Shown here: positions 1 through 64,000 of the stretch, one piece after another
Position numbering within the stretch: the first letter of the stretch is position 1
Layout of the letters: every line of letters begins with the position of its first letter
Origin: Alphaproteobacteria bacterium
GTDB lineage: Bacteria; Pseudomonadota; Alphaproteobacteria; UBA8366
Length of the DNA stretch: 64,000 nucleotides
Direction of reading: 5' to 3'
Assembly (NCBI GenBank): GCA_028281325.1
Contig: JANQKC010000010.1
Coordinates: 310,001 to 374,000 of the forward strand
Position numbers and translations under genes: made by a program
Notes under the pieces: generated by a model
Told to the model about the DNA's origin: nothing
Databases searched by the model: none
Seen by the model: only the letters and a program-made list of their open reading frames with translations

Positions 1-2
1 CC

Positions 3-557
3 AACAATCGATTCGATCTGGCGGAATCGCTGAACCGGCGGATCAGCGGCGACGCCTTCCCGTTTTGGGGCAATGTCCGGGAAGAAGCGCGCCCCTATCT
101 GGTCCGGCGCAACCGGCGGCCGCATGCGACGGCCGATCCGGCGGAACGGCGGCTCTGCGACAGGCGGCTGCCGTCGACCCAGCCGGTCTGGAAACTCGCC
201 GGCGCCGGGTCCGTCGGCAGCCAGGCGCTGACCGGCATTCCCCGCGTCTGGCAAATCCGCCGCGACCCCCGTCTCGCGGCGGCGACACATGTATGGCCGT
301 TCGAAACCGGGCTGGGGTACGACCCGCGGCCACGGCTGCAACTGGCGGAGATTTATCCCTCGCAGATTGCGGCGCCAGCGCTCGCGGGTCTGCCGAAGGA
401 CGCCGCGCAAGTCACCGCGATCACCGCGCATTTGGCGCGACTCGATGCGGAAGACCGCATGGAAACCGCCCTCGCCGGCGACCCCGGCCTGACACAAGCG
501 CAACGCGATTGCGTTGAAACAGAAGAGGCCTGGATTCTCGGTGCGTTAGGCCCTTGA
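3..557 (+). CDS. Conserved hypothetical protein, C-terminal part (5' end outside window)
   Basis: An open frame runs from the window edge to a TGA at 555-557, giving about 184 C-terminal residues. Conserved-looking stretches include WKLAGAGSVGSQALTGIP, THVWPFETG and a terminal EEAWILGALGP. These recall an uncharacterised alphaproteobacterial family, possibly related to the RNase H-like DUF429 proteins, that is sometimes labelled as a cobalamin or molybdopterin-guanine cofactor biosynthesis protein. I do not trust that label and assign no function. Codon use looks like the high-GC core genome, so it is probably a resident gene. It is followed by a four-helix-bundle gene 31 bp downstream on the same strand. 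The start lies outside the window. Confidence 0.6.
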   Translation, partial: NNRFDLAESLNRRISGDAFPFWGNVREEARPYLVRRNRRPHATADPAERRLCDRRLPSTQPVWKLAGAGSVGSQALTGIPRVWQIRRDPRLAAATHVWPFETGLGYDPRPRLQLAEIYPSQIAAPALAGLPKDAAQVTAITAHLARLDAEDRMETALAGDPGLTQAQRDCVETEEAWILGALGP

Positions 558-588
558 CAGGCTGCTGCATTCGACGGAATACACCGCG

Positions 589-936
589 ATGAAAGACTTC
601 CGTGAGCTAGACGTCCTCCACGCGGCGCATGATCTTGTCGTGGAGATTCACGACATCAGCCAATCCTTTTCCGACGACGACAGTTTCGCCGTCGGCCGAT
701 CGATCGCACGCACCGCGCTGGCGATTCCCCGCAGCATCGTGCATGGCTGCGGCCGGGGCAGCGACGCCGAGTTGGCGCAGGGCATCGAAACCGCCGCCGG
801 GTATGCCTGCGAACTGGAATACCTCGTCCTGCTGGCCGGCGAAATCGGGCTGATCGACGAAGAAACGCTGGAAGAACTGGCAGGATCGCTCGGCGATTTC
901 AAAAAACGACTAACCGACGAGTTGGCGGAACTCTGA
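589..936 (+). CDS. Four-helix-bundle (S23/Avd-like) protein
   Basis: A 115-residue, entirely helical acidic protein starting MKDFRELDV. The opening DFRELDVLHAAHDL and the later SIARTALAIPRSIVHGCGRG match the four-helix-bundle family first seen as the 23S rRNA intervening-sequence protein and shared by Avd accessory proteins of diversity-generating retroelements. No reverse transcriptase or 23S rRNA lies nearby, so this is a free-standing member whose role is unknown. Such proteins form basic or acidic homo-oligomers. It is monocistronic-looking, with the next gene convergent and only 16 bp away. The family call is fairly secure and the function is open. Confidence 0.75.
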   Translation: MKDFRELDVLHAAHDLVVEIHDISQSFSDDDSFAVGRSIARTALAIPRSIVHGCGRGSDAELAQGIETAAGYACELEYLVLLAGEIGLIDEETLEELAGSLGDFKKRLTDELAEL

Positions 937-952
937 CGCGGGCGACGGCCGG

Positions 953-1546
953 TCAATCCCGCGCGCCGGCGCGCCGCAACATCGTCTCGATCCGCCGGTC
1001 GCCGATGTCCCGCGCCCATCCCAACGCGCTGCGCCCGGTATAGTCCAACACATCGAGGTCGGGCCGATGGCGCAACAGCAACTGCACGACCGAGATGTAC
1101 CGCCCTTTCACCGCCAGCATCAGCGGCGTGAGTCCTTCGCGGGTCTGGATGTCGATATCGGCCTTTTTCTCGAGCAGCCGGTCGACGACCGCGAAATGCC
1201 CGCCTTCCGCGCCACGGGACAAGGCGGAGCGGCCGAACTCATCCTGCCGGTCGACGCGCGCGCCTTTCGCCAACGCCAACTCGACGACGGCGACGTGGCC
1301 GCCCGCGGCCCCGACGATCAGGACCGATTCGCCGCCGTTCGTGGTGGCGTCGATGTTGTAGCCCCGATTGAGCAGATATTCGATTCCGCCGACGTCGCCG
1401 GCGCGCGCCAAGTCGAAGATCGGGTTCGGCCCGCCGAACTGCGCCACGGCGTTGCCCGCAAAGGCGAGCAGAATCGTTGCCGCCGCGATCGCCGCCCGCC
1501 ATCCGCCACGGGCTCTTCCGAGGGTCGCCGCCATCCTTGTCCGCAT
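953..1546 (-). CDS. Periplasmic ankyrin-repeat protein
   Basis: A 197-residue protein with a likely Sec signal peptide: basic start, hydrophobic AAIAAATILLAFAGNAVAQ, cleavage after the AVA box near residue 35. The rest is four or five ankyrin repeats, recognisable by repeated GxSxLxxAAxxGHxxVVxxLLxxGAxxx patterns such as GGHVAVVELALAKGARVD and EGLTPLMLAVKGRYISVVQ. Ankyrin repeats mediate protein-protein binding, and an exported copy probably binds an envelope protein. The partner is unknown. Start could be Met1 or Met5. It converges with the four-helix-bundle gene on the left and diverges from the membrane protein on the right. Confidence 0.8.
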   Translation of the reverse strand: MRTRMAATLGRARGGWRAAIAAATILLAFAGNAVAQFGGPNPIFDLARAGDVGGIEYLLNRGYNIDATTNGGESVLIVGAAGGHVAVVELALAKGARVDRQDEFGRSALSRGAEGGHFAVVDRLLEKKADIDIQTREGLTPLMLAVKGRYISVVQLLLRHRPDLDVLDYTGRSALGWARDIGDRRIETMLRRAGARD

Positions 1547-1653
1547 CCTTCGCCACCATCTGTCGATCGAACCGGGCCCGGGCGGAATCAGGGCAGGTCC
1601 GGCGCGCGGCTGTCAAGCTTTGGCCTCGGCCGTCCCTGCGGTAAACTGCCGCC

Positions 1654-2073
1654 ATGCCCGATTGGTTGACGCTTCATGTCGCCGCACTCGTTCTGGTCGC
1701 CGCCTTGTTCGGCGGCATGCTGATGTTTGCGGCGCTCTTCACGCCATTGATCCACAGAAAACTGCCGGCCGACACGGCGGCCGGGTTCACCCGCGAGGTC
1801 TTTCCCGTCTATTACCGGGTGATGGGCATCCTTGCCCTGGTCGCCGCCTTGCCGTTGGTGCCGGCGCAGGCCTATTGGACCGAGATATCGATGCTGGTCT
1901 CCGCCGCCGTCGGCTTCGTCTTCGCCAACCTGGTGCTGCGGCCCAAGGCCAACGCCGCGCGCGACGCGGGACGGGACGGCTCGTTCCGCCGATTGCATCG
2001 GGTGAGCGTTTTGTTGAACTTGGCGCAGTTCGTTCTGGTAACCTTCGTCCTGATCCAGTTGGCGCAACAGTGA
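1654..2073 (+). CDS. DUF4149 / TMEM205-like integral membrane protein
   Basis: A 139-residue protein with four predicted membrane segments at about residues 5-27, 50-68, 70-90 and 112-135. The first helix ends in [19 protein letters not shown], typical of the DUF4149 family related to eukaryotic TMEM205, followed by the [10 protein letters not shown] segment that the family also conserves. Function is unknown. It is followed 25 bp later by the ycgN-like gene and then by the YgjP-like peptidase gene, all on the plus strand, suggesting one short transcription unit. Confidence 0.7.
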
Positions 2074-2098
2074 CGGCGGTCGAGAGGCAAGCAACACC

Positions 2099-2578
2099 GT
2101 GACGGAAAAGCCCTTTTGGCAACGCAAGACCCTCGACGCCATGACCCAGGGGGAGTGGGAGTCGCTCTGCGACGGCTGCGGCCAATGCTGCCTGCATAAG
2201 ATCGAGGACGAGGATACCGGCGAGATCGCGCGGACCGACGTCGCCTGCCGATACCTGGATTTGGAGGCCTGCCGCTGCACCGACTATTCCAACCGGCAAC
2301 GAAACGTACCCGATTGCGTGAAGCTGCAGCCGGACACCGTGCTGCGTCTGCGCTGGTTGCCGGAAACATGCGCGTATCGCCTCGTTGCGCTGGGGCAGGA
2401 TTTGGCGTGGTGGCATCCACTCGTATCGGGCGATCCGGATACCGTCCACGCGGCGGGCATATCCGTGCGGGGCCAGGCGATTTCCGAGGACCGGGTCGAC
2501 GACCTGGAGGATCACATCCAAGATTGGCTGGAGGCCGGCGCCGACCCCTTCGCCGACAGGCCCATGCGAAAAGGCTGA
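2099..2578 (+). CDS. YcgN-family cysteine-cluster protein (UPF0260)
   Basis: A 159-residue protein starting at GTG. It opens with [20 protein letters not shown], the hallmark start of the UPF0260/YcgN family, and carries the CDGCGQCC cluster at about residues 24-31 plus further cysteines in [15 protein letters not shown] and PDCVKL. The cysteines resemble the metal or Fe-S-binding set of the wider CxxCxxCC family. The biochemical role is not established. Length matches the family (about 150). ATG is absent near the frame start and the GTG is the first in-frame start that preserves the family N-terminus. Confidence 0.85.
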
Positions 2579-2585
2579 CCGAAAG

Positions 2586-3287
2586 ATGAAGGGGACGACG
2601 GACCTGACCCTCACGCTCGGCGGCCGCGACCTGACCTTGCCGGTCAAACGGGATCGCCGCGCCCGCCGGATCACCATTCACGTGGACGCCGCGATCGGCG
2701 GCGCGCGCGTGGTCATGCCGGTTTATGTCGCCATGGCCGACGCCGAGGCCGCGGTCCGCGAGCACGAACGCTGGGTGCTCGACCGGCTCGATGCGCTGCC
2801 GCCGCGCGTGCCCTTCGCCGATGGGGCGATCATTCCGTTCCGCGGGCAGGACCACCGGATTCGGTACGTGATCGGGCGGCGCGGCGTCGTCACGGCCACC
2901 GCGGGAAGCATCCTGGCGCCGGGCGCGGCCGAACATATTCCCCGCCGCATCGCCGATTGGCTGAAACGCGAAGCGCGGCGGACGATTTCGCCCCTGGCGC
3001 ATGAAAAAGCGGCGCGGGTCGATCGCCGCGTACGGCAGATCAGCATCCGGGACCAGCGCAGCCGCTGGGGCAGTTGTGCGTCGAACGGCCGGCTGGCCTT
3101 CAGTTGGCGGCTTATCCTCGCGCCCGAAGACGTGCTGGATTACGTGGTGGCGCATGAAGTGGCCCATCTGGTCGAGATGAACCATTCACCGGATTTCTGG
3201 CGGGTGGTCGACCGGCTGACGCCGCACGCGCGGGCGAGCAAGCGCTGGCTCAACGCAAACGGACAGGCCCTGCACCGTTACGGCTGA
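2586..3287 (+). CDS. YgjP-like (DUF45) zinc metallopeptidase
   Basis: A 233-residue protein with the zinc-peptidase motif HEVAHLVEMNHSPDFW near residues 193-208, preceded by IRDQRSRWGSCASNGRLAFSWRL. That pair defines the YgjP/DUF45 family, also called SprT-like or WLM-like gluzincins, in which two His of HExxH plus a downstream His bind zinc. No signal peptide is seen, so it is cytoplasmic. Physiological substrates are unknown. ATG at 2586 was chosen because it lies 7 bp after the ycgN-like stop and leaves a normal family N-terminus. A longer upstream frame would overlap the previous gene. Confidence 0.85.
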   Translation: MKGTTDLTLTLGGRDLTLPVKRDRRARRITIHVDAAIGGARVVMPVYVAMADAEAAVREHERWVLDRLDALPPRVPFADGAIIPFRGQDHRIRYVIGRRGVVTATAGSILAPGAAEHIPRRIADWLKREARRTISPLAHEKAARVDRRVRQISIRDQRSRWGSCASNGRLAFSWRLILAPEDVLDYVVAHEVAHLVEMNHSPDFWRVVDRLTPHARASKRWLNANGQALHRYG

Positions 3288-3291
3288 CGCC

Positions 3292-5202
3292 TCAGGGCTG
3301 GCGGCGGGAGATATCGCTGGCGATGCCGGGCAGGGGCTGCGGCGGGTGTCCTTTCAGCGCCTTGAGCATGAAGCCGCGCCAGATCGACGCGGCCATAGAG
3401 CCGCCATACACCTTGTTCATCGGCGTGAAGTCGTCGTTGCCGAGCCAGACCCCGGCGGCCAGCTCCGGCGTATAGCCGACGAACCAAGCATCGCGGTTGC
3501 CTTGGCTTGTGCCGGTCTTCCCGGCGGCCGGCCGCTCGAGCCGCGCCCGCTTGCCGGTGCCCCAGGCGACCACGGCGGTCAACAGGTCGTTCAGACCCTG
3601 GACGTAGCGCGGCTGCACGATACGCCCGGGGCCGCCGCCGGCGCGGCTGTACAGAATCTCGCCGTCGCCGCCCTGAATCGATTCGATCCCGAAGGGCCAG
3701 ACGCCAAAGCCGCCATTCGCGATCACCGCATAGGCGCCGGTCAGTTCCAGCAGGGTAACCTCATGCGCGCCGAGCGCCAGCGACGGGTCGGCCCGCAACG
3801 GCGCGGTGATGCCGAGCCGCCGGGCGGTCTGGATCACGTTCTTGCGGCCGGCGCGTTCCGTCAACGCCACCGCCACCGTATTGGAGGAGCGCGCCGCCCC
3901 TTCGCGGAAAGTGACGTCGCCGCGATGCGTGCGGCCCGCATTGCGCGGGGTCCATCCCTGTACGGTGATCGGCCGGTCGGACACGGTATCACCCGGCCGC
4001 ATACCCGATTCCAGCGCGGACAGATAGACGAACAGTTTGAAGGCCGAGCCGGGCTGCCGCAGCGCCCGTGTGGCGCGATTATACTGGCTGTCGCCATAGT
4101 CCCGGCCGCCGATCATCGCGCGCACGGCCCCATCCGGCGACAGGGCCACGAAGGCGGCCTGGCCCACCTTGCGCGACGGATTCGCCGCCAGCACGCGCCG
4201 CACCTCCGCCTGCGCGGCGCCTTGCAGCCGTGCGTCCAACGTCGTCCGGATAATCAGGTCGCCGCCGTAGTAACCGATGTAATCGTCGACCCGGTCGAGG
4301 ACCCAATCGGTGAAGTACCGGGCGCCGGTGTAGAATTCCTGGCGCGGCCGCAGTTGCACCGTATCGCGGCGGCTGCGCAGCAGGGTCGTATCAGTGATCC
4401 ACCCCATCCGCGCCATGCTGGCGAGCACGAGATTCGCGCGCGCCGCGGCCCGTTTCGGAGCCACGACCGGGTTGTCGCGCGACGGCGCCTTGACCAGCCC
4501 GGCCAGCACCGCGGCTTCGAACAGTGTCACCTTCTCGATCGAGCGACCGAAATACCGATGCGCCGCCGCGTCGATGCCGTAGGCGCCCGCGCCGAAATAG
4601 ACCCGGTTGAGATAGATCGAAAGGATCTGATCCTTCGTGAAATGGTGTTCCAACCAAATCGCCAGCAGGGTTTCCTGAATTTTACGGCGATACGTCCGTT
4701 CCCGCTTGAGGAACAGGTTCTTCGCAAGCTGCTGGGTAATCGTGCTGCCGCCTTGGCGAATGCCCCCGGCGGCGAGGTTTCGCATCGCGGCGCGCATGAT
4801 GCCGAGAAGGTCGACGCCCGGATGCCGGTAGAACCGCCGGTCCTCGATCGCCAGGAACGCGCGCGGCACGAAAGCCGGCAAGTCCGCGACCTGCACCGGA
4901 CGGCCATGCACCTGACCGTAGCGCGCGAGGATCGAGCCGTCGGACGACTGCACCGTAACCACCGGCTTGCGCTGCGTCGCCTTCTCCAGGTCGGCAATGT
5001 CCGGCAGATCCCGCGCATACCAGGCGACCACCGCGGCGACGCCGATCATCAGCCAGACCGATGCGGTCAGCGAAAACCAGATGAAGCGGGAAAGGAGGGA
5101 CCGTTTCGGCGCCGGCTGCCGCTCGCGACCGCGCGGCGCGGACCGTTTCGCGCGTTTGGCGGGCGGGCGTCGAGTGGGTTTACGGCCGCGCTTGTTGCTC
5201 AT
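3292..5202 (-). CDS. Class A penicillin-binding protein (PBP1A-like bifunctional glycosyltransferase/transpeptidase)
   Basis: A 636-residue bifunctional peptidoglycan synthase. A basic cytoplasmic tail (1-35) leads into one membrane anchor (about 38-62). The GT51 glycosyltransferase domain follows, with EDRRFYRHPG (catalytic Glu120) and GGSTITQQLAKNLFL (152-166). The transpeptidase domain has SAFK (386-389, nucleophile Ser386), SSN (439-441) and KTGTSQ (562-567). All catalytic motifs are present. It lacks the large OB-fold insert of canonical MrcA and ends near 636, so it belongs to the shorter PBP1A/1C-like group common in alphaproteobacteria. It is divergent from irr across a 178-bp AT-rich gap. 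Confidence 0.92.
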   Translation of the reverse strand: MSNKRGRKPTRRPPAKRAKRSAPRGRERQPAPKRSLLSRFIWFSLTASVWLMIGVAAVVAWYARDLPDIADLEKATQRKPVVTVQSSDGSILARYGQVHGRPVQVADLPAFVPRAFLAIEDRRFYRHPGVDLLGIMRAAMRNLAAGGIRQGGSTITQQLAKNLFLKRERTYRRKIQETLLAIWLEHHFTKDQILSIYLNRVYFGAGAYGIDAAAHRYFGRSIEKVTLFEAAVLAGLVKAPSRDNPVVAPKRAAARANLVLASMARMGWITDTTLLRSRRDTVQLRPRQEFYTGARYFTDWVLDRVDDYIGYYGGDLIIRTTLDARLQGAAQAEVRRVLAANPSRKVGQAAFVALSPDGAVRAMIGGRDYGDSQYNRATRALRQPGSAFKLFVYLSALESGMRPGDTVSDRPITVQGWTPRNAGRTHRGDVTFREGAARSSNTVAVALTERAGRKNVIQTARRLGITAPLRADPSLALGAHEVTLLELTGAYAVIANGGFGVWPFGIESIQGGDGEILYSRAGGGPGRIVQPRYVQGLNDLLTAVVAWGTGKRARLERPAAGKTGTSQGNRDAWFVGYTPELAAGVWLGNDDFTPMNKVYGGSMAASIWRGFMLKALKGHPPQPLPGIASDISRRQP

Positions 5203-5380
5203 CGCCCCTATATAGTCCGAGTTGACCCAAATTATCCATCCTTGATGTATGTCGCCAAAGGTCGCCGTGGGATCAACGCGCGTCGGTCGTTAGGGCACAG
5301 ATTTTAATTGTTAAAAACTACGCCTTATTTTATTGTCCGGAACACTTTATTTTTAAGAATTATGGACTAGATTAACGGTC

Positions 5381-5803
5381 ATGACCTCGATTCGTCCGTA
5401 TACCGGCGTTCTGGAACGCCTGAAATCCGCAGGGCTTCGGCCCACGCGGCAACGGCTGGCCTTGGCCAAGCTGTTGTTCGAAGGGGGGGATCGGCATGTC
5501 AGCGCGGAACAACTGCACAGCGAAGCGGTTGCCGATAACATCCGCGTATCGCTGGCCACCGTCTACAACACCTTGCATCAGTTTACCGAGGCGGAGTTGC
5601 TGCGCGAGGTCGTGGTCGAATCCGGTCGGTCGTATTTCGACACCAACACGGGCGACCATCACCATTTCTTCAATGAAGACGGCGGCGCATTGACCGACAT
5701 TCCCGCCGACGCGCTCGACGTCGCGAAACTCCCGGATGCGCCGGACGGCACCGAAGTGAAATGCGTCGATGTCATCATCCGCCTTAAAAATACGTCTTCT
5801 TAA
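5381..5803 (+). CDS. irr: Irr, Fur-family iron/heme-responsive transcriptional regulator
   Basis: A 140-residue Fur-superfamily regulator. The winged-helix domain (about 10-85) contains GLRPTRQRLALAKLLF and VSLATVYNTLHQFTEAEL. The dimer domain has YFDTNTGDHHHFF with the His triplet at 93-95. These sequences match Irr of alphaproteobacteria rather than Fur or Zur, and the C-terminal CxxC zinc sites of Zur are absent. Irr senses heme or iron status and binds ICE sites. It is followed by an ICE-like inverted repeat at 5834-5852 and a rubrerythrin operon, which fits a role in iron and peroxide homeostasis. The N-terminal heme-regulatory Cys-Pro motif of Bradyrhizobium Irr is not seen. Confidence 0.88.
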   Translation: MTSIRPYTGVLERLKSAGLRPTRQRLALAKLLFEGGDRHVSAEQLHSEAVADNIRVSLATVYNTLHQFTEAELLREVVVESGRSYFDTNTGDHHHFFNEDGGALTDIPADALDVAKLPDAPDGTEVKCVDVIIRLKNTSS

Positions 5804-5833
5804 AAAAACGCGCCATCAGGGCGATAATTATTA

Positions 5834-5852
5834 GTTTAGATTCATTCTAAAC
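5834..5852. promoter_or_regulatory. ICE-like Irr operator
   Basis: The 19 bp GTTTAGATTCATTCTAAAC form a perfect inverted repeat (GTTTAGA, 5-bp centre, TCTAAAC). This closely resembles the iron-control element TTTAGAA-N3-TTCTAAA bound by Irr. It lies 31 bp after the irr stop, ends 2 bp before the -35 hexamer of the rubrerythrin promoter, and could control irr read-through, the rubrerythrin gene, or both. Confidence 0.7.
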
Positions 5853-5854
5853 TA

Positions 5855-5883
5855 TTGACAGGCGGTATGCTCCGGTCCATATA
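5855..5883 (+). promoter_or_regulatory. Promoter of rubrerythrin operon
   Basis: TTGACA at 5855-5860 is a perfect -35 hexamer. With a 17-bp spacer the -10 is CATATA at 5878-5883; an 18-bp spacer gives ATATAG. The predicted leader is about 105 nt. The ICE-like repeat touches the -35, so Irr bound there would contact RNA polymerase. Confidence 0.6.
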
Positions 5884-5995
5884 GGTGGTGTGCGCATTTG
5901 CGATTGTTGTCGGATGGCTTGCCGACGACTCTCATGGCGCTGGCGCGCGCACTGTTCAGTATTCTTCGTCAGGGAATGGGTATTAGGAGGAAGTA

Positions 5996-6412
5996 ATGTC
6001 TCTAAAGGGAAGCAAGACCGAAACGAACTTGAAAGACGCTTTTGCGGGCGAGAGCCAGGCAAATCGTCGCTATCTCTATTTCGCGCAGAAGGCGGACATC
6101 GAAGGCTACAACGATGTCGCCGCCGTGTTCCGGTCGACCGCCGAAGGCGAGACCGGCCATGCGCACGGCCATCTTGAGTTTCTAGAGGAAGTCGGCGATC
6201 CCGCGACGGGCGAGCCGATCGGCGAAACGTCATTGAATCTCAAAGCCGCGGTCGCCGGCGAGACGCACGAGTACACCGACATGTACCCGGGCATGGCCCG
6301 CACCGCCCGCGAGGAAGGTTTCGACGAAATCGCGGATTGGTTCGAAACGCTGGCGAAGGCGGAAAAGAGTCACGCCGGCCGTTTCCAAAAGGCTTTGGAC
6401 GAAATTTCCTAA
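5996..6412 (+). CDS. Rubrerythrin-family diiron protein
   Basis: A 138-residue protein preceded by a strong AGGAGGAAG ribosome site. It is the four-helix diiron domain of rubrerythrin: TNLKDAFAGESQANRRYLYF (about 10-29, first Glu ligand), EGETGHAHGHLEFLEE (ExxH pair near 48-51), KAAVAGETHEYTDMYPGMA and KAEKSHAGRF (second ExxH). The C-terminal rubredoxin domain is absent, so electrons must come from a separate donor. Rubrerythrins reduce hydrogen peroxide. The next two genes, an Fe-S protein and a DUF3501 protein, are a recurrent trio with short rubrerythrins and may supply electrons. An Irr operator sits at its promoter. Confidence 0.9.
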   Translation: MSLKGSKTETNLKDAFAGESQANRRYLYFAQKADIEGYNDVAAVFRSTAEGETGHAHGHLEFLEEVGDPATGEPIGETSLNLKAAVAGETHEYTDMYPGMARTAREEGFDEIADWFETLAKAEKSHAGRFQKALDEIS

Positions 6413-6420
6413 GCCGATTC

Positions 6421-6456
6421 CGGGCGGGGGCTAAGGCCCCCGACCCGTTGATTTTT
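6421..6456 (+). terminator. Hairpin with T-rich tail after rubrerythrin (terminator or attenuator)
   Basis: A GC-rich stem (CGGGCGGGGG pairing with CCCCCGACCCG across CTAAGG) is followed by TTGATTTTT. It lies between the rubrerythrin stop and the start of the Fe-S gene, so it may reduce rather than stop read-through, giving more rubrerythrin than its downstream partners. Confidence 0.5.
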
Positions 6457-6490
6457 GCTATGCCACTGGCATTTCCATAGGAACGGAACG

Positions 6491-7834
6491 ATGAGTGAAG
6501 GCAGCCTAGAGGCGCCGATACGGCACCCCATTGCCTGGCAGGATGCCGATTTCTACGACGAGGCCAAGCTCGACGAAGAGCTTCGCCGCGTTTTCGACAT
6601 CTGTCACGGGTGCCGCCGATGCTTCAATCTTTGCGACAGTTTTCCGCGCTTGTTCGACCTGATCGACGAGTCGGAAAGCGGCGAACTGGACACGGTCGAC
6701 AGCAAAGACTTCAAGCCGGTCGTCGACGCCTGCACGCTCTGCGACATGTGCTTCATGACCAAGTGTCCGTACGTGCCACCCCATGAATTCAACCTGGATT
6801 TCCCGCACCTCATGCTGCGCTACCGCGCGATCGAACAGAAGAAAGGCATGCGGACCGCGGCGGAAACCCAGTTGACCGAAACCGACCGCAACGGCCGCCT
6901 GGCCGGCGGCATGGCGGGCCTGGCCAACTGGGCCAGCAAGGAAGGCAACAGCCTGACACGGCCGGTCATGCAGGCCATCGCCGGCGTCCACAAGGACGCC
7001 GCCTTGCCGAAGTTCAACGGCCGCACCTTCTCCGCCCGCGCCAAGTCGGACCCGCCCGCCGTGAACGCGGACGCGCCCGCTTACGGCCGCAAGGCGGTGC
7101 TCTACGCGACCTGCTACGCGAACTACAACAACCCGGAAATCGGCGTCGCCACGCAAGCGGTGCTGGCGCGGAACGGCGTCGAGACCGAGGTGGTGTATCC
7201 GGAATGCTGCGGCATGCCCCAGCTCGAACACGGCGACATCGCCAAGGTCGCGGACAAGGCGAAGGCCGTCGCTGGCGCATTGGCGCCTTGGATCGAGAAG
7301 GGCTACGACGTGATCGCCTTGGTGCCGAGCTGCGCCCTGATGCTGAAATTCGAATGGCCGCTGATCGTCCCGGACAACGACGCGGTGAAAACCCTGTCGC
7401 AGGCCACCCGCGATATCTCTGAGTATGTCGTCGACATCGCCAAGACCGAAGGCTTGGCCGACGGCCTGCAGTCGCTGGACGGCGGCGTGTCGATGCATTT
7501 GGCCTGCCATGCGCGGGCGCAGAACATGGGGGCGAAAGCGGCTGAGATGCTGCGCCTGCTGCCCGAGGCCGATGTCGCGGTGATCGAGCGCTGCTCCGGC
7601 CATGGCGGATCGTGGGGCGTGATGAAGGATAACTTCGAGGTCGGGCTGAAGGTCGGGAAACCGGTGGCCCGGACGACGGTCAAGAACGCCAAGCATTATC
7701 TCGCCTCGGAATGCCCGCTCGCCGGCATGCATATCGCCCAAGGCGTGGAGCGGCTGGACGGCGACAAACCGGCGATCGAAACCGTTGCGCACCCGATTAT
7801 ACTGTTTGCGCAAGCCTACGGACTTACCGCCTGA
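6491..7834 (+). CDS. GlpC/heterodisulfide-reductase-like Fe-S protein
   Basis: A 447-residue soluble protein with two ferredoxin-type 4Fe-4S motifs: CHGCRRCFNLC (about residues 40-50) and CTLCDMCFMTKCP (about 81-93). Two CCG domains follow, one ending VYPECCGMP and the other with HLACHARAQNMG then ERCSGHGGSW. This is the GlpC / heterodisulfide-reductase subunit D-like architecture, which relays electrons to or from a thiol or quinone partner. ATG 6491 was chosen over the upstream 6455 because it has an AGGAA-like ribosome site and the family N-terminus. Position between a rubredoxin-less rubrerythrin and DUF3501 suggests it is the reductase branch of a peroxide-reducing system (inference). 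Confidence 0.85.
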   Translation: MSEGSLEAPIRHPIAWQDADFYDEAKLDEELRRVFDICHGCRRCFNLCDSFPRLFDLIDESESGELDTVDSKDFKPVVDACTLCDMCFMTKCPYVPPHEFNLDFPHLMLRYRAIEQKKGMRTAAETQLTETDRNGRLAGGMAGLANWASKEGNSLTRPVMQAIAGVHKDAALPKFNGRTFSARAKSDPPAVNADAPAYGRKAVLYATCYANYNNPEIGVATQAVLARNGVETEVVYPECCGMPQLEHGDIAKVADKAKAVAGALAPWIEKGYDVIALVPSCALMLKFEWPLIVPDNDAVKTLSQATRDISEYVVDIAKTEGLADGLQSLDGGVSMHLACHARAQNMGAKAAEMLRLLPEADVAVIERCSGHGGSWGVMKDNFEVGLKVGKPVARTTVKNAKHYLASECPLAGMHIAQGVERLDGDKPAIETVAHPIILFAQAYGLTA

Positions 7835-7866
7835 CCGGATGGGACGATAGGAAAGAGATTAGGACG

Positions 7867-8463
7867 ATGGACATGGCTACGAGAACCGAGATCACGCGCA
7901 GCGATATCATGCCGATCGAGGAGTTTTCCGCGATTCGCAAGGATAAACGCGGCGAGATTTCCGCGATCAAGAAAAACCGGCGCGTCGAGATCGGACCGGT
8001 CGCAACGGCGTATTTCGAGAATTACGACACGATGTGGTGGCAGATTCACGAGATGCTGTTCATCGAAAAGGGCGGCGAGGAACAGATCCCCGATGAACTG
8101 GCGGCCTATAACCCGCTGATCCCGAAAGGCCGGGAACTGGTCTGCACGGTCATGTTCGAGATCGACGACCCGATCCGGCGCGCCAATTTCCTGGCGCGGC
8201 TCGGCGGCGTCGAGGAAACGATGTTCCTGGAGTTCGACGGCGAGACCATCGTCGGCCAGCCGGAGGAAGACGTCGACCGCACCACCGCCGACGGCAAGGC
8301 GTCTTCCGTGCAGTTCATCCATCTGCCCTTTACCGATCAGCAGGCGGAGAAATTCAGCGCCCCCGGCACCCAGGTCATCATTGGGTTCCGCCATCCGCAA
8401 TACGGCCACATGACCGTGATGCCGGAGGCATCGCGCGCCGCCCTGGCCAGCGACTTCAGCTAA
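7867..8463 (+). CDS. DUF3501 family protein
   Basis: A 198-residue soluble protein with the family's conserved opening RSDIMPIEEFSAIRKDKR and VEIGPVATAYFENYDTMWWQ. The biochemical role of DUF3501 is unknown, but it is repeatedly found directly after rubrerythrin and a GlpC-like Fe-S protein, as here (32-bp gap, same strand). ATG 7867 is preceded by AGGACG. An upstream extension of the frame overlaps the Fe-S gene and is not used. It ends 15 bp before the convergent SH3 gene. Confidence 0.82.
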   Translation: MDMATRTEITRSDIMPIEEFSAIRKDKRGEISAIKKNRRVEIGPVATAYFENYDTMWWQIHEMLFIEKGGEEQIPDELAAYNPLIPKGRELVCTVMFEIDDPIRRANFLARLGGVEETMFLEFDGETIVGQPEEDVDRTTADGKASSVQFIHLPFTDQQAEKFSAPGTQVIIGFRHPQYGHMTVMPEASRAALASDFS

Positions 8464-8478
8464 CGATCGGCAAAGCGG

Positions 8479-9003
8479 TTAGGGTAGCTTTTCGCCGGGA
8501 TAGAGTCCCCAGACATCGTCCCGGCGAATCCAGCCTTCGTACCCGCGGGCGTCCACTTCGCACCATTCACGGCGGCATTGGGCGATCGTGACCACAAGCC
8601 CGGGCGCCAACCGCGCCACCGCCGCCGAATCCGGGCTGGCGTCCTGCCGCATGGTCTGGCCCTGTCCGGTCATGATCAGGCTGCGCTTGGACGACAGCAT
8701 GGCGCGGTGCACCCAGCCTTCCGCGCCTTCCCAGTCGCGAATCTTCCGCCAGGTATCGAATTCGGCGATGATCTGCACGGGCATGTTGCGCTGAACGAAC
8801 TTCCATTTCACCGGATAACGAACGCCGGGGCCCGCGCGCACGTTGACATCATCCGCGCGCAACGACACGAAGCGCACGATCTTGCCGTCGGACGTCCGCG
8901 CCACCTGGCGGTTCTGCGCATGCGTGGCGGATGTCGCCATCACAAGCGCCGCGGCGAAAAAAGCCAAGAGAATACACGGCCAAACCCGAGAGGAACCCAT
9001 CAC
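8479..9003 (-). CDS. Exported SH3-domain (SH3b) protein
   Basis: A 174-residue exported protein. A signal peptide (about 1-30, hydrophobic CILLAFFAAALVMATSATHA) precedes two bacterial SH3 folds. The first has VSLRADDVNVRAGPGVRYPV and DWEGAEGWVHRAMLSSKR; the second has DASPDSAAVARLAPGLVV and EVDARGYEGWIRRDDVWG. Such proteins bind peptidoglycan or envelope partners and are common in alphaproteobacteria next to a 2-hydroxyacid dehydrogenase gene, which is divergent here 156 bp away. No catalytic domain is present. Confidence 0.85.
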   Translation of the reverse strand: MMGSSRVWPCILLAFFAAALVMATSATHAQNRQVARTSDGKIVRFVSLRADDVNVRAGPGVRYPVKWKFVQRNMPVQIIAEFDTWRKIRDWEGAEGWVHRAMLSSKRSLIMTGQGQTMRQDASPDSAAVARLAPGLVVTIAQCRREWCEVDARGYEGWIRRDDVWGLYPGEKLP

Positions 9004-9159
9004 CCCCGCTCCTCGAACACTGCCTCAACCGGATGAGGTTATGGATTACAATAAAGTTCCCGATCCGTACAAGATCAAACGTCATCGACACCGGCGCTGG
9101 ACAAGCGGTACCGGGACTGTGTAAATCGCTGAACACACGAGTTATCGGAACAAGCGCCC

Positions 9160-10146
9160 GTGGCCAAAAAGAAACCGACCGTCATCGTCACCCGCAAGCT
9201 TCCCGACGCCGTGGAAACGCGGATGACCGAGCTGTTCGACACCCAGTTGAACGCCGACGACGCGACAATGAGCCAGGCTGCGCTGATCGAGGCGGTCAAG
9301 ACCGCCGAGATCCTGGTGCCGACGGTGACCGACAGGATCGACCGTGCGGTGATCGATGCGGCCGGCCCGCAGCTCAAGCTCATTGCGTCCTTCAGCACCG
9401 GCGTCGACCATATCGACCTGGATGCCGCCCATGAACGCGGCATCACGGTCACCAACACGCCCGGCGTCCTGACCGAAGACACCGCCGACATGACCATGGC
9501 GCTGATCCTTGCCGTGCCGCGCCGCGTGATCGAGGGCGAGCGCGTGCTACGCGACGGCAAGTGGGCCGGCTGGAGCCCGACCTGGATGCTCGGCCGCCGG
9601 ATCGGGGGCAAGCGGTTGGGCATCATCGGCATGGGCCGGATCGGCCGGGCGGTCGCCAAACGGGCGCACGGCTTCGGCCTGTCCGTGCATTATCACAACC
9701 GCCGCCAGGTCCACCCGGACGTCGAGGCCGAACTGGAAGCGACATACTGGCAGAGCCTAGACCAGATGCTGGCGCATATGGACATCATTTCCGTGAATTG
9801 CCCGTATACGCCGGCCACCTATCACCTGCTGTCGGCGCGGCGGCTCAAACTGCTGAAGCCGCACGCCTATGTGGTGAACACCAGCCGCGGCGAGATCATC
9901 GACGAAACGGTCTTGGCCCAGATGCTGGACAACGGCGAGATTGCCGGCGCCGGCCTCGACGTGTTCGAGCAGGAACCGGCGGTGAACCCGAAACTGCTGA
10001 AACTCGACAACGTCGTCCTGATTCCGCATATGGGCTCGGCGACGGAAGAAGGCCGCCAGGCGATGGGCGAAAAGGTGATCATCAACATCCGCACCTTCGC
10101 CGACGGCCACAAACCGCCCGACCGGGTCCTCGTCACCCAGTTCTGA
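9160..10146 (+). CDS. D-isomer 2-hydroxyacid dehydrogenase (glyoxylate/hydroxypyruvate reductase type)
   Basis: A 328-residue NAD(P)-dependent reductase of 2-oxo acids, probably glyoxylate or hydroxypyruvate. It has the dinucleotide motif LGIIGMGRIGRAVAKRA near 149-165, catalytic Arg in VNTSRGEIIDE, Glu in GLDVFEQEPAV and His in IPHMGSATEE. It starts at GTG with little ribosome-site signal. The last 14 codons plus stop lie in a 47-bp sequence repeated at 11762-11808 beyond the next gene, with one His-to-Gln difference, so the 3' end marks an insertion point. The stop overlaps the next ATG (TGATG). Confidence 0.88.
   Translation: MAKKKPTVIVTRKLPDAVETRMTELFDTQLNADDATMSQAALIEAVKTAEILVPTVTDRIDRAVIDAAGPQLKLIASFSTGVDHIDLDAAHERGITVTNTPGVLTEDTADMTMALILAVPRRVIEGERVLRDGKWAGWSPTWMLGRRIGGKRLGIIGMGRIGRAVAKRAHGFGLSVHYHNRRQVHPDVEAELEATYWQSLDQMLAHMDIISVNCPYTPATYHLLSARRLKLLKPHAYVVNTSRGEIIDETVLAQMLDNGEIAGAGLDVFEQEPAVNPKLLKLDNVVLIPHMGSATEEGRQAMGEKVIINIRTFADGHKPPDRVLVTQF
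10100..10146 (+). repeat. Direct repeat copy 1 (3' end of the hydroxyacid dehydrogenase gene)
   Basis: These 47 bp match 11762-11808 at 45 positions. They encode the C-terminus DGHKPPDRVLVTQF and stop. Mismatches are at 10110 (C versus A) and 10128 (C versus T). Copy 1 is the one now used as the gene's real end. Confidence 0.9.
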
Positions 10147-11747
10147 TGAAAACCGTCAACCTCCCGCGCGACGTTTACGTCGTTGGTTTCGTTTGGCTTT
10201 CGATACAACTTTGGGCGGCAATTCCTCATTTCATATTCTTAGGCCCGGACGGGGTAATGCCGTCCTTCACCGATCGCAGAGTCGTGGGGTTGGCCTGCGC
10301 ACTGTATTTGGCTTTCCGCCTATGGCCTTGCCGATGTACCAACCGCACGCTCGATGTCGCGATGGGGCTCGCTGCTGTCGTTTGCGCGGCGGCCGTTCTC
10401 ATCGCGGCGAGAGCCGCCGTAACCCCTGCATTACTTGAGGAGGCTGCTCCCGAAATCATCGCGTGGATCGGATTAATCGCATTGCTGGAAGCAACCCGCC
10501 GAGTGCTCGGCCTCCCGATATTGCTGCTATTGATTTCTCTGTTTCTTGTCGGCATCTATGACTTACTGAAACGGCATGGGGCCGCGTTACCGGGCGCGCA
10601 GTTTCCGTCCCCTCAGGATCACAGCTTATCCACTGTCATTCAGGACGCATTCTCGGTCGCGGGCGCAGCGATCGAAACGATGCGTCAAACCGTTCCCCCG
10701 AATTGGTTCAGCGGCAACGGCGTGTTTGGTCTCCTCTTGGGAATGTCCGAGTCTCCGATTTTCGCCTTCGTGCTCTTGGGTGCAATTGCACAGCAGGCGC
10801 GAACCGGCGATGCATTGGGTCGACGGTATCGTCAGGCGCTCTTGCGAATTAAAGGCGGAATGGCCGCTAATCGATTGCCAGCCTGGATACGGAACCGGGG
10901 TCTCACGGTCCAAATGGGAATGGTCGCTCTGCTGTTAATGCCCGAAGGCAGCATTCTTACGGAAACATGGAAGGGCGATTGGCTCGGAATTCCTGCCGTC
11001 TATTCCCAAACCCTCGCGTTTTGCTTCGTCGCGCAGGCAATCACTTTACCTTATATGGGATTACGGACGAACCAACATGAAGGTCGGTTTGCCCGTGCCG
11101 GTGATAGCCTTTGGCGTTGCATGTTCGGATTAGTGATCGTTACCAACGTAGCGGCGACGGATCCTCCAGCAGTTGCATTGACGGCGACCGTTTTATTGTT
11201 CGGCATCCCGATTTTTTTCGCCTGGGGTTACCGTGAGACAAAGGCGTTTGGCCCGGCGATCGATCAGACGGGATCATCCCTGATCGTCATTGCCGCACAC
11301 CTCCTCGCGGCGTCGATACTAATGGCGGCAAATTATTTTCTGGCGACTTTGTTGTGGAAGGAACTCGCCGTGGGGCAATCGCCGTCACTCATCCTTGGCG
11401 TTATCGGTTTCGCAATTTTCTGCGCGATCTATCTGACATCGAAATTGGCCATGCCTCGTCAACGGCGTGATTGGATCCGATGGCTGGTTTGGCTCATCCC
11501 CCTCCATGTTGCTTTTGCCTCGTATTTTGCCATGGGTGCCACCCCTGGCCGTAGCGTCACAATTGCCGTTGCAACGGCACTATCCGCCTTAGCGCTGCAA
11601 CGGCTCGTTGATCATCCTCATCGGTTTGTGCCGATGTTCCGTCGCGATCTATTTCTAATTGGTACGCGATGCGTCTCCGTGATGATCGTTGTAACGATCG
11701 CTGCTGCGGTGATTGGAGCCGCAACAGCGACGCTGGTCGAACCGTAG
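10146..11747 (+). CDS. Polytopic membrane protein, possibly a divergent TRAP 4TM/12TM fused permease
   Basis: A 533-residue protein with about 12 hydrophobic segments and no close family I can name firmly. Pieces resemble TRAP-transporter fused permeases in order: LDVAMGLAAVVCAAAVLI, ALLEATRRVLGLPILLLL, FGLLLGMSESPIFAFVLLGA, LLRIKGGMA and WLGIPAVYSQTLAFCF. It is shorter than that family (about 650) and appears to lack much of the central transport core. The ATG overlaps the previous stop (TGATG) with no clear ribosome site, so translational coupling is likely. Base composition is visibly lower in GC than its neighbours, with many TTA, ATT and AAT codons. A 47-bp direct repeat brackets it, pointing to acquisition as a unit. 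Confidence 0.65.
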   Translation: MKTVNLPRDVYVVGFVWLSIQLWAAIPHFIFLGPDGVMPSFTDRRVVGLACALYLAFRLWPCRCTNRTLDVAMGLAAVVCAAAVLIAARAAVTPALLEEAAPEIIAWIGLIALLEATRRVLGLPILLLLISLFLVGIYDLLKRHGAALPGAQFPSPQDHSLSTVIQDAFSVAGAAIETMRQTVPPNWFSGNGVFGLLLGMSESPIFAFVLLGAIAQQARTGDALGRRYRQALLRIKGGMAANRLPAWIRNRGLTVQMGMVALLLMPEGSILTETWKGDWLGIPAVYSQTLAFCFVAQAITLPYMGLRTNQHEGRFARAGDSLWRCMFGLVIVTNVAATDPPAVALTATVLLFGIPIFFAWGYRETKAFGPAIDQTGSSLIVIAAHLLAASILMAANYFLATLLWKELAVGQSPSLILGVIGFAIFCAIYLTSKLAMPRQRRDWIRWLVWLIPLHVAFASYFAMGATPGRSVTIAVATALSALALQRLVDHPHRFVPMFRRDLFLIGTRCVSVMIVVTIAAAVIGAATATLVEP

Positions 11748-11808
11748 CCGCATACAAAAAACCGACGGCCAAAAACCGCCCGACCGGGTTCTCGTCACCC
11801 AGTTCTGA
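10147..11808 (+). other. Putative inserted segment bounded by a 47-bp direct repeat
   Basis: About 1.66 kb carrying one lower-GC membrane gene lies between the intact 3' end of the dehydrogenase gene and a second, displaced copy of that end. This is the layout left by integration into a gene's 3' end that restores the reading frame, but no integrase or transposase is present. Recombination with a related strain carrying the extra gene, or duplication followed by deletion, would give the same layout. Confidence 0.5.
11762..11808 (+). repeat. Direct repeat copy 2 (displaced 3' end of the dehydrogenase gene)
   Basis: Reads, in the corresponding frame, DGQKPPDRVLVTQF and stop. It differs from copy 1 by one silent change and one His-to-Gln change, and it is not attached to any dehydrogenase coding sequence. 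It lies 14 bp after the membrane-protein stop and 28 bp before the convergent receiver gene. Confidence 0.9.
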
Positions 11809-11835
11809 GAAATGCCGTTAAGCGGCCACGACAGG

Positions 11836-12384
11836 TTAAGCGCTGGCGCCCTCGGCCGGGTCGGGCGGCATCGCGTCGTTGTCGATGCCGATCACCCCAT
11901 CGGCCTCGCGCCGATGATCCTCGACCTCTTCGCGCCGGCGGCGGCGGTCCGGGCCGATATAACCATCCGACCGTTCGAACCCGCGCGGGTATTCGATGAT
12001 GTTGCGGATCCGGGCGTAAAGCTTCTCCGCGGTGATCGGCTTCGCCAGCACCTCGTGGACGCCCGCGTCTCGCGCCGCTTCGACGCGCGCCGGTTCGGTA
12101 TAGCCGGTGCAGAGAATGATCGGGGTGAAACTGACCTGTTCGTTCGCATCCCGACGGATGCTGCGGGTCAACTCCAGACCGTCCATCGGCTCCATCAAGT
12201 AATCCGTGATGATCATATCCGGCTTGCCGGCGTGTATCGCTTTCCAGGCGTCCTCGCCACTCGAACATTCGATGATGTTGTCCCGTTTCACGCCGAGGGC
12301 ATGCAGGAACTCGCGAAAGACCGTGCACATATACTTGCTGTCGTCCACGACCATGAATTTGAGGGCTGAAAGGTCATACGCCAT
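11836..12384 (-). CDS. Stand-alone response-regulator receiver protein
   Basis: A 182-residue CheY-like receiver (about 8-128) with acidic pair DD at 14-15, phospho-acceptor Asp in DMIITDYLMEPMDG, the conserved Thr-type segment IILCTGYTEPARVEAARDAG and Lys in VLAKPITAEKL. There is no DNA-binding output domain. A charged tail contains YIGPDRRRRREE, a motif seen in many alphaproteobacterial single-domain receivers. It is a paralogue of the protein at 14367-14930, and the two flank moeB-cysK. No histidine kinase is encoded in the window, so the signalling partner is unknown. Confidence 0.85.
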   Translation of the reverse strand: MAYDLSALKFMVVDDSKYMCTVFREFLHALGVKRDNIIECSSGEDAWKAIHAGKPDMIITDYLMEPMDGLELTRSIRRDANEQVSFTPIILCTGYTEPARVEAARDAGVHEVLAKPITAEKLYARIRNIIEYPRGFERSDGYIGPDRRRRREEVEDHRREADGVIGIDNDAMPPDPAEGASA

Positions 12385-12522
12385 GGGTCAATTGCGGCCT
12401 GTCATGTCGATGATTCTCTCCCGTGGACCGGGAATAGGCGGGGTCTCGCTGTCCTACAGGTAGCGGCGTTTGTTTAAGGAAGCTTAAAACACGCCAACGA
12501 TTTAAGAGAGCAACCGTGACGA

Positions 12523-13317
12523 TCACGCATCCGCCCCCAATCCGGTGATCGTCGGATGGTCGCCGCAGAGAGCACAGGCGGCATCGCGCTTCACGGTCAG
12601 GCTCTTGAAGCCGCCGCCGAGCCCGTCATACAGCAGCAACCGCCCGGACAACCCGTCGCCGAGGCCGAGCAGTTCCTTCAACACCTCGGTCGCCTGCAAG
12701 GTGCCCAGCACGCCGGCGACGGCGCCGAAGATGCCCGCCTGTTCGCAGCGCGGCACCAGACCCGGTTGCGGCGGATTGGGAAACAGGCAACGGTAGCACG
12801 GTCGATTTTCGCCCTCTTCCCATGCCCGGAAGGTCGACAACTGCCCCTCGAACCGCAACAGTGCGCCGGACACCAACGGCCGTTTCGCGAAGTAACAGAC
12901 ATCGTTCACCAGATAGCGCGTCGTGAAATTGTCGCTGCCGTCGACCACCAGGTCGTAGTCGGATACGAGCGCCATGGCGTTTTCCGGGGTGAAGCGGGCG
13001 CGGTGCGTCACCACCTCCACCTCGGGGTTGATGTCTTCAAGACGTTCGGCGGCGCTGGCAACCTTGGCGTCGCCGACATTGTCGGTGCTGTGGATGATCT
13101 GCCGCTGCAGGTTGCTGGTGTCCACGGTGTCGAAATCGACGACGCCGAGCGTGCCGACGCCGGCGGCCGCAAGATACATAAGCGCCGGGGAGCCGAGCCC
13201 GCCCGCGCCGATCACCAGCACTTTCGACCGCAGGAGTTTTTCCTGCCCTTCTTCCCCGACTTCGTCGAGGACCACATGCCGGGCATAGCGTTCGAGCTGC
13301 ACGTCGCTGATCGTCAT
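12523..13317 (-). CDS. moeB: MoeB/ThiF-family adenylyltransferase
   Basis: A 264-residue E1-like enzyme that adenylates the C-terminus of a sulfur-carrier protein, typically MoaD in molybdopterin synthesis. It has the ATP-binding VLVIGAGGLGSPALMYLAAAG (split around 33-53), the SNLQRQIIH segment, DGSDNFTTRYLVND and two zinc-binding CxxC pairs (CYRC, CALC). No C-terminal rhodanese domain is present, so this is the short MoeB type rather than the MOCS3/ThiF-rhodanese type. It follows cysK by 10 bp on the same strand, linking sulfur-donor chemistry and cysteine synthesis. Role in thiamine sulfur transfer cannot be excluded. Confidence 0.85.
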   Translation of the reverse strand: MTISDVQLERYARHVVLDEVGEEGQEKLLRSKVLVIGAGGLGSPALMYLAAAGVGTLGVVDFDTVDTSNLQRQIIHSTDNVGDAKVASAAERLEDINPEVEVVTHRARFTPENAMALVSDYDLVVDGSDNFTTRYLVNDVCYFAKRPLVSGALLRFEGQLSTFRAWEEGENRPCYRCLFPNPPQPGLVPRCEQAGIFGAVAGVLGTLQATEVLKELLGLGDGLSGRLLLYDGLGGGFKSLTVKRDAACALCGDHPTITGLGADA

Positions 13318-13327
13318 GGCGCGTCCC

Positions 13328-14287
13328 TTAAAGCCGGTCGAACAAGGCGGTGGATAGATACCGTTCGGCGAAGGACGGCAGGATCACGACGAGGCGCTTG
13401 CCGGCCATATCCGGCCGCGCGCCCACCTCGAGCGCCGCCGAAATCGCCGCGCCGGAGGAGATGCCGCTCGGCAGCCCTTCCAACTGCGCGGCCCTGCGGG
13501 ACATCGCGAAAGCGGACTCGTTGGCCACGGTCAGCACCTCATCGATCAATTCGGTCTTCAGGATCGACGGTACGAAACCGGGACCGATCCCTTCAATCAT
13601 ATGGGCGCCCGCCGCCCCGCCGGAAAGGACCGGGCTGTCCTCGGGTTCGACCGCAATCACCCGGAACGCCGGATTACGTTGCTTCAGCACCTCCGCGCAA
13701 CCGGTCAAGGTGCCGCCGGTGCCGACGCTCGCCACCATGGCATCCACGGCGCCGCCGCTGTCGCGCCAAATCTCCTCCGCGGTCGTGCGGGCGTGGATTT
13801 CGGGATTTGCCGGGTTATGGAACTGCTGCGGCATGACCGCGTCCGGCAGGTCGGCGACCAGCGCTTCGGCCCGCTGGATGGCGCCCCGCATACCGTCCTG
13901 CGACGGCGTCAACTCCAACTCCGCGCCCAGGAAGGTCATCATCTTGCGCCGTTCGACCGATTGCGATTCGGGCATCGTCAGAATCAGCCGGTACCCTTTC
14001 GCGGCGCAGGCGAAGGCGAGCGCGATCCCGGTATTGCCCGAGGTCGGCTCGACGATCACGGTTTCCGGCCCGACCTTGCCGTCGCGTTCAAGCGCCTCGA
14101 TCATCGAGACGCCGATGCGGTCCTTGACCGACCCGAGCGGATTGAAGAATTCGAGCTTGGCGAGAATGTCGGCGTCGACGCCTTCTTCGGCGACCAACCT
14201 GTTCAGGCGCACCAACGGCGTCGACCCGATGGTGTCGACGATACTGTCATAGATGCGGCCCCGAAATTCCGCGCCGTTGGCGGTCAT
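13328..14287 (-). CDS. cysK: Cysteine synthase A (O-acetylserine sulfhydrylase)
   Basis: A 319-residue PLP enzyme converting O-acetylserine and sulfide to cysteine. The PLP lysine lies in [13 protein letters not shown] (about 48-60), the substrate loop in [14 protein letters not shown], and the phosphate-binding loop in [12 protein letters not shown]-terminal [15 protein letters not shown] is typical of CysK. Length matches the family (310-325). It leads a short cysK-moeB unit, while an Rrf2 regulator lacking the usual cluster cysteines lies about 750 bp upstream and could control cysteine metabolism (inference). Confidence 0.92.
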
Positions 14288-14366
14288 CGCTCACGGTCCA
14301 GGATGTTGATCGATTGTTCCTACGCGCGAGGACTGTAGTTCGCCACCGGACGCACCTCAAGAGTGC

Positions 14367-14930
14367 TTAGGCGTCGGCGGCCGTCTCCGGCGCCGGGGTT
14401 TCCGCGATCGCCTCCTGATCGGAGTCCGGCCCATCGGATCCCAATTCCTCGATCCGGCGTTCTTCCTTGACCGGCACGTTTTTCCGCCGGCGATCCGGGC
14501 CGAAAAAATCGTCCAGTTTCACGAATTGGCGGGGCACTTCGATGATCGTGCGAATACGGCTGTAGAGTGTGTTGGCGGTGATCGGCTTGGCGAGGACTTC
14601 GTTCACCCCAGCATCGCGGGCCGCGATGACCTGTCCCAGTTCGGTGTAGCCGGTGCACAGGATGATCGGTACGTAGGGGTTGGGACCGTCTTCGTCATGG
14701 CGAATGCGCCGCGCCAATTCGAAACCGTCCATCGGTTCCATGATGTAATCCGAGATGATCAGATCGGGCCCGAACGCGCCGACAACGGCAATCGCCTGCT
14801 CGCCGTCAGGACATTCGCGAATGTTATCCGGCTTCAAGCCGAGCGCACGCAGAAACTCCCGGAAAACCGACCGCATATAATGGTTGTCGTCCACGACCAG
14901 AACTTTGAGCCGGGAGAAATCATAGGCCAT
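14367..14930 (-). CDS. Stand-alone response-regulator receiver protein (paralogue of 11836-12384)
   Basis: A 187-residue CheY-like receiver with VLVVDDNHYMRSVFREFLRA, phospho-acceptor Asp in DLIISDYIMEPMDG, IILCTGYTELGQVIAARDAG and Lys in VLAKPITANTL. The tail carries FFGPDRRRKN and is acidic at the end. Met at 14930 was chosen because MAYDFSRLK aligns with MAYDLSALK of the paralogue; earlier in-frame starts at 14945 (ATG) and 14966 (TTG) exist. It and its twin probably arose by duplication with cysK-moeB in between. Partner kinase and target are unknown. Confidence 0.85.
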   Translation of the reverse strand: MAYDFSRLKVLVVDDNHYMRSVFREFLRALGLKPDNIRECPDGEQAIAVVGAFGPDLIISDYIMEPMDGFELARRIRHDEDGPNPYVPIILCTGYTELGQVIAARDAGVNEVLAKPITANTLYSRIRTIIEVPRQFVKLDDFFGPDRRRKNVPVKEERRIEELGSDGPDSDQEAIAETPAPETAADA

Positions 14931-15034
14931 TGTCGAGCCCAGCATGTTGCTGTGTAACGTCGACAATCATTAGTAGTGGAATTTAGTTAAAATTCTATAG
15001 CCATGACAGCCGGCTTCAGCGCCGCCCGCCGGCC

Positions 15035-15484
15035 TTAGATGGTGAAATCCGGCTGCGGCCGGGTTCCGGCCTCGACGCCGGCGGAGCGCGCCTTACGGCA
15101 CAAATCCTCGATGGTGATCGAGTCGAGCCGCTGGATCGCCTCGTCCTCCAGTTCGCGCCAGATCGGCGTGAGAACCCGGTTCCCGAGGTCGGACCCCACG
15201 TCCGATTCGGCTTCGGCGGTCTCGAGTTCGGCGACAATCCGCACGATCTCGCCGAGCGAAATGCGCCGCCGTTCCCGCGCCAGACGATATCCGCCGCGCG
15301 GACCCCGAACGCCCCGCAAGATTTCCGCGCGCACGAGGTGCTGCAGCACCTGTTCGAGATAGCGGCGTGGCACGCCCTGGCGTTCGGCGATCTCGCGGCT
15401 TTGCACCGGCGTGTCCGACGCGTGATAGGCGATGTCGAGCACCGCTTCGACTGCCAACGCCAGTTTTCGGGTGAACCGCATCAT
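15035..15484 (-). CDS. Rrf2-family transcriptional regulator without Fe-S cysteine triad
   Basis: A 149-residue winged-helix regulator. The DNA-binding part has [39 protein letters not shown] and [20 protein letters not shown], which define Rrf2. IscR, NsrR and RirA carry three conserved cysteines near residues 90-110; here the only cysteine is in EDLCRKA near 130, so a 2Fe-2S or 4Fe-4S sensor is unlikely. That places it nearer CymR-like members that act on cysteine synthesis, and cysK lies nearby. The start overlaps the dut stop (ATGA), so it is translated with dut. Confidence 0.82.
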
Positions 15485-15957
15485 GGACCGGACGCTCCGG
15501 TATCGGTCGACATGCCGGTCGACCCGAAACCGCCGGCCCCACGCGCGCTGTCGGAAAGGTCATCGACCTCGTTCCAGGCAAGCTGCGTCACCGGGGCGAC
15601 GACCATCTGGGCTATGCGCATGCCGCGCGACACCGTGAACGGCTCCACGCCGAGATTGGCGAGGATAACCCCGACCTCGCCCCGGTAGTCGGCATCGACG
15701 GTGCCGGGGCTGTTCAGCACGGTCACCCCGTTCTTCAGCGCCAGCCCGGACCGGGGCCGCACCTGCGCCTCGTAGCCCGGCGGCAAGGCGATGGCGATGC
15801 CCGTCGGCACCAGCGACCGTTCGCCCGGCGCAAGGATCACATCGGCATCGACCGCCGCCATCAAGTCGAGTCCCGCGCTCTGCTCGGTGGCGTAGGCCGG
15901 CAGCGGAAGGTCGTTGCCGTGCGGCAAGCGCTTTACATCGACGCGAACGGTCTTCAT
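15481..15957 (-). CDS. dut: dUTP diphosphatase
   Basis: A 158-residue trimeric dUTPase that hydrolyses dUTP to dUMP and pyrophosphate. All five family motifs are visible: [43 protein letters not shown] and the C-terminal [10 protein letters not shown] that closes over the active site. ATG 15957 overlaps the coaBC stop by 4 bp, and its stop overlaps the Rrf2 start. Longer frames upstream are inside coaBC and are not used. The coaBC-dut pairing is common in alphaproteobacteria. Confidence 0.93.
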
Positions 15958-17192
15958 GAGGCGGCGTCGGCCTCGCGCATCGGATGATCCTTGAAGTGGT
16001 CCGCGATGCAGCCGGCAAGCTTGTCCGCCGCGGCGGCCTTGCTCATCCGCGGCCAATCCTCGACGCCGCCGTCGCGCACCAGATGCAGCGTATTGGCGTC
16101 GCCGCCGAAGGTGCCGCTGGCGGGGGACACATCATTGGCCAACAGCCAGTCGCAGCCCTTGCGGGCGCGCTTTTCCGTCGCGTTCTTGACGATGTCGTCG
16201 GTCTCGGCCGCGAAGCCGACGACCAGCGCGGGCCGCCGGTTGCCGGTCGCGACGGTCTTGAGGATATCCGGATTTTCCGTGAGTTCGAGCGCGGCCGGCG
16301 CGCCCTTGCCCTTCTTGATCTTACCGTCGGCCACGTCCTTGACCCGCCAGTCCGCGACGGCGGCGGCGAAGACCGCAACGTCGGCCGGCAGCGCCCGTTC
16401 GCAGGCGTCCAGCATCTCGCGGGCGCTTTCGATATGCACGACCGACAGGCCCGGCGGATCGGGCAGGTTGACCGGCCCGGTCACCAGCACGGTTTCCGCG
16501 CCGAGATGCGACAAGGCCGACGCGATCGCGTGACCCTGCTTGCCGGAAGAATGATTGGCGATGAAGCGGACCGGGTCGATCGGCTCGCGCGTCGGGCCGC
16601 TGGTCACCAGCGCGCGCCGGCCGGCCAGCGGCTTCGCGCCCGCGCCGGCAAAAAAACCTTCGATCGCCGCGACGATATCCGGCACGTCGGCCATCCGGCC
16701 ATCGCCGTATTCGCCGCAGGCCATGTCGCCCGCCACCGGGCCGACGCGCAGGACGCCGCGGCTTTCCAGCGTCGCGATGTTGGCTTGGGTCGCGGCGTGT
16801 TCCCACATGCGGACATTCATCGCCGGCACGATCATCACCGGCTTGTCGGTCGCCAGCAGCGCGGTGGTGGCCAGGTCGCCGGCCAGACCGCCGGCCATCT
16901 TGGCCATGATGTCCGCGCTGGCGGGGCAGACCACGAGCAGGTCCGCGTCGCGCGACAATTGGATATGCCCCATCTCCGATTCGTCGGTCAGCGAAAAGAT
17001 ATCGCCATAGACCTTGTCCTCGGACAGCGCCGCCAGCGACAGCGGCGTGACGAACTGCGCCCCGCCCTCGGTCAGCACGCAGCGCACCGCCGCCCCGCGC
17101 TCCCGCAGACGGCGGATCAGGTCCAGGCTCTTGAAAGCGGCGATCCCACCGGAAACGATCAGCAGGATGCGCTTGTCCGTTAATGTCGCCAC
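15954..17192 (-). CDS. coaBC: Bifunctional phosphopantothenoylcysteine decarboxylase/synthetase
   Basis: A 412-residue enzyme for two steps of coenzyme A synthesis. The N-terminal flavin-dependent CoaC decarboxylase domain (about 1-185) has [27 protein letters not shown]-type [12 protein letters not shown] and the PAMNVRMW motif with substrate-binding Asn. The C-terminal CoaB synthetase (about 190-400) has [38 protein letters not shown] and a KxKK-like KIKKGKG. Order upstream is ubiE-ubiB-coaBC-dut, a standard alphaproteobacterial run. Confidence 0.93.
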
Positions 17193-17366
17193 GGTTTCAT
17201 CCTCTAGCGCCGCGAATTCACATCGACCGGCTGTGAATAATATCTAGTGCCTGACGCCGCCCAGGGCAAGATAACGGGTCGACAGGGCAAACGCCCGGCG
17301 CCGGCCTCGGCAGCGTCCCGTTCGGGCGTCATTAAGCGTGAAAGCGGTAAACCCGGCGTTAAGCGC

Positions 17367-18908
17367 TTATAGAAGTAGGCCGATCAGCAGGCCCAAGACC
17401 AATGCGCCGATCAGCTTCATGCGGCCGCTCGGTCGCCACCCGGCCTCGTGTTCGCCCCGCAGCGCCGCGACGCTGTCCGGATGCAGCTTCAATCCGTCTT
17501 CGGTTACCGTTTCCGACAAACGCGACGCCATCCGCGCCAGGGCGGGAAGACCGGCGGCGATATCCGAGATATCGGTCGCCGCCTGTCGCAAGCGCGCCTC
17601 GGGGCCGCGATTCTCGATCATCCACGACTCGATCAGCGGCTGCGCGACAACCCACATATTCGTACCCGGATCGAGCTTGCGGCCCACGCCTTCCGCCACC
17701 AGCATCGTTTTTTGCAGCAACAGGAGCTGTGGCTGGGTTTCCATGTTGAAGCGGTCGGTTACCTCGAAGAGTTGCGCCAGCAACCGCGCGACGGAGATTT
17801 CATGCAGCGGCAGGCGCGCGATCGGCTCGCCGATGGACCGGCACGCCTGCATGAAGGAATCCCGCGACTCGCCGTGCGGCACATAGCCCGCGTCGAAATG
17901 CACGTCGGCGACCCGGCCGTAATCCCCTTGCAGGAACCCGAACAGCATATCGGCCAGATAATGGCGGGTCGGCCGGTCGAGCCGCCCCATGATGCCGAAA
18001 TCGACCGGCAGCAACGTTCCGTCCGCGCCGACGAACATATTGCCGGGGTGCATGTCCGCATGAAAGAAGCCGTGCTCGAACACCTGCCGGAAAAACGCGC
18101 GGGCCGAGTTGGCGAGGATTTCCTGCCGATCCAGTCCCGCCGCGTCGAGCTGTTCGATATCGCCGATGGGCATGCCGTCGACCCGCTCGAGCGTTAGGAC
18201 CCGCCGGGTCGTGCGCTGCCAATCGACGCCGGGGACCCGAAACCCGGGGTCATCCCCCATGTTGTCGGCAAATTCGGACGCGGCCGCGGCTTCGATCCGC
18301 ATATCGAGTTCGTTCTCGACCGAGTCGGCGAACGTCCGCACCACATCGACGGGGCGCAACCGCCGCACTTCCGGCAAAGCCCATTCCGCGGTGCCGGCGA
18401 GCCATTCGAACAACTCCAAATCCTGCGCGAACTGCGCCTCGATCTCCGGACGCAGCACTTTCACCGCGACTTCCTCGCCATCGGTGGTGACGGCGAAATG
18501 GACCTGCGCGATCGACGCGGCGGCGACGGGCGTTTCGTCGAAACTCTCGAAGACCGAGGCGAGATCCGTTTCAAGTTCGCGCTCGATCGTCGCAATCGCC
18601 TCCGCCGCCGGGAAGGGCGGCATGTCCGCGTGGAGCGCCGACAGGTCCTCCGCGATGTCGTCGCCGATCAGGTCGGATCGCACCGCGAGCGACTGGCCGA
18701 ACTTGATGAAGCTGGGACCGAGATCGATCAGCGCCGCCGCCAGCCGCTGCCCCGGCCGCCCTTTGCCCTGTTTCCGCGCAAGGCGTCGCAGCAACCACAA
18801 CGCCCAGGGCGGGGCATCGGCCTGTTCCAAGGGGAAGAGCGCGTCATGGCGGGCCAGTGTCCGGGCGATGCGGACCAAACGAAGGAGGCTGTTTAGCGAT
18901 TGAAACAT
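17367..18908 (-). CDS. ubiB: UbiB-family ubiquinone biosynthesis accessory kinase/ATPase
   Basis: A 513-residue atypical kinase-like protein needed for aerobic ubiquinone synthesis. It has the diagnostic KxGQ motif ([13 protein letters not shown]), [11 protein letters not shown] replacing the usual P-loop, the VAVKVLRP lysine, [11 protein letters not shown] and [13 protein letters not shown] metal-binding Asp. One or two hydrophobic segments at the very C-terminus ([15 protein letters not shown]) anchor it to the membrane, as in the family. It lies 27 bp after ubiE on the same strand, as part of one transcription unit. Confidence 0.93.
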
Positions 18909-18935
18909 GACTGTTGCGGTACCGCGGCCCGCCCG

Positions 18936-19709
18936 TCAGATCCGCCAGGCGGCGTGGATCGCGGCGATGCCGCCGCTCAGGTTGCGGTATTTTACCAGAT
19001 CGAACCCGGCCGCGCGCATCCGCCCGCAGAGGTCGTCCTGGTCGGGAAAGCGACGGATGCTTTCCACGAGATAGCGATAGGCGTCGCGGTCCCCGGCAAC
19101 CATGCCGCCCAACACCGGCAGCACCGAAAAGGAATAGCGGTCGTAGATTTCGCGGACCCCCGGAATCGCGACATGGCTGAATTCCAGGCAGAAGAACCGG
19201 CCGCCCGGACGCAGGACGCGACGCGCCTCGGCAAGCGCCGCATCGATCCGGGTGACGTTGCGCAGCCCGAAGGCAATCGTGTAGGCGTCGACAGCGGAAT
19301 CCGGAATGGGCAGCGCTTCGGCATCCCCGACGGTCCAATGAATGTTTCCAACATGCCCGCGGTCGATCGCCCGGTCTCGCCCGGTCACCACCATGTTCCG
19401 GTTGATGTCGCAGACGGTGACCCGGCCGCCGCCGGCATCGAGAAACCGCGCGGCGATGTCGCCGGTCCCGCCGGCCACATCGAGCAGATGCATCGACGGT
19501 CGCGGCCGCAGCCAGTCGATCAGCGCGGCCTTCCAAAGGCGGTGAACCCCCGCGGACATGAGATCGTTCATCAGGTCGTAGCGGGTGGCGACGCTGTCGA
19601 AGACATCGCGCACGAGCCCGGCTTTCGCCGCCGCATCCACCTCGCGATAGCCGAAAGACGCGGTCGCCGCGCCGTCGGTGTTGCCGGTATGGGTGTTGTC
19701 GTCCGCCAT
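18936..19709 (-). CDS. ubiE: Ubiquinone/menaquinone C-methyltransferase
   Basis: A 257-residue SAM-dependent methyltransferase acting on the quinone ring. The N-terminal [20 protein letters not shown] and [20 protein letters not shown] are the UbiE signature. The SAM-binding motif is [16 protein letters not shown], and the later [20 protein letters not shown] is also typical. First gene of the minus-strand ubiE-ubiB unit, divergent from mutM with only 48 bp between starts, so the two promoters must overlap. Confidence 0.94.
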
Positions 19710-19757
19710 GTCGGCGACGATAGCGCAGGCGGCATTAGTTTGCTAGAAGATGCGCCC

Positions 19758-20612
19758 ATGCCTGAGCTTCCAGAGGTTGAGACCGTTTGTCGCGGATTGC
19801 GGCCGAAGCTGGAAGGCCGCGTGCTGACCGATGTCATTCAGCGGCGGCCGGATCTTCGCTTCCCGATTCCCGACGGCTTCGTCGACCGCCTGCGCGGCCG
19901 CCGCGTGATCCGCGTGCATCGGCGCGCCAAGTACATCCTGGCTACCCTCGACGACCGTACCGTGCTGATCGCCCATCTCGGGATGTCGGGCCGCATGACG
20001 CTGCACGACGACGCGCCGCCGCCCGCGGGTCCGCACGACCATGTGGAATTCGCCACCGACGCCGGCTGCACCATCCGCTTCTGCGATCCGCGCCGCTTCG
20101 GCATGATGGATCTCACGACCGAAGCGACGCTGGCCGGACACCGCATGCTCAAGGACCTGGGTCCGGAGCCGCTGTCAGACGCCTTCTCCGCCGATCATCT
20201 GAACGCCGTGCTGGCGGGACGGCGCACCCCGATCAAGGCCGCCCTCCTGGATCAGAAAAACGTTGCCGGTCTGGGTAACATCTATGTGTGCGAGGCGCTG
20301 TTCCGCGCCGCCGTGTCGCCGCGCCGCAGTGCTCATACCATACCGGGCCGCCGCAGCGACCGGCTGGTCCGCGAGATCAAGGCCGTGCTGGAAGAGGCGA
20401 TCGCGTCGGGCGGGTCGAGCCTGCGCGATTTTGTACAAGCGGACGGCGAGTTGGGGTATTTTCAGCATCAATGGCAGGTCTACGGACGCGAAGGCGAGGC
20501 TTGCGGCTACGGTGCCGGGCCGGGCGGGCCGAACCGGACCTGCGACGGTGTCATCCGGCGCATCACACAAAACGGCCGGTCCACGTTCTACTGCGGAAAG
20601 CATCAACGATGA
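19758..20612 (+). CDS. mutM: Formamidopyrimidine-DNA glycosylase with variant zinc finger
   Basis: A 284-residue base-excision repair enzyme that removes 8-oxoguanine. Catalytic Pro2-Glu3 ([13 protein letters not shown]), Lys in [18 protein letters not shown] and [20 protein letters not shown] are intact. The C-terminal zinc finger is unusual: the first cysteine pair is spaced by 13 residues (EAC ... RTC) rather than 2, and the last ligand position reads CGKH instead of CxxC, so the site would be Cys3-His. ATG 19758 gives the required PELPE start after Met removal. The stop overlaps the next gene (ATGA). Confidence 0.92.
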
Positions 20613-20998
20613 GCCAACGCGCCCAACCGATCTTCCGAATCGTCTGCCTTGCGGCCGTCTTGCTGACCGCCACCACGGTGGGCCGCGCGGGCGAGTTCCT
20701 GGCCGGCTTCGACGACCTGCCGGTGATGCCCGGCCTGGCGCCGGTCAAGGAAGCGGGCATCGTGTTCGACACGCCGGCCGGCCGGATCGTCGAGGGGTAC
20801 GCCGCCGGCGCGGTGGATCGGACCGCCGTGCGGCAGTTCTACGCCAAGACGCTGCCGCAGCTCGGCTGGAGGAAAAAAAGCCAAAAAGAATTCCGCCGCG
20901 AGGGCGAGAAACTGACCATCGATTTCAAAGGCAAGGACGGCGCGCTCACCGTGCGCTTTACCTTGTCGCCGAAGGATGCCGCCGGGCAAACCCGGTAG
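20609..20998 (+). CDS. Exported hypothetical protein following mutM
   Basis: A 129-residue protein with a signal peptide ([21 protein letters not shown], cleavage near 27). The mature part has [17 protein letters not shown], an [17 protein letters not shown] segment and [20 protein letters not shown]. It is translationally coupled to mutM by a 4-bp overlap. I recall similar small exported proteins after mutM in other alphaproteobacteria, but no function or characterised domain. A periplasmic beta-rich fold is plausible from the alternating pattern at the end. Confidence 0.75.
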
Positions 20999-21097
20999 CG
21001 ACGAGGAAACGCAGGCCAGGAACACATACCGGCACGGCAGGCGAAGACGCACCGCGCCGGATCGAGACGAAGCGACAATAACAAGGACCCTGATCTG

Positions 21098-21874
21098 ATG
21101 ACGTATGAACATATCTTGGTGGAGCGCCGGGACGCTGTCGGCCTGATCACGCTCAACCGCCCGCAAGCCCTGAACGCCCTGTGCACGCCGCTGATCGAAG
21201 AGCTGGGCAAGGCGCTGGACGACCTCGAGGCCGACGACGCAATCGGCGCGATCGTGCTGACCGGCTCGGAAAAAGACTTCGCCGCCGGCGCGGACATCAA
21301 GGAGATGCAGCCGAAGTCCTACATGGATTGCTATCTCGACGATTTCATCACCGACGGTTGGGAGCGGGTCGCCGCGACGCGCAAGCCGACGATCGCGGCC
21401 GTGGCGGGCTATGCGCTCGGCGGCGGCTGCGAGATGGCGATGATGTGCGATTTCATCATCGCGGCCGACACCGCGAAATTCGGCCAGCCGGAAATCACCC
21501 TCGGGGTCATTCCCGGCGCGGGCGGGACGCAGCGGCTGACCCGGTTCGTCGGCAAGTCGAAGGCGATGGAAATGTGCCTCACCGGCCGGATGATGGATGC
21601 GGACGAGGCGGAACGCTGCGGGCTCGTGAGCCGAGTCGTTGCGGCGGACGAGTTGCTCGACGATGCGATCAAGACGGCGGGCAAGATCGCTTCCATGTCC
21701 CGGCCGGCGGTCTATATGGCAAAGGAATCCGTCAATCGGTCCTACGAAACCACGCTGGCCGAAGGCGTCCGGTTCGAGCGCCGGCTGTTCCATTCCTGTT
21801 TCGCGACCGAGGATCAGACCGAAGGCATGGCCGCCTTCGCCGAAAAGCGGAAGCCGGACTTCAAGAACCGCTAG
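21098..21874 (+). CDS. Enoyl-CoA hydratase (crotonase family)
   Basis: A 258-residue hydratase of beta-oxidation, converting trans-2-enoyl-CoA to 3-hydroxyacyl-CoA. The oxyanion-hole segments [12 protein letters not shown] and [19 protein letters not shown] are present, with both catalytic glutamates (one in LGGGCE, one in [19 protein letters not shown]). Length and both Glu residues match short-chain EchA/FadB1-type enzymes. It stands between mutM and rpsT, as is common in alphaproteobacteria, and is preceded by AAGGACC as ribosome site. Confidence 0.92.
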
Positions 21875-21987
21875 CCGGCCGGCGGCGGCGAAGGCAACCC
21901 GGGCGGAGCGAATCGACATCCGAGTCGGGTAGGCCGGACCCGATCCGAAACCCCCGGTTTCCCGGTAAATTCCCGGCATTTGCAGTC

Positions 21988-22016
21988 TTGACGCGGTGGC
22001 GCTGGCCTACTATAAG
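21988..22016 (+). promoter_or_regulatory. rpsT promoter
   Basis: TTGACG (21988-21993), a 17-bp spacer and TATAAG (22011-22016) form a near-consensus housekeeping promoter. It sits in the gap between the hydratase and rpsT, leaving a leader of about 70 nt. Confidence 0.75.
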
Positions 22017-22092
22017 CGCCACCGCCCGTGACGATGCCGTTTCGCGCGCAAGCACGGCGGAAGTCACGGCGAAACCAAGGAATACGAGAGAC

Positions 22093-22353
22093 ATGGCAAA
22101 TACCAAAAGCGTCCGGAAACGCGTCCGGCAGACCGAGCGCCGCACCATTCGAAACCGCGCCCGGCGCAGCCGCGTCCGCACCTATCTCCGCAAGGTCGAA
22201 GAAGCGATCGAGGCGAAGGACAAGGCGGCGGCCGAAGCGGCCTTCAAGGCCGTGATGCCGGAAATGCACCGCAGCGTCGGCAAGGGCATCATGCACCGGA
22301 ACACGGTCGACCGGAAATTGTCGCGTTTGTCCAGCCGGATTAAGGCCCTATAG
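22093..22353 (+). CDS. rpsT: 30S ribosomal protein S20
   Basis: An 86-residue basic protein, [19 protein letters not shown], with the typical S20 helical core and the conserved [17 protein letters not shown] end. S20 binds 16S rRNA early in 30S assembly. Full family length. It has its own promoter at 21988-22016 and an intrinsic terminator at 22406-22440, so it is monocistronic, and it precedes dnaA as in many alphaproteobacteria. Confidence 0.96.
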
Positions 22354-22405
22354 GCCGATCGCAACGGCGGCGTCTCGCCCCTGTTGCAAAAGTGAAACAA
22401 TAACG

Positions 22406-22440
22406 GCCGCGCCCTTTTGGCGCGGCTTTTCGTTTTTTCA
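22406..22440 (+). terminator. Intrinsic terminator of rpsT
   Basis: Perfect 8-bp stem GCCGCGCC / GGCGCGGC with loop CTTTT, followed by TTTTCGTTTTTT. A textbook Rho-independent terminator about 50 bp after the rpsT stop. Confidence 0.9.
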
Positions 22441-23004
22441 GGTTTAGCGGGCACTTCGGCACGGCCCTTCGCGATCGCGTTTCCTGTCAACAATTTTATT
22501 TTGGGAATTCGCACCGGAACTGCCGTGAAAGCCGTTGAAGACTCCCGGGGCCATCGGTAGATTGAAATCCTCAGCAGTCAGGGAGAACTGTGCCAACAAC
22601 GGTCAAGCGAGACAGTCCGGTCGCAAGACAGAGGCAATGAGGGTTAAGGAACAAAAAAACAATATGTTCCAGCCCTTTACGCACCGACGGAGTTTTCGGC
22701 TCGTGTTTGTGGATTAGCGTCAGAGGTCGTCTGGTCGCGAGGGGAGTTGTTTGTTTCAATTGGTGAACGGCCCGGCGTAAAACCCGGTTCGAAGGCTCCG
22801 CACCACATGGCCGCGCTTGTGGATCGTCCATGACCACGCCGCGCATTTGGCATCGTCCTTTCCGACAGAGAGTGTCGTCCGATCGACCGTGAGTTGCAGG
22901 GTCGCCGGATGAAGACAGGGTAACGGGGTTGTTACGGTTTGCCGCTGAGGGAACTGTGGCAGGCGGTCGGGTGACACCGGCGGCCGCGAGACGAGGGGGT
23001 TTAC
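22441..23004. other. Gene-free region upstream of dnaA, possible regulatory or origin region
   Basis: About 560 bp without a credible gene. It contains two sites with the DnaA-box core TGTGGAT, TGTGGATTA at 22708-22716 (one mismatch to TGTGGATAA) and TGTGGATCG at 22818-22826 (two mismatches), about 110 bp apart in the same orientation. AT-rich runs occur at 22488-22505 and 22650-22665. This is enough for dnaA autoregulation but weak for a chromosomal origin. Short frames here, including one antisense to the dnaA start, look spurious. Confidence 0.4.
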
Positions 23005-24384
23005 GTGGCGATGAATGAGTCGCTGTCGGCGCAGTGGGCAAGAATTCGTGGGCGTTTGCGGGCGGAATATGGTGAAGCGGCATACCGAAGCTGGTTGAAG
23101 CCGTTGACGTTAATGGGATACGCGGACGGACAAATCCGCATTTCCGCTCCGACGCGGTTCATGTGCGACTGGGTTCAGTCGCAATACGGCGAGCGTATCG
23201 CCCGCCTGTGGAAGGCGGAAAACGAAGAGATCTCCGGCGTCGACATCATCCTGGACAGCGGCGGACAGTCGGCTGCGATCCCGCCGGCCGATAGCGCGGC
23301 CGCGGTGAGCGCGGTCAGCCCGGCGACATCCCCGGCCGCCGCGCCGGCCATGGCGGATGCCGATATCGGCGCGCCGCTCGACCCGCGTTTCACCTTCAAC
23401 AATTTCATCGTCGGCAAGCCGAACGAACTCGCCTTCGCCGCCGCGCGCCGCGTGGCCGAAGCCAACGCCGTTCCGTTCAACCCGCTGTTCCTGTATGGCG
23501 GCGTCGGCTTGGGCAAGACTCATTTGATGCACGCGATCGCCTGGCAGATTCGCGAGACGCGGCCGGACCGCCGGGTCATCTACCTGTCCGCCGAAAAGTT
23601 CATGTATCAGTTCATCCGGGCGCTGCGGTACAAAGACACGGTCGCGTTCAAGGAGCAGTTCCGCTCGGTCGACGTGCTGATGATCGACGACGTGCAATTC
23701 ATCGCCGGCAAGGACAGCACGCAGGAAGAGTTTTTCCACACCTTCAATGCGCTGGTGGACCAGAACCACCAGGTGATCATCTCGGCGGACAAGTCGCCGA
23801 ACGATCTGGACATGGAAGACCGCATGAAGTCCCGGCTGGGCTGGGGACTGGTCGCGGATATCCACCCCACGACCTATGAGTTGCGGCTCGGCATCCTGCA
23901 GTCGAAGGCGGAGCAACTCGACACCGCGATCCCGCAGAAGGTGCTTGAATTCCTGGCGCACAAGATCACGTCGAACGTGCGCGAACTGGAAGGCGCGCTG
24001 AACCGGATCGGCGCCTATGCCAAACTCGTCGGCCGACCGGTCACGCTGGAGAACACGCAGGACGTGCTGCACGACATCCTGCGCGCCAACGACCGCAAGG
24101 TGACGATCGAGGAAATTCAGAAGCGGGTCGCCGAGCATTACAACATCCGCCTGTCGGAAATGTATTCGGCGCGGCGCGCGCGCGCCGTCGCCCGCCCACG
24201 TCAGGTCGCGATGTATCTGTCGAAGCAACTGACGGCGCGCTCGCTGCCGGAGATCGGCCGCAAATTCGGCGGCCGCGACCATACGACCGTCATGCACGCG
24301 GTGCGCAAGGTGGACGAACTGCGGTCGCTCGACAGCAATTTCGCGGAGGATATCGAGCTGTTGCGCCGCATGCTGGAGACCTGA
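23005..24384 (+). CDS. dnaA: Chromosomal replication initiator DnaA
   Basis: A 459-residue initiator that opens the origin. Domain I is at 1-85, a variable Ala/Pro-rich linker at about 95-120, the AAA+ domain from about 125 with Walker A GGVGLGKT (165-172), Walker [10 protein letters not shown], and the C-terminal helix-turn-helix with [15 protein letters not shown] that reads DnaA boxes. The start is GTG at 23005, after AGGGGG; ATG at 23011 would remove only two residues. Followed by dnaN, recF and gyrB in the ancestral order. Confidence 0.95.
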
Positions 24385-24643
24385 TCCTGCCTTCCGGGGC
24401 ACGGACCGAACCGCGCCCTGGACTCATCTTCTTTCTCGCTTTTAAAACAAGCGCTTAAAATAACCTTTCGTTGGCTGCGCCGCGTCCAAAAAACGTGCGG
24501 TGGCGGCGGCGCTGTGTTATATTTTTCAACCGTTCATCGACCGAGTCACCCAACACGTCAATCGTCGTCGAGCGGGCCGGGCGCATCCGGTATCCGAACG
24601 GGAACGAGTCCTTCTTTCTGACTGAAACGAGACGCTGAACAAC

Positions 24644-25768
24644 ATGAAACTCACCATCGAACGCGCCGCGCTCCTTCGGTCCCTCAATCATGTACAGAGC
24701 GTGGTGGAGCGGCGTAACACGATTCCCATTCTGTCGAATGTCCAGTTACAGGTGGCGGACGGCAAACTGGGCCTGACCGCCACCGACATGGACCTAGCGA
24801 TCGTCGAAACGGTCGACGCCGCGATCGAAACCGACGGATCGACGACGGCGCCGGCGCATACCTTGTACGACATCGTCCGCAAACTCCCGGACGGCGCCCA
24901 GGTCGAACTCGACGCGGGCGGCGACGCCGGCCAGGTCCTGCTGCGCGCCGGCCGCTCGCGCTTCACGCTGCAATCGCTGCCGACCAGCGATTTTCCACAG
25001 ATGACGAGCGGCGACCTGCCACACCGCTTCAAGCTGAAGGCGGCGGATTTGCGGGCGCTGATCGACCGCACGCGCTTCGCCATCTCGACCGAGGAGACCC
25101 GCTACTATCTCAACGGCATCTACCTGCACATGGTGGCCGAGAGCGACCATGGCGGCGAGATGCTGCGCGCCGTCGCGACGGACGGACATCGGCTGGCCCG
25201 GGTCGAAGTGCCGTTGCCGGACGGCGCGGCCGGCATTCCCGGCGTCATCGTGCCCCGCAAGACGGTCAACGAATTGCGCAAGCTGATCGACGAGACCGAG
25301 GAAGACGTCGAAGTCGGCCTGTCCGACGCGAAGATCCACTTCGCCTTCGACGATGTCGAACTGACCTCGAAGCTGATCGACGGCACCTTCCCCGATTACG
25401 ACCGGGTCATCCCGACGGGCAACGACAAGTCGCTGGACGTGGACTGCCAGTATTTCGCCGCGGCGGTCGACCGGGTCGCGACGATTTCCACCGAGAAATC
25501 CCGCGCCGTCAAACTGGCCGTCGAGAACGGCATCGTCACGCTCAGCGCGTCGAGCCCGGACAGCGGCACCGCGACCGAGGAGATCGAGGTCGACTATCAG
25601 CAGGACGCGATCGAGATCGGGTTCAACGCACGCTATCTGCTCGACATCACGCAGCAGATCGAAGGCGAGACGGCGCAGTTCAGCATGGCGGACGCGGCGT
25701 CGCCGACCGTGATACGCGACGGCGACGACAAGAGCGCGCTTTACGTGTTGATGCCGATGCGCGTGTAG
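24644..25768 (+). CDS. dnaN: DNA polymerase III beta sliding clamp
   Basis: A 374-residue clamp with three repeats of the clamp fold. MKLTIERAALLRSLNHVQSVVERRNTIPILSN is split over the start, TGHR-type ATDGHRLARVEVPL lies mid-protein, and the end YVLMPMRV is the conserved hydrophobic C-terminus that forms the partner-binding pocket. It encircles DNA and tethers the replicase. A 259-bp gap separates it from dnaA; this gap contains an AAGCGCTT palindrome and AT-rich stretches likely to hold the dnaN promoter. Confidence 0.96.
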   Translation: MKLTIERAALLRSLNHVQSVVERRNTIPILSNVQLQVADGKLGLTATDMDLAIVETVDAAIETDGSTTAPAHTLYDIVRKLPDGAQVELDAGGDAGQVLLRAGRSRFTLQSLPTSDFPQMTSGDLPHRFKLKAADLRALIDRTRFAISTEETRYYLNGIYLHMVAESDHGGEMLRAVATDGHRLARVEVPLPDGAAGIPGVIVPRKTVNELRKLIDETEEDVEVGLSDAKIHFAFDDVELTSKLIDGTFPDYDRVIPTGNDKSLDVDCQYFAAAVDRVATISTEKSRAVKLAVENGIVTLSASSPDSGTATEEIEVDYQQDAIEIGFNARYLLDITQQIEGETAQFSMADAASPTVIRDGDDKSALYVLMPMRV

Positions 25769-25801
25769 CGCCGGGGCGGAGGCAGGACAATTCTCGCGCC
25801 C

Positions 25802-27007
25802 ATGCACCCCTCCACCGCGACAATGCCGGTGACGCCGTCCGTGACGACACCGGTGGCGTTGTCGATTGCGCGCCTGCGGCTGACGGATTTCCGCTGCTAT
25901 ACGGCGGCGCGGCTCGATCTCGACGAACGGCCGGTGATCCTGACCGGACCGAACGGCGCCGGCAAGACCAACATGCTGGAAGCGGTGTCCCTGCTGGCTC
26001 CGGGGCGCGGCTTGCGCGGCGCGCGGCTCGACGATCTCGCGCGCAGCGGCGGCAACCGCGGCGGCGGCGAAAACGACAACGACCAAGGCGGCTGGGCGGT
26101 CGCGGCCTCGATCGTCACGCCGGACGGCGTGCGGGAGATCGGCACCGGTCGCAGTCCGGAGGGCGGAACGCGGCGGATCGTCCGCATCGACGGCGCGCCG
26201 GCGAAAAGCCAAGCCGCGCTCGGCGAGCATGTCGGCGCGGTCTGGTTGACGCCGCAGATGGACCGGCTGTTCACCGACGGGTCGACCGGCCGGCGACGGT
26301 TCCTCGACCGGCTGGTCTTCGGGTTCGACGCCGCCCATGCCGGACGGGTCAGCGGATACGATCACGCGATGCGGGAACGCTCGCGTCTGCTGCGCGACGG
26401 CGCGGGCGACGATACCTGGCTCGGCTCGCTGGAACGCAAGATGGCCGAGCGCGGCGTCGCGATCGCCGCCGCCCGACGCGAGATGACCGCCCGGCTGGCG
26501 CGGCTGTGCGGCGCACCCTCCGGCCCGTTCCCCGGCGCGGAGGTGACGGTGACCGGATCGGTCGAAGAATGGCTCGACGAAGCGCCGGCCTTGACCGTGG
26601 AAGACCGGTTGCAGACGGCGCTGCGCGAGAGCCGGCCGCATGACGCAAACGCGGGCGGGGCCGCGGTCGGACCGCACCGCAGCGACCTGAAGGTCCGCCA
26701 CCTGGCGAAAGACATGCCGGCGGAATTGTGTTCCACCGGCGAGCAAAAGGCCCTGTTGATCGCCGTCGTGCTGGCGAACGCGCGGCTCCAGACGGCGGAA
26801 CGCGGCCGCGTGCCGCTGCTGCTGCTGGACGAGGTCGCGGCCCATTTGGACGAGGACCGCCGCGAGGCCTTGTTCGAGGAAATATCATCCACCGGCGCTC
26901 AGGCATGGCTGACCGGGACGGATCCCGCGTTGTTCGCATCGCTTGGCGACCGGGCGCAGAAGGTCGCGGTCGAGGATGCGACGCTGACGCAGATATCCGG
27001 CGTTTAG
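25802..27007 (+). CDS. recF: DNA replication/repair protein RecF
   Basis: A 401-residue ABC-type ATPase that loads RecA at single-strand gaps. Walker A is GPNGAGKTN (49-57), the signature segment is CSTGEQKALLIAVVLA, and Walker B is LLLLDEVAAHLDEDRR. A 20-residue Pro/Thr-rich N-terminal extension precedes the usual start SIARLRLTDFRCY, so translation may in fact begin at a later start such as Met8. It follows dnaN by 33 bp and precedes gyrB by 28 bp, forming one unit. Confidence 0.94.
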   Translation: MHPSTATMPVTPSVTTPVALSIARLRLTDFRCYTAARLDLDERPVILTGPNGAGKTNMLEAVSLLAPGRGLRGARLDDLARSGGNRGGGENDNDQGGWAVAASIVTPDGVREIGTGRSPEGGTRRIVRIDGAPAKSQAALGEHVGAVWLTPQMDRLFTDGSTGRRRFLDRLVFGFDAAHAGRVSGYDHAMRERSRLLRDGAGDDTWLGSLERKMAERGVAIAAARREMTARLARLCGAPSGPFPGAEVTVTGSVEEWLDEAPALTVEDRLQTALRESRPHDANAGGAAVGPHRSDLKVRHLAKDMPAELCSTGEQKALLIAVVLANARLQTAERGRVPLLLLDEVAAHLDEDRREALFEEISSTGAQAWLTGTDPALFASLGDRAQKVAVEDATLTQISGV

Positions 27008-27020
27008 CCGAAACCGATAA

Positions 27021-29465
<2,445 letters not shown>

Positions 29466-29589
29466 CCGGAAAAGGCCCCGTTGCGGCCGCCCGGAGCGGG
29501 GCGCACACATGCGGGAGCGTTGTGTTATAGTGCGTCCTGCGATATTGGTATCGCCGGAAGTGGAGACCCAGGTCCTGGACGAGGCTCGT

Positions 29590-30108
29590 TTGTCGACAAG
29601 AAAAAGCAGTTACACGTACGAAGATTTAATCGAGTGCGGTCATGGCCGTTTGTTCGGCCCGGGAAATGCGCAGTTGCCGCTGCCGCCGATGTTGATGTTC
29701 GACCGGATAACGCATATCTCGGAAGAAGGCGGCGAGCACGGCAAAGGCGAAATCATCGCCGAGTTCGACGTCAAGCCGGACCTATGGTTCTTCAAATGTC
29801 ATTTCGAGAACGACCCGGTCATGCCGGGCTGCCTTGGTCTCGACGCCATGTGGCAACTAGTCGGATTTTTCCTGGGCTGGGTCAACGGCATCGGCAGGGG
29901 CCGGGCGCTGGGGGTCGGAGAAGTGAAATTCAGCGGTCAAGTTCTCGAGACCGCAAAGAAACTGACCTATCAAATCAATGTGAAGCGCGTCATCATGCGC
30001 AAGCTGGTCTTGGGCATCGCCGACGGCATCCTGAAATCCGACGGTGAGGTCATCTATAACGTGAAGGATATGCGCGTCGGCCTGTTCACATCCCAGGAAG
30101 GCACGTAA
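29590..30108 (+). CDS. fabA: 3-hydroxydecanoyl-ACP dehydratase/isomerase
   Basis: A 172-residue enzyme that dehydrates 3-hydroxydecanoyl-ACP and isomerises trans-2 to cis-3-decenoyl-ACP, the branch point of anaerobic-type unsaturated fatty-acid synthesis. With TTG 29590 as start the catalytic residues fall exactly at His70 ([12 protein letters not shown]) and Asp84 (CLGLDAMWQ), and total length is 172, both identical to E. coli FabA. An upstream in-frame ATG at 29509 would add 27 residues and lies upstream of a TATAGT -10-like element at 29526-29531, so it is less likely. First gene of fabA-fabB-fabI. Confidence 0.9.
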
Positions 30109-30142
30109 AACCTAAGCTCACGCGTTTCTCGCGAGGTTGAAT

Positions 30143-31360
30143 ATGCGGCGTGTTGCAGTCACCGGGCTGGGCATCGTGTCCAGCATTGGCAATGACAAGA
30201 ATGAGGTGCTCGATTCCCTTAAAGAAGGGCGGTCGGGCATCGTCCATTGCGAAGAGTATGCGGAACGCGGCTTTCGCAGTCATGTCCACGGCGCGGTCGA
30301 TATCGACATCGACGCGCATATCGACCGCAAGCTCAGACGCTTCATGGGCGACGGGGCGGCGTATAACTACATCGCGATGCAGCAGGCGATCGACGACGCC
30401 GGCCTGACCGAAAGCGACGTCTCGAACGAGAACACCGGGCTGGTCATGGGCTCCGGCGGTCCGTCGACCCAGAACCTGCTTCTCGCCTGGAACCTGGCGC
30501 AGGAGAAAAGCGCCAAGCGCGTCGGGCCGTATATGGTGCCCCGCACCATGTCGAGCACGAATTCCGCGACGCTGGCCACGCCGTTCAAGATCAAGGGCGT
30601 GAACTACACGATCAGTTCGGCCTGCTCCACCAGCGCCCATTGCATCGGCAACGGCACCGAACTCATCCAGTGGGGCAAGCAGGATATCGTTTTCGCCGGC
30701 GGCGGCGAGGAACTGCACTGGACGATGACAGTGCTGTTCGACGCGATGCCGGCCCTGTCGTCCAACTTCAACGACACGCCGGAGCGCGCCAGCCGCGCCT
30801 ATGACAAGAACCGCGACGGCTTCGTGATCGCCGGCGGCGGCGGGGTGGTCGTGCTGGAGGAACTGGAACACGCCAAGGCGCGGGGCGCGAAGATTTACGG
30901 CGAGATCGTCGGCTACGGCGCCACCTCGGACGGCTACGACATGGTGCAGCCGTCGGGCGAAGGCGCGGTGCGTTGCATGAAACGGGCGATCGACGGGCTG
31001 AACCTGCCGGTCGGCTATATCAACGTCCATGGCACGTCGACGCCGGTCGGCGACATCACAGAGTTGGAGGCGATCCGCGAGGTATTCGGCGACCATGTCC
31101 CGGCGATCAGTTCGACCAAATCGCTGACCGGCCATTCGCTGGGCGCGACCGGCGTGCACGAGGCGATCTACTCGCTGCTGATGATGGAAAACCAATTCAT
31201 CACGGCAAGCGCGAATGTCGAGGAGATCGACCGCGGCGCAGCGGATTTCCCGATCGTGACCGAGCGCCAGGATAATGTGCCGCTCGAATGCGTCATGTCC
31301 AACAGCTTCGGCTTCGGCGGCACCAACGCCACGCTCGTCTTCAAACGATATGACGGCTGA
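30143..31360 (+). CDS. fabB: 3-oxoacyl-ACP synthase I
   Basis: A 405-residue condensing enzyme that elongates unsaturated acyl chains after FabA. Nucleophile Cys161 lies in [15 protein letters not shown], with catalytic His residues in [10 protein letters not shown] and [10 protein letters not shown]. It starts [17 protein letters not shown], typical of FabB, and lies 34 bp after fabA, the usual partner. ATG 30143 is preceded by GCGAGG. A short GC hairpin with ACCCCC/GGGGG arms follows the stop, without a T-run. Confidence 0.95.
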
Positions 31361-31453
31361 ACGGCCCCCTCGCGGGGGCGCAACACCAATCGGCCGGCCC
31401 GCACCGGCAGGCCGGCAGAGGCGGCGCAGTAACGGCAACAACGGGCAGACTGT

Positions 31454-32248
31454 ATGACCGCAAGACCGATAATGGCCGGCCGCCGCGGCCTGGTGATGGG
31501 CGTCGCCAACGACCATTCGATCGCGTGGGGCATGGCCAAGATGGCGCATGAGCACGGCGCGCAGCTCGCCTTCACCTATCAGGGCGACAGTTTCGAACGC
31601 CGCGTCCGCCCGCTGGCCGACTCGGTGGGGTCCGATATCGTCCTGCCCTGCGATGTCACCGACACCGCCAGCCTGGACGCCGTGTTCGACACGATCAAGA
31701 CCCGCTGGGACGGGCTGGATTTCGTGCTGCACGCGGTCGCTTTCTCCGACAAGGAAGAGTTGAAGGGCCGCTACATCGACACCACGAAGAAGAACTTCCT
31801 GCAATCGCTGGAAATTTCCTGCTATTCCTTCACCGCGGTCGCGCAACGCGCGGCCCCGTTGATGCCGCCCGGCGGCAGCTTGGTGACGCTGACCTATTCC
31901 GGCGCGGAACGGGTGATGCCGAACTACAACGTCATGGGCGTGGCCAAGGCCGCGCTGGAAGCGAGCGTTCGGTATCTGGCGACGGACCTGGGCGGCGACG
32001 GCATCCGGGTCAACGCGATCTCCGCCGGGCCGATGCGGACGCTTGCCGGCTCGGCGATCGCCAGCGCCCGCACGGTCTTCAAATGGCAGGGACAGCATGC
32101 GCCGCTCCGCCGCAACGTCACGCTCGAGGATATCGGGGGCGCCGGCGTCTATCTGATGTCCGATCTCTCGGCCGGGGTCACCGGCGAGGTGATGTATGTG
32201 GATTCCGGGTATAACGTCATCGGCATGGTCAACTTGTCCGAAGAGTAG
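31454..32248 (+). CDS. fabI: Enoyl-ACP reductase (NADH-dependent)
   Basis: A 264-residue short-chain dehydrogenase-type enoyl reductase that completes each elongation cycle. The cofactor site begins GLVMGVANDHSIAWGMAK. The catalytic set is Tyr148 and Tyr158 with Lys165 (YNVMGVAK), equal to E. coli Tyr146, Tyr156 and Lys163 with an offset of two. The C-terminal GEVMYVDSGYNVIGM is also typical. Third gene of the fabA-fabB-fabI set. It converges with pnp, and the hairpin at 32271-32306 separates them. Confidence 0.95.
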   Translation: MTARPIMAGRRGLVMGVANDHSIAWGMAKMAHEHGAQLAFTYQGDSFERRVRPLADSVGSDIVLPCDVTDTASLDAVFDTIKTRWDGLDFVLHAVAFSDKEELKGRYIDTTKKNFLQSLEISCYSFTAVAQRAAPLMPPGGSLVTLTYSGAERVMPNYNVMGVAKAALEASVRYLATDLGGDGIRVNAISAGPMRTLAGSAIASARTVFKWQGQHAPLRRNVTLEDIGGAGVYLMSDLSAGVTGEVMYVDSGYNVIGMVNLSEE

Positions 32249-32270
32249 ACGGCCCGGTCTTCCCGCAAGA

Positions 32271-32306
32271 CAAAAAAAACGGCCGCCGGAGTATTCCAGC
32301 GGCCGT
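32271..32306 (-). terminator. Intrinsic terminator of the pnp operon
   Basis: On the minus strand a perfect ACGGCCGC / GCGGCCGT stem with a 12-nt loop is followed directly by a run of eight T. This is a strong terminator for pnp, 23 bp past its stop. In the other direction it may also help stop fabI transcripts, but no T-run follows on that side. Confidence 0.88.
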
Positions 32307-32328
32307 CTTCGTGTCGTTCGGCGCGTTC

Positions 32329-34521
32329 CTAGTCGGAGGCGCGGCGCTGGTTGCGGCGCGGCGGACGCCGGCGGTCGCCACCGTCGCGGTCCCGACGGGG
32401 TTCACGCGGCTGGATCTCGATCTCCTCGCCGGTTTCCTGATTGACGGCCCGCATGGACAGCTTGACCTTGCCGCGGTCGTCGATGCCCAGCACCTTGACC
32501 TTGACCATGTCGTCCTGGCTGACCACGTCCTCGACCGACGGCACCCGCTCTTCCTTCAGTTCGGAGATGTGCACGAGGCCGTCCCGGCTGCCGAGGAAGT
32601 TCACGAAGGCGCCGAAATCGACGACCTTCACGACCTTACCCTCGTAGATCTTACCGACCTCGGGCTCGGCGATGATCGAGTTGATCCACTCGACCGCACG
32701 GTCGCCCGCGTCGCTGTCGACCGCGGCGACCTTGACGGTGCCGTCGTCGTCGATGTCGATCTTGGCGCCGGTCACTTCGCAAATCTCGCGGATGACCTTG
32801 CCGCCGGTGCCGATCACTTCGCGAATCTTGTCGCGCGGAATGCTCAGCGTGGTGATGCGCGGCGCATGCTCGGAGACCTCCTCGCGGGCGCCGGTGATGG
32901 CTTTGTCCATCTCGCCCAGAATGTGCAAACGGCCGTCCTTGGCCTGATCCAGCGCGATCTTCATGATCTCCTCGGTGATCGAGGTGATCTTGATATCCAT
33001 CTGCAACGCGGTGATGCCCTCGTCGGTGCCGGCGACCTTGAAGTCCATGTCGCCGAGATGGTCCTCGTCGCCCAAGATATCCGAGAGGACGGCGAAGTCG
33101 TCGCCTTCCTTGATCAGCCCCATGGCGATGCCCGCGCACGGCCGCTTCAGCGGCACGCCCGCGTCCATCAGCGACATCGACGATCCGCAGACCGTCGCCA
33201 TCGACGACGAGCCGTTGGATTCGGTGATCTCCGACACGATGCGGATGGTGTAGGGGAAGTCCTCCTTGGACGGGATGAGCGGACGGATCGACCGCCAGCC
33301 GAGCTTGCCGTGGCCGATCTCGCGACGGCCCGGCGACCGCAGGAAGGACGCCTCGCCCACCGAATAGGGCGGGAAGTTGTAATGCAGCATGAAGTTTTCG
33401 CGATATTCGCCTTCGAGCGCATCGATGATCTGCTCGTCCTGGCCGGTGCCGAGCGTGGTCACCACCAGGGCCTGCGTCTCGCCGCGGGTGAACAGGGCCG
33501 AGCCATGGCTGCGGTTCAGGATGCCGACCTCGGAGACGATCGGGCGCACCGTCTTGGTGTCGCGCCCGTCGATCCGCTGACCGGTCTTGAGGATGCTGCC
33601 CCGCACCACGTCCTTCTCCAGCCCTTTGAAGGCGGAGGCGGCGAGTTGCAGGTCGGCGGCCTCGTCCTCTTCGGCGAGGGCGGCGAGCGTGTCTTCCTTG
33701 ACCTTGCCGACCGCTTCGACGCGTTCCTGCTTGACGGTCAACGAATAGGCTTCGCGCAACGGCGCCTCGGCGAGGGCCTTGACGCGATCCTGCACCGTCT
33801 GCGTTTCTTCCGGCGGTTCCGGCAGAGCCCACGGCTCCTTGGCGCAAGCTTCGGCCAGCTCGACGATCAGGTCCAGCACCGCGCGGCTTTCCTTATGCGC
33901 GAACATGACGGCGCCGAGCATGGTCGCCTCGTCCAGCTCATGCGCCTCGGACTCGACCATCAGCACGCCTTCATGCGTCCCGGCGGCAACCAGATCCAGG
34001 TCGGAACTGCTCATCTCGTCCATCTGCGGGTTCAGCACGTATTCGCCGTCGATAAATCCGACGCGGGCGGCCGCGACCGGCCCCAGGAACGGAATGCCCG
34101 AGATCGTCAACGCCGCGGACCCGCCGATCAGCGATACGACATCGGGATCGTTCTCGAAATCATGGGTCAGAACGGTGCAGATCACCTGCGTTTCGTTGCG
34201 AAAGCCGCTGGGGAACAGCGGGCGGATCGGGCGGTCGATCAGGCGCGACGTCAGCGTTTCCTTCTCGCTCGGCCGTCCTTCGCGCTTGAAAAAGCCGCCG
34301 GGAATCTTGCCGGCGGCGAATGTCTTTTCCTGATAGTTAACAGTGAGCGGGAAAAAGTCGATCCCCGGCTTCGGCGATTTCTGCGCCACGGCGGTGCACA
34401 GGACCTGCGTGCCGCCATACGTCGCGAGCACGGCTCCATCGGCCTGGCGCGCGATCTTCCCTGTCTCCAGGATCAGGGGCCGTCCGCCCCATTCGATTTC
34501 TTTTCGTGTGATATTGAACAT
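32329..34521 (-). CDS. pnp: Polynucleotide phosphorylase
   Basis: A 730-residue 3'-to-5' phosphorolytic exoribonuclease of the degradosome. Two RNase PH domains (about 1-210 and 310-540) flank a helical linker; ends [16 protein letters not shown] and [13 protein letters not shown] are active-site regions. KH (about 550-610, [17 protein letters not shown]) and S1 (about 620-690, [20 protein letters not shown]) RNA-binding domains follow, with a basic Arg-rich tail. It follows rpsO, the classic arrangement, and a strong leader hairpin at 34590-34617 may be the RNase III processing site used for autoregulation. Confidence 0.95.
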
Positions 34522-34589
34522 CTATCTTCCCTTTACATTCCAAAAACCGCCAGCCGTTTCACACCATATCCAGTCGGCTGCGGCGATAC

Positions 34590-34617
34590 GCCGGCCCACG
34601 GACTCCTTCCGTGGCCG
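34590..34617 (-). promoter_or_regulatory. Leader hairpin of pnp
   Basis: In the 198-bp rpsO-pnp gap, minus-strand arms CCGGCCACGGA and TCCGTGGGCCGG (one bulged base) enclose a short loop. In E. coli and relatives a long leader duplex here is cut by RNase III and then degraded by PNPase as autoregulation, so this is a candidate equivalent. No T-run follows, so it is not a simple terminator. Confidence 0.45.
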
Positions 34618-34719
34618 GTCGCTCCGGCGTCGGCACCATAGCCGATTTTGCCGGAATTCCGGTCGTCGTCTTGCGGGCCGACTCAAACGGCCCGGTCTGT
34701 GACGGATGCCCGGTTGTTC

Positions 34720-34989
34720 TTAACGGCGCAAACCAAGGCTCTTGATCAATGCCTCGTATTGCGCCTGGTCTTTGTCCTTAACGTAGTCGAGCAATCGACG
34801 CCGTTGTCCGACCATGACCAACAGGCCGCGGCGCGAATGAAAATCCTTTTTATGGGACTGCATATGCTCGGTCAGGTTCTTAATGCGTTCGGTCAGCACC
34901 GCGATCTGCACCGGGGCCGACCCGGTATCGCCCGGACCGATGGCGAACTCTTCGATGAGTTCCTTCTTTCGTTCACTCGTGATCGACAT
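34720..34989 (-). CDS. rpsO: 30S ribosomal protein S15
   Basis: An 89-residue protein with the S15 core: [53 protein letters not shown] and [13 protein letters not shown]15 binds 16S rRNA and helps assemble the 30S platform. Exact family length. It lies 18 bp after truB in the rimP-to-pnp superoperon. Confidence 0.97.
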
Positions 34990-35007
34990 CGGGTTCTCCT
35001 TAACTGC

Positions 35008-35937
35008 TTATAGGTTCAGCACCCGGAGGGGATGGACCTCGCCCGCCGCATACCGCGTGAGCGCGATGGGCTTTCCCCTGCCCACCGCGAGCACCGTATC
35101 CCCGTCGTTGAAATCGGCGATACGGTCGAGATCCATTTTCCGAAGCAGAGACACGGTTTGCCCATTGCGCAAACGGCTCGCCTCGCTATCGGTCAGGGCC
35201 AGGGCCGGGATGTCGTCCAGCGCGGTCTCGACCGGCAGCAAGTGCTCCAAAACGGCCGCACTGTGCCCAAAAGAGCGCAGTTCGTCCAGCGAAATCGCGT
35301 CTTCCTCGGCGAAGGGGCCGACGCGGGTCCGGCGCAGGTCGGCGATATGCCCGGCGGCGCCCACGGCCCGCGCAATATCGCGCGCCAAGGACCGCATATA
35401 GGTGCCGGCGCCGCAGGAAACCTCGAAAACGGCATGGTTCGAATCCGGCATATCGACCAGATCCAAACGCTCGATCCAGACCAACCGGGGCTCCAGTTCG
35501 AACTCCTCGCCGTCGCGGGCCCGGTCGTAGGCGCGCTGACCGTCGACCTTGATGGCGGAATAGCGCGGCGGCACCTGTTCGACCTCACCGGTGAAATCCG
35601 GCAGGACGGCGCGGACCGCCGCCTCGTCCGGCCGGGCGTCGTTGGTGCGCGTCACGGTCCCGTCGGCGTCGTCCGTGTCGGTTTCCGCGCCCCAGCGCAG
35701 GGTGAAACGGTAGGTCTTCAGCCCGTCCACGATATATTGCATCGTCTTGGTGGCCTCGCCGAAGGCGACCGGCAGGATGCCCGTGGCCAGCGGGTCCAAC
35801 GTCCCGCCATGACCGGCCTTCGCCGCATCGGCCAGGCGTTTGACGGTGTTCACCACCGCGGTCGAGGTCATGCCCGACGGCTTATCGACGATGAGCCATC
35901 CGTGGACCGGCTGGCCTCTGCGCTTTCGCCGCGCCAT
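35008..35937 (-). CDS. truB: tRNA pseudouridine(55) synthase
   Basis: A 309-residue enzyme that makes pseudouridine 55 in the T-loop of tRNAs. The catalytic aspartate lies in KAGHGGTLDPLATGILPVAFG, after VDKPSGMTSTAVV. The central YSAIKVDGQRAYDRAR is also typical. The C-terminal PUA-like part has LRNGQTV and LLRKMDLDRIADFNDG. Length is normal. It lies 2 bp after the rbfA stop and 18 bp before rpsO. Confidence 0.95.
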   Translation of the reverse strand: MARRKRRGQPVHGWLIVDKPSGMTSTAVVNTVKRLADAAKAGHGGTLDPLATGILPVAFGEATKTMQYIVDGLKTYRFTLRWGAETDTDDADGTVTRTNDARPDEAAVRAVLPDFTGEVEQVPPRYSAIKVDGQRAYDRARDGEEFELEPRLVWIERLDLVDMPDSNHAVFEVSCGAGTYMRSLARDIARAVGAAGHIADLRRTRVGPFAEEDAISLDELRSFGHSAAVLEHLLPVETALDDIPALALTDSEASRLRNGQTVSLLRKMDLDRIADFNDGDTVLAVGRGKPIALTRYAAGEVHPLRVLNL

Positions 35938-35939
35938 GG

Positions 35940-36374
35940 TCAGCGCTCGGCCGGATCGGACGGGTTCCGAGGATCGTCCGGCGTTTCGGGGTCGAGATCC
36001 CGCGCCACGTCCGAGGACCGCAGGATCGTGTCGATCCGGGTCGCCTCGTCATAGGTCTCGTCGCGCCGGAAAGACAGGTTCGGGACATTCCGCAACTGAA
36101 CCTCCCGCGCGATCTGGCGTTTGAGGAAGGCCGCCGCCCGGTCCAGGGCCTTGATGACCTCGCCGGGCCGCTCGCCGCCCAACGGCATGACGAACGCCGT
36201 CGCATTCCGCAGATCGGGGCTCACCCGTACTTCGGATACGGTGACGCTGACGCCGCGCAGATCGGGGTCGCGCAAGTCGCCCCGGTTCAGCACGGCCGCC
36301 AGGCAATGGCGGATTTCCTCGCCAACGCGCAATTGCCGCACGCTCGGCGCGCGGCTTCTCTCCCTTGCTTTCAT
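35940..36374 (-). CDS. rbfA: Ribosome-binding factor A
   Basis: A 144-residue KH-like maturation factor that binds the 30S subunit late in assembly. RQLRVGEEIRHCLAAVLNRG and VTVSEVRVSPDLRNATAFV are family hallmarks, as is IDTILRSSDVARDL near the end. An acidic, proline-rich C-tail follows. Between infB (62-bp gap) and truB, as usual. Confidence 0.93.
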   Translation of the reverse strand: MKARERSRAPSVRQLRVGEEIRHCLAAVLNRGDLRDPDLRGVSVTVSEVRVSPDLRNATAFVMPLGGERPGEVIKALDRAAAFLKRQIAREVQLRNVPNLSFRRDETYDEATRIDTILRSSDVARDLDPETPDDPRNPSDPAER

Positions 36375-36435
36375 CGCTGTCCGTCCAATACGAAGGCCGA
36401 AGCGGGGATGCCAGCCCGAAGGCCACGGCGCCCGG

Positions 36436-38958
36436 CTACAGGCTGCGCGCCACCTCTTCCACCTGGAAGCACTCGATGACGTCGCCTTCCTTGATATCGT
36501 CGTAATTCTCGAACGCCATGCCGCACTCGTAGCTTTGCTGCACGGTCCGGACGTCTTCCTTGAAGCGGCGCAGCGTCTTGAGGCTGCCCTCGTGGATGAC
36601 GACGTCGTCCCGCAGCAGCCGCACCTTGGCCCCGCGGCGCACCTCGCCTTCGGTGACCATGCAGCCGGCGACCTTGCCGGCCTTGCTGACGTTGAAGACC
36701 TGCCGGATTTCGGCGTAGCCGAGCTGCGTCTCGCGGACCTCCGGCGCCAACATGCCGCTCATGAGTTGCTTCATGTCATCGATCACGTCGTAGATGATCG
36801 AGTAGTAGCGGATATCGACATTGTCGCGCCGCGCCAGCTCCCGCGCCTGCGGGTTGGCCCGGACATTGAAGCCGATGATCAATCCATTCGAGGCGTTGGC
36901 GAGGACGACATCCGATTCGGTGATGCCGCCGACCGCCGTGTGCAGCAACCGGACCTTGACCTCGTCGGTCCCCAGCTTCTGCAGCGACCCGATGATCGCC
37001 TCGACCGAGCCCTGCACGTCGCCTTTGACCACGAGGTCCAGTTCGGAAGCTTCGCCGGCCTGGATCTGATCGAACATCTGTTCGAGCGTGCCGCGCGCCC
37101 CGGCGGCGTGGGACTGCCGTTGGAGCTGCCGGCTGCGGTATTCGGAGATTTCCCGCGCCCGCGCTTCGTCCTCGACCACGTTAAAATCATCGCCCGCCGA
37201 CGGCGTGCCCTGCAGGCCGAGCACTTCGACGGGCTGGGACGGGCCCGCCTCCTCAATCTGGTTGCCGCGATCGTCGATCAACGCGCGCACGCGGCCCCAT
37301 TCGGCCCCCGCGACGAAGACATCGCCCTTGCGCAGCACGCCGTTCTGGACCAGCACGGTCGCCACGGACCCGCGGCCCTGTTCCATCTTGGCTTCGACGA
37401 TGGCGCCCTGGGCCGGCACCGAGACGCTCGCCTGCAATTCGAGCAGTTCGGCCTGCAGTAGGATCGCCTCTTCGAGCTTGTCCAGGTTGGTCTTCGCGAT
37501 CGCCGAGACCTCGACGTCGAGAACATCGCCGCCCAGCCCTTCCACGACGATCTCGTGGTTGAGCAACTCGTTGCGCACGCGCGTGGCGTCCGCGCCCTCC
37601 TTGTCCATCTTATTGATGGCGACGATCATCGGCACCTCGGCGGCCTTGGCGTGGGCGATCGCCTCTGCAGTCTGGGGTTGTACCCCATCATCGGCGGCGA
37701 CAACCAATATGACGATATCCGTCACTTTAGCGCCGCGCGACCGCATCGCGGTGAACGCTTCATGGCCCGGCGTGTCGAGAAAGGTGATCGGTTGACCGTC
37801 GGAAACCTCGACCTGATAGGCGCCGATATGCTGGGTGATGCCGCCCGCCTCGCCGGCCGCCACGTCGCTGGAGCGCAACGCGTCGAGCAGCGACGTCTTA
37901 CCATGGTCGACATGGCCCATCACGGTCACCACCGGCGGCCGCGGTTTCAGGTCGCCGGTCAGGTTCAACTCGGTCCCGACGCCGATTTCCACGTCCGCTT
38001 CGGACACGCGCTTGACCTTATGGCCGAATTCCTCGGCCACCAATTGCGCGGTATCGGCGTCGATCGTCTGGTTGGTCGTCGCCATGATGCCGGATTTCAT
38101 CAGCGATTTAACGACATCGGCGCCCCGCGTCGCCATGCGGTTGGCGAGATCGGCCACCGTGATCGAATCCGGGATGACGACCTCGCGCACCACCCTTTGC
38201 GGGTCGTTGCGGCGCTGTTCGGCCAACTGGCGTTGCCGTTCACGCTCGCGCGCCCGGCGCATCGACGCCAGGCTGCGGGCGCGTTCGGTCGAGCCCTCGT
38301 CGTCCGCCTCCTCCAGCGCCTGACTGATCGTCAGCTTGCCGGAATCCCGGCGGCGCGGTTCGTCGCGCCCCCGCGACGGCGCCGGCTTCTTGACCTCGGG
38401 ACGCGCCTTGGTCCTCGGGCGGCGGGTCTCTTCGGCGGCTTCCTTCGCCTCCGGCGCGGCGGGCTGAGCCGCGGGCTCCGGCTGGCGTCGGCGGGCGCTT
38501 TCCTCGGACTTCCGGCGCGTGTCCTCTTCCGTCTTGCGGCGCGATTCCTCTTCCGCGCGGCGCTTGGCTTCGGCTTCGTCGCGCAAACGCTGGGCTTCCG
38601 CCTCGGCCAGTTCCTGGCGCTCGCGTTCGAGATCGTCGATACGGCGGCGTTCCTCGTCGGCGGCGGCGTCGTGCAACGCCCGCACCCGCGCGGCGCGCTC
38701 CTGTTCGGTAAGGTTATCCGAGTCGTCGGCGAAGCCGGGCGCTTCCCCCTGCAGGGCATCGGCGTCCTGCACGGCCCGCATGCGCCCGCTGGCGCCGCGT
38801 TCGAAGGTGCGCTTCTTGCGCACTTCGACCGTCACCGACTTGGTCCGGCCATGACTGAAGCTCTGCCGAACCTGACCGGTTTCGACCGTCTTCTTGAGCT
38901 CCAGCCGTCCCGGCCGGCTCAGTGTCAGTTTGCCGTCTTGCTCGTTATTCTGCGTCAT
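36436..38958 (-). CDS. infB: Translation initiation factor IF-2
   Basis: An 840-residue GTPase that brings fMet-tRNA to the 30S subunit. The N-terminal part is short and strongly charged with Arg/Glu repeats (about 85-250). GTP motifs are [15 protein letters not shown] (348 onward), [22 protein letters not shown] and SAIAKTN. The C-terminal part has [15 protein letters not shown]. Its start overlaps the preceding ylxR stop by 4 bp (ATGA), so translation is coupled. Part of nusA-ylxR-infB-rbfA. Confidence 0.96.
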
Positions 38959-39599
38959 TCCGTTCCTCTTTCGGCAACCTGCTGCCGGAATCCGGACAAC
39001 CGCCGGGCGTCGACCAACAGGCTATCCGCTATCTTTCCCGAAGCAACGACCGCATGCACCACATGATCACGCCCGAATGCTCGCCCCAATTCCAACCGGT
39101 CCAGCTGCTCAACAAGCGGAATACCGGCCGCCGCCCGTTGCATCTTCCGGCGGCCGCCGGGCGCCGCATCCGACGCCGCGAAAACCACCCCCGCCCTGTT
39201 CTTGGCGAGAAACGCCGTAACCTTGTCGAAGCCGGCCACGGCCCCGCCGGCGCGGCGCGCCAAGCCGATCAGATCGAGGCACCGGTCGCGCAGCAACGTC
39301 TCGACCTGCGCGGGCAACCTCTCGTCCGCCACCACATTGCGCCGGGCGGCCCGCGCAAACAAGCGATTTGCGACCGCAGCGGCCACACTTGCGCGGTCCG
39401 CCGATACCCAGATCCCGCGCCCCGGCAGCGACGCGGCGATATCCGGCACGATCCGATCGTCCGGATCGACGGCAAAACGGACCAGCGCCGCCGTCGCGCG
39501 GCTTTCGCCCGACACGATGCATCGGCGACACGGCACACCGGACGAGCCGTCGCCGGCCCGGGCGTCCTCGTAACTCTCCGTCTGCATCATGGCCAACAT
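38955..39599 (-). CDS. YlxR-like (DUF448) RNA-binding protein with L7Ae-like domain
   Basis: A 214-residue protein. The first part (about 22-100) has [19 protein letters not shown] and [15 protein letters not shown], the DUF448/YlxR fold that binds RNA in the nusA-infB operon. The second half (about 110-190) has [20 protein letters not shown] and [17 protein letters not shown], typical of the L7Ae/L30e-like domain. The fusion is usual in alphaproteobacteria. It probably binds rRNA, and YlxR in other bacteria can influence transcription or RNase P, but its job here is not known. 33 bp after nusA. Confidence 0.88.
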
Positions 39600-39632
39600 G
39601 ATCGCTCCTGGTCCGTATGGCAGGGGCGCCGC

Positions 39633-41273
39633 CTAGGCGCCCTGTTGCGGCGTTTCCGCGGTTTCGGCCTCTTCCGTCTCGGCTTCGGCCGCCGCCGCTG
39701 CGGCTTCCGCTTCCGCCTTGGCCGCCGCCAATTCCTCCGCGGTAAACCATCCGGCGGCGACGCGCGCGGTCATGATGATGTCGTTCGCGCCGTCCTCGCC
39801 CAGGTCGTATTCCCGCAGGATTCCTTCCTGCCGGTCGGTCAACTCGTCGGATGCGAGGTCCGCGAAGTCTTCCAGGGTCTTGACCCCGCGCTCGCCCAGC
39901 GTCACCAGCATCTGCGGCGCCAATCCCTCGACGCCGATCAAATCGTCCTGGACGCCGAGCTCCCTCGCGGCCTGCGTCAGCCGCTCGCCTTCGGATTCCA
40001 GGAAGGCGCGCGCGCGGCGCTGCAGTTCCGCGGCAATCTCTTCGTCGAACCCTTCGATCGTGGCCAGTTCGTCGACGGGCACGAAGGCCACTTCTTCGAC
40101 ATTGGTGAACCCTTCGGTCACCAAGAGATGGGCGATGACATCTTCGACATCAAGCGCCGCGATGAAGGTATCGCTGCGCGACCGGAATTCCGCTTGCCGG
40201 CGGTCGGATTCTTCCTGTTCGGTCAGGATATCGATTTCCCAGCCGGTGAGCATCGACGCGAGACGCACATTCTGGCCGCGCCGTCCGATCGCGAGGCTGA
40301 GTTGCTCGTCGGGCACCACGACCTCGATCTTGTGCGCGTCCTCGTCGAGCACGACCTTGGCGACCTCGGCGGGCGCCAAGGCGTTCACCACGAAGGTCGC
40401 CGGATCGCCGGACCAGGGAATGATATCGATCTTCTCGCCCTGCAACTCGGCAACCACCGCCTGCACGCGGCTGCCGCGCATGCCGACGCAGGCGCCGACC
40501 GGGTCGATGCCCGAGTCGTTCGAGATGACGGCGATTTTCGCCCGGCTACCCGGGTCCCGCGCCACGGCGCGGATCTCGATGATGCCATCGTAGATTTCCG
40601 GCACTTCCTGGCTGAACAGCTTCGCCATGAATTGCGGATGGGTCCGCGACAGGAAGATCTGCGGCCCGCGCTGCTCGCGGCGAACGTCGTAGATATAGGA
40701 CCGGATGCGGTCGTTCCGGCGGAAGCTCTCGCGCGGCAGCAATTCCTCGCGCCGGACCACGGCCTCGCCGCGTCCCAGGTCGACCGTGACATTGCCGAAT
40801 TCGACCCGTTTGACGATGCCGTTGACGATCTCGCCGACGCGGTCCTTGTATTCCTCGTATTGCCGTTCGCGTTCCGCTTCGCGCACTTTCTGCACGATCA
40901 CCTGCTTGGCGGTCTGCGCCGCGATCCGGCCGAAATCGATCGGCGGCAGCGGATCGACGATGAACTCGCCGAGCTGCGCATCGGATTTTTTCTGCTGCGC
41001 CGCCGCCAGCGTCATCTGCGTCGCCTCGTTCTCCACGTCGTCCGTTACCTCCATGTAACGGGCGAGGCGGATCTCGCCGCTGTTCCGGTCGATCTCGGCG
41101 CGGATGTCGTTCTCGTGGCCGTATTTCGACCGGCCGGCTTTCTGGATCGCCTGCTCCATGGCTTCGAGCACCTGATCGCGGTCGATGCCCTTTTCGCGGG
41201 CGACCGTGTCAGCGACCGACAACAGCTCCGTCCGGGGATAGGCGCCTGCCTCAACGGTTTCCATGCTGTCCAT
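39633..41273 (-). CDS. nusA: Transcription termination/antitermination factor NusA
   Basis: A 546-residue RNA-polymerase-binding factor. The N-terminal domain has [20 protein letters not shown]. The S1 domain (about 145-210) includes [21 protein letters not shown]1 and KH2 follow with [17 protein letters not shown] and [17 protein letters not shown]-terminal acidic repeats (helix-hairpin-helix) such as [18 protein letters not shown] follow, then an Ala/Glu-rich tail. ATG 41273 is used; Met4 at 41264 is an alternative. It lies 65 bp after rimP. Confidence 0.95.
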
Positions 41274-41338
41274 GATCCTAATCCATACTCCTCGTTACGC
41301 ACCGGGCCGTTTCCACGCCGCCCGGCGCCGATAATGTT

Positions 41339-41836
41339 CTAGTGGCTGTGCCGGCCACTCTGCGCCGCCGCCAACAGATCGTCGGTCATCAGCAGCTTCG
41401 CGCTTTCAATTCCATCAAAGGGCAGTTCCGCAACGCCCTGATCCAACTCCAGCTTCACGCAGTCGTCCGCGACCCCAAGGACCTGCCCCCGAAACCGCCG
41501 CCGCCCGTCGATCGGTTCGCGCATCTCGACCTTGGCGCGGAAGCCCGCGAAACGTTCGAAGTCGCGCAATCGCGTCAACGGACGATCGATGCCCGGCGAA
41601 CTGACTTCCAGTTCATACGAGCCGGCGATCGGGTCTTCGACATCGAGCAACGCCGACACCGTGCGGCTGATATCGGCGCAGTCGTCCACGGTCATGCCCG
41701 CCTCGTCGGTCCGTTCCACCATCACCTGGAGGTTACGGCGGCCCCGGTCGCCCAGCAATCGGACGCGGACGATCTCATAGCCCATGTCGCCCAGGGCGGG
41801 GGCAATGATGCGTTCGACTCGTGTCGCCGGATCCAT
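41339..41836 (-). CDS. rimP: Ribosome maturation factor RimP
   Basis: A 165-residue 30S assembly factor. It opens MDPATRVERIIAPALGDMGY and has SYELEVSSPGIDRPLTRLRDF, the family signature. The C-terminal SH3-like part includes RRRFRGQVLGVADDCVKLEL. ATG 41836 was chosen for the family N-terminus; an upstream extension of 36 residues would overlap the terminator at 41892-41917. First gene of the rimP-nusA-infB superoperon proper. Confidence 0.93.
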   Translation of the reverse strand: MDPATRVERIIAPALGDMGYEIVRVRLLGDRGRRNLQVMVERTDEAGMTVDDCADISRTVSALLDVEDPIAGSYELEVSSPGIDRPLTRLRDFERFAGFRAKVEMREPIDGRRRFRGQVLGVADDCVKLELDQGVAELPFDGIESAKLLMTDDLLAAAQSGRHSH

Positions 41837-41891
41837 GCTTTCCCTCGGTCCGCTTTGCCGTGGCCTAAAAATAAACCCGTGATCCAGAACT

Positions 41892-41917
41892 AAAAAGGGC
41901 GGGCCGCAGGCCCACCC
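41892..41917 (-). terminator. Terminator or attenuator between trmB and rimP
   Basis: On the minus strand a 9-bp GC stem (GGGTGGGCC / GGCCCGCCC with one mismatch) and a TGC loop are followed by TTTTT. It should end metK-trmB transcripts. Because it lies upstream of rimP it could also act as a leader attenuator of the translation superoperon. Confidence 0.75.
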
Positions 41918-41965
41918 AATACTTTTAGTCGACGTATCGACCATATGGGTAACTTCTCGTGATTT

Positions 41966-42733
41966 TTAAGCGTTTTCGGCCCCTACGACAAGGTCTTTCT
42001 GTGCGTTTGGCTTCGTTTCCGGCCCGTTCAACCCGCCGGGACGGCGGCGGAACCGCAGATAGACGCACGGCGTTTCTTTCTGAAGCGCCTTCTCCTCGTA
42101 CCGTGTCGGCGGCCAGTCGGCCGGCCGTTCCCGCCAGTCCGCCGGGCCGCGGGCAAGCCATTCGAAAGCATCATGACGCAAACAGTAAAACAGCATCCAC
42201 CGCAGATAATCCATATGATCGGTGGCCAGCCGCAGTTCCGCACCCGGCGACAAGACGCGGGCCAAGGCGTCGAGCTGCGGCGGGGCGATAAAGCGTCGCC
42301 GGTTGTGCCGCGCCTTGGGCCATGGGTCGGGAAACAGGATGAAAGCGCGATCCAGGGACCGGTCGGGCAACCGGTCCAACACCGCGCGGGCGTCGTCGGG
42401 ATAAACGCGGATATTGTCGAGCGGGGCGTCGTCAGGCGCGGCGTCGACCGCCGTCAAGAGCTTCGCCACGCCGTTCAGGAACGGCTCGCAGCCGATGAAC
42501 CCAATATCCGGATGCGCCGCGGCCTGCCGGACGAGATGCTCCCCGCCGCCAAAGCCTACCTCGAGCCAGACGGCGCGAACCGGCCGCGGAAAACAGCCCG
42601 CCGGATTCCGCTGCAAGGCGTCAAGATCGAGGGTAAGCGCCGGCATCATCCGGTCAAACAACCGCGCGCGTTCCGGCCGGATCCGCCGGCCCCGCCGGCG
42701 GCCGTAGAGAATTCGACGGTCCTGCTTCGCCAT
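41966..42733 (-). CDS. trmB: tRNA (guanine-46-N7-)-methyltransferase
   Basis: A 255-residue SAM-dependent enzyme that forms m7G46 in tRNA. The SAM site is VWLEVGFGGGEHLVRQAA, and the family motif FILFPDPWPKARHNRRRF holds the catalytic Asp. RLATDHMDYLRWML is also diagnostic. The first 25 residues are Arg-rich (RRGRRIRPERARLF), as in alphaproteobacterial TrmB. It follows metK by 42 bp, so both SAM synthesis and use lie in one unit. Confidence 0.94.
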   Translation of the reverse strand: MAKQDRRILYGRRRGRRIRPERARLFDRMMPALTLDLDALQRNPAGCFPRPVRAVWLEVGFGGGEHLVRQAAAHPDIGFIGCEPFLNGVAKLLTAVDAAPDDAPLDNIRVYPDDARAVLDRLPDRSLDRAFILFPDPWPKARHNRRRFIAPPQLDALARVLSPGAELRLATDHMDYLRWMLFYCLRHDAFEWLARGPADWRERPADWPPTRYEEKALQKETPCVYLRFRRRPGGLNGPETKPNAQKDLVVGAENA

Positions 42734-42775
42734 AACCCCCGCCTCGCACCGTAACGACGCGCTATCCGGATTGGG

Positions 42776-43960
42776 TCAGCTCAGCGCGTCCTTCAACGCG
42801 TCGACCAGATCGGTCCGCTCCCAGGAGAACCCGCCGTCGTCGTCCGGCGTACGCCCGAAATGGCCGTAAGCCGCGGTGCGCGCATAGATCGGCTGGCTGA
42901 GATCGAGATGCTCGCGAATACCCCGCGGGCTCAGATCCATGACCCGCTGGATTGCGGTGGTGAGCTTCTCGTCGTCGACCGTTCCGGTGCCGTAGGTATC
43001 CAGGTAAACCGACAGCGGCTTCGAGACGCCGATCGCATAGGCGACCTGGATCGTACAACGGTCGGCCAACCCGGCCGCGACCACGTTCTTCGCGACGTAG
43101 CGCGCGCCGTAAGCCGCCGATCGGTCGACCTTCGACGGATCCTTGCCCGAAAAGGCCCCGCCGCCATGCGGCGCCGCGCCGCCATACGTGTCGACAATGA
43201 TCTTGCGGCCGGTGAGGCCGGCGTCGCTGTCCGGCCCGCCGATAACGAAACGGCCGGTCGGATTGACATAAAACTCGTCCTCGTCGCACATCCAGCCGTC
43301 CGGCAGCACATCGAGAACGAAAGGCCGGACGAGGTCTCGGACCTCGTCCTGGTCGAGCGATTCCTCGTGCTGCGTCGAAACCACCACCGAGGTGGCCCGG
43401 ACCGGCTTGCCGCTTTCATAAGCGAGCGTGACCTGGCTCTTCGAGTCGGGACCGATCCCCGGCAGCTTGCCGGCATGCCGGGCAGCAGCCATCCTTTTCA
43501 GGATATCGTGGCTGTACTGGATCGCCGCCGGCATCAGTTCCGGGGTCTCCCGGCAGGCGTAGCCGAACATCAGACCCTGGTCGCCGGCCCCTTCGTCCTT
43601 GTTGCCGGCCGCGTCGACGCCTTGTGCGATATCCGGCGATTGGCTGTGCACGTAACACTGCACGTCCATGTTTTTCCAATGGAAATTATCCTGCTCGTAG
43701 CCGATTTCCTTGACGGCCTTGCGGGCGAGCGCCTCCATCGCATCGGCGTCGATGTCCTGCGGGCCGCGAACTTCGCCGGCGAGGATGACAAGGTTCGTGG
43801 TGACAAGCGTTTCGACGCCGGTGCGCACATCTGGGCCGGACGCCAAGAATAGGTCCACGACCTCGTCCGAAATGCGGTCGCAGATCTTGTCCGGATGTCC
43901 TTCGGACACCGATTCGCTGGTAAAAAGGTAATCTCCCGACGCCACGCGCTCATCCTCCAT
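42776..43960 (-). CDS. metK: S-adenosylmethionine synthetase
   Basis: A 394-residue enzyme making SAM from ATP and methionine. Key segments are [32 protein letters not shown] (ATP loop), [29 protein letters not shown] and [19 protein letters not shown]. Met at 43960 was chosen because [17 protein letters not shown] is the usual start; a TTG at 44056 with AAGGAAAC upstream would add 32 residues without family match. It follows an XRE regulator (44127-44585) that may control it. No SAM riboswitch could be recognised in the 166-bp gap. Confidence 0.95.
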
Positions 43961-44126
43961 CAAATCAACAAAATATCGCCCGCAATCGGATGCCCAACCG
44001 CGGTTACAAACCCTGGAACGCCCGCTGAACCCATCAACGGGTCGCTCTTTTGACAATGTTTCCTTATATCGTCAAGGCGCGTGAGGCACGCCCCGGCGGT
44101 CGGAGTACCCCGAACGGACTGGACGC

Positions 44127-44585
44127 TCAGTCGGGTTCGTTGACGTTGGCAAGAGCTTTCGCCAGGTCGAAGACGCGTTTCCGCACGTTGGGATCCTTGA
44201 TGCGATAGTAGGCGCGCACAAGTTCCAGCGTCTCTCGCTTGGCCATCGGATCGACGTCGAATCCGGACGGCGGCAGGTCGGGAAGGCCCACTTCCTGGGC
44301 CGGCGACCGCTGCGAAACATCGGATGACATGTCATCGAAGAAAAACGAGATTGGCACGTCCAGGACACGAGACAGGTCAAACAGCCGGCTCGCGCCGATC
44401 CGGTTCGCCCCCCGCTCATACTTTTGCACCTGTTGAAAGGTCAAGCCAAGCGCGTCGCCGAGCTTCTCCTGACTCAATCCCAAGAGGGTGCGGCGCAACC
44501 TGACGCGGCTCCCCACATGGATGTCTACTGGGTTAGGTTTACCTGTTCGACCCGCAGATTGACGCACAGGCGCTGTATTCGACAT
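44127..44585 (-). CDS. XRE-family transcriptional regulator upstream of metK
   Basis: A 152-residue regulator with a Cro/CI helix-turn-helix (about 22-78): HVGSRVRLRRTLLGLSQEKL, LGDALGLTFQQVQKYERGAN, RIGASRLFDLSRVLDVPISF. The rest is a charged C-terminal segment with ETLELVRAYYRIKDPNVRK, conserved in alphaproteobacterial homologues located before metK. No ligand domain is seen. A perfect 12-bp palindrome abuts its ATG (44586-44597) and may be its own operator. The target set beyond metK is unknown. Confidence 0.87.
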   Translation of the reverse strand: MSNTAPVRQSAGRTGKPNPVDIHVGSRVRLRRTLLGLSQEKLGDALGLTFQQVQKYERGANRIGASRLFDLSRVLDVPISFFFDDMSSDVSQRSPAQEVGLPDLPPSGFDVDPMAKRETLELVRAYYRIKDPNVRKRVFDLAKALANVNEPD

Positions 44586-44597
44586 GGTCGTACGACC
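44586..44597. promoter_or_regulatory. Palindrome abutting the XRE start codon
   Basis: GGTCGTACGACC is a perfect 12-bp palindrome directly before the ATG, occupying the ribosome-binding position. A protein bound here, possibly the XRE product itself, would block transcription or initiation. Chance occurrence of a 12-bp perfect palindrome is possible. Confidence 0.4.
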
Positions 44598-44638
44598 CCC
44601 ATTTTTTCCAAAATTTTCAATAACCTTCGGGTAGACCC

Positions 44639-44667
44639 TTGTTATGTCAAAGATTCGACAGGGTCAA
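44639..44667 (-). promoter_or_regulatory. Candidate promoter of the XRE-metK unit
   Basis: Minus-strand TTGACC (44662-44667), a 17-bp spacer and TAACAA (44639-44644) in an AT-rich gap. The -35 is good and the -10 is weak. Confidence 0.35.
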
Positions 44668-44699
44668 GGCCATCCGAGTTTAGTAAGTGCGAAAAAATT

Positions 44700-46271
44700 T
44701 CAACCCCTTTCGCGCCGCCGCGCAATCAACACAACACATGCGAGCAACCAGAGGGCCAGGAAAAGCATATCATGGTACCGCGCGTAAAGCGTTTTCTGAC
44801 CAAGAGCGGTCGGCAGACGCACATCCATAAACCCTTTCTCTCTTAATCCCAGCCGAGCCTGTACCCGGCCGTAAGAATCAACCACGGCCGAGATTCCCGT
44901 ATTGGCCGACCGGATCAACGGCATGCCTTCTTCGACGGCACGAACCCGGGCAATCGCGAGATGCTGATACGGTCCCGCCGTGTGACCATACCATGCATCG
45001 TTGGTGAGGTTGAGCAGCCAATCTGGCCGATCTGACCGATCGGTGACGGCGCCAGGGAAAATTACCTCATAACAGATCAGCGGGCTCATCGCGGGAAGTC
45101 CGGGCAAGCGCAACGTCCGCGGACCCGGACCGGGCGAGTAATCGACGGCCCCTTGTACTATCTTCGCAATCGGCAGCAGATTGCGCAACGGTACATATTC
45201 GCCGAATGGCACAAGGTGGGCCTTGTCGTACTTTCCGACCACCGCGCCCGACCCGTCCACGGCGAACATCGAATTCCAAAGGCGCAGCGGATTGGTCGCG
45301 CGGCGCGGCGCGCCCGTAATCACCAACCCGCCCGGCGGAACGACGCCGGCAACCGCGGCGCGTTCCAGCGGTTGATCCTCGACGAAGAAGGTCGCCGCGT
45401 TTTCCGGCCAGACGATATGCGTGATCCAGTCCGGGCGATTATCCCGGCTGAGCTGGAGGTGCAGTTCGAGATTGCGCCGCCGCAGGTCGCGCCGCCATTT
45501 CTCCTGTTGCGGTATGCCGGCTTGGACCAAGCGCAGCCCGACCCCCGGCACCACCGCCTCGCCCGACGGCGGGGCGGCGGCCAAGCGCGCCATGCCCCCG
45601 GCCCACGGCACGGCCAGCAGCACCGCCGCCACGATACCGCAAACCCAACGCCCCCGCCCGGCGTCGGCCAGCGCCGCCGGCAAGCACGCAGAGACCAGGG
45701 CGATCAGGCTGACCCCGTAGATGCCGACGACCGCGGCGGCCTGCAGCAGCGCTTCGGAGCCGATCCAACCATGCCCCACCAGATTCCAAGGGAAGCCCGT
45801 GAGGACATGACCGCGCAGCCATTCGGCGCCGACCCAGGCCACCGCCAAGGCAAGCGCCCGGTCGATATGGCTGCGCCCGAACGAGGCCGCCAAGGCCGCC
45901 CCTCCGGTGAACACCGCCAGGAAGGCCGGCAAGCCGAGCGAGGCGAACGGCACCATCCAGGCATGCTTGGCGGCATAGACCAGCAGCGCATTGCCGATCC
46001 AGTACAGGCTCATCGCGAAAAAACCGAACCCGAACCACCAGCCGAGACCGAAGGCCGCGCGCCGGCTGCGGGCGCCCGCCAGCATCCAGACGAGGACGGG
46101 AAAAGCCAGATAGAGCGCCGGCAGGACGTGAGCGGGCGGCAGCGCCAGCGTTGCGACCGCGCCGCCGAGAAAGGCGACGCCGTGCCGCCGCCAACCGGTC
46201 AGCGCCGCCAGCCAGGCCGCGACCGCGGACATCGAGGGTTTGCGCGCGGCATTCGCCGCGGCGTCACTCAT
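44700..46271 (-). CDS. lnt: Apolipoprotein N-acyltransferase
   Basis: A 523-residue inner-membrane enzyme that adds the third acyl chain to outer-membrane lipoproteins. About seven hydrophobic segments in the first 220 residues carry the protein, followed by the periplasmic nitrilase-like domain with catalytic Glu in IVWPENAATFF, Lys in YDKAHLVPFGEYVPLR and nucleophile Cys in PLICYEVIFPG. A final hydrophobic stretch (MLFLALWLLACVVLI) anchors the C-terminus. It overlaps corC by 8 bp, in the usual order corC-lnt-XRE-metK. Confidence 0.95.
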   Translation of the reverse strand: MSDAAANAARKPSMSAVAAWLAALTGWRRHGVAFLGGAVATLALPPAHVLPALYLAFPVLVWMLAGARSRRAAFGLGWWFGFGFFAMSLYWIGNALLVYAAKHAWMVPFASLGLPAFLAVFTGGAALAASFGRSHIDRALALAVAWVGAEWLRGHVLTGFPWNLVGHGWIGSEALLQAAAVVGIYGVSLIALVSACLPAALADAGRGRWVCGIVAAVLLAVPWAGGMARLAAAPPSGEAVVPGVGLRLVQAGIPQQEKWRRDLRRRNLELHLQLSRDNRPDWITHIVWPENAATFFVEDQPLERAAVAGVVPPGGLVITGAPRRATNPLRLWNSMFAVDGSGAVVGKYDKAHLVPFGEYVPLRNLLPIAKIVQGAVDYSPGPGPRTLRLPGLPAMSPLICYEVIFPGAVTDRSDRPDWLLNLTNDAWYGHTAGPYQHLAIARVRAVEEGMPLIRSANTGISAVVDSYGRVQARLGLREKGFMDVRLPTALGQKTLYARYHDMLFLALWLLACVVLIARRRERG

Positions 46272-47190
46272 CGGATGATAAGGGCGTGGGCAGATTCCCG
46301 AGGCGCAGCCGGCGAATGCGGCGCGGGTCGGCCTCGATCACCTCGAACTCCACGCCGGATGCTTCATGACAAACGACCTCGCCGCGCATCGGCACGCGCC
46401 CGGCGATGCTGAACACGAGTCCGCCGAGCGTATCGATGTCTTCTTCCCGTTCTTCCTCGGATCGGAAGACGCAGACCTCGGATTCGAAATCGTCGATCGG
46501 ATACCGCGCATCCGCGATCACCGTGCCGTCGTTGCGCCGCTGCAGGCTGGGTCCGACCGCATCGTCGTGCTCGTCTTCGATTTCGCCGACGATCTGTTCG
46601 ACCGCGTCCTCGATCGTAACGAGCCCATCGATCCCCCCGTATTCGTCGACCACGAGCGCCATATGCGTGCGCGACAAACGCATCTGCAACAGCAAGTCCA
46701 GCACCCGCATGCTGGGCGACACGAACAGAACCTCGCGCACCAGCTTGGGCAACTCGGCGGTCTTGTTCCGGCCGACGATCGCCAGCACGTCCTTGATATG
46801 GACCATGCCGACCACTTCATCGAGGGTCTCGCGAAAAACCGGCAACCGCGAATGCGCCTCCTTGGCCATCATGTCGACGACCTCGTTCAACGATGTCGAA
46901 CACTCGACGGCAATGATATCCGCGCGCGGCACCATGACGTCATTCACCGTGAGCGCGCCGACCGTCAGGATCGAGTCGATGAGCTGCCGCTCCCGCGAAT
47001 CGATCGGGTCCTCGCGCTCCTCGTGCTGTTCGATCAGTTCTTCGAGGGTTTCGCGGACATTCGATCCGCCGTTGCGCCCGTTGCGCAATCCCTTGAACCA
47101 ACGCCGCCAGCCGGTCGGCTTTCGCAGGTCGACTGCGGCGTCGGGACTAGATGGAGGTTCCGTTTGTGCAGCGTCGTCGTTCATGATCAT
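46264..47190 (-). CDS. corC: CorC/HlyC-family CBS-domain protein
   Basis: A 308-residue cytoplasmic protein linked in other bacteria to magnesium or cobalt export. Two CBS domains (about 75-195) include VNDVMVPRADIIAVE, HSRLPVFRETLDEVVGMVHIKD and MALVVDEYGGIDGLVTIED. The C-terminal transporter-associated domain has DTLGGLVFSIAGRVPMRGEV. ATG at 47190 lies 16 bp after ybeY; ATG 47184 is equally possible and earlier starts would overlap ybeY. No membrane domain, so it is the soluble CorC type. Confidence 0.87.
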   Translation of the reverse strand: MIMNDDAAQTEPPSSPDAAVDLRKPTGWRRWFKGLRNGRNGGSNVRETLEELIEQHEEREDPIDSRERQLIDSILTVGALTVNDVMVPRADIIAVECSTSLNEVVDMMAKEAHSRLPVFRETLDEVVGMVHIKDVLAIVGRNKTAELPKLVREVLFVSPSMRVLDLLLQMRLSRTHMALVVDEYGGIDGLVTIEDAVEQIVGEIEDEHDDAVGPSLQRRNDGTVIADARYPIDDFESEVCVFRSEEEREEDIDTLGGLVFSIAGRVPMRGEVVCHEASGVEFEVIEADPRRIRRLRLGNLPTPLSSDE

Positions 47191-47206
47191 GGTCGCATAC
47201 GGGCGG

Positions 47207-47709
47207 TCATTCCGCCACGTCACCGTATTCATATGGGTCGCCGACCCCCAGGTCTGCAAGTATCCGCGTTTCCAGCCGCTCCATTCGCTCGGCGTCCGCG
47301 TCGTCCTCATGGTCGTGTCCCGCCAGGTGGAGCACGCCGTGCACCACGAGATGGCGCAGATGATCCGCCACCGACTTGCCCTGCGCGGCCGCCTCGGCCG
47401 TCACGGTCTCGCAGGCCAGGACCACGTCGCCCAGCATCACCGGAGCGTCCGGCCCGACCCCAGATCCGCCCGCGCCGCCGATCGGGAAGGAGAGCACGTT
47501 GGTCGGCTTGTCCTTGCCGCGATGGTCGCGATTGAGCGTCCGGACCGTGGCGTCATCCGCCAGCATTACGCTGACCTCCACGGCGGCCGCCGCGCCGCCG
47601 CTGGCCCGCCATGCCGCCGTCACGGCGCTGCGCACCAACTCCTCGGCATCCGGCAGAATGTCCATCCATTGGCGCATCGGGGTCGCGATATCGATGTCGA
47701 TCGGCGCGC

Positions 47710-47713
<4 letters not shown>
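47207..47713 (-). CDS. ybeY: Endoribonuclease YbeY
   Basis: A 168-residue single-strand endoribonuclease acting in 16S rRNA 3'-end maturation and ribosome quality control. The zinc site is HLVVHGVLHLAGHDHEDD with three His ligands. RTLNRDHRGKDKPTNVLSFP and the metal-binding Met-Glu region near the end (AERMERLETRIL) are also typical. It overlaps phoH by 4 bp, giving a coupled phoH-ybeY pair. Confidence 0.95.
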
Positions 47714-48704
<991 letters not shown>

Positions 48705-48708
<4 letters not shown>

Positions 48709-50069
48709 GCGACCGCCAACTCCTCGCGCGCCGGCGCATCGACGACTTCGCCTTTCAGGCTGTTCGGCATGATCTCGACGATCCGCACCGGCCGGATGCC
48801 GCCGATCAGCGTTTCCGGCGCCAAGACATGAACCGGCTGGAGATAGGGCGAGCGGCCGACCACCTGTCCGGCATGACGGCCGCGGCTCTGGAACAGGACC
48901 GGCAGGTCGCGGCCGAGCTGGCGCTGGTTGAAGGCGTCCTGCTGCGCCCGCAGCAATTGCTGCAGGCCGGCGAGACGCTCGTCCTTGACGTCTTCCGGCA
49001 CCTGATCGCCGATGTCGGCGGCCGGCGTTCCGGGCCGCGGGCTGTACTTGAAGGAAAAGGCCTGGGTGAACCCGACCTCGGTGACCAGCGCCAGGGTCGC
49101 CGCGAAATCCGCGTCGCGTTCGCCCGGGAACCCGACGATGAAGTCGGACGACAGGGCGAGGTCCGGGTTGGCCGTGCGCAAGCCGTCCACGATCCGGCGG
49201 TAGTCGTCGGCCCGGTGCCGACGGTTCATCGCCGCCAGGATGCGGTCCGATCCCGACTGAACCGGCAGGTGCAGGAAGGGCATCAACGCCGACACCTCGC
49301 CATGGGCGGCGATAAGATCGTCGTCCATGTCGCGCGGGTGGCTGGTGGTGTAGCGGATACGGTCGAGCCGGTCGATCTCGGCCAACCGGCGGACCAGGCG
49401 GCCGAGCCGCCATTCGCGGCCGTCCGGCCCGGCGCCGTGATAGGCATTCACGTTCTGGCCCAACAGGGTGATCTCGCGCGCGCCGCCGGCGACCAGCCGC
49501 TCGGCCTCGCGCACCACGGCGTCGACCGGGCGCGACTGCTCGGCCCCCCGGGTATAGGGCACGACGCAGAAGGTGCAGAAACGGTCGCATCCTTCCTGAA
49601 TCGTCAGAAAGGCCGACACGCCGGGCGCGGCCGTTTCCTCCGGCAGGAAATCGAACTTGTCCTCCGCCGGGAACTCCGTATCGAGCACCCGCGCGCCGCC
49701 CCCTTCCACCTCGGCGATCATCTCCGGCAGCCGGTGATAGGTCTGCGGCCCGAGGACGATATCCACGCCCGCCGCGCGGTCCAGGATCTCTTCGCCCTGC
49801 GCTTGGGCCACGCAGCCGGCGACGGCGACGATCATACGACCGCCTTCGGCGCGGCGCTGCTCCTGGAGGGCGCGCAGCCGGCCCAACTCCGAATAGACTT
49901 TCTCGGCCGCTTTTTCACGAATATGGCAGGTATTGAGGATCACCAGGTCGGCGCCGTCAGGCGAGGGCGACGGCGCATAACCCAGCGGCGTCAGGACATC
50001 CGCCATCCGGTCGGAGTCGTAGACGTTCATCTGGCAGCCATAGGTTTTGATGTAGAGCTTCTTGCCCAC
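48705..50069 (-). CDS. miaB: tRNA-2-methylthio-N6-dimethylallyladenosine synthase
   Basis: A 454-residue radical-SAM methylthiotransferase that modifies A37 of tRNA. The N-terminal domain has [14 protein letters not shown] with cluster Cys, then NTCHIREKA and [10 protein letters not shown]. The radical-SAM CxxxCxxC site is [16 protein letters not shown]. The TRAM domain at the end has [18 protein letters not shown]. The start is GTG at 50069. Leads miaB-phoH-ybeY-corC-lnt. Confidence 0.95.
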
Positions 50070-50230
50070 CGTCAGCAGCCTGCCTGCCGCCCCGGGGCAT
50101 GTCGCGATTGGCTCTTGCCTGCGAAACGTTTGGTCAATGCGGTAAAGTCCGGACTTTTGGTCCTGTTCACCCTAGTTATAGCCCGTCTCGGACCAGTGAA
50201 AGATTAACTTTTCACATATCCCGCGCCGAT

Positions 50231-51148
50231 TCAAGCACCGGTAAAGGCCGGCCATTCGGGCAGTTGCGCCCATCCGGCGTCCCGGTCGCGCGAATCCCGC
50301 CGATCGTCGCTGAGGTCATCGCCGTAAAGGTCGTCCAACCGGCCGGAAAGCGCGTTCGACAGCCCTTCGGCGATGACCGTTTCGCAGTGGCGGGCCAGGT
50401 CCTTGCGCGACCCGAAATCGCCAAGCTGCACCGCCTCATGGAACACCACGTCGATGCCGGGCCGCTTGAAGCCGAGGCAGGTCCAAAGGTGATCGACCAA
50501 GGTCATGTCGCCATACCAGGCGAAATAGGGCCGCAGGGCGCGGCCCAACGCCCAGCCATCCAACCGGCTGTAGGCGACGGTGACCGGCTGAACCGTGACC
50601 GGGCGCCCCTGTACGGTTAGATCCGCGGCGCTGAACAACCCGGTCTTGAACGGCAACACACGATTTCCGTCGCCGCTGGTGCCTTCGGGGAACAGGATCA
50701 GGCTGCGACCGGCCCTTAGATGGCGCTGCAGCGCGCACCGCTGCGCATGCGTGTAATGCGGCCGACGGTCGACAAAAACCGTATCCTGCAGGCGCGATAG
50801 CGCGCCGATCACCGGCCAGGACGCGACCTCCGCCTTGGCGACGAAACTGGCCCGCACGCTGGCCCCCATCACCGGCACGTCAAGATAGGATGCGTGATTG
50901 CAAATATAGAGGACCGGCCCGGTCTCCGCCGGCTGGCCATACCGCCGGACGTCCAAGCCGATCAGCAGGCAACACATCCTGTGCCAGGCCATTGGGATGC
51001 GGGCCGCGGCCGTGGGCGCGGTCACGCGCGCGACGGCCCGGACGAAAACCGCCAACACGGTGCCGAGAACAAGTCCGGCCGCCCTGAAGAAGGCACGGGA
51101 CGGCGCGATCGGCGCCCCGTGTTTTAAACGCCGGTTTTCACGCGGCAT
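50231..51148 (-). CDS. olsA: 1-acyl-glycerol-phosphate-type acyltransferase (probable OlsA)
   Basis: A 305-residue membrane-bound acyltransferase with one N-terminal membrane segment (about 22-45). The PlsC active site is NHASYLDVPV (NHxxxxD) and the second motif LILFPEGTSGDG. It overlaps the OlsB-like gene by 11 bp. That pairing points to OlsA, which adds the second acyl chain to lyso-ornithine lipid in phosphate-limited alphaproteobacteria, rather than phosphatidic-acid-forming PlsC, though the activity cannot be distinguished by sequence alone. Confidence 0.82.
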   Translation of the reverse strand: MPRENRRLKHGAPIAPSRAFFRAAGLVLGTVLAVFVRAVARVTAPTAAARIPMAWHRMCCLLIGLDVRRYGQPAETGPVLYICNHASYLDVPVMGASVRASFVAKAEVASWPVIGALSRLQDTVFVDRRPHYTHAQRCALQRHLRAGRSLILFPEGTSGDGNRVLPFKTGLFSAADLTVQGRPVTVQPVTVAYSRLDGWALGRALRPYFAWYGDMTLVDHLWTCLGFKRPGIDVVFHEAVQLGDFGSRKDLARHCETVIAEGLSNALSGRLDDLYGDDLSDDRRDSRDRDAGWAQLPEWPAFTGA

Positions 51149-51986
51149 TCAGGGACGGGACCTCGCAGCCATAATGCCGCGCGTATTTCGCCGTCATCAG
51201 GTCGGTCTTCACGACGACGCACACATCGGTGCAATTGAAATCGGAATCGACCACGGCGCCGTCGCCGACGAACCCGCCGAGACGCAGATATCCTTTGATC
51301 AACGGGGGAATCTCCGCCAGCGCCTGGGCGGTATCGATCTCTTCCTTGGCCATCCGATTCATATCGACGAACCGTTCGGGCAGGGCGCGTGGCCGGATAT
51401 GCCGCGGCGCCAAGTGATAGTGGTAGAGATAGGCCAGCGGCAGCCGCAACCGCTCGGGATCGACGCCCGGCAAACTGCCGCAGCCGAACATCAACTGGAT
51501 ATCATGCTCCTTGAGATAGGCCGCGATCCCGCGCCACAGCAGGTTGATCACCCGCCGGCTGCGGTATGCGGTGTCGACACAGGACCGGCCAAGTTCCAGC
51601 ACTTCGCCGGGCCAGGCGTCGATCCGGGCGATATCGAACTCGCCGCCGGTGTAGAAGCCGCCGCAATCGCGCGACGCCGCCCGCCGGATCAGCCGGTAGG
51701 TTCCGACCACGGCACGATCGGCTTGCGTCTCCCGCGTATCGATGACCAGGAGATGGTCCGCCGCCGCGTCGAAGCGGTCGACGTCGCGGCCGGCCTGGTC
51801 CGCGTCGGACGACGGAACCGCCTTCATCTCTTCGTAGAAAATCCGATAGCGCAGTGTTTGCGCCGCGATGATTTCGTCCTCGGACGCCGCGAGGCGCACT
51901 TCGAGGTCCCCGGAACGGGCCAGGCAAGCGGGCCGTTCTGCTGCAAGCATCTGGCCGACGCCGGCCGACTGCGTGTGTATCGACAT
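51138..51986 (-). CDS. olsB: Ornithine-ACP N-acyltransferase (OlsB-like GNAT)
   Basis: A 282-residue GNAT-fold protein. RLAASEDEIIAAQTLRYRIF, DHLLVIDTRE, EVLELGRSCVDTAYRSRRV and LWRGIAAYLKEHDIQLMFG fit OlsB, which transfers a 3-hydroxyacyl chain from ACP to ornithine in membrane ornithine lipid. It sits with an acyltransferase of the OlsA type. Upstream promoter region has TATAGA only 8 bp from the ATG, too close to be used, so the start may be leaderless or the promoter lies further up. An acyl-homoserine-lactone synthase is unlikely. Confidence 0.83.
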   Translation of the reverse strand: MSIHTQSAGVGQMLAAERPACLARSGDLEVRLAASEDEIIAAQTLRYRIFYEEMKAVPSSDADQAGRDVDRFDAAADHLLVIDTRETQADRAVVGTYRLIRRAASRDCGGFYTGGEFDIARIDAWPGEVLELGRSCVDTAYRSRRVINLLWRGIAAYLKEHDIQLMFGCGSLPGVDPERLRLPLAYLYHYHLAPRHIRPRALPERFVDMNRMAKEEIDTAQALAEIPPLIKGYLRLGGFVGDGAVVDSDFNCTDVCVVVKTDLMTAKYARHYGCEVPSLNAA

Positions 51987-52107
51987 TGCGCGTCTATACC
52001 ACCTTTACCTAAACGTGCCGAAGCCATGGCACCCGATAGGGTGGTATTATCCGCAGTCTATGTGACGGTTTTGATGCTGATTTTTGAATAAACAGCGACG
52101 TCTATTC

Positions 52108-52536
52108 TTATTTTTTTGCCTTTTTCTTATTTTTTACTGGAGTTCCATAGAGTTCAAGGCGGTGATCGACGAGATCGAATCCCAATTTCTTTGCCACTTC
52201 ACGTTGCAAGGCTTCGATTTCTTCGTTTTGGAATTCGATTACCTCGCCAGTCTCTACATTGATTAGATGGTCGTGATGGTTGTCGGTCGCTTCTTCATAG
52301 CGCGACCGGCCGTCGCGAAAATCGTGCCGTTCCAGGATATCGGCCTCTTCGAACAGCCGCACGGTCCGGTAGACCGTGGCGATGCTGATGCGTGGATCGA
52401 TGTCCAAGGCACGGCGATGCAAGGCCTCGACGTCGGGATGGTCGGTCGCTTCCGACAACACCCGTGCAATCACGCGCCGTTGCGCGGTCATTTTCAGACC
52501 CTTATCGGCGCACAGTTTTTCTATTCTATCCAACAC
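52108..52536 (-). CDS. fur: Fur-family transcriptional regulator (Fur/Mur type)
   Basis: A 142-residue metalloregulator. The winged helix has GLKMTAQRRVIARVLSEA and ISIATVYRTVRLFEEADI; the metal site has FRDGRSRYEEATDNHHDHLI. The C-terminal CxxC zinc pair is absent, as in alphaproteobacterial Fur/Mur proteins, and a lysine-rich end (KNKKKAKK) follows. It is distinct from Irr at 5381 and probably senses iron or manganese. Whether it acts as Fur or Mur cannot be settled here. Confidence 0.85.
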   Translation of the reverse strand: MLDRIEKLCADKGLKMTAQRRVIARVLSEATDHPDVEALHRRALDIDPRISIATVYRTVRLFEEADILERHDFRDGRSRYEEATDNHHDHLINVETGEVIEFQNEEIEALQREVAKKLGFDLVDHRLELYGTPVKNKKKAKK

Positions 52537-52661
52537 GACAACCCCGCTTCGTCCTTGCGAGATTAACTATAGTACGTTTGGCAAAAAGCGCCAGCATCCG
52601 CGTGGCGCGGATCAACGCGCCGCCGGTCCATGACATATCCTCGCGGCAACCGTCGACCCGG

Positions 52662-53093
52662 CTAAACCGGGCGGCTGCGGCGCGACCGGGTCCCCAAACC
52701 GATTTGCTTGGCCAGACGGCTACGCTGCTTGGCGTAATTCGGCGCAACCATCGGGTAGTCCGGCGACAAGCCCCAGCGTTCCCGATATTCCTCGGGCGTC
52801 ATGTTGTAGGCGGTCTTGAGATGCCGCTTGAGCATCTTCAGTTTCTTGCCGTCCTCGAGACAGACAATGAAATCCGGCGTAATCGATTTCTTGATCGGAA
52901 CGGCTGGCGTCGGCCTATCGGCACTGCCGCCTTCGGTCCCACCGACCGCTGCGAGCGTGCGATAAACCTGTTCAATCAAACCCGGCAAATCGGAAAGCGC
53001 TACTGTATTATTGGAAACGTGAGCGGCAACAATCTCGGAAGTATGCCCAAGAATTTCTTCCCGTTTCACCTCTCCTGTGGATGACTCTGTCAT
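52662..53093 (-). CDS. MucR/Ros-family transcriptional regulator lacking zinc ligands
   Basis: A 143-residue regulator with the Ros/MucR core: VPIKKSITPDFIVCLEDG, KLKMLKRHLKTAYNMTPEEY, RERWGLSPDYPMVAPNYAK, RSRLAKQIGLG. The Cys2-His2 finger of Ros is altered: the second Cys is Asp (CLED) and the second His position is Tyr in HLKTAY, so zinc binding is doubtful. The call rests on the conserved surrounding core. Start at 53093 was preferred to the ATG at 53129; both have purine-rich upstream sites. Regulators of this family bind AT-rich promoters of exopolysaccharide and motility genes. Confidence 0.85.
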   Translation of the reverse strand: MTESSTGEVKREEILGHTSEIVAAHVSNNTVALSDLPGLIEQVYRTLAAVGGTEGGSADRPTPAVPIKKSITPDFIVCLEDGKKLKMLKRHLKTAYNMTPEEYRERWGLSPDYPMVAPNYAKQRSRLAKQIGLGTRSRRSRPV

Positions 53094-53293
53094 CTTTTCG
53101 TGCCCCTTTATTGATACGGTCACCTGCATGACCCTTTTTCCGCAGTTTTAGCGGAAAATTCTCCCACCTGATTATTCTTTCTTTTGGCTTCATCGACTAA
53201 CCGATTCTGAATGTCGTTTATAGTCGAAGAAACGTCATCAACTATAGTGTAGCAAGCATTAGCCGTACACATCAAGAGAAGCAGATTCTTCTA

Positions 53294-53782
53294 CTATTCC
53301 AATGAATAGTCGGATTTTTTAACGGGATAGCGCATGATCAACGCGGAAACACGCCGGCCGTTCTTTCGCAAATAGTATCCACGGCGGCGGCCGACCTGGC
53401 GGAAACCGAGCCCGCGATAGAGGGCGACCGCGCCGGGATTGTCCTCGCCCACCTCCAGGAACACGTCGTCGGCGCCGCTCAGCGCCAGCCGGTAGAGCGC
53501 ATCGGTCAGCAACGCCCGGCCGACACCGCGCCGACGCGCCGGAACCGGCACACCGAGGCTGAGAATCTCGCCTTCGCCGGCCACCATCCGAGCGATGATG
53601 AAGCCGACGCCCTGCCGTCCCGCCGGGCCGTCGCGCCAGGCGATCGCGGCCCAGGCGCCGGGCGAGTCGATCAGCGACTCCAGCGCCGGCCGAGCATAGG
53701 GTTCGTCGAAACTGCGGGCATAGAGATCGACCAGAAGATCGAGATCGGCGCCCGTAACCGGCTGAACGGCGAACGCCGTCAT
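53294..53782 (-). CDS. rimI: Ribosomal-protein-alanine N-acetyltransferase (RimI-like)
   Basis: A 162-residue GNAT enzyme. The acetyl-CoA site is LGVPVPARRRGVGRALLTDA, preceded by GVGFIIARMVAGEGEIL and followed by DVFLEVGEDNPGAVALYRGLGF. It shares one base with the tsaB stop (TGATG). The tsaB-rimI pairing is standard. RimI acetylates the N-terminus of S18, though many homologues have other substrates. Confidence 0.88.
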   Translation of the reverse strand: MTAFAVQPVTGADLDLLVDLYARSFDEPYARPALESLIDSPGAWAAIAWRDGPAGRQGVGFIIARMVAGEGEILSLGVPVPARRRGVGRALLTDALYRLALSGADDVFLEVGEDNPGAVALYRGLGFRQVGRRRGYYLRKNGRRVSALIMRYPVKKSDYSLE

Positions 53783-54501
53783 TATCCGGGCTTCCGGGGT
53801 GCGGGCCGCACCCGTGGCGGTGTCGCGTCGGGCGGCCGCAGGTAAAGCGGGCCGGGCGGCGCGTCGCCGAGGCGCGGCGTCACCGCCATCCAGCGTTGGG
53901 CCGCCAGCCGCCCCAGGACGGCGATATCGGGCAACCCGGCCCCATCGGCCGGCCGGACGCCATAGCCCGCCGCCGTCAGCGCCGGCGCAACCGCAAGCGC
54001 GCCATCACCGGCAATGACGATATCGCCGGCGGCGCAGCCGCCCGACGCAAGATAAGCCGGCACCGCATCGGGCAATAGCGCCGCCGGTCCGGCGAGCGGC
54101 CGGCCATGGGGATCGAAAAGCTGGACATAGGCGTCGGCGCGCTTGGAATCGAGCGCCGCCAACACCGGCAGCCCGGGCGCCGCCTCCACCGCCACCACCT
54201 CAAGCGTGGTGAGCCCGAGCACCGGGCACCCTGCCGCCAGCCCCATCGCCCGCGCCGCCGCCAAGCCGATCCGCACGCCGGTGAAGGCGCCGGGACCGAC
54301 GGTCACCGCGATGCCGTCCAGCCCGGTGACGCCCGCCGGGCCGGTCAGGCCGGCCTCGGCCAGGACGTCGGACACCATCGGCATCAGCGCCTCGGCATGG
54401 CCGCGCCGCATGTCCTCGCTGCGCGACGCCGCGACCGCACCGTCGGCGATGACCGCGGCGGAGCAGCGGTTCGTCGCGGTATCGATCGCCAGCAGCATCA
54501 T
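53782..54501 (-). CDS. tsaB: tRNA threonylcarbamoyladenosine biosynthesis protein TsaB
   Basis: A 239-residue protein of the ASKHA fold, part of the TsaB-TsaD-TsaE complex making t6A37 in tRNA. The N-terminus MLLAIDTATNRCSAAVI and VTVGPGAFTGVRIGLAAARA are the family signature. VLAALDSKRADAYVQLF is also typical. Length is usual for TsaB. It is followed by rimI with a single-base overlap. Confidence 0.92.
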   Translation of the reverse strand: MMLLAIDTATNRCSAAVIADGAVAASRSEDMRRGHAEALMPMVSDVLAEAGLTGPAGVTGLDGIAVTVGPGAFTGVRIGLAAARAMGLAAGCPVLGLTTLEVVAVEAAPGLPVLAALDSKRADAYVQLFDPHGRPLAGPAALLPDAVPAYLASGGCAAGDIVIAGDGALAVAPALTAAGYGVRPADGAGLPDIAVLGRLAAQRWMAVTPRLGDAPPGPLYLRPPDATPPRVRPAPRKPG

Positions 54502-54519
54502 GGTTCCGCCCGGCGTCGG

Positions 54520-55101
54520 TTACAGGACGCGGCAGACGGTGTCGAAATCGAGCCGGGGCGCGCGCGGTTCGAGCGCCGAGCCGTCGCCATGACCGATATT
54601 GCACAGGAAATTGGACCGGTAAGGCGTCCCGTCGAAAAAGGCCGCATCCACCTTGGCGTTGTCGAAGCCGGACATCGGCCCGCAATCCAGCCCCAGCGCG
54701 CGGCAGGCGATCATCAGATACGCGCCCTGCAGCGTGCCGTTGCGGAAGGCGGTTTCCTCGATCAACGCATCGTTGCCGGTGAACCACGCCCGCGCATCGG
54801 CGAAGGGGTAAAGGTCCGGCAGGCGCTCGTGAAAATCCATGTCATGGGCGATGATCGCCGTCACCGGCGCGGCCATGGTCTTGTCCACGTTGCCCGGGAT
54901 CAAGCAAGGGCGCAGTTTCTCCTTGGCCTCCGGCGATTTCACGAAGACGAAGCGGCCGGGGGAGCAGTTCGCGCTGGTCGGCGCCATCTTCAGCACGTCG
55001 TAGACGGCGCGCAACTGATCGTCGCCGACCGGCGTCTCTTTCCAGTCGCGGTGCGACCGGGCGGTGTTGAACAAGATGTCGAGGGCGGCCTGATCCAGCA
55101 T
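54520..55101 (-). CDS. Nitroreductase-family protein, RutE-like malonic semialdehyde reductase
   Basis: A 193-residue flavin reductase fold. The family traits are [34 protein letters not shown], and [21 protein letters not shown] near the C-terminus. It matches the RutE/HadB-type subfamily that reduces malonic semialdehyde, but no rut genes are near, so the substrate is not established. 18 bp upstream of tsaB on the same strand, though this may be chance. Confidence 0.8.
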
Positions 55102-55233
55102 GCGATTTTCCCTTTGTTAGCGCGTCGGCGAGGCGCGGGCGGGCGGCGCGCCGCGTGTTATCCGCTTGTCGCGATTCGCGAAGCGGCCTATACCTGTTCC
55201 CCTGTCGGAACCGATTGCTTGCCCGATTCCATC

Positions 55234-56307
55234 ATGAAATACAACATCCCCGGCCGACGGCAATGGCTGACGATCGGCGCGCTGGCCGCGCTGGCGGTGT
55301 CGCTGGCCGCTCCGGAAAGCAGGGCCGAAACCGGCGCCGGTTCCGCCGCCGAGACGCCGGCGTCCGCCGTGGCGATCATGTATCATCGCTTTGGCGAGGA
55401 CGCCCATCCCAGCACCAACACCACGCTCGAACAGTTCGAGGCCCACCTCGCGGCGCTGACCAGCGGCAAATACAACGTCCTGCCGCTTGCCGATATCGCC
55501 ACAGCACTGCGCACCGGCAAGCCGCTGCCGGACCGCGCCGTCGCCATCACCATCGACGATGCCTACCGGTCCGTCTACACCGAAGCCTGGCCGCGGCTGC
55601 GCGAGACCGGGCTGCCGTTCACCCTGTTCGTCGCGACCGCGCCGGTCGAGCAAGGGCTGCCGGGCTTCATGACCTGGGACGAGGTTCGCGAACTGCGCGA
55701 CGCGGGCGTCGCCATCGGCGCCCACGCCCACACGCACGCGCATCTGGCAAAGGGGACGGTGGCCAACGCAAAGGCCGAGATCGACACCTCGGCCGCCATC
55801 CTGAAGCGGGAACTCGGCGCGGTGCCGCCGCTGTTCGCCTATCCCTTCGGCGAAACCTCGGCCGCGGTGGCGGCGCTGGTCCGCGCCAAAGGCTTCAGCG
55901 CCGCCTTCGGCCAGCACTCCGGCGTCATGGCGCCGGGCCAGTCGCCCTACTATCTGCCGCGCTTCGCCCTGAACGAGACTTATGGCGGGATGGACCGGCT
56001 GACGATGATCCTGAACGCGCTGCCGGTGCCGGTGGCGGGGATCGTCCCGGCCGACCCGTTGATCACGCCGGACGCCAACCCGCCGGCCTTCGGCTTCACC
56101 GTCGACAGATCGGTGGGGAGTCTGTCGCGGCTCGCCTGCTATCACTCGCGTTCCGGCGCGGCGACGATCGAACGGCTCGGCGCGCTTCGCATCGAGGTTC
56201 GCTTCGCCGACGCTTTCCCGGCGGGCCGGTCGCGCATCAACTGCACCATGCCGGGGCCGGACGGCCGCTGGCGCTGGCTCGGCATGCAGTATTACGTCAG
56301 ACCGTGA
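55234..56307 (+). CDS. Exported polysaccharide deacetylase
   Basis: A 357-residue protein with a signal peptide (GRRQWLTIGALAALAVSLAA, cleavage near 31). The NodB-type carbohydrate esterase 4 domain has AIMYHRFGED, the catalytic Asp pair in ITIDDAYRSVYTE, the metal-binding HAHTHAHLA and FAYPFGETSAAV. The C-terminal part (about 250-357) is an extra region with GFTVDRSVGSLSRLACYHS. Probable substrate is an envelope or exported glycan. It is convergent with the glucosaminidase-domain gene next to it. ATG 55234 is the start; extension upstream enters the opposite-strand gene region. Confidence 0.85.
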   Translation: MKYNIPGRRQWLTIGALAALAVSLAAPESRAETGAGSAAETPASAVAIMYHRFGEDAHPSTNTTLEQFEAHLAALTSGKYNVLPLADIATALRTGKPLPDRAVAITIDDAYRSVYTEAWPRLRETGLPFTLFVATAPVEQGLPGFMTWDEVRELRDAGVAIGAHAHTHAHLAKGTVANAKAEIDTSAAILKRELGAVPPLFAYPFGETSAAVAALVRAKGFSAAFGQHSGVMAPGQSPYYLPRFALNETYGGMDRLTMILNALPVPVAGIVPADPLITPDANPPAFGFTVDRSVGSLSRLACYHSRSGAATIERLGALRIEVRFADAFPAGRSRINCTMPGPDGRWRWLGMQYYVRP

Positions 56308-56346
56308 CGCGTCGCGAGGGGATGGGCCGGGACTAAGGCAAGAGAG

Positions 56347-57333
56347 CTATACGTCCGACCCGATACGCGGGTTTCGGTCGCTGAGCCGCGCGCCGTCGAG
56401 CGGCGCAAGCCTGTTGGTGCGGATGACGCTGCGCAACAGGTCGATATACGCGCCCTTTTTCTCGGAATAGGAAATCATCGCCGGCAGGAGATTGCCGCCC
56501 GCCAGGCGTTTCCCTTCCGCCCGCATGCTGGTGCGCAGGTCGCGCAAGCCGGCATAGGCGCGGTGGGTGTTCAGGTTATGGATATAGGACCGGACGGAAT
56601 CGCCCAAATGGTCGAAGCTGCGAATTTTATGCGTCATCCCCGGAACGCGGTCTTTCGGGACGATGCCCTTGTGTTTCGCCGTGGTCCACTGCCCGAAGGC
56701 GGCGTTGCCTTCGCGGACGAAGCGCGACGTACCCCACCCGCTCTCGATCGCGGCCTGGGCAAGCGCCAGCGACGGCGGCACCGCGTCGACACGGCGCAGC
56801 AGAAGATCGAGCCGATCCGGGTCGGTTTTGTATTCCGCCGCAATCGCGTCCAGCCGACGCTGCTGATCGGAATTTAGATCACGGCCGGCGGCCAGCTTGG
56901 CATCGAACACCAGCAGCTGCGCCCGTTGCCGCAATACACGCTCGTTTGCCTTCAGAACCAGCGGCAGCATGAGGCGCAGGAAAACCGCCTTGCGCTCGCG
57001 CGTCTGGGTCACCGCGTCGAGGCCGTCCGGCACTTTCGAGAGGAACACGCGCGGCACCGGCATGTTGTCCTCACGGACCGCATCCAGGTCATAGCCCATG
57101 GCGGCGAAATGGCGCTTGAGCTTCGCCGGCGAGGCGAATGCCACGACCGTCGCCGGCTTGCGCATGCCGACCATGCCCGCCTGGTCGAGAACGGTGGCGA
57201 CATGCTGCTGTACGGGCGGCACGAAAGCGGCCGCCGCCCCAGCCATCAGAATCCCGGCAACACCGACGCTCCACACGCGGGACCGCCGCATTGCATTTTT
57301 TTTGGTCTTCGTTTCAGCCGGGATATTCTTCAT
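56347..57333 (-). CDS. Glucosaminidase-domain (Bax-like) exported protein
   Basis: A 328-residue protein with an N-terminal signal or anchor segment (SVGVAGILMAGAAAAFVPPV). The C-terminal domain (about 180-300) has PSLALAQAAIESGWGTSRFV with catalytic Glu, NAAFGQWT, KIRSFDHLGDSVRSYIHNLN and the HRAYAGLRDLR segment. This is the Bax-type mannosyl-glycoprotein endo-N-acetylglucosaminidase domain, expected to cleave peptidoglycan. The upstream half is helical and of unknown role. Alternative start Met15. Convergent with the deacetylase and 30 bp after nfuA. Confidence 0.84.
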   Translation of the reverse strand: MKNIPAETKTKKNAMRRSRVWSVGVAGILMAGAAAAFVPPVQQHVATVLDQAGMVGMRKPATVVAFASPAKLKRHFAAMGYDLDAVREDNMPVPRVFLSKVPDGLDAVTQTRERKAVFLRLMLPLVLKANERVLRQRAQLLVFDAKLAAGRDLNSDQQRRLDAIAAEYKTDPDRLDLLLRRVDAVPPSLALAQAAIESGWGTSRFVREGNAAFGQWTTAKHKGIVPKDRVPGMTHKIRSFDHLGDSVRSYIHNLNTHRAYAGLRDLRTSMRAEGKRLAGGNLLPAMISYSEKKGAYIDLLRSVIRTNRLAPLDGARLSDRNPRIGSDV

Positions 57334-57363
57334 TCGCCAATATTGTCATCGGGACGCGGGCGG

Positions 57364-57927
57364 CTAGACGCCGACGGCGCGCACTTCGACAATCTCCGGA
57401 ATATAGTGTTTGAGCATATTCTCGATGCCCATCTTCAACGTCGCCGTCGAACTGGGGCACCCGGCGCACGCGCCTTGCATCGTCAGGAACACCACGCCTT
57501 CCTCGAAACCGTGATAGACGATGTCGCCGCCGTCCATCGCCACCGCCGGACGGACACGGGTGTCGAGCAATTCCTTGATCTGGGTGACGATCTCGTCGTC
57601 GTCCTCGGACGCCGCGTTGCCGTCCGTGCCCTCCGCCGCGTCGGTCATGACCGACCGGCCGGCGGTGAAATGTTCCATGATCGCGCCAAGCAGGGCGGGC
57701 TTCATGATGTGCCATTCATGCTCGGCGGTCTTGGTGATGGTGATGAAGTCATGGCCGAAGAACACCGCGCCGACCCCATCGACGTCGAACAAACGGGCCG
57801 CCAACGGCGACCGCGCCGCCGCATCGTCGGCGTTCGTGAAGTCGGCGGTGCCGGTTTCGAGGACCGTCTGCCCGGGCAGGAACTTCAACGTGGCCGGGTT
57901 CGGCGTCTGTTCGGTCTGAATGAACAT
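57364..57927 (-). CDS. nfuA: NfuA-type Fe-S cluster carrier protein
   Basis: A 187-residue protein. The N-terminal degenerate domain opens MFIQTEQTPNPATLKFLPG (Nfu_N). The C-terminal NifU domain has AVAMDGGDIVYHGFEEGVVF and the CxxC cluster ligands in MQGACAGCPSSTATLKMGIE. It delivers 4Fe-4S clusters to target proteins. Two-domain alphaproteobacterial form with an intact CxxC. Confidence 0.93.
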   Translation of the reverse strand: MFIQTEQTPNPATLKFLPGQTVLETGTADFTNADDAAARSPLAARLFDVDGVGAVFFGHDFITITKTAEHEWHIMKPALLGAIMEHFTAGRSVMTDAAEGTDGNAASEDDDEIVTQIKELLDTRVRPAVAMDGGDIVYHGFEEGVVFLTMQGACAGCPSSTATLKMGIENMLKHYIPEIVEVRAVGV

Positions 57928-58066
57928 CTCTCGATCTCTCCTGCCGGGTCAGCGCCCGGCGATCCGTTGTTGATAGAATGCCTGCTCACTCGGGTTACAC
58001 AATCATACTTTTGAAGTAGCCCTTTAGCCCGAAAGCAGGGGTTTCGTTAATTCAACTAGAAAAACT

Positions 58067-58582
58067 CTACGCTATTTCAAGTATTTCCTCGTCGGACAGA
58101 TTGCCCGGCACGATCGTGATCGGAATCCGGTTTTCCCGCGCCTTCTTGCTCAAAAGATAGCTGATGAGCGGCCCGGGCCCGCTGACCCCGGCGCTGGCCG
58201 CCAGCACCAGGATCGAGATCGACGGCTCCTCTTCGAGCAACCCCATCAGCTCCTCGCGGGTATCCCCTTCACGGATATAGAGAATCGGATAACGGCCCGA
58301 CCATTCGAGGACCTCCGCCGACAAGCGCTGCAGAAGCTGTTCGCCCTCTTCGCGGGCCTCCTGCCGCATGAGATCGCCGACCGACGCCCAATGCTGGAAA
58401 TCCGCGCCCTTGATGACGTTCAGCAAGGCCACGCGGCCGCCCGTGTTGCGGGCCCGCCGACAAGCGAAATGCAAAGCGACGGGCATTTCCTCGCTGTCGT
58501 CCACGACGACAAGCAGGATTCGCTCGTCCTCCGTCTTTTCCGCACCGGCCGGCGCAGCCGAATTTCCGGTTTCCGCGCTCAT
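58067..58582 (-). CDS. Universal stress protein
   Basis: A 171-residue USP-fold protein with ILLVVVDDSEEMPVALHFAC, an ALLNVIKGADF strand and the GxSxxGP-like C-terminal ASAGVSGPGPLISYLLSKKA. It may bind nucleotide weakly since the classic G-2x-G-9x-G-S/T pattern is incomplete. A stress or growth-control role is inferred from the family only. Lies between trpS and nfuA, as in related genomes. Confidence 0.88.
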   Translation of the reverse strand: MSAETGNSAAPAGAEKTEDERILLVVVDDSEEMPVALHFACRRARNTGGRVALLNVIKGADFQHWASVGDLMRQEAREEGEQLLQRLSAEVLEWSGRYPILYIREGDTREELMGLLEEEPSISILVLAASAGVSGPGPLISYLLSKKARENRIPITIVPGNLSDEEILEIA

Positions 58583-58679
58583 ATTCCTTGATCCTCACCC
58601 AGCGGTAGTCTGCCATCATGCCGCGGGACGGCGCAATACGCGCGGCCCCGCCGATGATAGGCGCCTGATATGACAGTCT

Positions 58680-59678
58680 TTACGGTTGGACGAACCCGAC
58701 GATTTCCTGGATTTCGCGCATGATCGGCCCCGAAATGACGCGCGCCTTGGTCCCGCCCTGCCGCAAGATACCGTCGATATAGTCCGAATCGTCGACCAAC
58801 CGTTGCATTTCCTCGCCGATCGGCCCCAGCACCGACACCGCCAGTTCCGTCAAATCGCGCTTGAACTCCGAGAATTGCCGGCCGCCGACTTCAGCCAGTG
58901 TTTCTTCTGGGCTCTTACTAATAAATGACGAATAAATGCTGACCAAATTGGCCGCCTCAGGGCGGCCTTCCAGCCCGGCCACTTCGGACGGCAGAGCGTC
59001 CGGATCAGTCTTCGCCTTGCGAATCTTAAGTGCGATGTCCTCTCGCCCGTCCGTCAAGTTGATGCGGCTGTATTCCGACGGGTCGGACTTCGACATCTTG
59101 TTACGACCGTCGCGCAGGGACATGACCCGGGTCGCCGGTCCCAGGATCATCGGTTCGACCAGCGGGAAACAGTCGACGTCGAAATCCGAATTGAATTTCT
59201 GCGCGATGTCCCGGCACAGCTCCAGATGCTGTTTCTGATCGTCGCCGACCGGCACATGCGTTCCCTTGTAGGCGAGGATGTCCGCCGCCATCAGGTTGGG
59301 ATAGGCGTAGAGCCCGACCGAGGCGTTTTCCCGGTGCTTGCCCGCCTTTTCCTTGAACTGGGTCATCCGGTTGAGCCAGCCGAGCCGCGCCACGCAGTTG
59401 AAGATCCACGCGAGGCTGGCGTGATCCGGGTTCTGGCTTTGATTGAACAGGATGTTCTTCTCGGGATCGATACCGGCGGCGATCAGCCCGGCGGTCACCT
59501 CGCGGGTGCTGGCCAGCAGCTCCGCCGGATCCTGCCACACGGTGATCGCGTGCAGGTCGACGATGCAATAGAGGCATTCGTAGTCGCCCTGCAGGTCGAC
59601 CCAGTTGCGGATCGCGCCGAGATAGTTGCCGAGATGGAGGTTGCCGGTGGGCTGAATGCCCGAAAAGATGCGGTTCAT
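58680..59678 (-). CDS. trpS: Tryptophanyl-tRNA synthetase
   Basis: A 332-residue class I synthetase. HIGH-like motif [13 protein letters not shown] (about 10-22), signature KMSKS in [15 protein letters not shown] (about 194), and the Trp-binding DLHAITVW are all present. The family length is right. ATG 59678 was chosen; upstream extension by 36 residues has no family match. It is separated by 127 bp from the upstream selenoprotein gene. Confidence 0.96.
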
Positions 59679-59805
59679 GGTCTGGTCCCTCGCTTTGGAC
59701 ACGCGGATGATCGGGGGTCCCCGATTTGGACGCGGGGACGGCGAACGCGCGGAGTTATCCCGGCTGCCGGAGCCGCCGTCAAGCATCGTCCAAGCGGGAA
59801 GAGGG

Positions 59806-61023
59806 TCAGCCTTGGCGGTGGCGCTGCGAGCGCGGCACGAACTGGCCGGTGGCGACCTGACGCACGCGCTCGTCCGCGTGCGTGGCCAGCACCGGCTGAA
59901 GCGCCAGATAGAAGCGCCCGACCGCGGTTTCGCCCCAGAACCAGTCGGCCAGTTCGCGCGGGCGGGCCGCGCCCGGCTGGGCCGTCGCCGCTTCGAGATA
60001 CCAGCTCCGCACGTCCTCGCTGGCCAGCCGGACGGCTTCGCCCAGCGTCACGTCCGGCAGCGGATTGTCCGGCGTGCCGTCCATGAATCCGTCCAGGAAG
60101 CGCACCACGTCCTCGATGTCGCGTTTGCACAGCCCGAAGGTCGTCCGACCGCGCTCTTCCAGGGCGAAGGCGTACCAGGGCGCCAGGCGCTCGATCTCGG
60201 CGAAGACCTCTTCCAACAGCGCCGACCCGGCCTCGGCCTTGGGCGTCGGCAACGAGACGGGGCAGACCCATCCGGACATGTCGCCGGACGGGCCGCCGGG
60301 CGCGTCTTCGGGAAAATCGTCCAGCAGGACCGGGCCGTCGTCGCGTTCCAGCAGGGCGAGCGCGGTCCGCGCCACCTTGGCCTGGAATTCCGGTTCGTTG
60401 GGCGCGCCGAAGGGACGGCCCAGATCGAACGGCACCCACAGGAAGCGCGGCGGCCGCATCTGCTCGGTATTCGGCCGGACCAGACTGATCCCCGTCGTCG
60501 CGATGCCGTTCGCTTCCAGGTAATGCGCGGCCGCACCGACCGCGCGCGTGCAATTGGGTCAGACGGGGCTGAGCAAGACCGCGTTGACCTTGTCCTCCTT
60601 CAGCATGCCGGCGAGTTCGACCGCCGTCGGCTCGATCTCGTGCGGCAGCCAGCCGGCCCCCATCAGCGAATAGTGGAAGCGCGCCAGCGAGCCGATCTCG
60701 CCCGCCGCCGCCATCTCGCGCAGCCGGTCGATCGGGAAGACCACGTTGGTGTCCTGCTGAAACCCGGTCCGGTCGTAGTTGACCGAGCTGTGCGACATCA
60801 CCAGGTCCTCGGCCGCCACGTCGCCGGGGATCACCCGGTAGCCGGTGTCGCGGATGTCGAAGCTGCGGTCGCCTCGGCGGTGGAGGCCCGCGGTGGTGAC
60901 GATCGCGATCCGGCGCTCGGCGACCGGCGGCCCGGTCACCCAGGGCGATGTCTCGAAGGCGTCGCATTCCTTGCCAAGCAGATGCGCGACGTCCACCTCG
61001 GGCAGATCGCTGAGCCGCACCAT
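59806..61023 (-). CDS. GrdB-family selenoprotein, downstream copy (in-frame TGA read as selenocysteine)
   Basis: Read through TGA at 60559-60561, this is one 405-residue protein, [11 protein letters not shown] to HRQG. It belongs to the glycine/sarcosine/betaine reductase selenoprotein B family. The first part has [24 protein letters not shown] (split around these residues), then [17 protein letters not shown], where U is Sec at residue 155. The second part has [29 protein letters not shown] and [15 protein letters not shown]. In GrdB the active selenocysteine forms UxxC, and here it is U-P-N-C. It has no grdA/grdE neighbours, so the substrate is not known. If UGA were a stop, only two useless fragments would result. 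Confidence 0.8.
60532..60561 (-). promoter_or_regulatory. Sec codon and candidate bacterial SECIS, downstream copy
   Basis: TGA at 60559-60561 is followed by a 5-bp stem (bases +11 to +15 with +23 to +27, counted after the TGA) and a 7-nt loop GCGGTCG whose G-U lies at +19/+20. That distance is in the usual range for bacterial SECIS elements (apical G about 16-37 nt past UGA). Folded by eye only. Confidence 0.5.
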
Positions 61024-61026
61024 CGC

Positions 61027-62250
61027 CTAAGTGTCCCGAACCAGATGCTCGTGCGTCCGCGGCACCAGCGCCTTGTGACCGAGCAGTTGCATCATGCCGC
61101 CGTCGAGGGTCCGGCAGGTCGCGGCCAGTTGGCGCACCAGCGCGCCCGCCGCCGTATCCCGCCAGTACCAGTCGTTCAGCACGCCGCCGCCGCTGGGACC
61201 CGGTTGCGCGGTCGCGGCCTCGAAATACCAGGCCTTGATGTCGTCGGACGCGAATTTGAGCAGTTGCGGCAAGGCGATGTCCTCGCGCGGGCTGGCGACC
61301 GAGGGGTCGTCGATGAAATCGGCCAGAAGCTTGGCCGCCACGTCGATATCGAGCCCGCTCAAGCCCACGGTGGTCCGGCCGCGCTTCTCCAGCGCCACCT
61401 GGTACCAGGGGCGGAGCTGGTCGATCTCGGCGAGCACGGCGGCCAGCGCGCTGTCGGGCGCGGCATCCTCCGCCGGCGGCGTCAGGTTGACCGGACAGAC
61501 CCAGCCGGACATGTCGCCGGACGACCCGCCGGGCGCATCCTCGGGAAAATCGGCGATCACCGGCCCTTCCGGCGCAGCGAACAATGCCAGGGCCGCTTCG
61601 ACCACGCGCCGCTGAAACGCCGGTTCGTCGGGCGCGCCGATCGGCCGGCCCAGTTCGAACGGCACCCAGAGGGCGCGCGGCGGGTTCAGTTTTTCGGTGT
61701 GCTCGCGCACGAGGCTGATCTGCGTGGTGACCAGCCCTTCTTCTTCGAGATATCGGGAAAGCCCGCCGACGGCGCGCGTGCAGTTCGGTCAGACCGGCGT
61801 CAGCAGCACCGCGTTGACCTGGTCCTCCTTCAACAGGCCGGCCAACTCGCGGGCGCGCGGCTCCAGTTTCTCCGGCTCGGTCGCGCCCATGAAGGAGTAG
61901 TGGAAGGACGCCACCGATCCGATCGTCCCGTCCGCCGCCAGCTCGTTGAGGCGGTCGATCGGGAACACCACGTTGATATCCTGCTGAAAACCGCTGCGGT
62001 CGTAGTTGGTCGAGACATGGCTCATGATCAACTCCGACGACTCCAGGTCCGCCGGAATCACCCGGTAGTCCGCCGCGCCGGGGCGGAAGGTCTCGTCGCT
62101 TTTCCGCGAGAGGCCCGCCGAGGTGATGATCGCCACCCGCATCCCGCTCAACGGCGGCGCATCGGTCCAGGGGCTGTCCTCGTAGACGGGGCAGGGCAGA
62201 TCGAGCAGATGCTCGGCCTCCATTTCGGGAAGATCGGCGAGTCGAACCAT
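61027..62250 (-). CDS. GrdB-family selenoprotein, upstream copy (in-frame TGA read as selenocysteine)
   Basis: Read through TGA at 61789-61791, this is a 407-residue protein, about half identical to its downstream twin (61023). Before Sec154 it has HVSTNYDRSGFQQDINVVFP and NAVLLTPV; after it [48 protein letters not shown] and RTTVGLSGLDIDV. The TGA is conserved at the same position in both copies, and the flanking residues are almost the same while the rest has diverged, which argues for a functional selenocysteine. It is preceded by its own promoter (62318-62345) and followed by its twin after 3 bp. Redox substrate unknown. Confidence 0.82.
61761..61791 (-). promoter_or_regulatory. Sec codon and candidate bacterial SECIS, upstream copy
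   Basis: TGA at 61789-61791 is followed by a stem (bases +12 to +18 with +22 to +28, one G-G mismatch) closing on the triloop GTC, whose G-U lies at +19/+20 after the TGA. The position equals that in the downstream copy. Folded by eye only. Confidence 0.5.
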
Positions 62251-62317
62251 GGATGTTCCTTTTCCACCGCCCAGGACGAGCGGCGTCAGCGTGAAGCGGC
62301 GCTAACAAGAGGCCAAA

Positions 62318-62345
62318 AGCATAGACCGCCGCAACGGGGTGTCAA
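62318..62345 (-). promoter_or_regulatory. Promoter of the selenoprotein pair
   Basis: Minus-strand TTGACA (62340-62345), 16-bp spacer, TATGCT (62318-62323). The -35 is perfect. It begins just past the murJ stop and about 68 bp before the ATG at 62250, so the pair can be expressed independently of murJ. Confidence 0.7.
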
Positions 62346-62346
62346 A

Positions 62347-63894
62347 TCAACTCCGCCGTAAGGCCCGCCGAAGATCGGCGATTCGCGCCGCGCCCACGAG
62401 CGGCGCGACCGCCGCGAATGTCGCGAGGCCGCAGGCCACCAACGCCACAAGCGCGGCAATGCGCTCACCGAATCCGCCACGCAGTTGGTCGGCCAAGCCC
62501 AAATTGGCGGCCCACAACGCGCCGGCCATGCAGAGCGCCGCGAAGACGATCCGCGGCACCCGGCGGCGCAACCGCTTGTCGAAGACCAGATGCCCGCGCC
62601 GGTGCAGGATCGTCGCCAGGATCGCCGCGTTGATCCAGGCCGAGCACGCGGTGGCGAGCGCGATGCCCACATGGGCCAGCACCTGCATCAACACGACCGC
62701 GATGCCGATATTGGCGGTCATCGCGACGACCGCGACCTTGACCGGCGTCGCCGTGTCCTGCCGCGCGAAGAAACCCGGGGTCAGCGCCTTGATCAGCACA
62801 TAGGCGGGCAGCCCCAGCGCGAACGCGCCGAGCGCCCCGGCCGTGGCCGCCGCATCGGCCGCGCTGAAGGCGCCGCGCTCGAACAACACCCGGACGATGG
62901 GATCGGGGATCGTGACCAGCGCCGCCGCCGCGGGCACCGTCAGCAGCAGCGCGAATTCGATGGCGCGGTTCTGGATATCGGCTGCCGCCTCGTCCTCGCC
63001 GGCACTGAGATGGCGCGACAGCATCGGCAGCAGCGCGACGCCGACCGCCACGCCGATCACGCCGAGCGGCAACTGGTTTATCCGGTCGGCGAAATAGAGA
63101 TAGGACACCGACCCTTCCGGCAGCAGCGAGGCCAGCACGATATCGATCACCAGATTGACCTGCACCACGCCCGCGCCGATCGCCCCCGGAACCATCAGGA
63201 CCAGCAGGCGTTTCACACCGGGCGTCAGGCGCGGACGCGGCAGCCGGAACAGGATTCCCGCCCGCCGGCAGGCCAGCACCATCCAAAGGAACTGCCCCGC
63301 GCCGGCGACCGCGACACCGGTCGCGAGCGCATAACCCGGCATCGTGAAGACGCCTTCGCGGATCGCCAGCAAGACGCCGATCAGGACGATGTTCAGCAGA
63401 ACCGGGGCCGCCGCCGTCGCGGCGAAGCGATGCATCGCGTTGAGCATCCCGGCGAGCAGCGCCGTCAGCGCCATGAACATCAGATACGGGAAGGTAAGCT
63501 GGGTCAGGTCGACCGCGAGCGCGAATTTTTCCGGCTGGTCCACAAATCCGGGCGCCAGCGCGTGCATCAGCCACGGCATCGCCAACTGCGCCGCCAGCGT
63601 GAAGCACAGCATGACGCTGAGCAGCACCGCCGCGACCGACGCGGCGAAGGCGCGCGCGGGAACCGGTCCGTCCTTGGTCAGCCGGTCGGTATAGAGCGGC
63701 ACGAAGGCCGCGTTGAAAGCGCCTTCGGCAAACAGACGCCTGAAGAAATTGGGAAACTTGAAGGCGACGAAAAAGGCGTCCGCCACCATGCCCGCGCCGA
63801 TGATCCCCGCGAAGAGAACGTCCCGGCAGAACCCGAGGACGCGGCTGACCATCGTCCAACTGCCCAGGGTCGCAATCGCGCGGAACAGGGTCAT
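62347..63894 (-). CDS. murJ: Lipid II flippase MurJ
   Basis: A 515-residue polytopic MOP-superfamily protein with about 13 to 14 membrane helices that flips lipid II for peptidoglycan synthesis. The start MTLFRAIATLGSWTMVSRVL and GFCRDVLFAGIIGAGMVADA are characteristic of MviN/MurJ. FKFPNFFRRLFAEGAFNAAFVPLY holds the conserved charged residues of the cavity (read as two pieces). The C-terminus ends in ARIADLRRALRRS. Normal length, with trpS beyond the inserted selenoprotein genes. Confidence 0.94.
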   Translation of the reverse strand: MTLFRAIATLGSWTMVSRVLGFCRDVLFAGIIGAGMVADAFFVAFKFPNFFRRLFAEGAFNAAFVPLYTDRLTKDGPVPARAFAASVAAVLLSVMLCFTLAAQLAMPWLMHALAPGFVDQPEKFALAVDLTQLTFPYLMFMALTALLAGMLNAMHRFAATAAAPVLLNIVLIGVLLAIREGVFTMPGYALATGVAVAGAGQFLWMVLACRRAGILFRLPRPRLTPGVKRLLVLMVPGAIGAGVVQVNLVIDIVLASLLPEGSVSYLYFADRINQLPLGVIGVAVGVALLPMLSRHLSAGEDEAAADIQNRAIEFALLLTVPAAAALVTIPDPIVRVLFERGAFSAADAAATAGALGAFALGLPAYVLIKALTPGFFARQDTATPVKVAVVAMTANIGIAVVLMQVLAHVGIALATACSAWINAAILATILHRRGHLVFDKRLRRRVPRIVFAALCMAGALWAANLGLADQLRGGFGERIAALVALVACGLATFAAVAPLVGAARIADLRRALRRS

Positions 63895-64000
63895 GGCGGT
63901 TGTCTACCCGATCCGCCGCACAAGAAGAAATGCCGCGTGGCGACGGTGTCGGACGCCCGGCGGCACCCGTTTGCGGCGCGGTCGGATTTCCGGTGGCACG
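63895..64000 (-). other. Window end, nothing supported
   Basis: About 106 bp upstream of murJ. One minus-strand frame is open to the window edge and ends at TAG (63904-63906), so it could be the tail of an upstream gene, but its residues match nothing I recognise. No CDS is called. Confidence 0.3.

Follow-up and report, generated by a model that had tools for sequence, protein, structure and literature searches.

Within the window, a stretch of 64,000 nucleotides from an alphaproteobacterial contig, a Fur-family gene (irr) lies directly upstream of a peroxidase gene, that for a rubrerythrin (rbr), with a probable operator between them. The question raised by this locus is which protein would bind the operator and whether binding would turn the peroxidase gene on or off. 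With modest confidence, we favor the reading that the site is the Irr operator of the rbr operon and acts by repression.

The palindrome and its neighbors

The features of the window that bear on this question, with the support for each, are:

5381..5803, plus strand: irr, Fur-family iron response regulator of 140 aa (NCBIfam IrrA, FeRespRegIrr; Pfam FUR)
5833..5853, no strand: putative Irr box (ICE), a 21-bp palindrome with core 5834-5852 (sequence, genome uniqueness, position weight matrix [PWM], class-wide conservation)
5855..5860, plus strand: -35 hexamer TTGACA, which begins 20 bp after the initial T of TTTAGA (conserved TTGAC)
5878..5883, plus strand: probable -10 hexamer CATATA at 17-bp spacing (rise in A+T at +43..+48 in the anchored alignment)
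5996..6412, plus strand: rbr, rubrerythrin of 138 aa without a rubredoxin domain (Pfam Rubrerythrin; matches to solved structures)
6491..7834, plus strand: GlpC-like Fe-S protein with a CCG domain (Pfam CCG)
7858..8463, plus strand: DUF3501 protein (Pfam DUF3501)

The product of the upstream gene is an Irr protein, with scores of 213.5 bits against NCBIfam IrrA NF045678 (cut-off 150) and 193.4 bits against FeRespRegIrr (cut-off 170). Its translation contains the HxH heme-binding motif (GDHHHFF), and an HHH motif is present in 153 of the 164 Irr proteins encoded next to rbr. An N-terminal CP heme regulatory motif, on the other hand, is missing from the window protein and from 156 of the 164, in a scan that also covered sequence upstream of the start and whose eight positives include false ones. 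Because the window protein lacks this motif, the degradation route of Bradyrhizobium is not to be assumed for it, and the sensing step is likely to be the HxH heme site (passages of the review PMC7762939). A second, canonical FUR-domain protein is encoded at about 52147-52503 on the minus strand of the window (130 bits).

The downstream gene, which is preceded by AGGAGG at 5985-5990, encodes a rubrerythrin: its product matched the ferritin-like domain PF02915 with 107.2 bits (cut-off 22.8), and its nearest solved structures are the rubrerythrins 9onm and 4di0 (239 bits). A C-terminal rubredoxin domain was not found, the match to NCBIfam RuberyRbr reaching 139.9 bits (cut-off 200) and stopping at position 145 of 194. 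In each of the 74 named loci whose sequence extends 2.3 kb or more beyond rbr (54 with an adjacent irr and 20 without; 6 shorter loci were set aside), rbr is followed by genes for the CCG-domain Fe-S protein and for the DUF3501 protein. From this constancy, rbr and the two genes behind it probably form one operon, which the box would probably serve, and the Fe-S protein could serve as the electron donor that is missing in a rubrerythrin without rubredoxin. The same three-gene block (5996-8463; L028-L107) also occurs outside irr-bearing lineages.

The palindrome itself, GTTTAGATTCATTCTAAAC, was read from the sequence at 5834-5852 on the plus strand, 30 bp on from the end of irr at 5803 and separated from TTGACA by the two-base spacer TA. 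It consists of two 9-bp arms with one mismatch (GTTTAGATT and ATTCTAAAC) around a central C, and A 5833 and T 5853 extend it to 21 bp. The sequence-only reading had placed GTTTAGA-N5-TCTAAAC just behind irr, its end 2 bp from TTGACA, and these positions were confirmed: a search of the window for GTTTAGAN5TCTAAAC with up to three mismatches gave one match, at 5834-5852, with none. The genome-wide search that the same reading had proposed was also carried out, and the window site is the sole perfect occurrence of TTTAGAN5TCTAAA in the 5.1-Mb genome; three other sites have one mismatch, and the remaining matches listed have two. With the Irr box consensus TTTAGAAT-N-ATTCTAAA, which we re-derived here from rbr promoters, the window box agrees in 15 of 16 letters, and it scores 26.6 of a possible 31.1 with the PWM.

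The -35 hexamer is supported because it is conserved among relatives and not by promoter prediction, as a simple promoter scan did not include the rbr promoter of the window in its list. The -10 hexamer is weak by comparison with TATAAT. In the alphaproteobacterial register it would instead be CCATAT at 5877-5882, and transcription of rbr would start near 5890. An Rfam scan of 5200-6500 gave no match at the gathering threshold and hence no sign of a known structured RNA in the irr-rbr intergenic region. Autoregulation of irr through the box was considered and set aside, as the box lies downstream of irr and the window has no other site at up to three mismatches.

Conservation of the box with irr

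We read 201 rbr promoters: that of the window, those of 80 named loci, and those of 120 stretches taken from 385 genomes sampled across the class, the 80 named loci being the best rbr matches, so that the sample is biased toward close relatives of this rbr. In 164 of the 201, irr lies upstream on the same strand. At least 12 letters of the fixed 16-letter consensus were found within 300 bp in 150 of these 164 promoters, as compared to 141 of 3280 mononucleotide shuffles of them and 11 of the 37 promoters without an adjacent irr. With the PWM at a threshold of 15 the box was found in 148 of the 164, a count that is partly circular because the matrix was built from the same promoters.

The box also follows the presence of irr in the genome, which was judged by one family search. 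In the class sample and seven extra genomes, and at a PWM score of at least 15, the box was present at rbr in 93 of 107 cases with an adjacent irr, in 5 of 6 with irr elsewhere in the genome, and in 1 of 13 with no irr detected (Fisher 0.003 for irr elsewhere versus none detected); lowering the threshold to 10 raised the last figure to 2 of 13. In one genome (G199) a weakly scoring irr accompanies an rbr box that scores 16.4. The one exception above the higher threshold is G191 (L260), whose rbr box is nearly perfect (30.6) and in whose assembly, 96% complete, no Irr was found; its relatives in family f77 do have irr.

These comparisons bear on what the palindrome is. A palindrome that stands beside the promoter by chance can hardly be credited: such palindromes do arise at up to three mismatches in shuffled windows (mean 0.33 matches, with at least one in 27 of 100), but the match in the window is perfect and unique in its genome, and both its sequence and its place are kept across the class; we rejected chance on this conservation. 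Binding by another Fur-family protein, a Fur/Mur protein or a peroxide sensor, also seems improbable. It would accommodate the box of G191, and the genome of the window holds three further FUR-domain matches; yet the box follows the presence of irr and is of the same type as the Irr-bound box at mbfA, and the irr-less genomes G052, G250, G120, and G141 yield weaker Fur-family hits with the Irr model but have no box. The earlier proposal of an Irr operator thus finds good support in comparison, in that the box is kept with irr, holds a nearly fixed place at the -35 hexamer, and is missing from nearly all genomes in which no irr was detected. The palindrome at 5834-5852 is, very probably, the operator through which Irr would act on rbr.

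Seven rbr promoters of sphingomonad type (L051, L055, L067, L074, L091, L095, and L107) have no Irr box and carry another palindrome, TTGCGAnnnnnTCGCAA or similar, which probably serves a different Fur-family regulator. Two records labeled Gammaproteobacteria and Flavobacteriales (L047 and L086) contain an irr-box-rbr block of alphaproteobacterial type and are probably mislabeled or mixed bins.

The place behind irr may also be taken by katG. Among 40 irr-positive genomes picked by hand, 39 of which lack rbr, katG was found in 29 (30 loci), and at five of these loci irr lies directly upstream with a box between. The TTGAC offset there is +20 in L320 and L330 and +22 in L331 and L332; L333 has a weaker box (13.5) and an ambiguous spacing. 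In another genome (G128, L319) the order is box-TTGAC-katG, followed by irr and rbr. Several other katG loci have a box without irr alongside, and in L307, L310, and L323 the box lies, by eye, between -35-like and -10-like sequences. In these lineages, therefore, the gene in the slot behind irr is that of a peroxidase, be it rbr or katG.

Placement of the box relative to the promoter

The distance between the box and the -35 hexamer is nearly fixed. Counting from the first T of TTTAGA, TTGAC lies at +19..+23 in 130 of the 148 boxed irr-adjacent rbr promoters and at exactly +20 in 100, the window sharing this commonest offset; among 126 non-redundant box-anchored promoters the corresponding counts are 99 and 72. 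Shuffled downstream sequence has TTGAC in the same range in 26 of 7400 cases. Over the 130 promoters the standard deviation of the box-to-TTGAC offset is 0.84 bp versus 38 bp for the distance from TTGAC to ATG, and a -10 matching in at least four of six positions is present in 117 versus 26 of 130 in shuffles. The rest of the 148 have no TTGAC near (12), the box in the spacer (4), or the box at the start region (2). Promoters in which the box lies over the spacer or start instead are L100, L174, L175, L176, L210, and L226, and those with an extra box there are L075, L086, L088, L098, L101, and L269.

A strict pattern combining box and -35, which misses the window itself owing to the one arm mismatch, occurred 25 times in the 385 genomes, and its backwards control not at all. 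The gene concerned is rbr at 22 of these loci (directly behind the motif at 21 and 1.3 kb on at L288) and katG at two (L285 and L299, confirmed by family search), with neither gene at one (L286).

The geometry extends to SAR11. Rubrerythrin genes of this type are present in 17 of 59 SAR11 family genomes, in every case with irr upstream of rbr and with TTCTAAACT(A/G)TTGAC. In L269 irr is accompanied by a half-degenerate box with TTGAC at the same spacing, and several SAR11 promoters, that of L269 included, have a second box between the -35 and -10.

The boxes at mbfA are placed differently. We examined 25 mbfA-like regions, 17 from genomes with irr and 8 from genomes without. Seven of the 17 have an upstream box (scores 11.8-31.1), which lies by eye over a -10 or the region of the start; in the three nearest cases it precedes the ATG by 12-18 bp. 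TTGAC is absent from +19..+23 in all seven, whereas the rbr box abuts the -35 from upstream. This placement agrees with passages of a study of Rhodobacter sphaeroides in which the 5' end of mbfA falls inside the Irr box (PMC3413700). No upstream box was seen in the other 10 of the 17, among which L256 and L257 are probably not mbfA, L241 gave no start, and L255 scores only inside the gene, or in any of the eight regions from irr-less genomes, where one weak match lies inside a gene.

In the genome of the window, a perfect Irr core (L007/L228, G000:C26:87382) lies upstream of a Dps-like gene, so named from its ORF sequence and not by family search, and by eye over a -10-like TATATT. L007 was counted among the one-mismatch sites of this genome; the others are L008 and L006, the latter at the 3' end of an ORF.

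Sign of control and known systems

In the mechanism that we favor, heme-free Irr, abundant or active during iron or heme shortage, would sit at its operator in the promoter of the rbr-CCG-DUF3501 operon about one base from the -35 hexamer, where it would most likely hinder RNA polymerase and keep an iron-consuming peroxidase off. Heme, perhaps together with peroxide damage to Irr, would release it from the promoter. Repression by heme-free Irr strikes us as fairly probable and is favored over activation, in which Irr beside the -35 would contact polymerase and raise rbr expression when iron or heme is short, a non-heme peroxidase then replacing heme catalases. Activation is possible but rather unlikely.

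Several lines of evidence count for repression. Irr of Bradyrhizobium represses bfr and mbfA (excerpts of PMC4902296), and irr mutants of Rhodobacter, Brucella, and Agrobacterium show better resistance to oxidative stress (passages of PMC3413700), both of which we counted in its favor at rbr. In some genomes the heme enzyme KatG replaces rubrerythrin under the same box, an arrangement that would be sensible for repression in heme shortage and that speaks against activation. The promoters have good -35 and -10 elements and look competent without help, and the alternative or extra boxes over spacer or start are placements that fit repression. A box centered near -47 is, moreover, not at the usual class II position for an activator.

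Other evidence points toward activation. At rbr the box precedes the -35 and does not cover the -10 as it does at mbfA, where the placement is that of a repressor. The sequence-only reading had held that in Bradyrhizobium ICE position decides between activation and repression, a statement also made in passages of a review citing Bradyrhizobium work (PMC7762939). Near-constant spacing is what contact-dependent activation would require, and L269 of SAR11 keeps irr, TTGAC, and the spacing with a half-degenerate box, though its second box in the spacer argues the other way. We rejected fixed spacing as proof of activation, since the outcome would be no different if one promoter had been inherited while the gene behind it was exchanged. 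A finding at odds with simple repression under low iron comes from the part of PMC2864753 containing its Table 1, which gives a 1.57-fold rise (P 0.025) in rbr mRNA of Candidatus Pelagibacter ubique under iron limitation. The rbr responses of this organism are not specific to iron, because sulfur limitation also shifts rbr mRNA (0.17 of control) and protein (2.24 of control; excerpts of PMC5069961).

The ccpA gene of R. sphaeroides, whose geometry is similar to that of rbr in that its Irr box precedes the transcription start by about 40 nt, gives mixed signals on the sign of control (passages of PMC3413700). With peroxide ccpA falls about 5-fold while mbfA rises 9-fold, which argues against repression, though in an irr mutant at low iron ccpA is 1.8-fold higher. 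In our own control of Rhodobacter-type ccpA, 15 CCP_MauG loci from 7 of 15 genomes, a box scoring at least 13 was found in L337 only, with no TTGAC at the rbr spacing.

It is conceivable, if unlikely, that one box has two signs by position throughout the class, heme-free Irr turning iron storage off from the -10 of mbfA- and dps-type promoters and peroxide defense on from the -35 of rbr and katG, from SAR11 to Kiloniellaceae. The same box abutting the -35 of rbr and katG and overlying the -10 of mbfA and dps would offer a clean test of what sets the sign of control by Fur-family proteins.

In palindrome type and regulator the box resembles the ICE or Irr box at iron genes of Bradyrhizobium and Rhodobacter (bfr, mbfA, hmu, and ccpA); the ICE of hmuR/hmuT reportedly lies upstream of the promoter. 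In gene order the locus resembles furA-katG of Actinobacteria and perR-rbr of anaerobes, in which a Fur-family regulator gene likewise stands beside the peroxidase gene that it controls. It differs from both in that the irr slot may hold rbr or katG and in that Irr, in the cases covered by passages of PMC7762939, answers to heme and not to metal-catalyzed oxidation. Neither Irr boxes nor Irr sites at peroxidase genes are new (passages of PMC3413700 and PMC2464607): the Irr regulon of Rodionov et al. (2006), as described there, has predicted sites at genes for iron proteins and peroxidases, and PMC2464607 likens Irr to the oxidative-stress Fur of Actinobacteria on account of predicted sites at catalase-peroxidases. 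The class-wide fixed geometry and the exchange of rbr for katG seem less familiar, and the titles and abstract openings searched, in a collection with few of the subscription papers, gave no description of an irr-rbr pair. If the favored reading is true, a heme-sensing iron regulator would directly control peroxide defense in much of the Alphaproteobacteria, SAR11 included.

Finally, we note two unusual arrangements at rbr. In family f143 (L174 and L175) the Irr box is found beyond the -10, where transcription probably starts, possibly a change of regulatory logic. In the alphaproteobacterial lineage MED-G09 (L086 and L088), TTGAC of rbr is flanked by two near-perfect boxes 32 bp apart.

What the first reader, a model, noticed from the sequence alone, without database searches (positions are those of the whole stretch)
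59806..62250. Two tandem GrdB-like genes are selenoproteins, not four broken ORFs
Each gene of the pair has a single in-frame TGA, at 60559-60561 and 61789-61791, in the same context: LL(S/T)PV before it and PNCTRAVG after it. The two copies differ at nearly half their residues, yet both keep TGA and the UPNC motif, so a random nonsense mutation or frameshift is a poor explanation. GrdB proteins use selenocysteine in a UxxC redox site, which fits. Automatic annotation would report four truncated genes of 150 to 230 residues. Glycine reductase partners (grdA, grdE) are not present, so these may be a form of the family in an otherwise ordinary aerobic-type genome, with an unknown substrate.
Basis: partly seen in the sequence, partly recalled or inferred. 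Interest (0 to 1): 0.78.

Follow-up and report, generated by a model that had tools for sequence, protein, structure and literature searches.

The report
Paired PrdB-like selenoproteins in an alphaproteobacterium
Two neighbouring genes that look broken by a stop codon are in fact intact genes for selenium-containing enzymes, distant cousins of an enzyme of oxygen-shunning gut and mud bacteria, and in related bacteria the same gene often sits beside the cell's own machinery for inserting selenium.

Summary
Confirmed: gene A (59806-61023) and gene B (61027-62250), both on the minus strand and 3 nt apart, each have one in-frame TGA that is read as selenocysteine (Sec). The genome has tRNA-Sec, selA, selB and a Sec-containing SelD. 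Of 98 distinct full-length relatives, 97 keep TGA at this codon and share a SECIS hairpin far beyond codon constraint. Cys forms were found only where selA is absent, and they lose the hairpin. A ~150-residue helical C-terminal domain has no Pfam family and no clear PDB match, and PrdA/GrdE and GrdA are not detected. PrdB-like UxxC selenoproteins have been known from oxic seawater metagenomes since 2005. I found no description of the long two-domain form, its pairing of two ancient paralogues (murJ-B-A-trpS), or its linkage to the Sec machinery: in 12 of 29 alphaproteobacterial genomes it lies within about 16 kb of selA, while all formate dehydrogenases detected there lack Sec. Best guess: a selenol reductase for electrophilic small molecules that works without a pyruvoyl subunit. 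Substrate unknown.

The parts
61027..62250 (-). gene B: long-form PrdB-like selenoprotein, 407 aa with Sec at residue 154
   Evidence: Pfam GRDB 39 bits, NCBIfam PrdB 114 bits; intact ortholog in same-genus G035, 92% identity
61789..61791 (-). TGA = selenocysteine codon of gene B (UPNC motif)
   Evidence: aligns with the Sec (TGA) of genuine PrdB
61761..61777 (-). SECIS hairpin of gene B (+15..+31 from TGA; loop GUC at +22..+24)
   Evidence: 6 of 7 pairs formed here; family mean 6.24 of 7 vs 4.12 in the synonymous-codon null
59806..61023 (-). gene A: long-form PrdB-like selenoprotein, 405 aa with Sec at residue 155; starts 3 nt after gene B stops
   Evidence: Pfam GRDB 41 bits, NCBIfam PrdB 107 bits
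60559..60561 (-). TGA = selenocysteine codon of gene A (UPNC motif)
60525..60547 (-). SECIS hairpin region of gene A (+15..+37; family hairpin 5 of 7 pairs, or the 9-bp minimum-energy hairpin with loop GUG)
   Evidence: the single-sequence fold is not exceptional by itself, support is from the family
61030..61488 (-). C-terminal helical domain of gene B (residues 255-407)
   Evidence: model pLDDT 92.7, no clear PDB match
59809..60264 (-). C-terminal helical domain of gene A
   Evidence: aligned with the gene B domain in A3
61495..61497 (-). Cys252 of gene B (GWVCP), invariant in 27 long forms but lost in one clade: candidate third redox residue
   Evidence: absent in L167-L171
62347..63894 (-). 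murJ, conserved upstream neighbour of the pair
   Evidence: upstream neighbour in 8 loci
58680..59678 (-). trpS, conserved downstream neighbour of the pair
   Evidence: downstream neighbour in 6 loci

Best explanation
Genes B and A form an operon encoding two long-form PrdB-like selenoproteins. SHOWN by comparative sequence evidence: the TGA in each is a Sec codon, read with tRNA-Sec/SelB at a short hairpin (loop GUN at +22..+24) just after the codon; the Sec forms a UxxC pair equivalent to the Sec of D-proline reductase PrdB, and the model places it at the start of a helix in a Rossmann-like domain; a separate helical domain follows; A and B belong to two old clades kept as a tandem pair. INFERRED: A and B work together, perhaps as a heteromer. 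The selenol attacks an activated carbon (or a disulfide or peroxide) of a small molecule, the UxxC Cys (and perhaps Cys252) resolves the intermediate, and a cellular thiol reductant recharges it. Since no pyruvoyl subunit (PrdA/GrdE) is detected, the substrate must already be electrophilic, or the helical domain supplies binding. The substrate is unknown. Step by step: Sec 0.98; PrdB-like N-domain 0.95; functional A/B pairing 0.4; pyruvoyl-independent C-X bond reduction 0.45.
For: Sec machinery: tRNA-Sec 76.7 bits, anticodon tca; selB 452 bits; selA 601 bits; SelD with its own TGA in GGGUGCK plus a second, probably Ndh-fused, SelD. Codon: 97 of 98 distinct full-length copies TGA. SECIS: mean 6.24 of 7 pairs vs 4.12 in a synonymous-codon null (highest of 200 null means 4.34), mean energy -12.4 vs -8.2 kcal/mol, Ala codon GCC in 92 of 96; slid pairings 4.05 or less; pairs with changes on both sides present. 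Natural controls: Cys homologues, long (L153-L155) and short (L044, L046, L047), lose the loop GU or the stem, and their genomes lack selA. Co-occurrence: 29 of 30 TGA genomes have selA vs 27 of 355 others, p = 6e-27; in the order 21 of 22 vs 0 of 21. Homology: 32-33% to genuine PrdB, Sec column aligned. Pairing: tree, synteny murJ-B-A-trpS.
Against: The single-sequence folds of the two hairpins are not more stable than shuffles (z 0.6 and 1.1); the hairpin evidence is family-level. Pairing is not universal: G033 has B in pieces, and many genomes carry unpaired copies. One A-type copy (L057) has CGA/Arg at the Sec codon. Cys252 is lost in one clade. No substrate or partner is identified; neighbours of other copies are mixed. 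No protein data.
Confidence: 0.78

Rival explanations
1. A and B are antioxidant thiol peroxidase or thiol:disulfide exchange enzymes (UxxC as in thioredoxin-like selenoproteins), not reducers of a specific metabolite.
For: UxxC at the N-terminus of a helix; some copies neighbour GST, AhpC/TSA, glutaredoxin or CMD genes; hosts include aerobic lineages such as SAR116 and Reyranella.
Against: The N-domain matches PrdB and lies in a Rossmann-like domain rather than a clear thioredoxin fold; homology is to amino-acid reductases that attack C-N bonds. TauD dioxygenases are the commonest neighbours, which suggests catabolism.
Confidence: 0.25
2. The protein acts in selenium metabolism itself, for example reducing or carrying selenium for SelD, which would explain why it lies near the Ndh-SelD fusion, tRNA-Sec and selAB.
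For: Within 5 kb of tRNA-Sec in 12 genomes and close to an Ndh-SelD fusion in 9 of them.
Against: Genomic linkage is equally expected if it is simply the main client of the Sec island. Multi-copy lineages, including the window's genome, are unlinked, and Cys forms persist where selA is absent.
Confidence: 0.12
3. Two pseudogenes or sequencing errors with TGA mutations at homologous positions.
For: One relative (L057) has CGA at the codon and G033 has a broken gene B, so decay does occur.
Against: 97 of 98 full-length copies across several phyla have the TGA; SECIS conservation; complete Sec machinery; co-occurrence with selA.
Confidence: 0.01

Closest known systems
PrdB, the selenoprotein subunit of D-proline reductase (TIGR04483, ~240 aa, UGTC)
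   Same: N-terminal domain homologous (32-33% identity over the alignment), Sec and Cys of UxxC in the same columns, TGA-encoded in both genuine PrdBs checked.
   Different: 107-114 bits against an equivalog cutoff of 300; UPNC instead of UGTC; ~150-residue extra C-terminal domain; PrdA not detected in the genome; hosts are mostly (alpha)proteobacteria, including aerobic lineages, not Stickland fermenters.
GrdB/GrdF/GrdH, selenoprotein B of glycine/sarcosine/betaine reductase (PF07355, TIGR01917/01918)
   Same: Same Pfam family over the UxxC half (39-41 bits, cutoff 22).
   Different: NCBIfam scores 45-58 bits, all below cutoff; matches the C-terminal part of GrdB only; no GrdA or GrdE-type partner found.
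'Proline reductase PrdB' selenoproteins of the Sargasso Sea and GOS metagenomes (PMC1088965, PMC2398784)
   Same: UxxC selenoproteins from oxic seawater filed under PrdB/pfam07355: 42 sequences in the Sargasso Sea, 235 Sec and 110 Cys in GOS. Probably includes relatives of these genes.
   Different: Those are metagenome sequences; the passages read describe no long two-domain form, tandem pair, sel-gene linkage or absence of PrdA. Identity of the sets was not tested here.
fdoGHI-selABCD clusters of Alpha/Beta/Gammaproteobacteria (PMC8124441)
   Same: A selenoprotein gene linked to the Sec genes.
   Different: There the client is formate dehydrogenase; here the linked gene is the long PrdB-like protein and all detected FDH alpha subunits lack an in-frame TGA.

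Membership tests
Bacterial selenoprotein (Sec at UGA) | In-frame UGA conserved among homologues, with Sec/Cys exchange at that column | tested here: met
   97 of 98 long forms TGA; Cys in L153-L155 and short L044/L046/L047
Bacterial selenoprotein (Sec at UGA) | SECIS hairpin with GU in the apical loop shortly after the UGA | tested here: met
   (family-level; gene B 6 of 7 pairs, gene A 5 of 7)
Bacterial selenoprotein (Sec at UGA) | selA, selB, selC and selD in the genome | tested here: met
Bacterial selenoprotein (Sec at UGA) | Selenium detected in the full-length protein | not testable with these tools
   needs mass spectrometry or 75Se labelling
PF07355 GRDB superfamily | Pfam score above the gathering cutoff | tested here: met
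   41.4 and 39.4 bits, cutoff 22
PrdB (D-proline reductase), TIGR04483 equivalog | Score at or above cutoff 300 over the ~238-aa protein | tested here: not met
   106.6 and 113.9 bits
PrdB (D-proline reductase), TIGR04483 equivalog | UxxC Sec aligned with PrdB Sec | tested here: met
PrdB (D-proline reductase), TIGR04483 equivalog | PrdA proprotein (pyruvoyl subunit) partner | tested here: not met
   PF09338 has no match in the genome (controls silent, but the model scores a genuine PrdA at 80 bits); none beside the genes
GrdB glycine/sarcosine/betaine reductase | TIGR01917/TIGR01918 cutoff (602 / 65.45 bits) and full-length match | tested here: not met
   49.2/44.9 and 53.1/49.7 bits, partial coverage
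GrdB glycine/sarcosine/betaine reductase | GrdA partner | tested here: not met
   PF04723 has no match (controls silent)
PrdB/GrdB-type reductase (works like) | Selenol attack on a C-N (or C-X) bond of a substrate | not testable with these tools
   inferred from homology only

The most novel reading that the evidence does not exclude
The long two-domain PrdB-like protein is a distinct, nearly obligate selenoenzyme class of (largely) aerobic proteobacteria that works without the pyruvoyl subunit, and in many Alphaproteobacteria it, rather than formate dehydrogenase, is the main client for which the Sec genes (selC, Ndh-selD, selB, selA) are kept and with which they travel.
Probability: 0.45. 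Interest if true: 0.75.

Novelty: new variant of a known kind. Interest (0 to 1): 0.56.

Why it matters
[quoted passage not shown] A 2026 review notes that scarce FdhA in marine metagenomes implies other selenoproteins sustain the trait, and that aerobic bacteria rarely retain selenoproteins (PMC13188914). This family is a concrete candidate: widespread, almost always Sec, linked to the Sec genes, and present in cultivable hosts such as Reyranella soli. It also shows a PrdB-type selenol site apparently uncoupled from its pyruvoyl partner, which makes its chemistry directly testable. Practically, genes of this kind are split into truncated ORFs by ordinary gene calling.

Tried and rejected
Pseudogene/sequencing error: rejected by 97 of 98 TGA conservation, the SECIS null test and selA co-occurrence. 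Membership in GrdB or in the PrdB equivalog: rejected on score and missing partners. Recent tandem duplication: rejected, A and B fall in separate well-supported clades. A universal partner gene: none; neighbours are mixed, TauD most common at 7 of 81. Cys252 as essential: weakened by its loss in one clade. Fold: whole model best Z 7.9, a generic Rossmann-like arrangement; C-terminal domain best Z 4.3 and no Foldseek hit below E 0.001, inconclusive as to whether the fold is new. phmmer against PDB sequences: nothing significant. A gapped TGA pattern over the own genome gave chance matches only. Rfam on the window: no match.

Full report
Observation. The two genes lie on the minus strand: B 61027-62250, then A 59806-61023, 3 nt apart (TAG-GCG-ATG). 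Each has exactly one in-frame TGA, at 61789-61791 and 60559-60561, inside LL(T/S)[11 protein letters not shown]. Ordinary ORF calling gives 154+217 and 153+227 aa fragments. A and B are 54% identical.

Sec machinery. The window is C14:310001-374000 of a 5.1 Mb, 99% complete genome. It has tRNA-Sec (76.7 bits, anticodon tca), selB and selA beside it on C24, a SelD with its own in-frame TGA (GGGUGCK) and a second SelD match, 304 bits in an 819-aa frame, interpreted as the Ndh-SelD fusion type.

Codon conservation. A search of the order and of GTDB contigs (342 relatives, 80 kept, in Alpha-, Beta-, Gammaproteobacteria, Chloroflexota, Geobacter and Desulfomonile; cultured example Reyranella soli) gave 98 distinct full-length copies. 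97 have TGA at this codon; one has CGA. The own genome has six PrdB-like genes, three long and three short, each with one TGA.

SECIS. In 96 copies a hairpin at +15..+21/+25..+31 with loop GUN at +22..+24 forms 6.24 of 7 pairs on average, against 4.12 when codons are drawn synonymously from the same genes (highest of 200 replicate means 4.34), and 4.05 or less when the pairing is slid. Every copy folds better than its own null mean. The Ala codon is GCC in 92 of 96, and pairs such as +16/+30 appear as C-G, U-A, G-C and U-G. Single-sequence folds of the two window hairpins are not exceptional. Short paralogues with TGA keep the same geometry with different letters (CAGACC-GUG-GGUCUG). Cys homologues, three short (L044, L046, L047) and three long (L153-L155), have TGC/TGT and have lost the loop GU or the stem, and the long ones also the Val that the loop encodes.

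Co-occurrence. Among 385 genomes of the class, 29 of 30 with a long TGA gene have selA, versus 27 of 355 others (Fisher p = 6e-27); the three with the Cys form have none. In the order, 21 of 22 versus 0 of 21; the exception there is a 64%-complete genome. Relatedness inflates these p-values, but the direction is clear.

Family. NCBIfam's best match is PrdB (107/114 bits, cutoff 300); the GrdB, GrdF and GrdH models give 45-58 bits; Pfam GRDB is above cutoff. tblastn finds genuine clostridial and enterococcal PrdB at 33-35% identity. Aligned, the window Sec falls on the TGA-encoded Sec of Terrisporobacter and Peptoclostridium PrdB (UGTC). The resemblance ends near residue 235. The rest is a helical domain modelled confidently by itself (pLDDT 92.7), with no Pfam family and no clear PDB match (best Z 4.3). 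The N-domain is Rossmann-like with UxxC at a helix start. PrdA/GrdE (PF09338) and GrdA (PF04723) are not found in the genome. The controls were silent for both, but PF09338 scores a genuine PrdA at 80 bits.

The pair. In a tree of 123 proteins, B-type and A-type sequences of this bacterial family form separate supported clades, so the tandem joins two old paralogues rather than being a recent duplication. The order murJ-B-A-trpS recurs in related genomes. Another tandem of two different paralogues occurs in L098 and L109. In G033 gene B is broken. I infer a functional pairing, not proven.

Linkage to the Sec genes. In 12 of the 29 class genomes the long gene lies within about 16 kb of selA; a rough binomial estimate for one random copy is 3e-18. 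In all 12, tRNA-Sec lies within 5 kb of it (10 within 2.5 kb), and in 9 an Ndh-SelD fusion lies nearby. Candidatus Puniceispirillum (SAR116) has tRNA-Sec 0.3 kb away. The window's own copies are unlinked. All formate dehydrogenase alpha matches in 37 genomes with the family lack an in-frame stop. In 1.83 of about 2.27 Mb of one compact genome (G144), a TGA read-through scan returned this gene as the only convincing selenoprotein candidate; a fifth of that genome was not read and short or unusual selenoproteins could be missed.

Mechanism. By analogy with PrdB and GrdB (established for those families), the selenol attacks a carbon next to a carbonyl and the UxxC Cys resolves the Se-C or Se-S intermediate. 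Without a pyruvoyl subunit the substrate must be activated already. This is inference; peroxidase or disulfide chemistry remains possible.

Known or new. PrdB-annotated UxxC selenoproteins were reported from the Sargasso Sea (42 genes, PMC1088965) and GOS (235 Sec, 110 Cys, PMC2398784), so Sec-PrdB relatives in oxic water are not new. In the papers searched I found no description of the two-domain form, the paired paralogues or the Sec-island linkage. The library lacks most subscription journals.

Noticed in passing
L173-L184 (12 alphaproteobacterial genomes); L114: A long PrdB-like selenoprotein gene sits close to tRNA-Sec, selB, selA and often an Ndh-SelD fusion, suggesting a Sec island whose client is this protein.
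   Followed up: partly
L019 (G000:C17:10982-11911): The window genome's SelD is itself a selenoprotein (GGGUGCK), and a second SelD match in an 819-aa frame, probably an Ndh-SelD fusion, lies on C33.
   Followed up: partly
L054, L055, L056 (G000 C20, C31, C33): Three short single-domain PrdB-like genes, each with TGA and a SECIS hairpin of different sequence but the same geometry; neighbours not identified.
   Followed up: partly
L057 (G019:C158:2124-3353): An A-type copy has CGA (Arg) at the Sec codon while the SECIS hairpin is intact: recent loss or assembly error.
   Followed up: no
L040 (G033:C7): Gene B of the tandem is in pieces in this relative while gene A is intact.
   Followed up: no
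L167-L171: One clade has lost the otherwise conserved Cys of the GWVCP motif in the C-terminal half.
   Followed up: no
L155:5164-6012 and other adjacent genes in A2: TauD/TfdA dioxygenase genes are the commonest immediate neighbours of long PrdB-like genes (7 of 81), a possible substrate hint.
   Followed up: no
L001:912-1466: A gene that looks like a carboxymuconolactone decarboxylase (AhpD-like) protein (by eye, not searched) lies beside tRNA-Sec in the window's genome.
   Followed up: no
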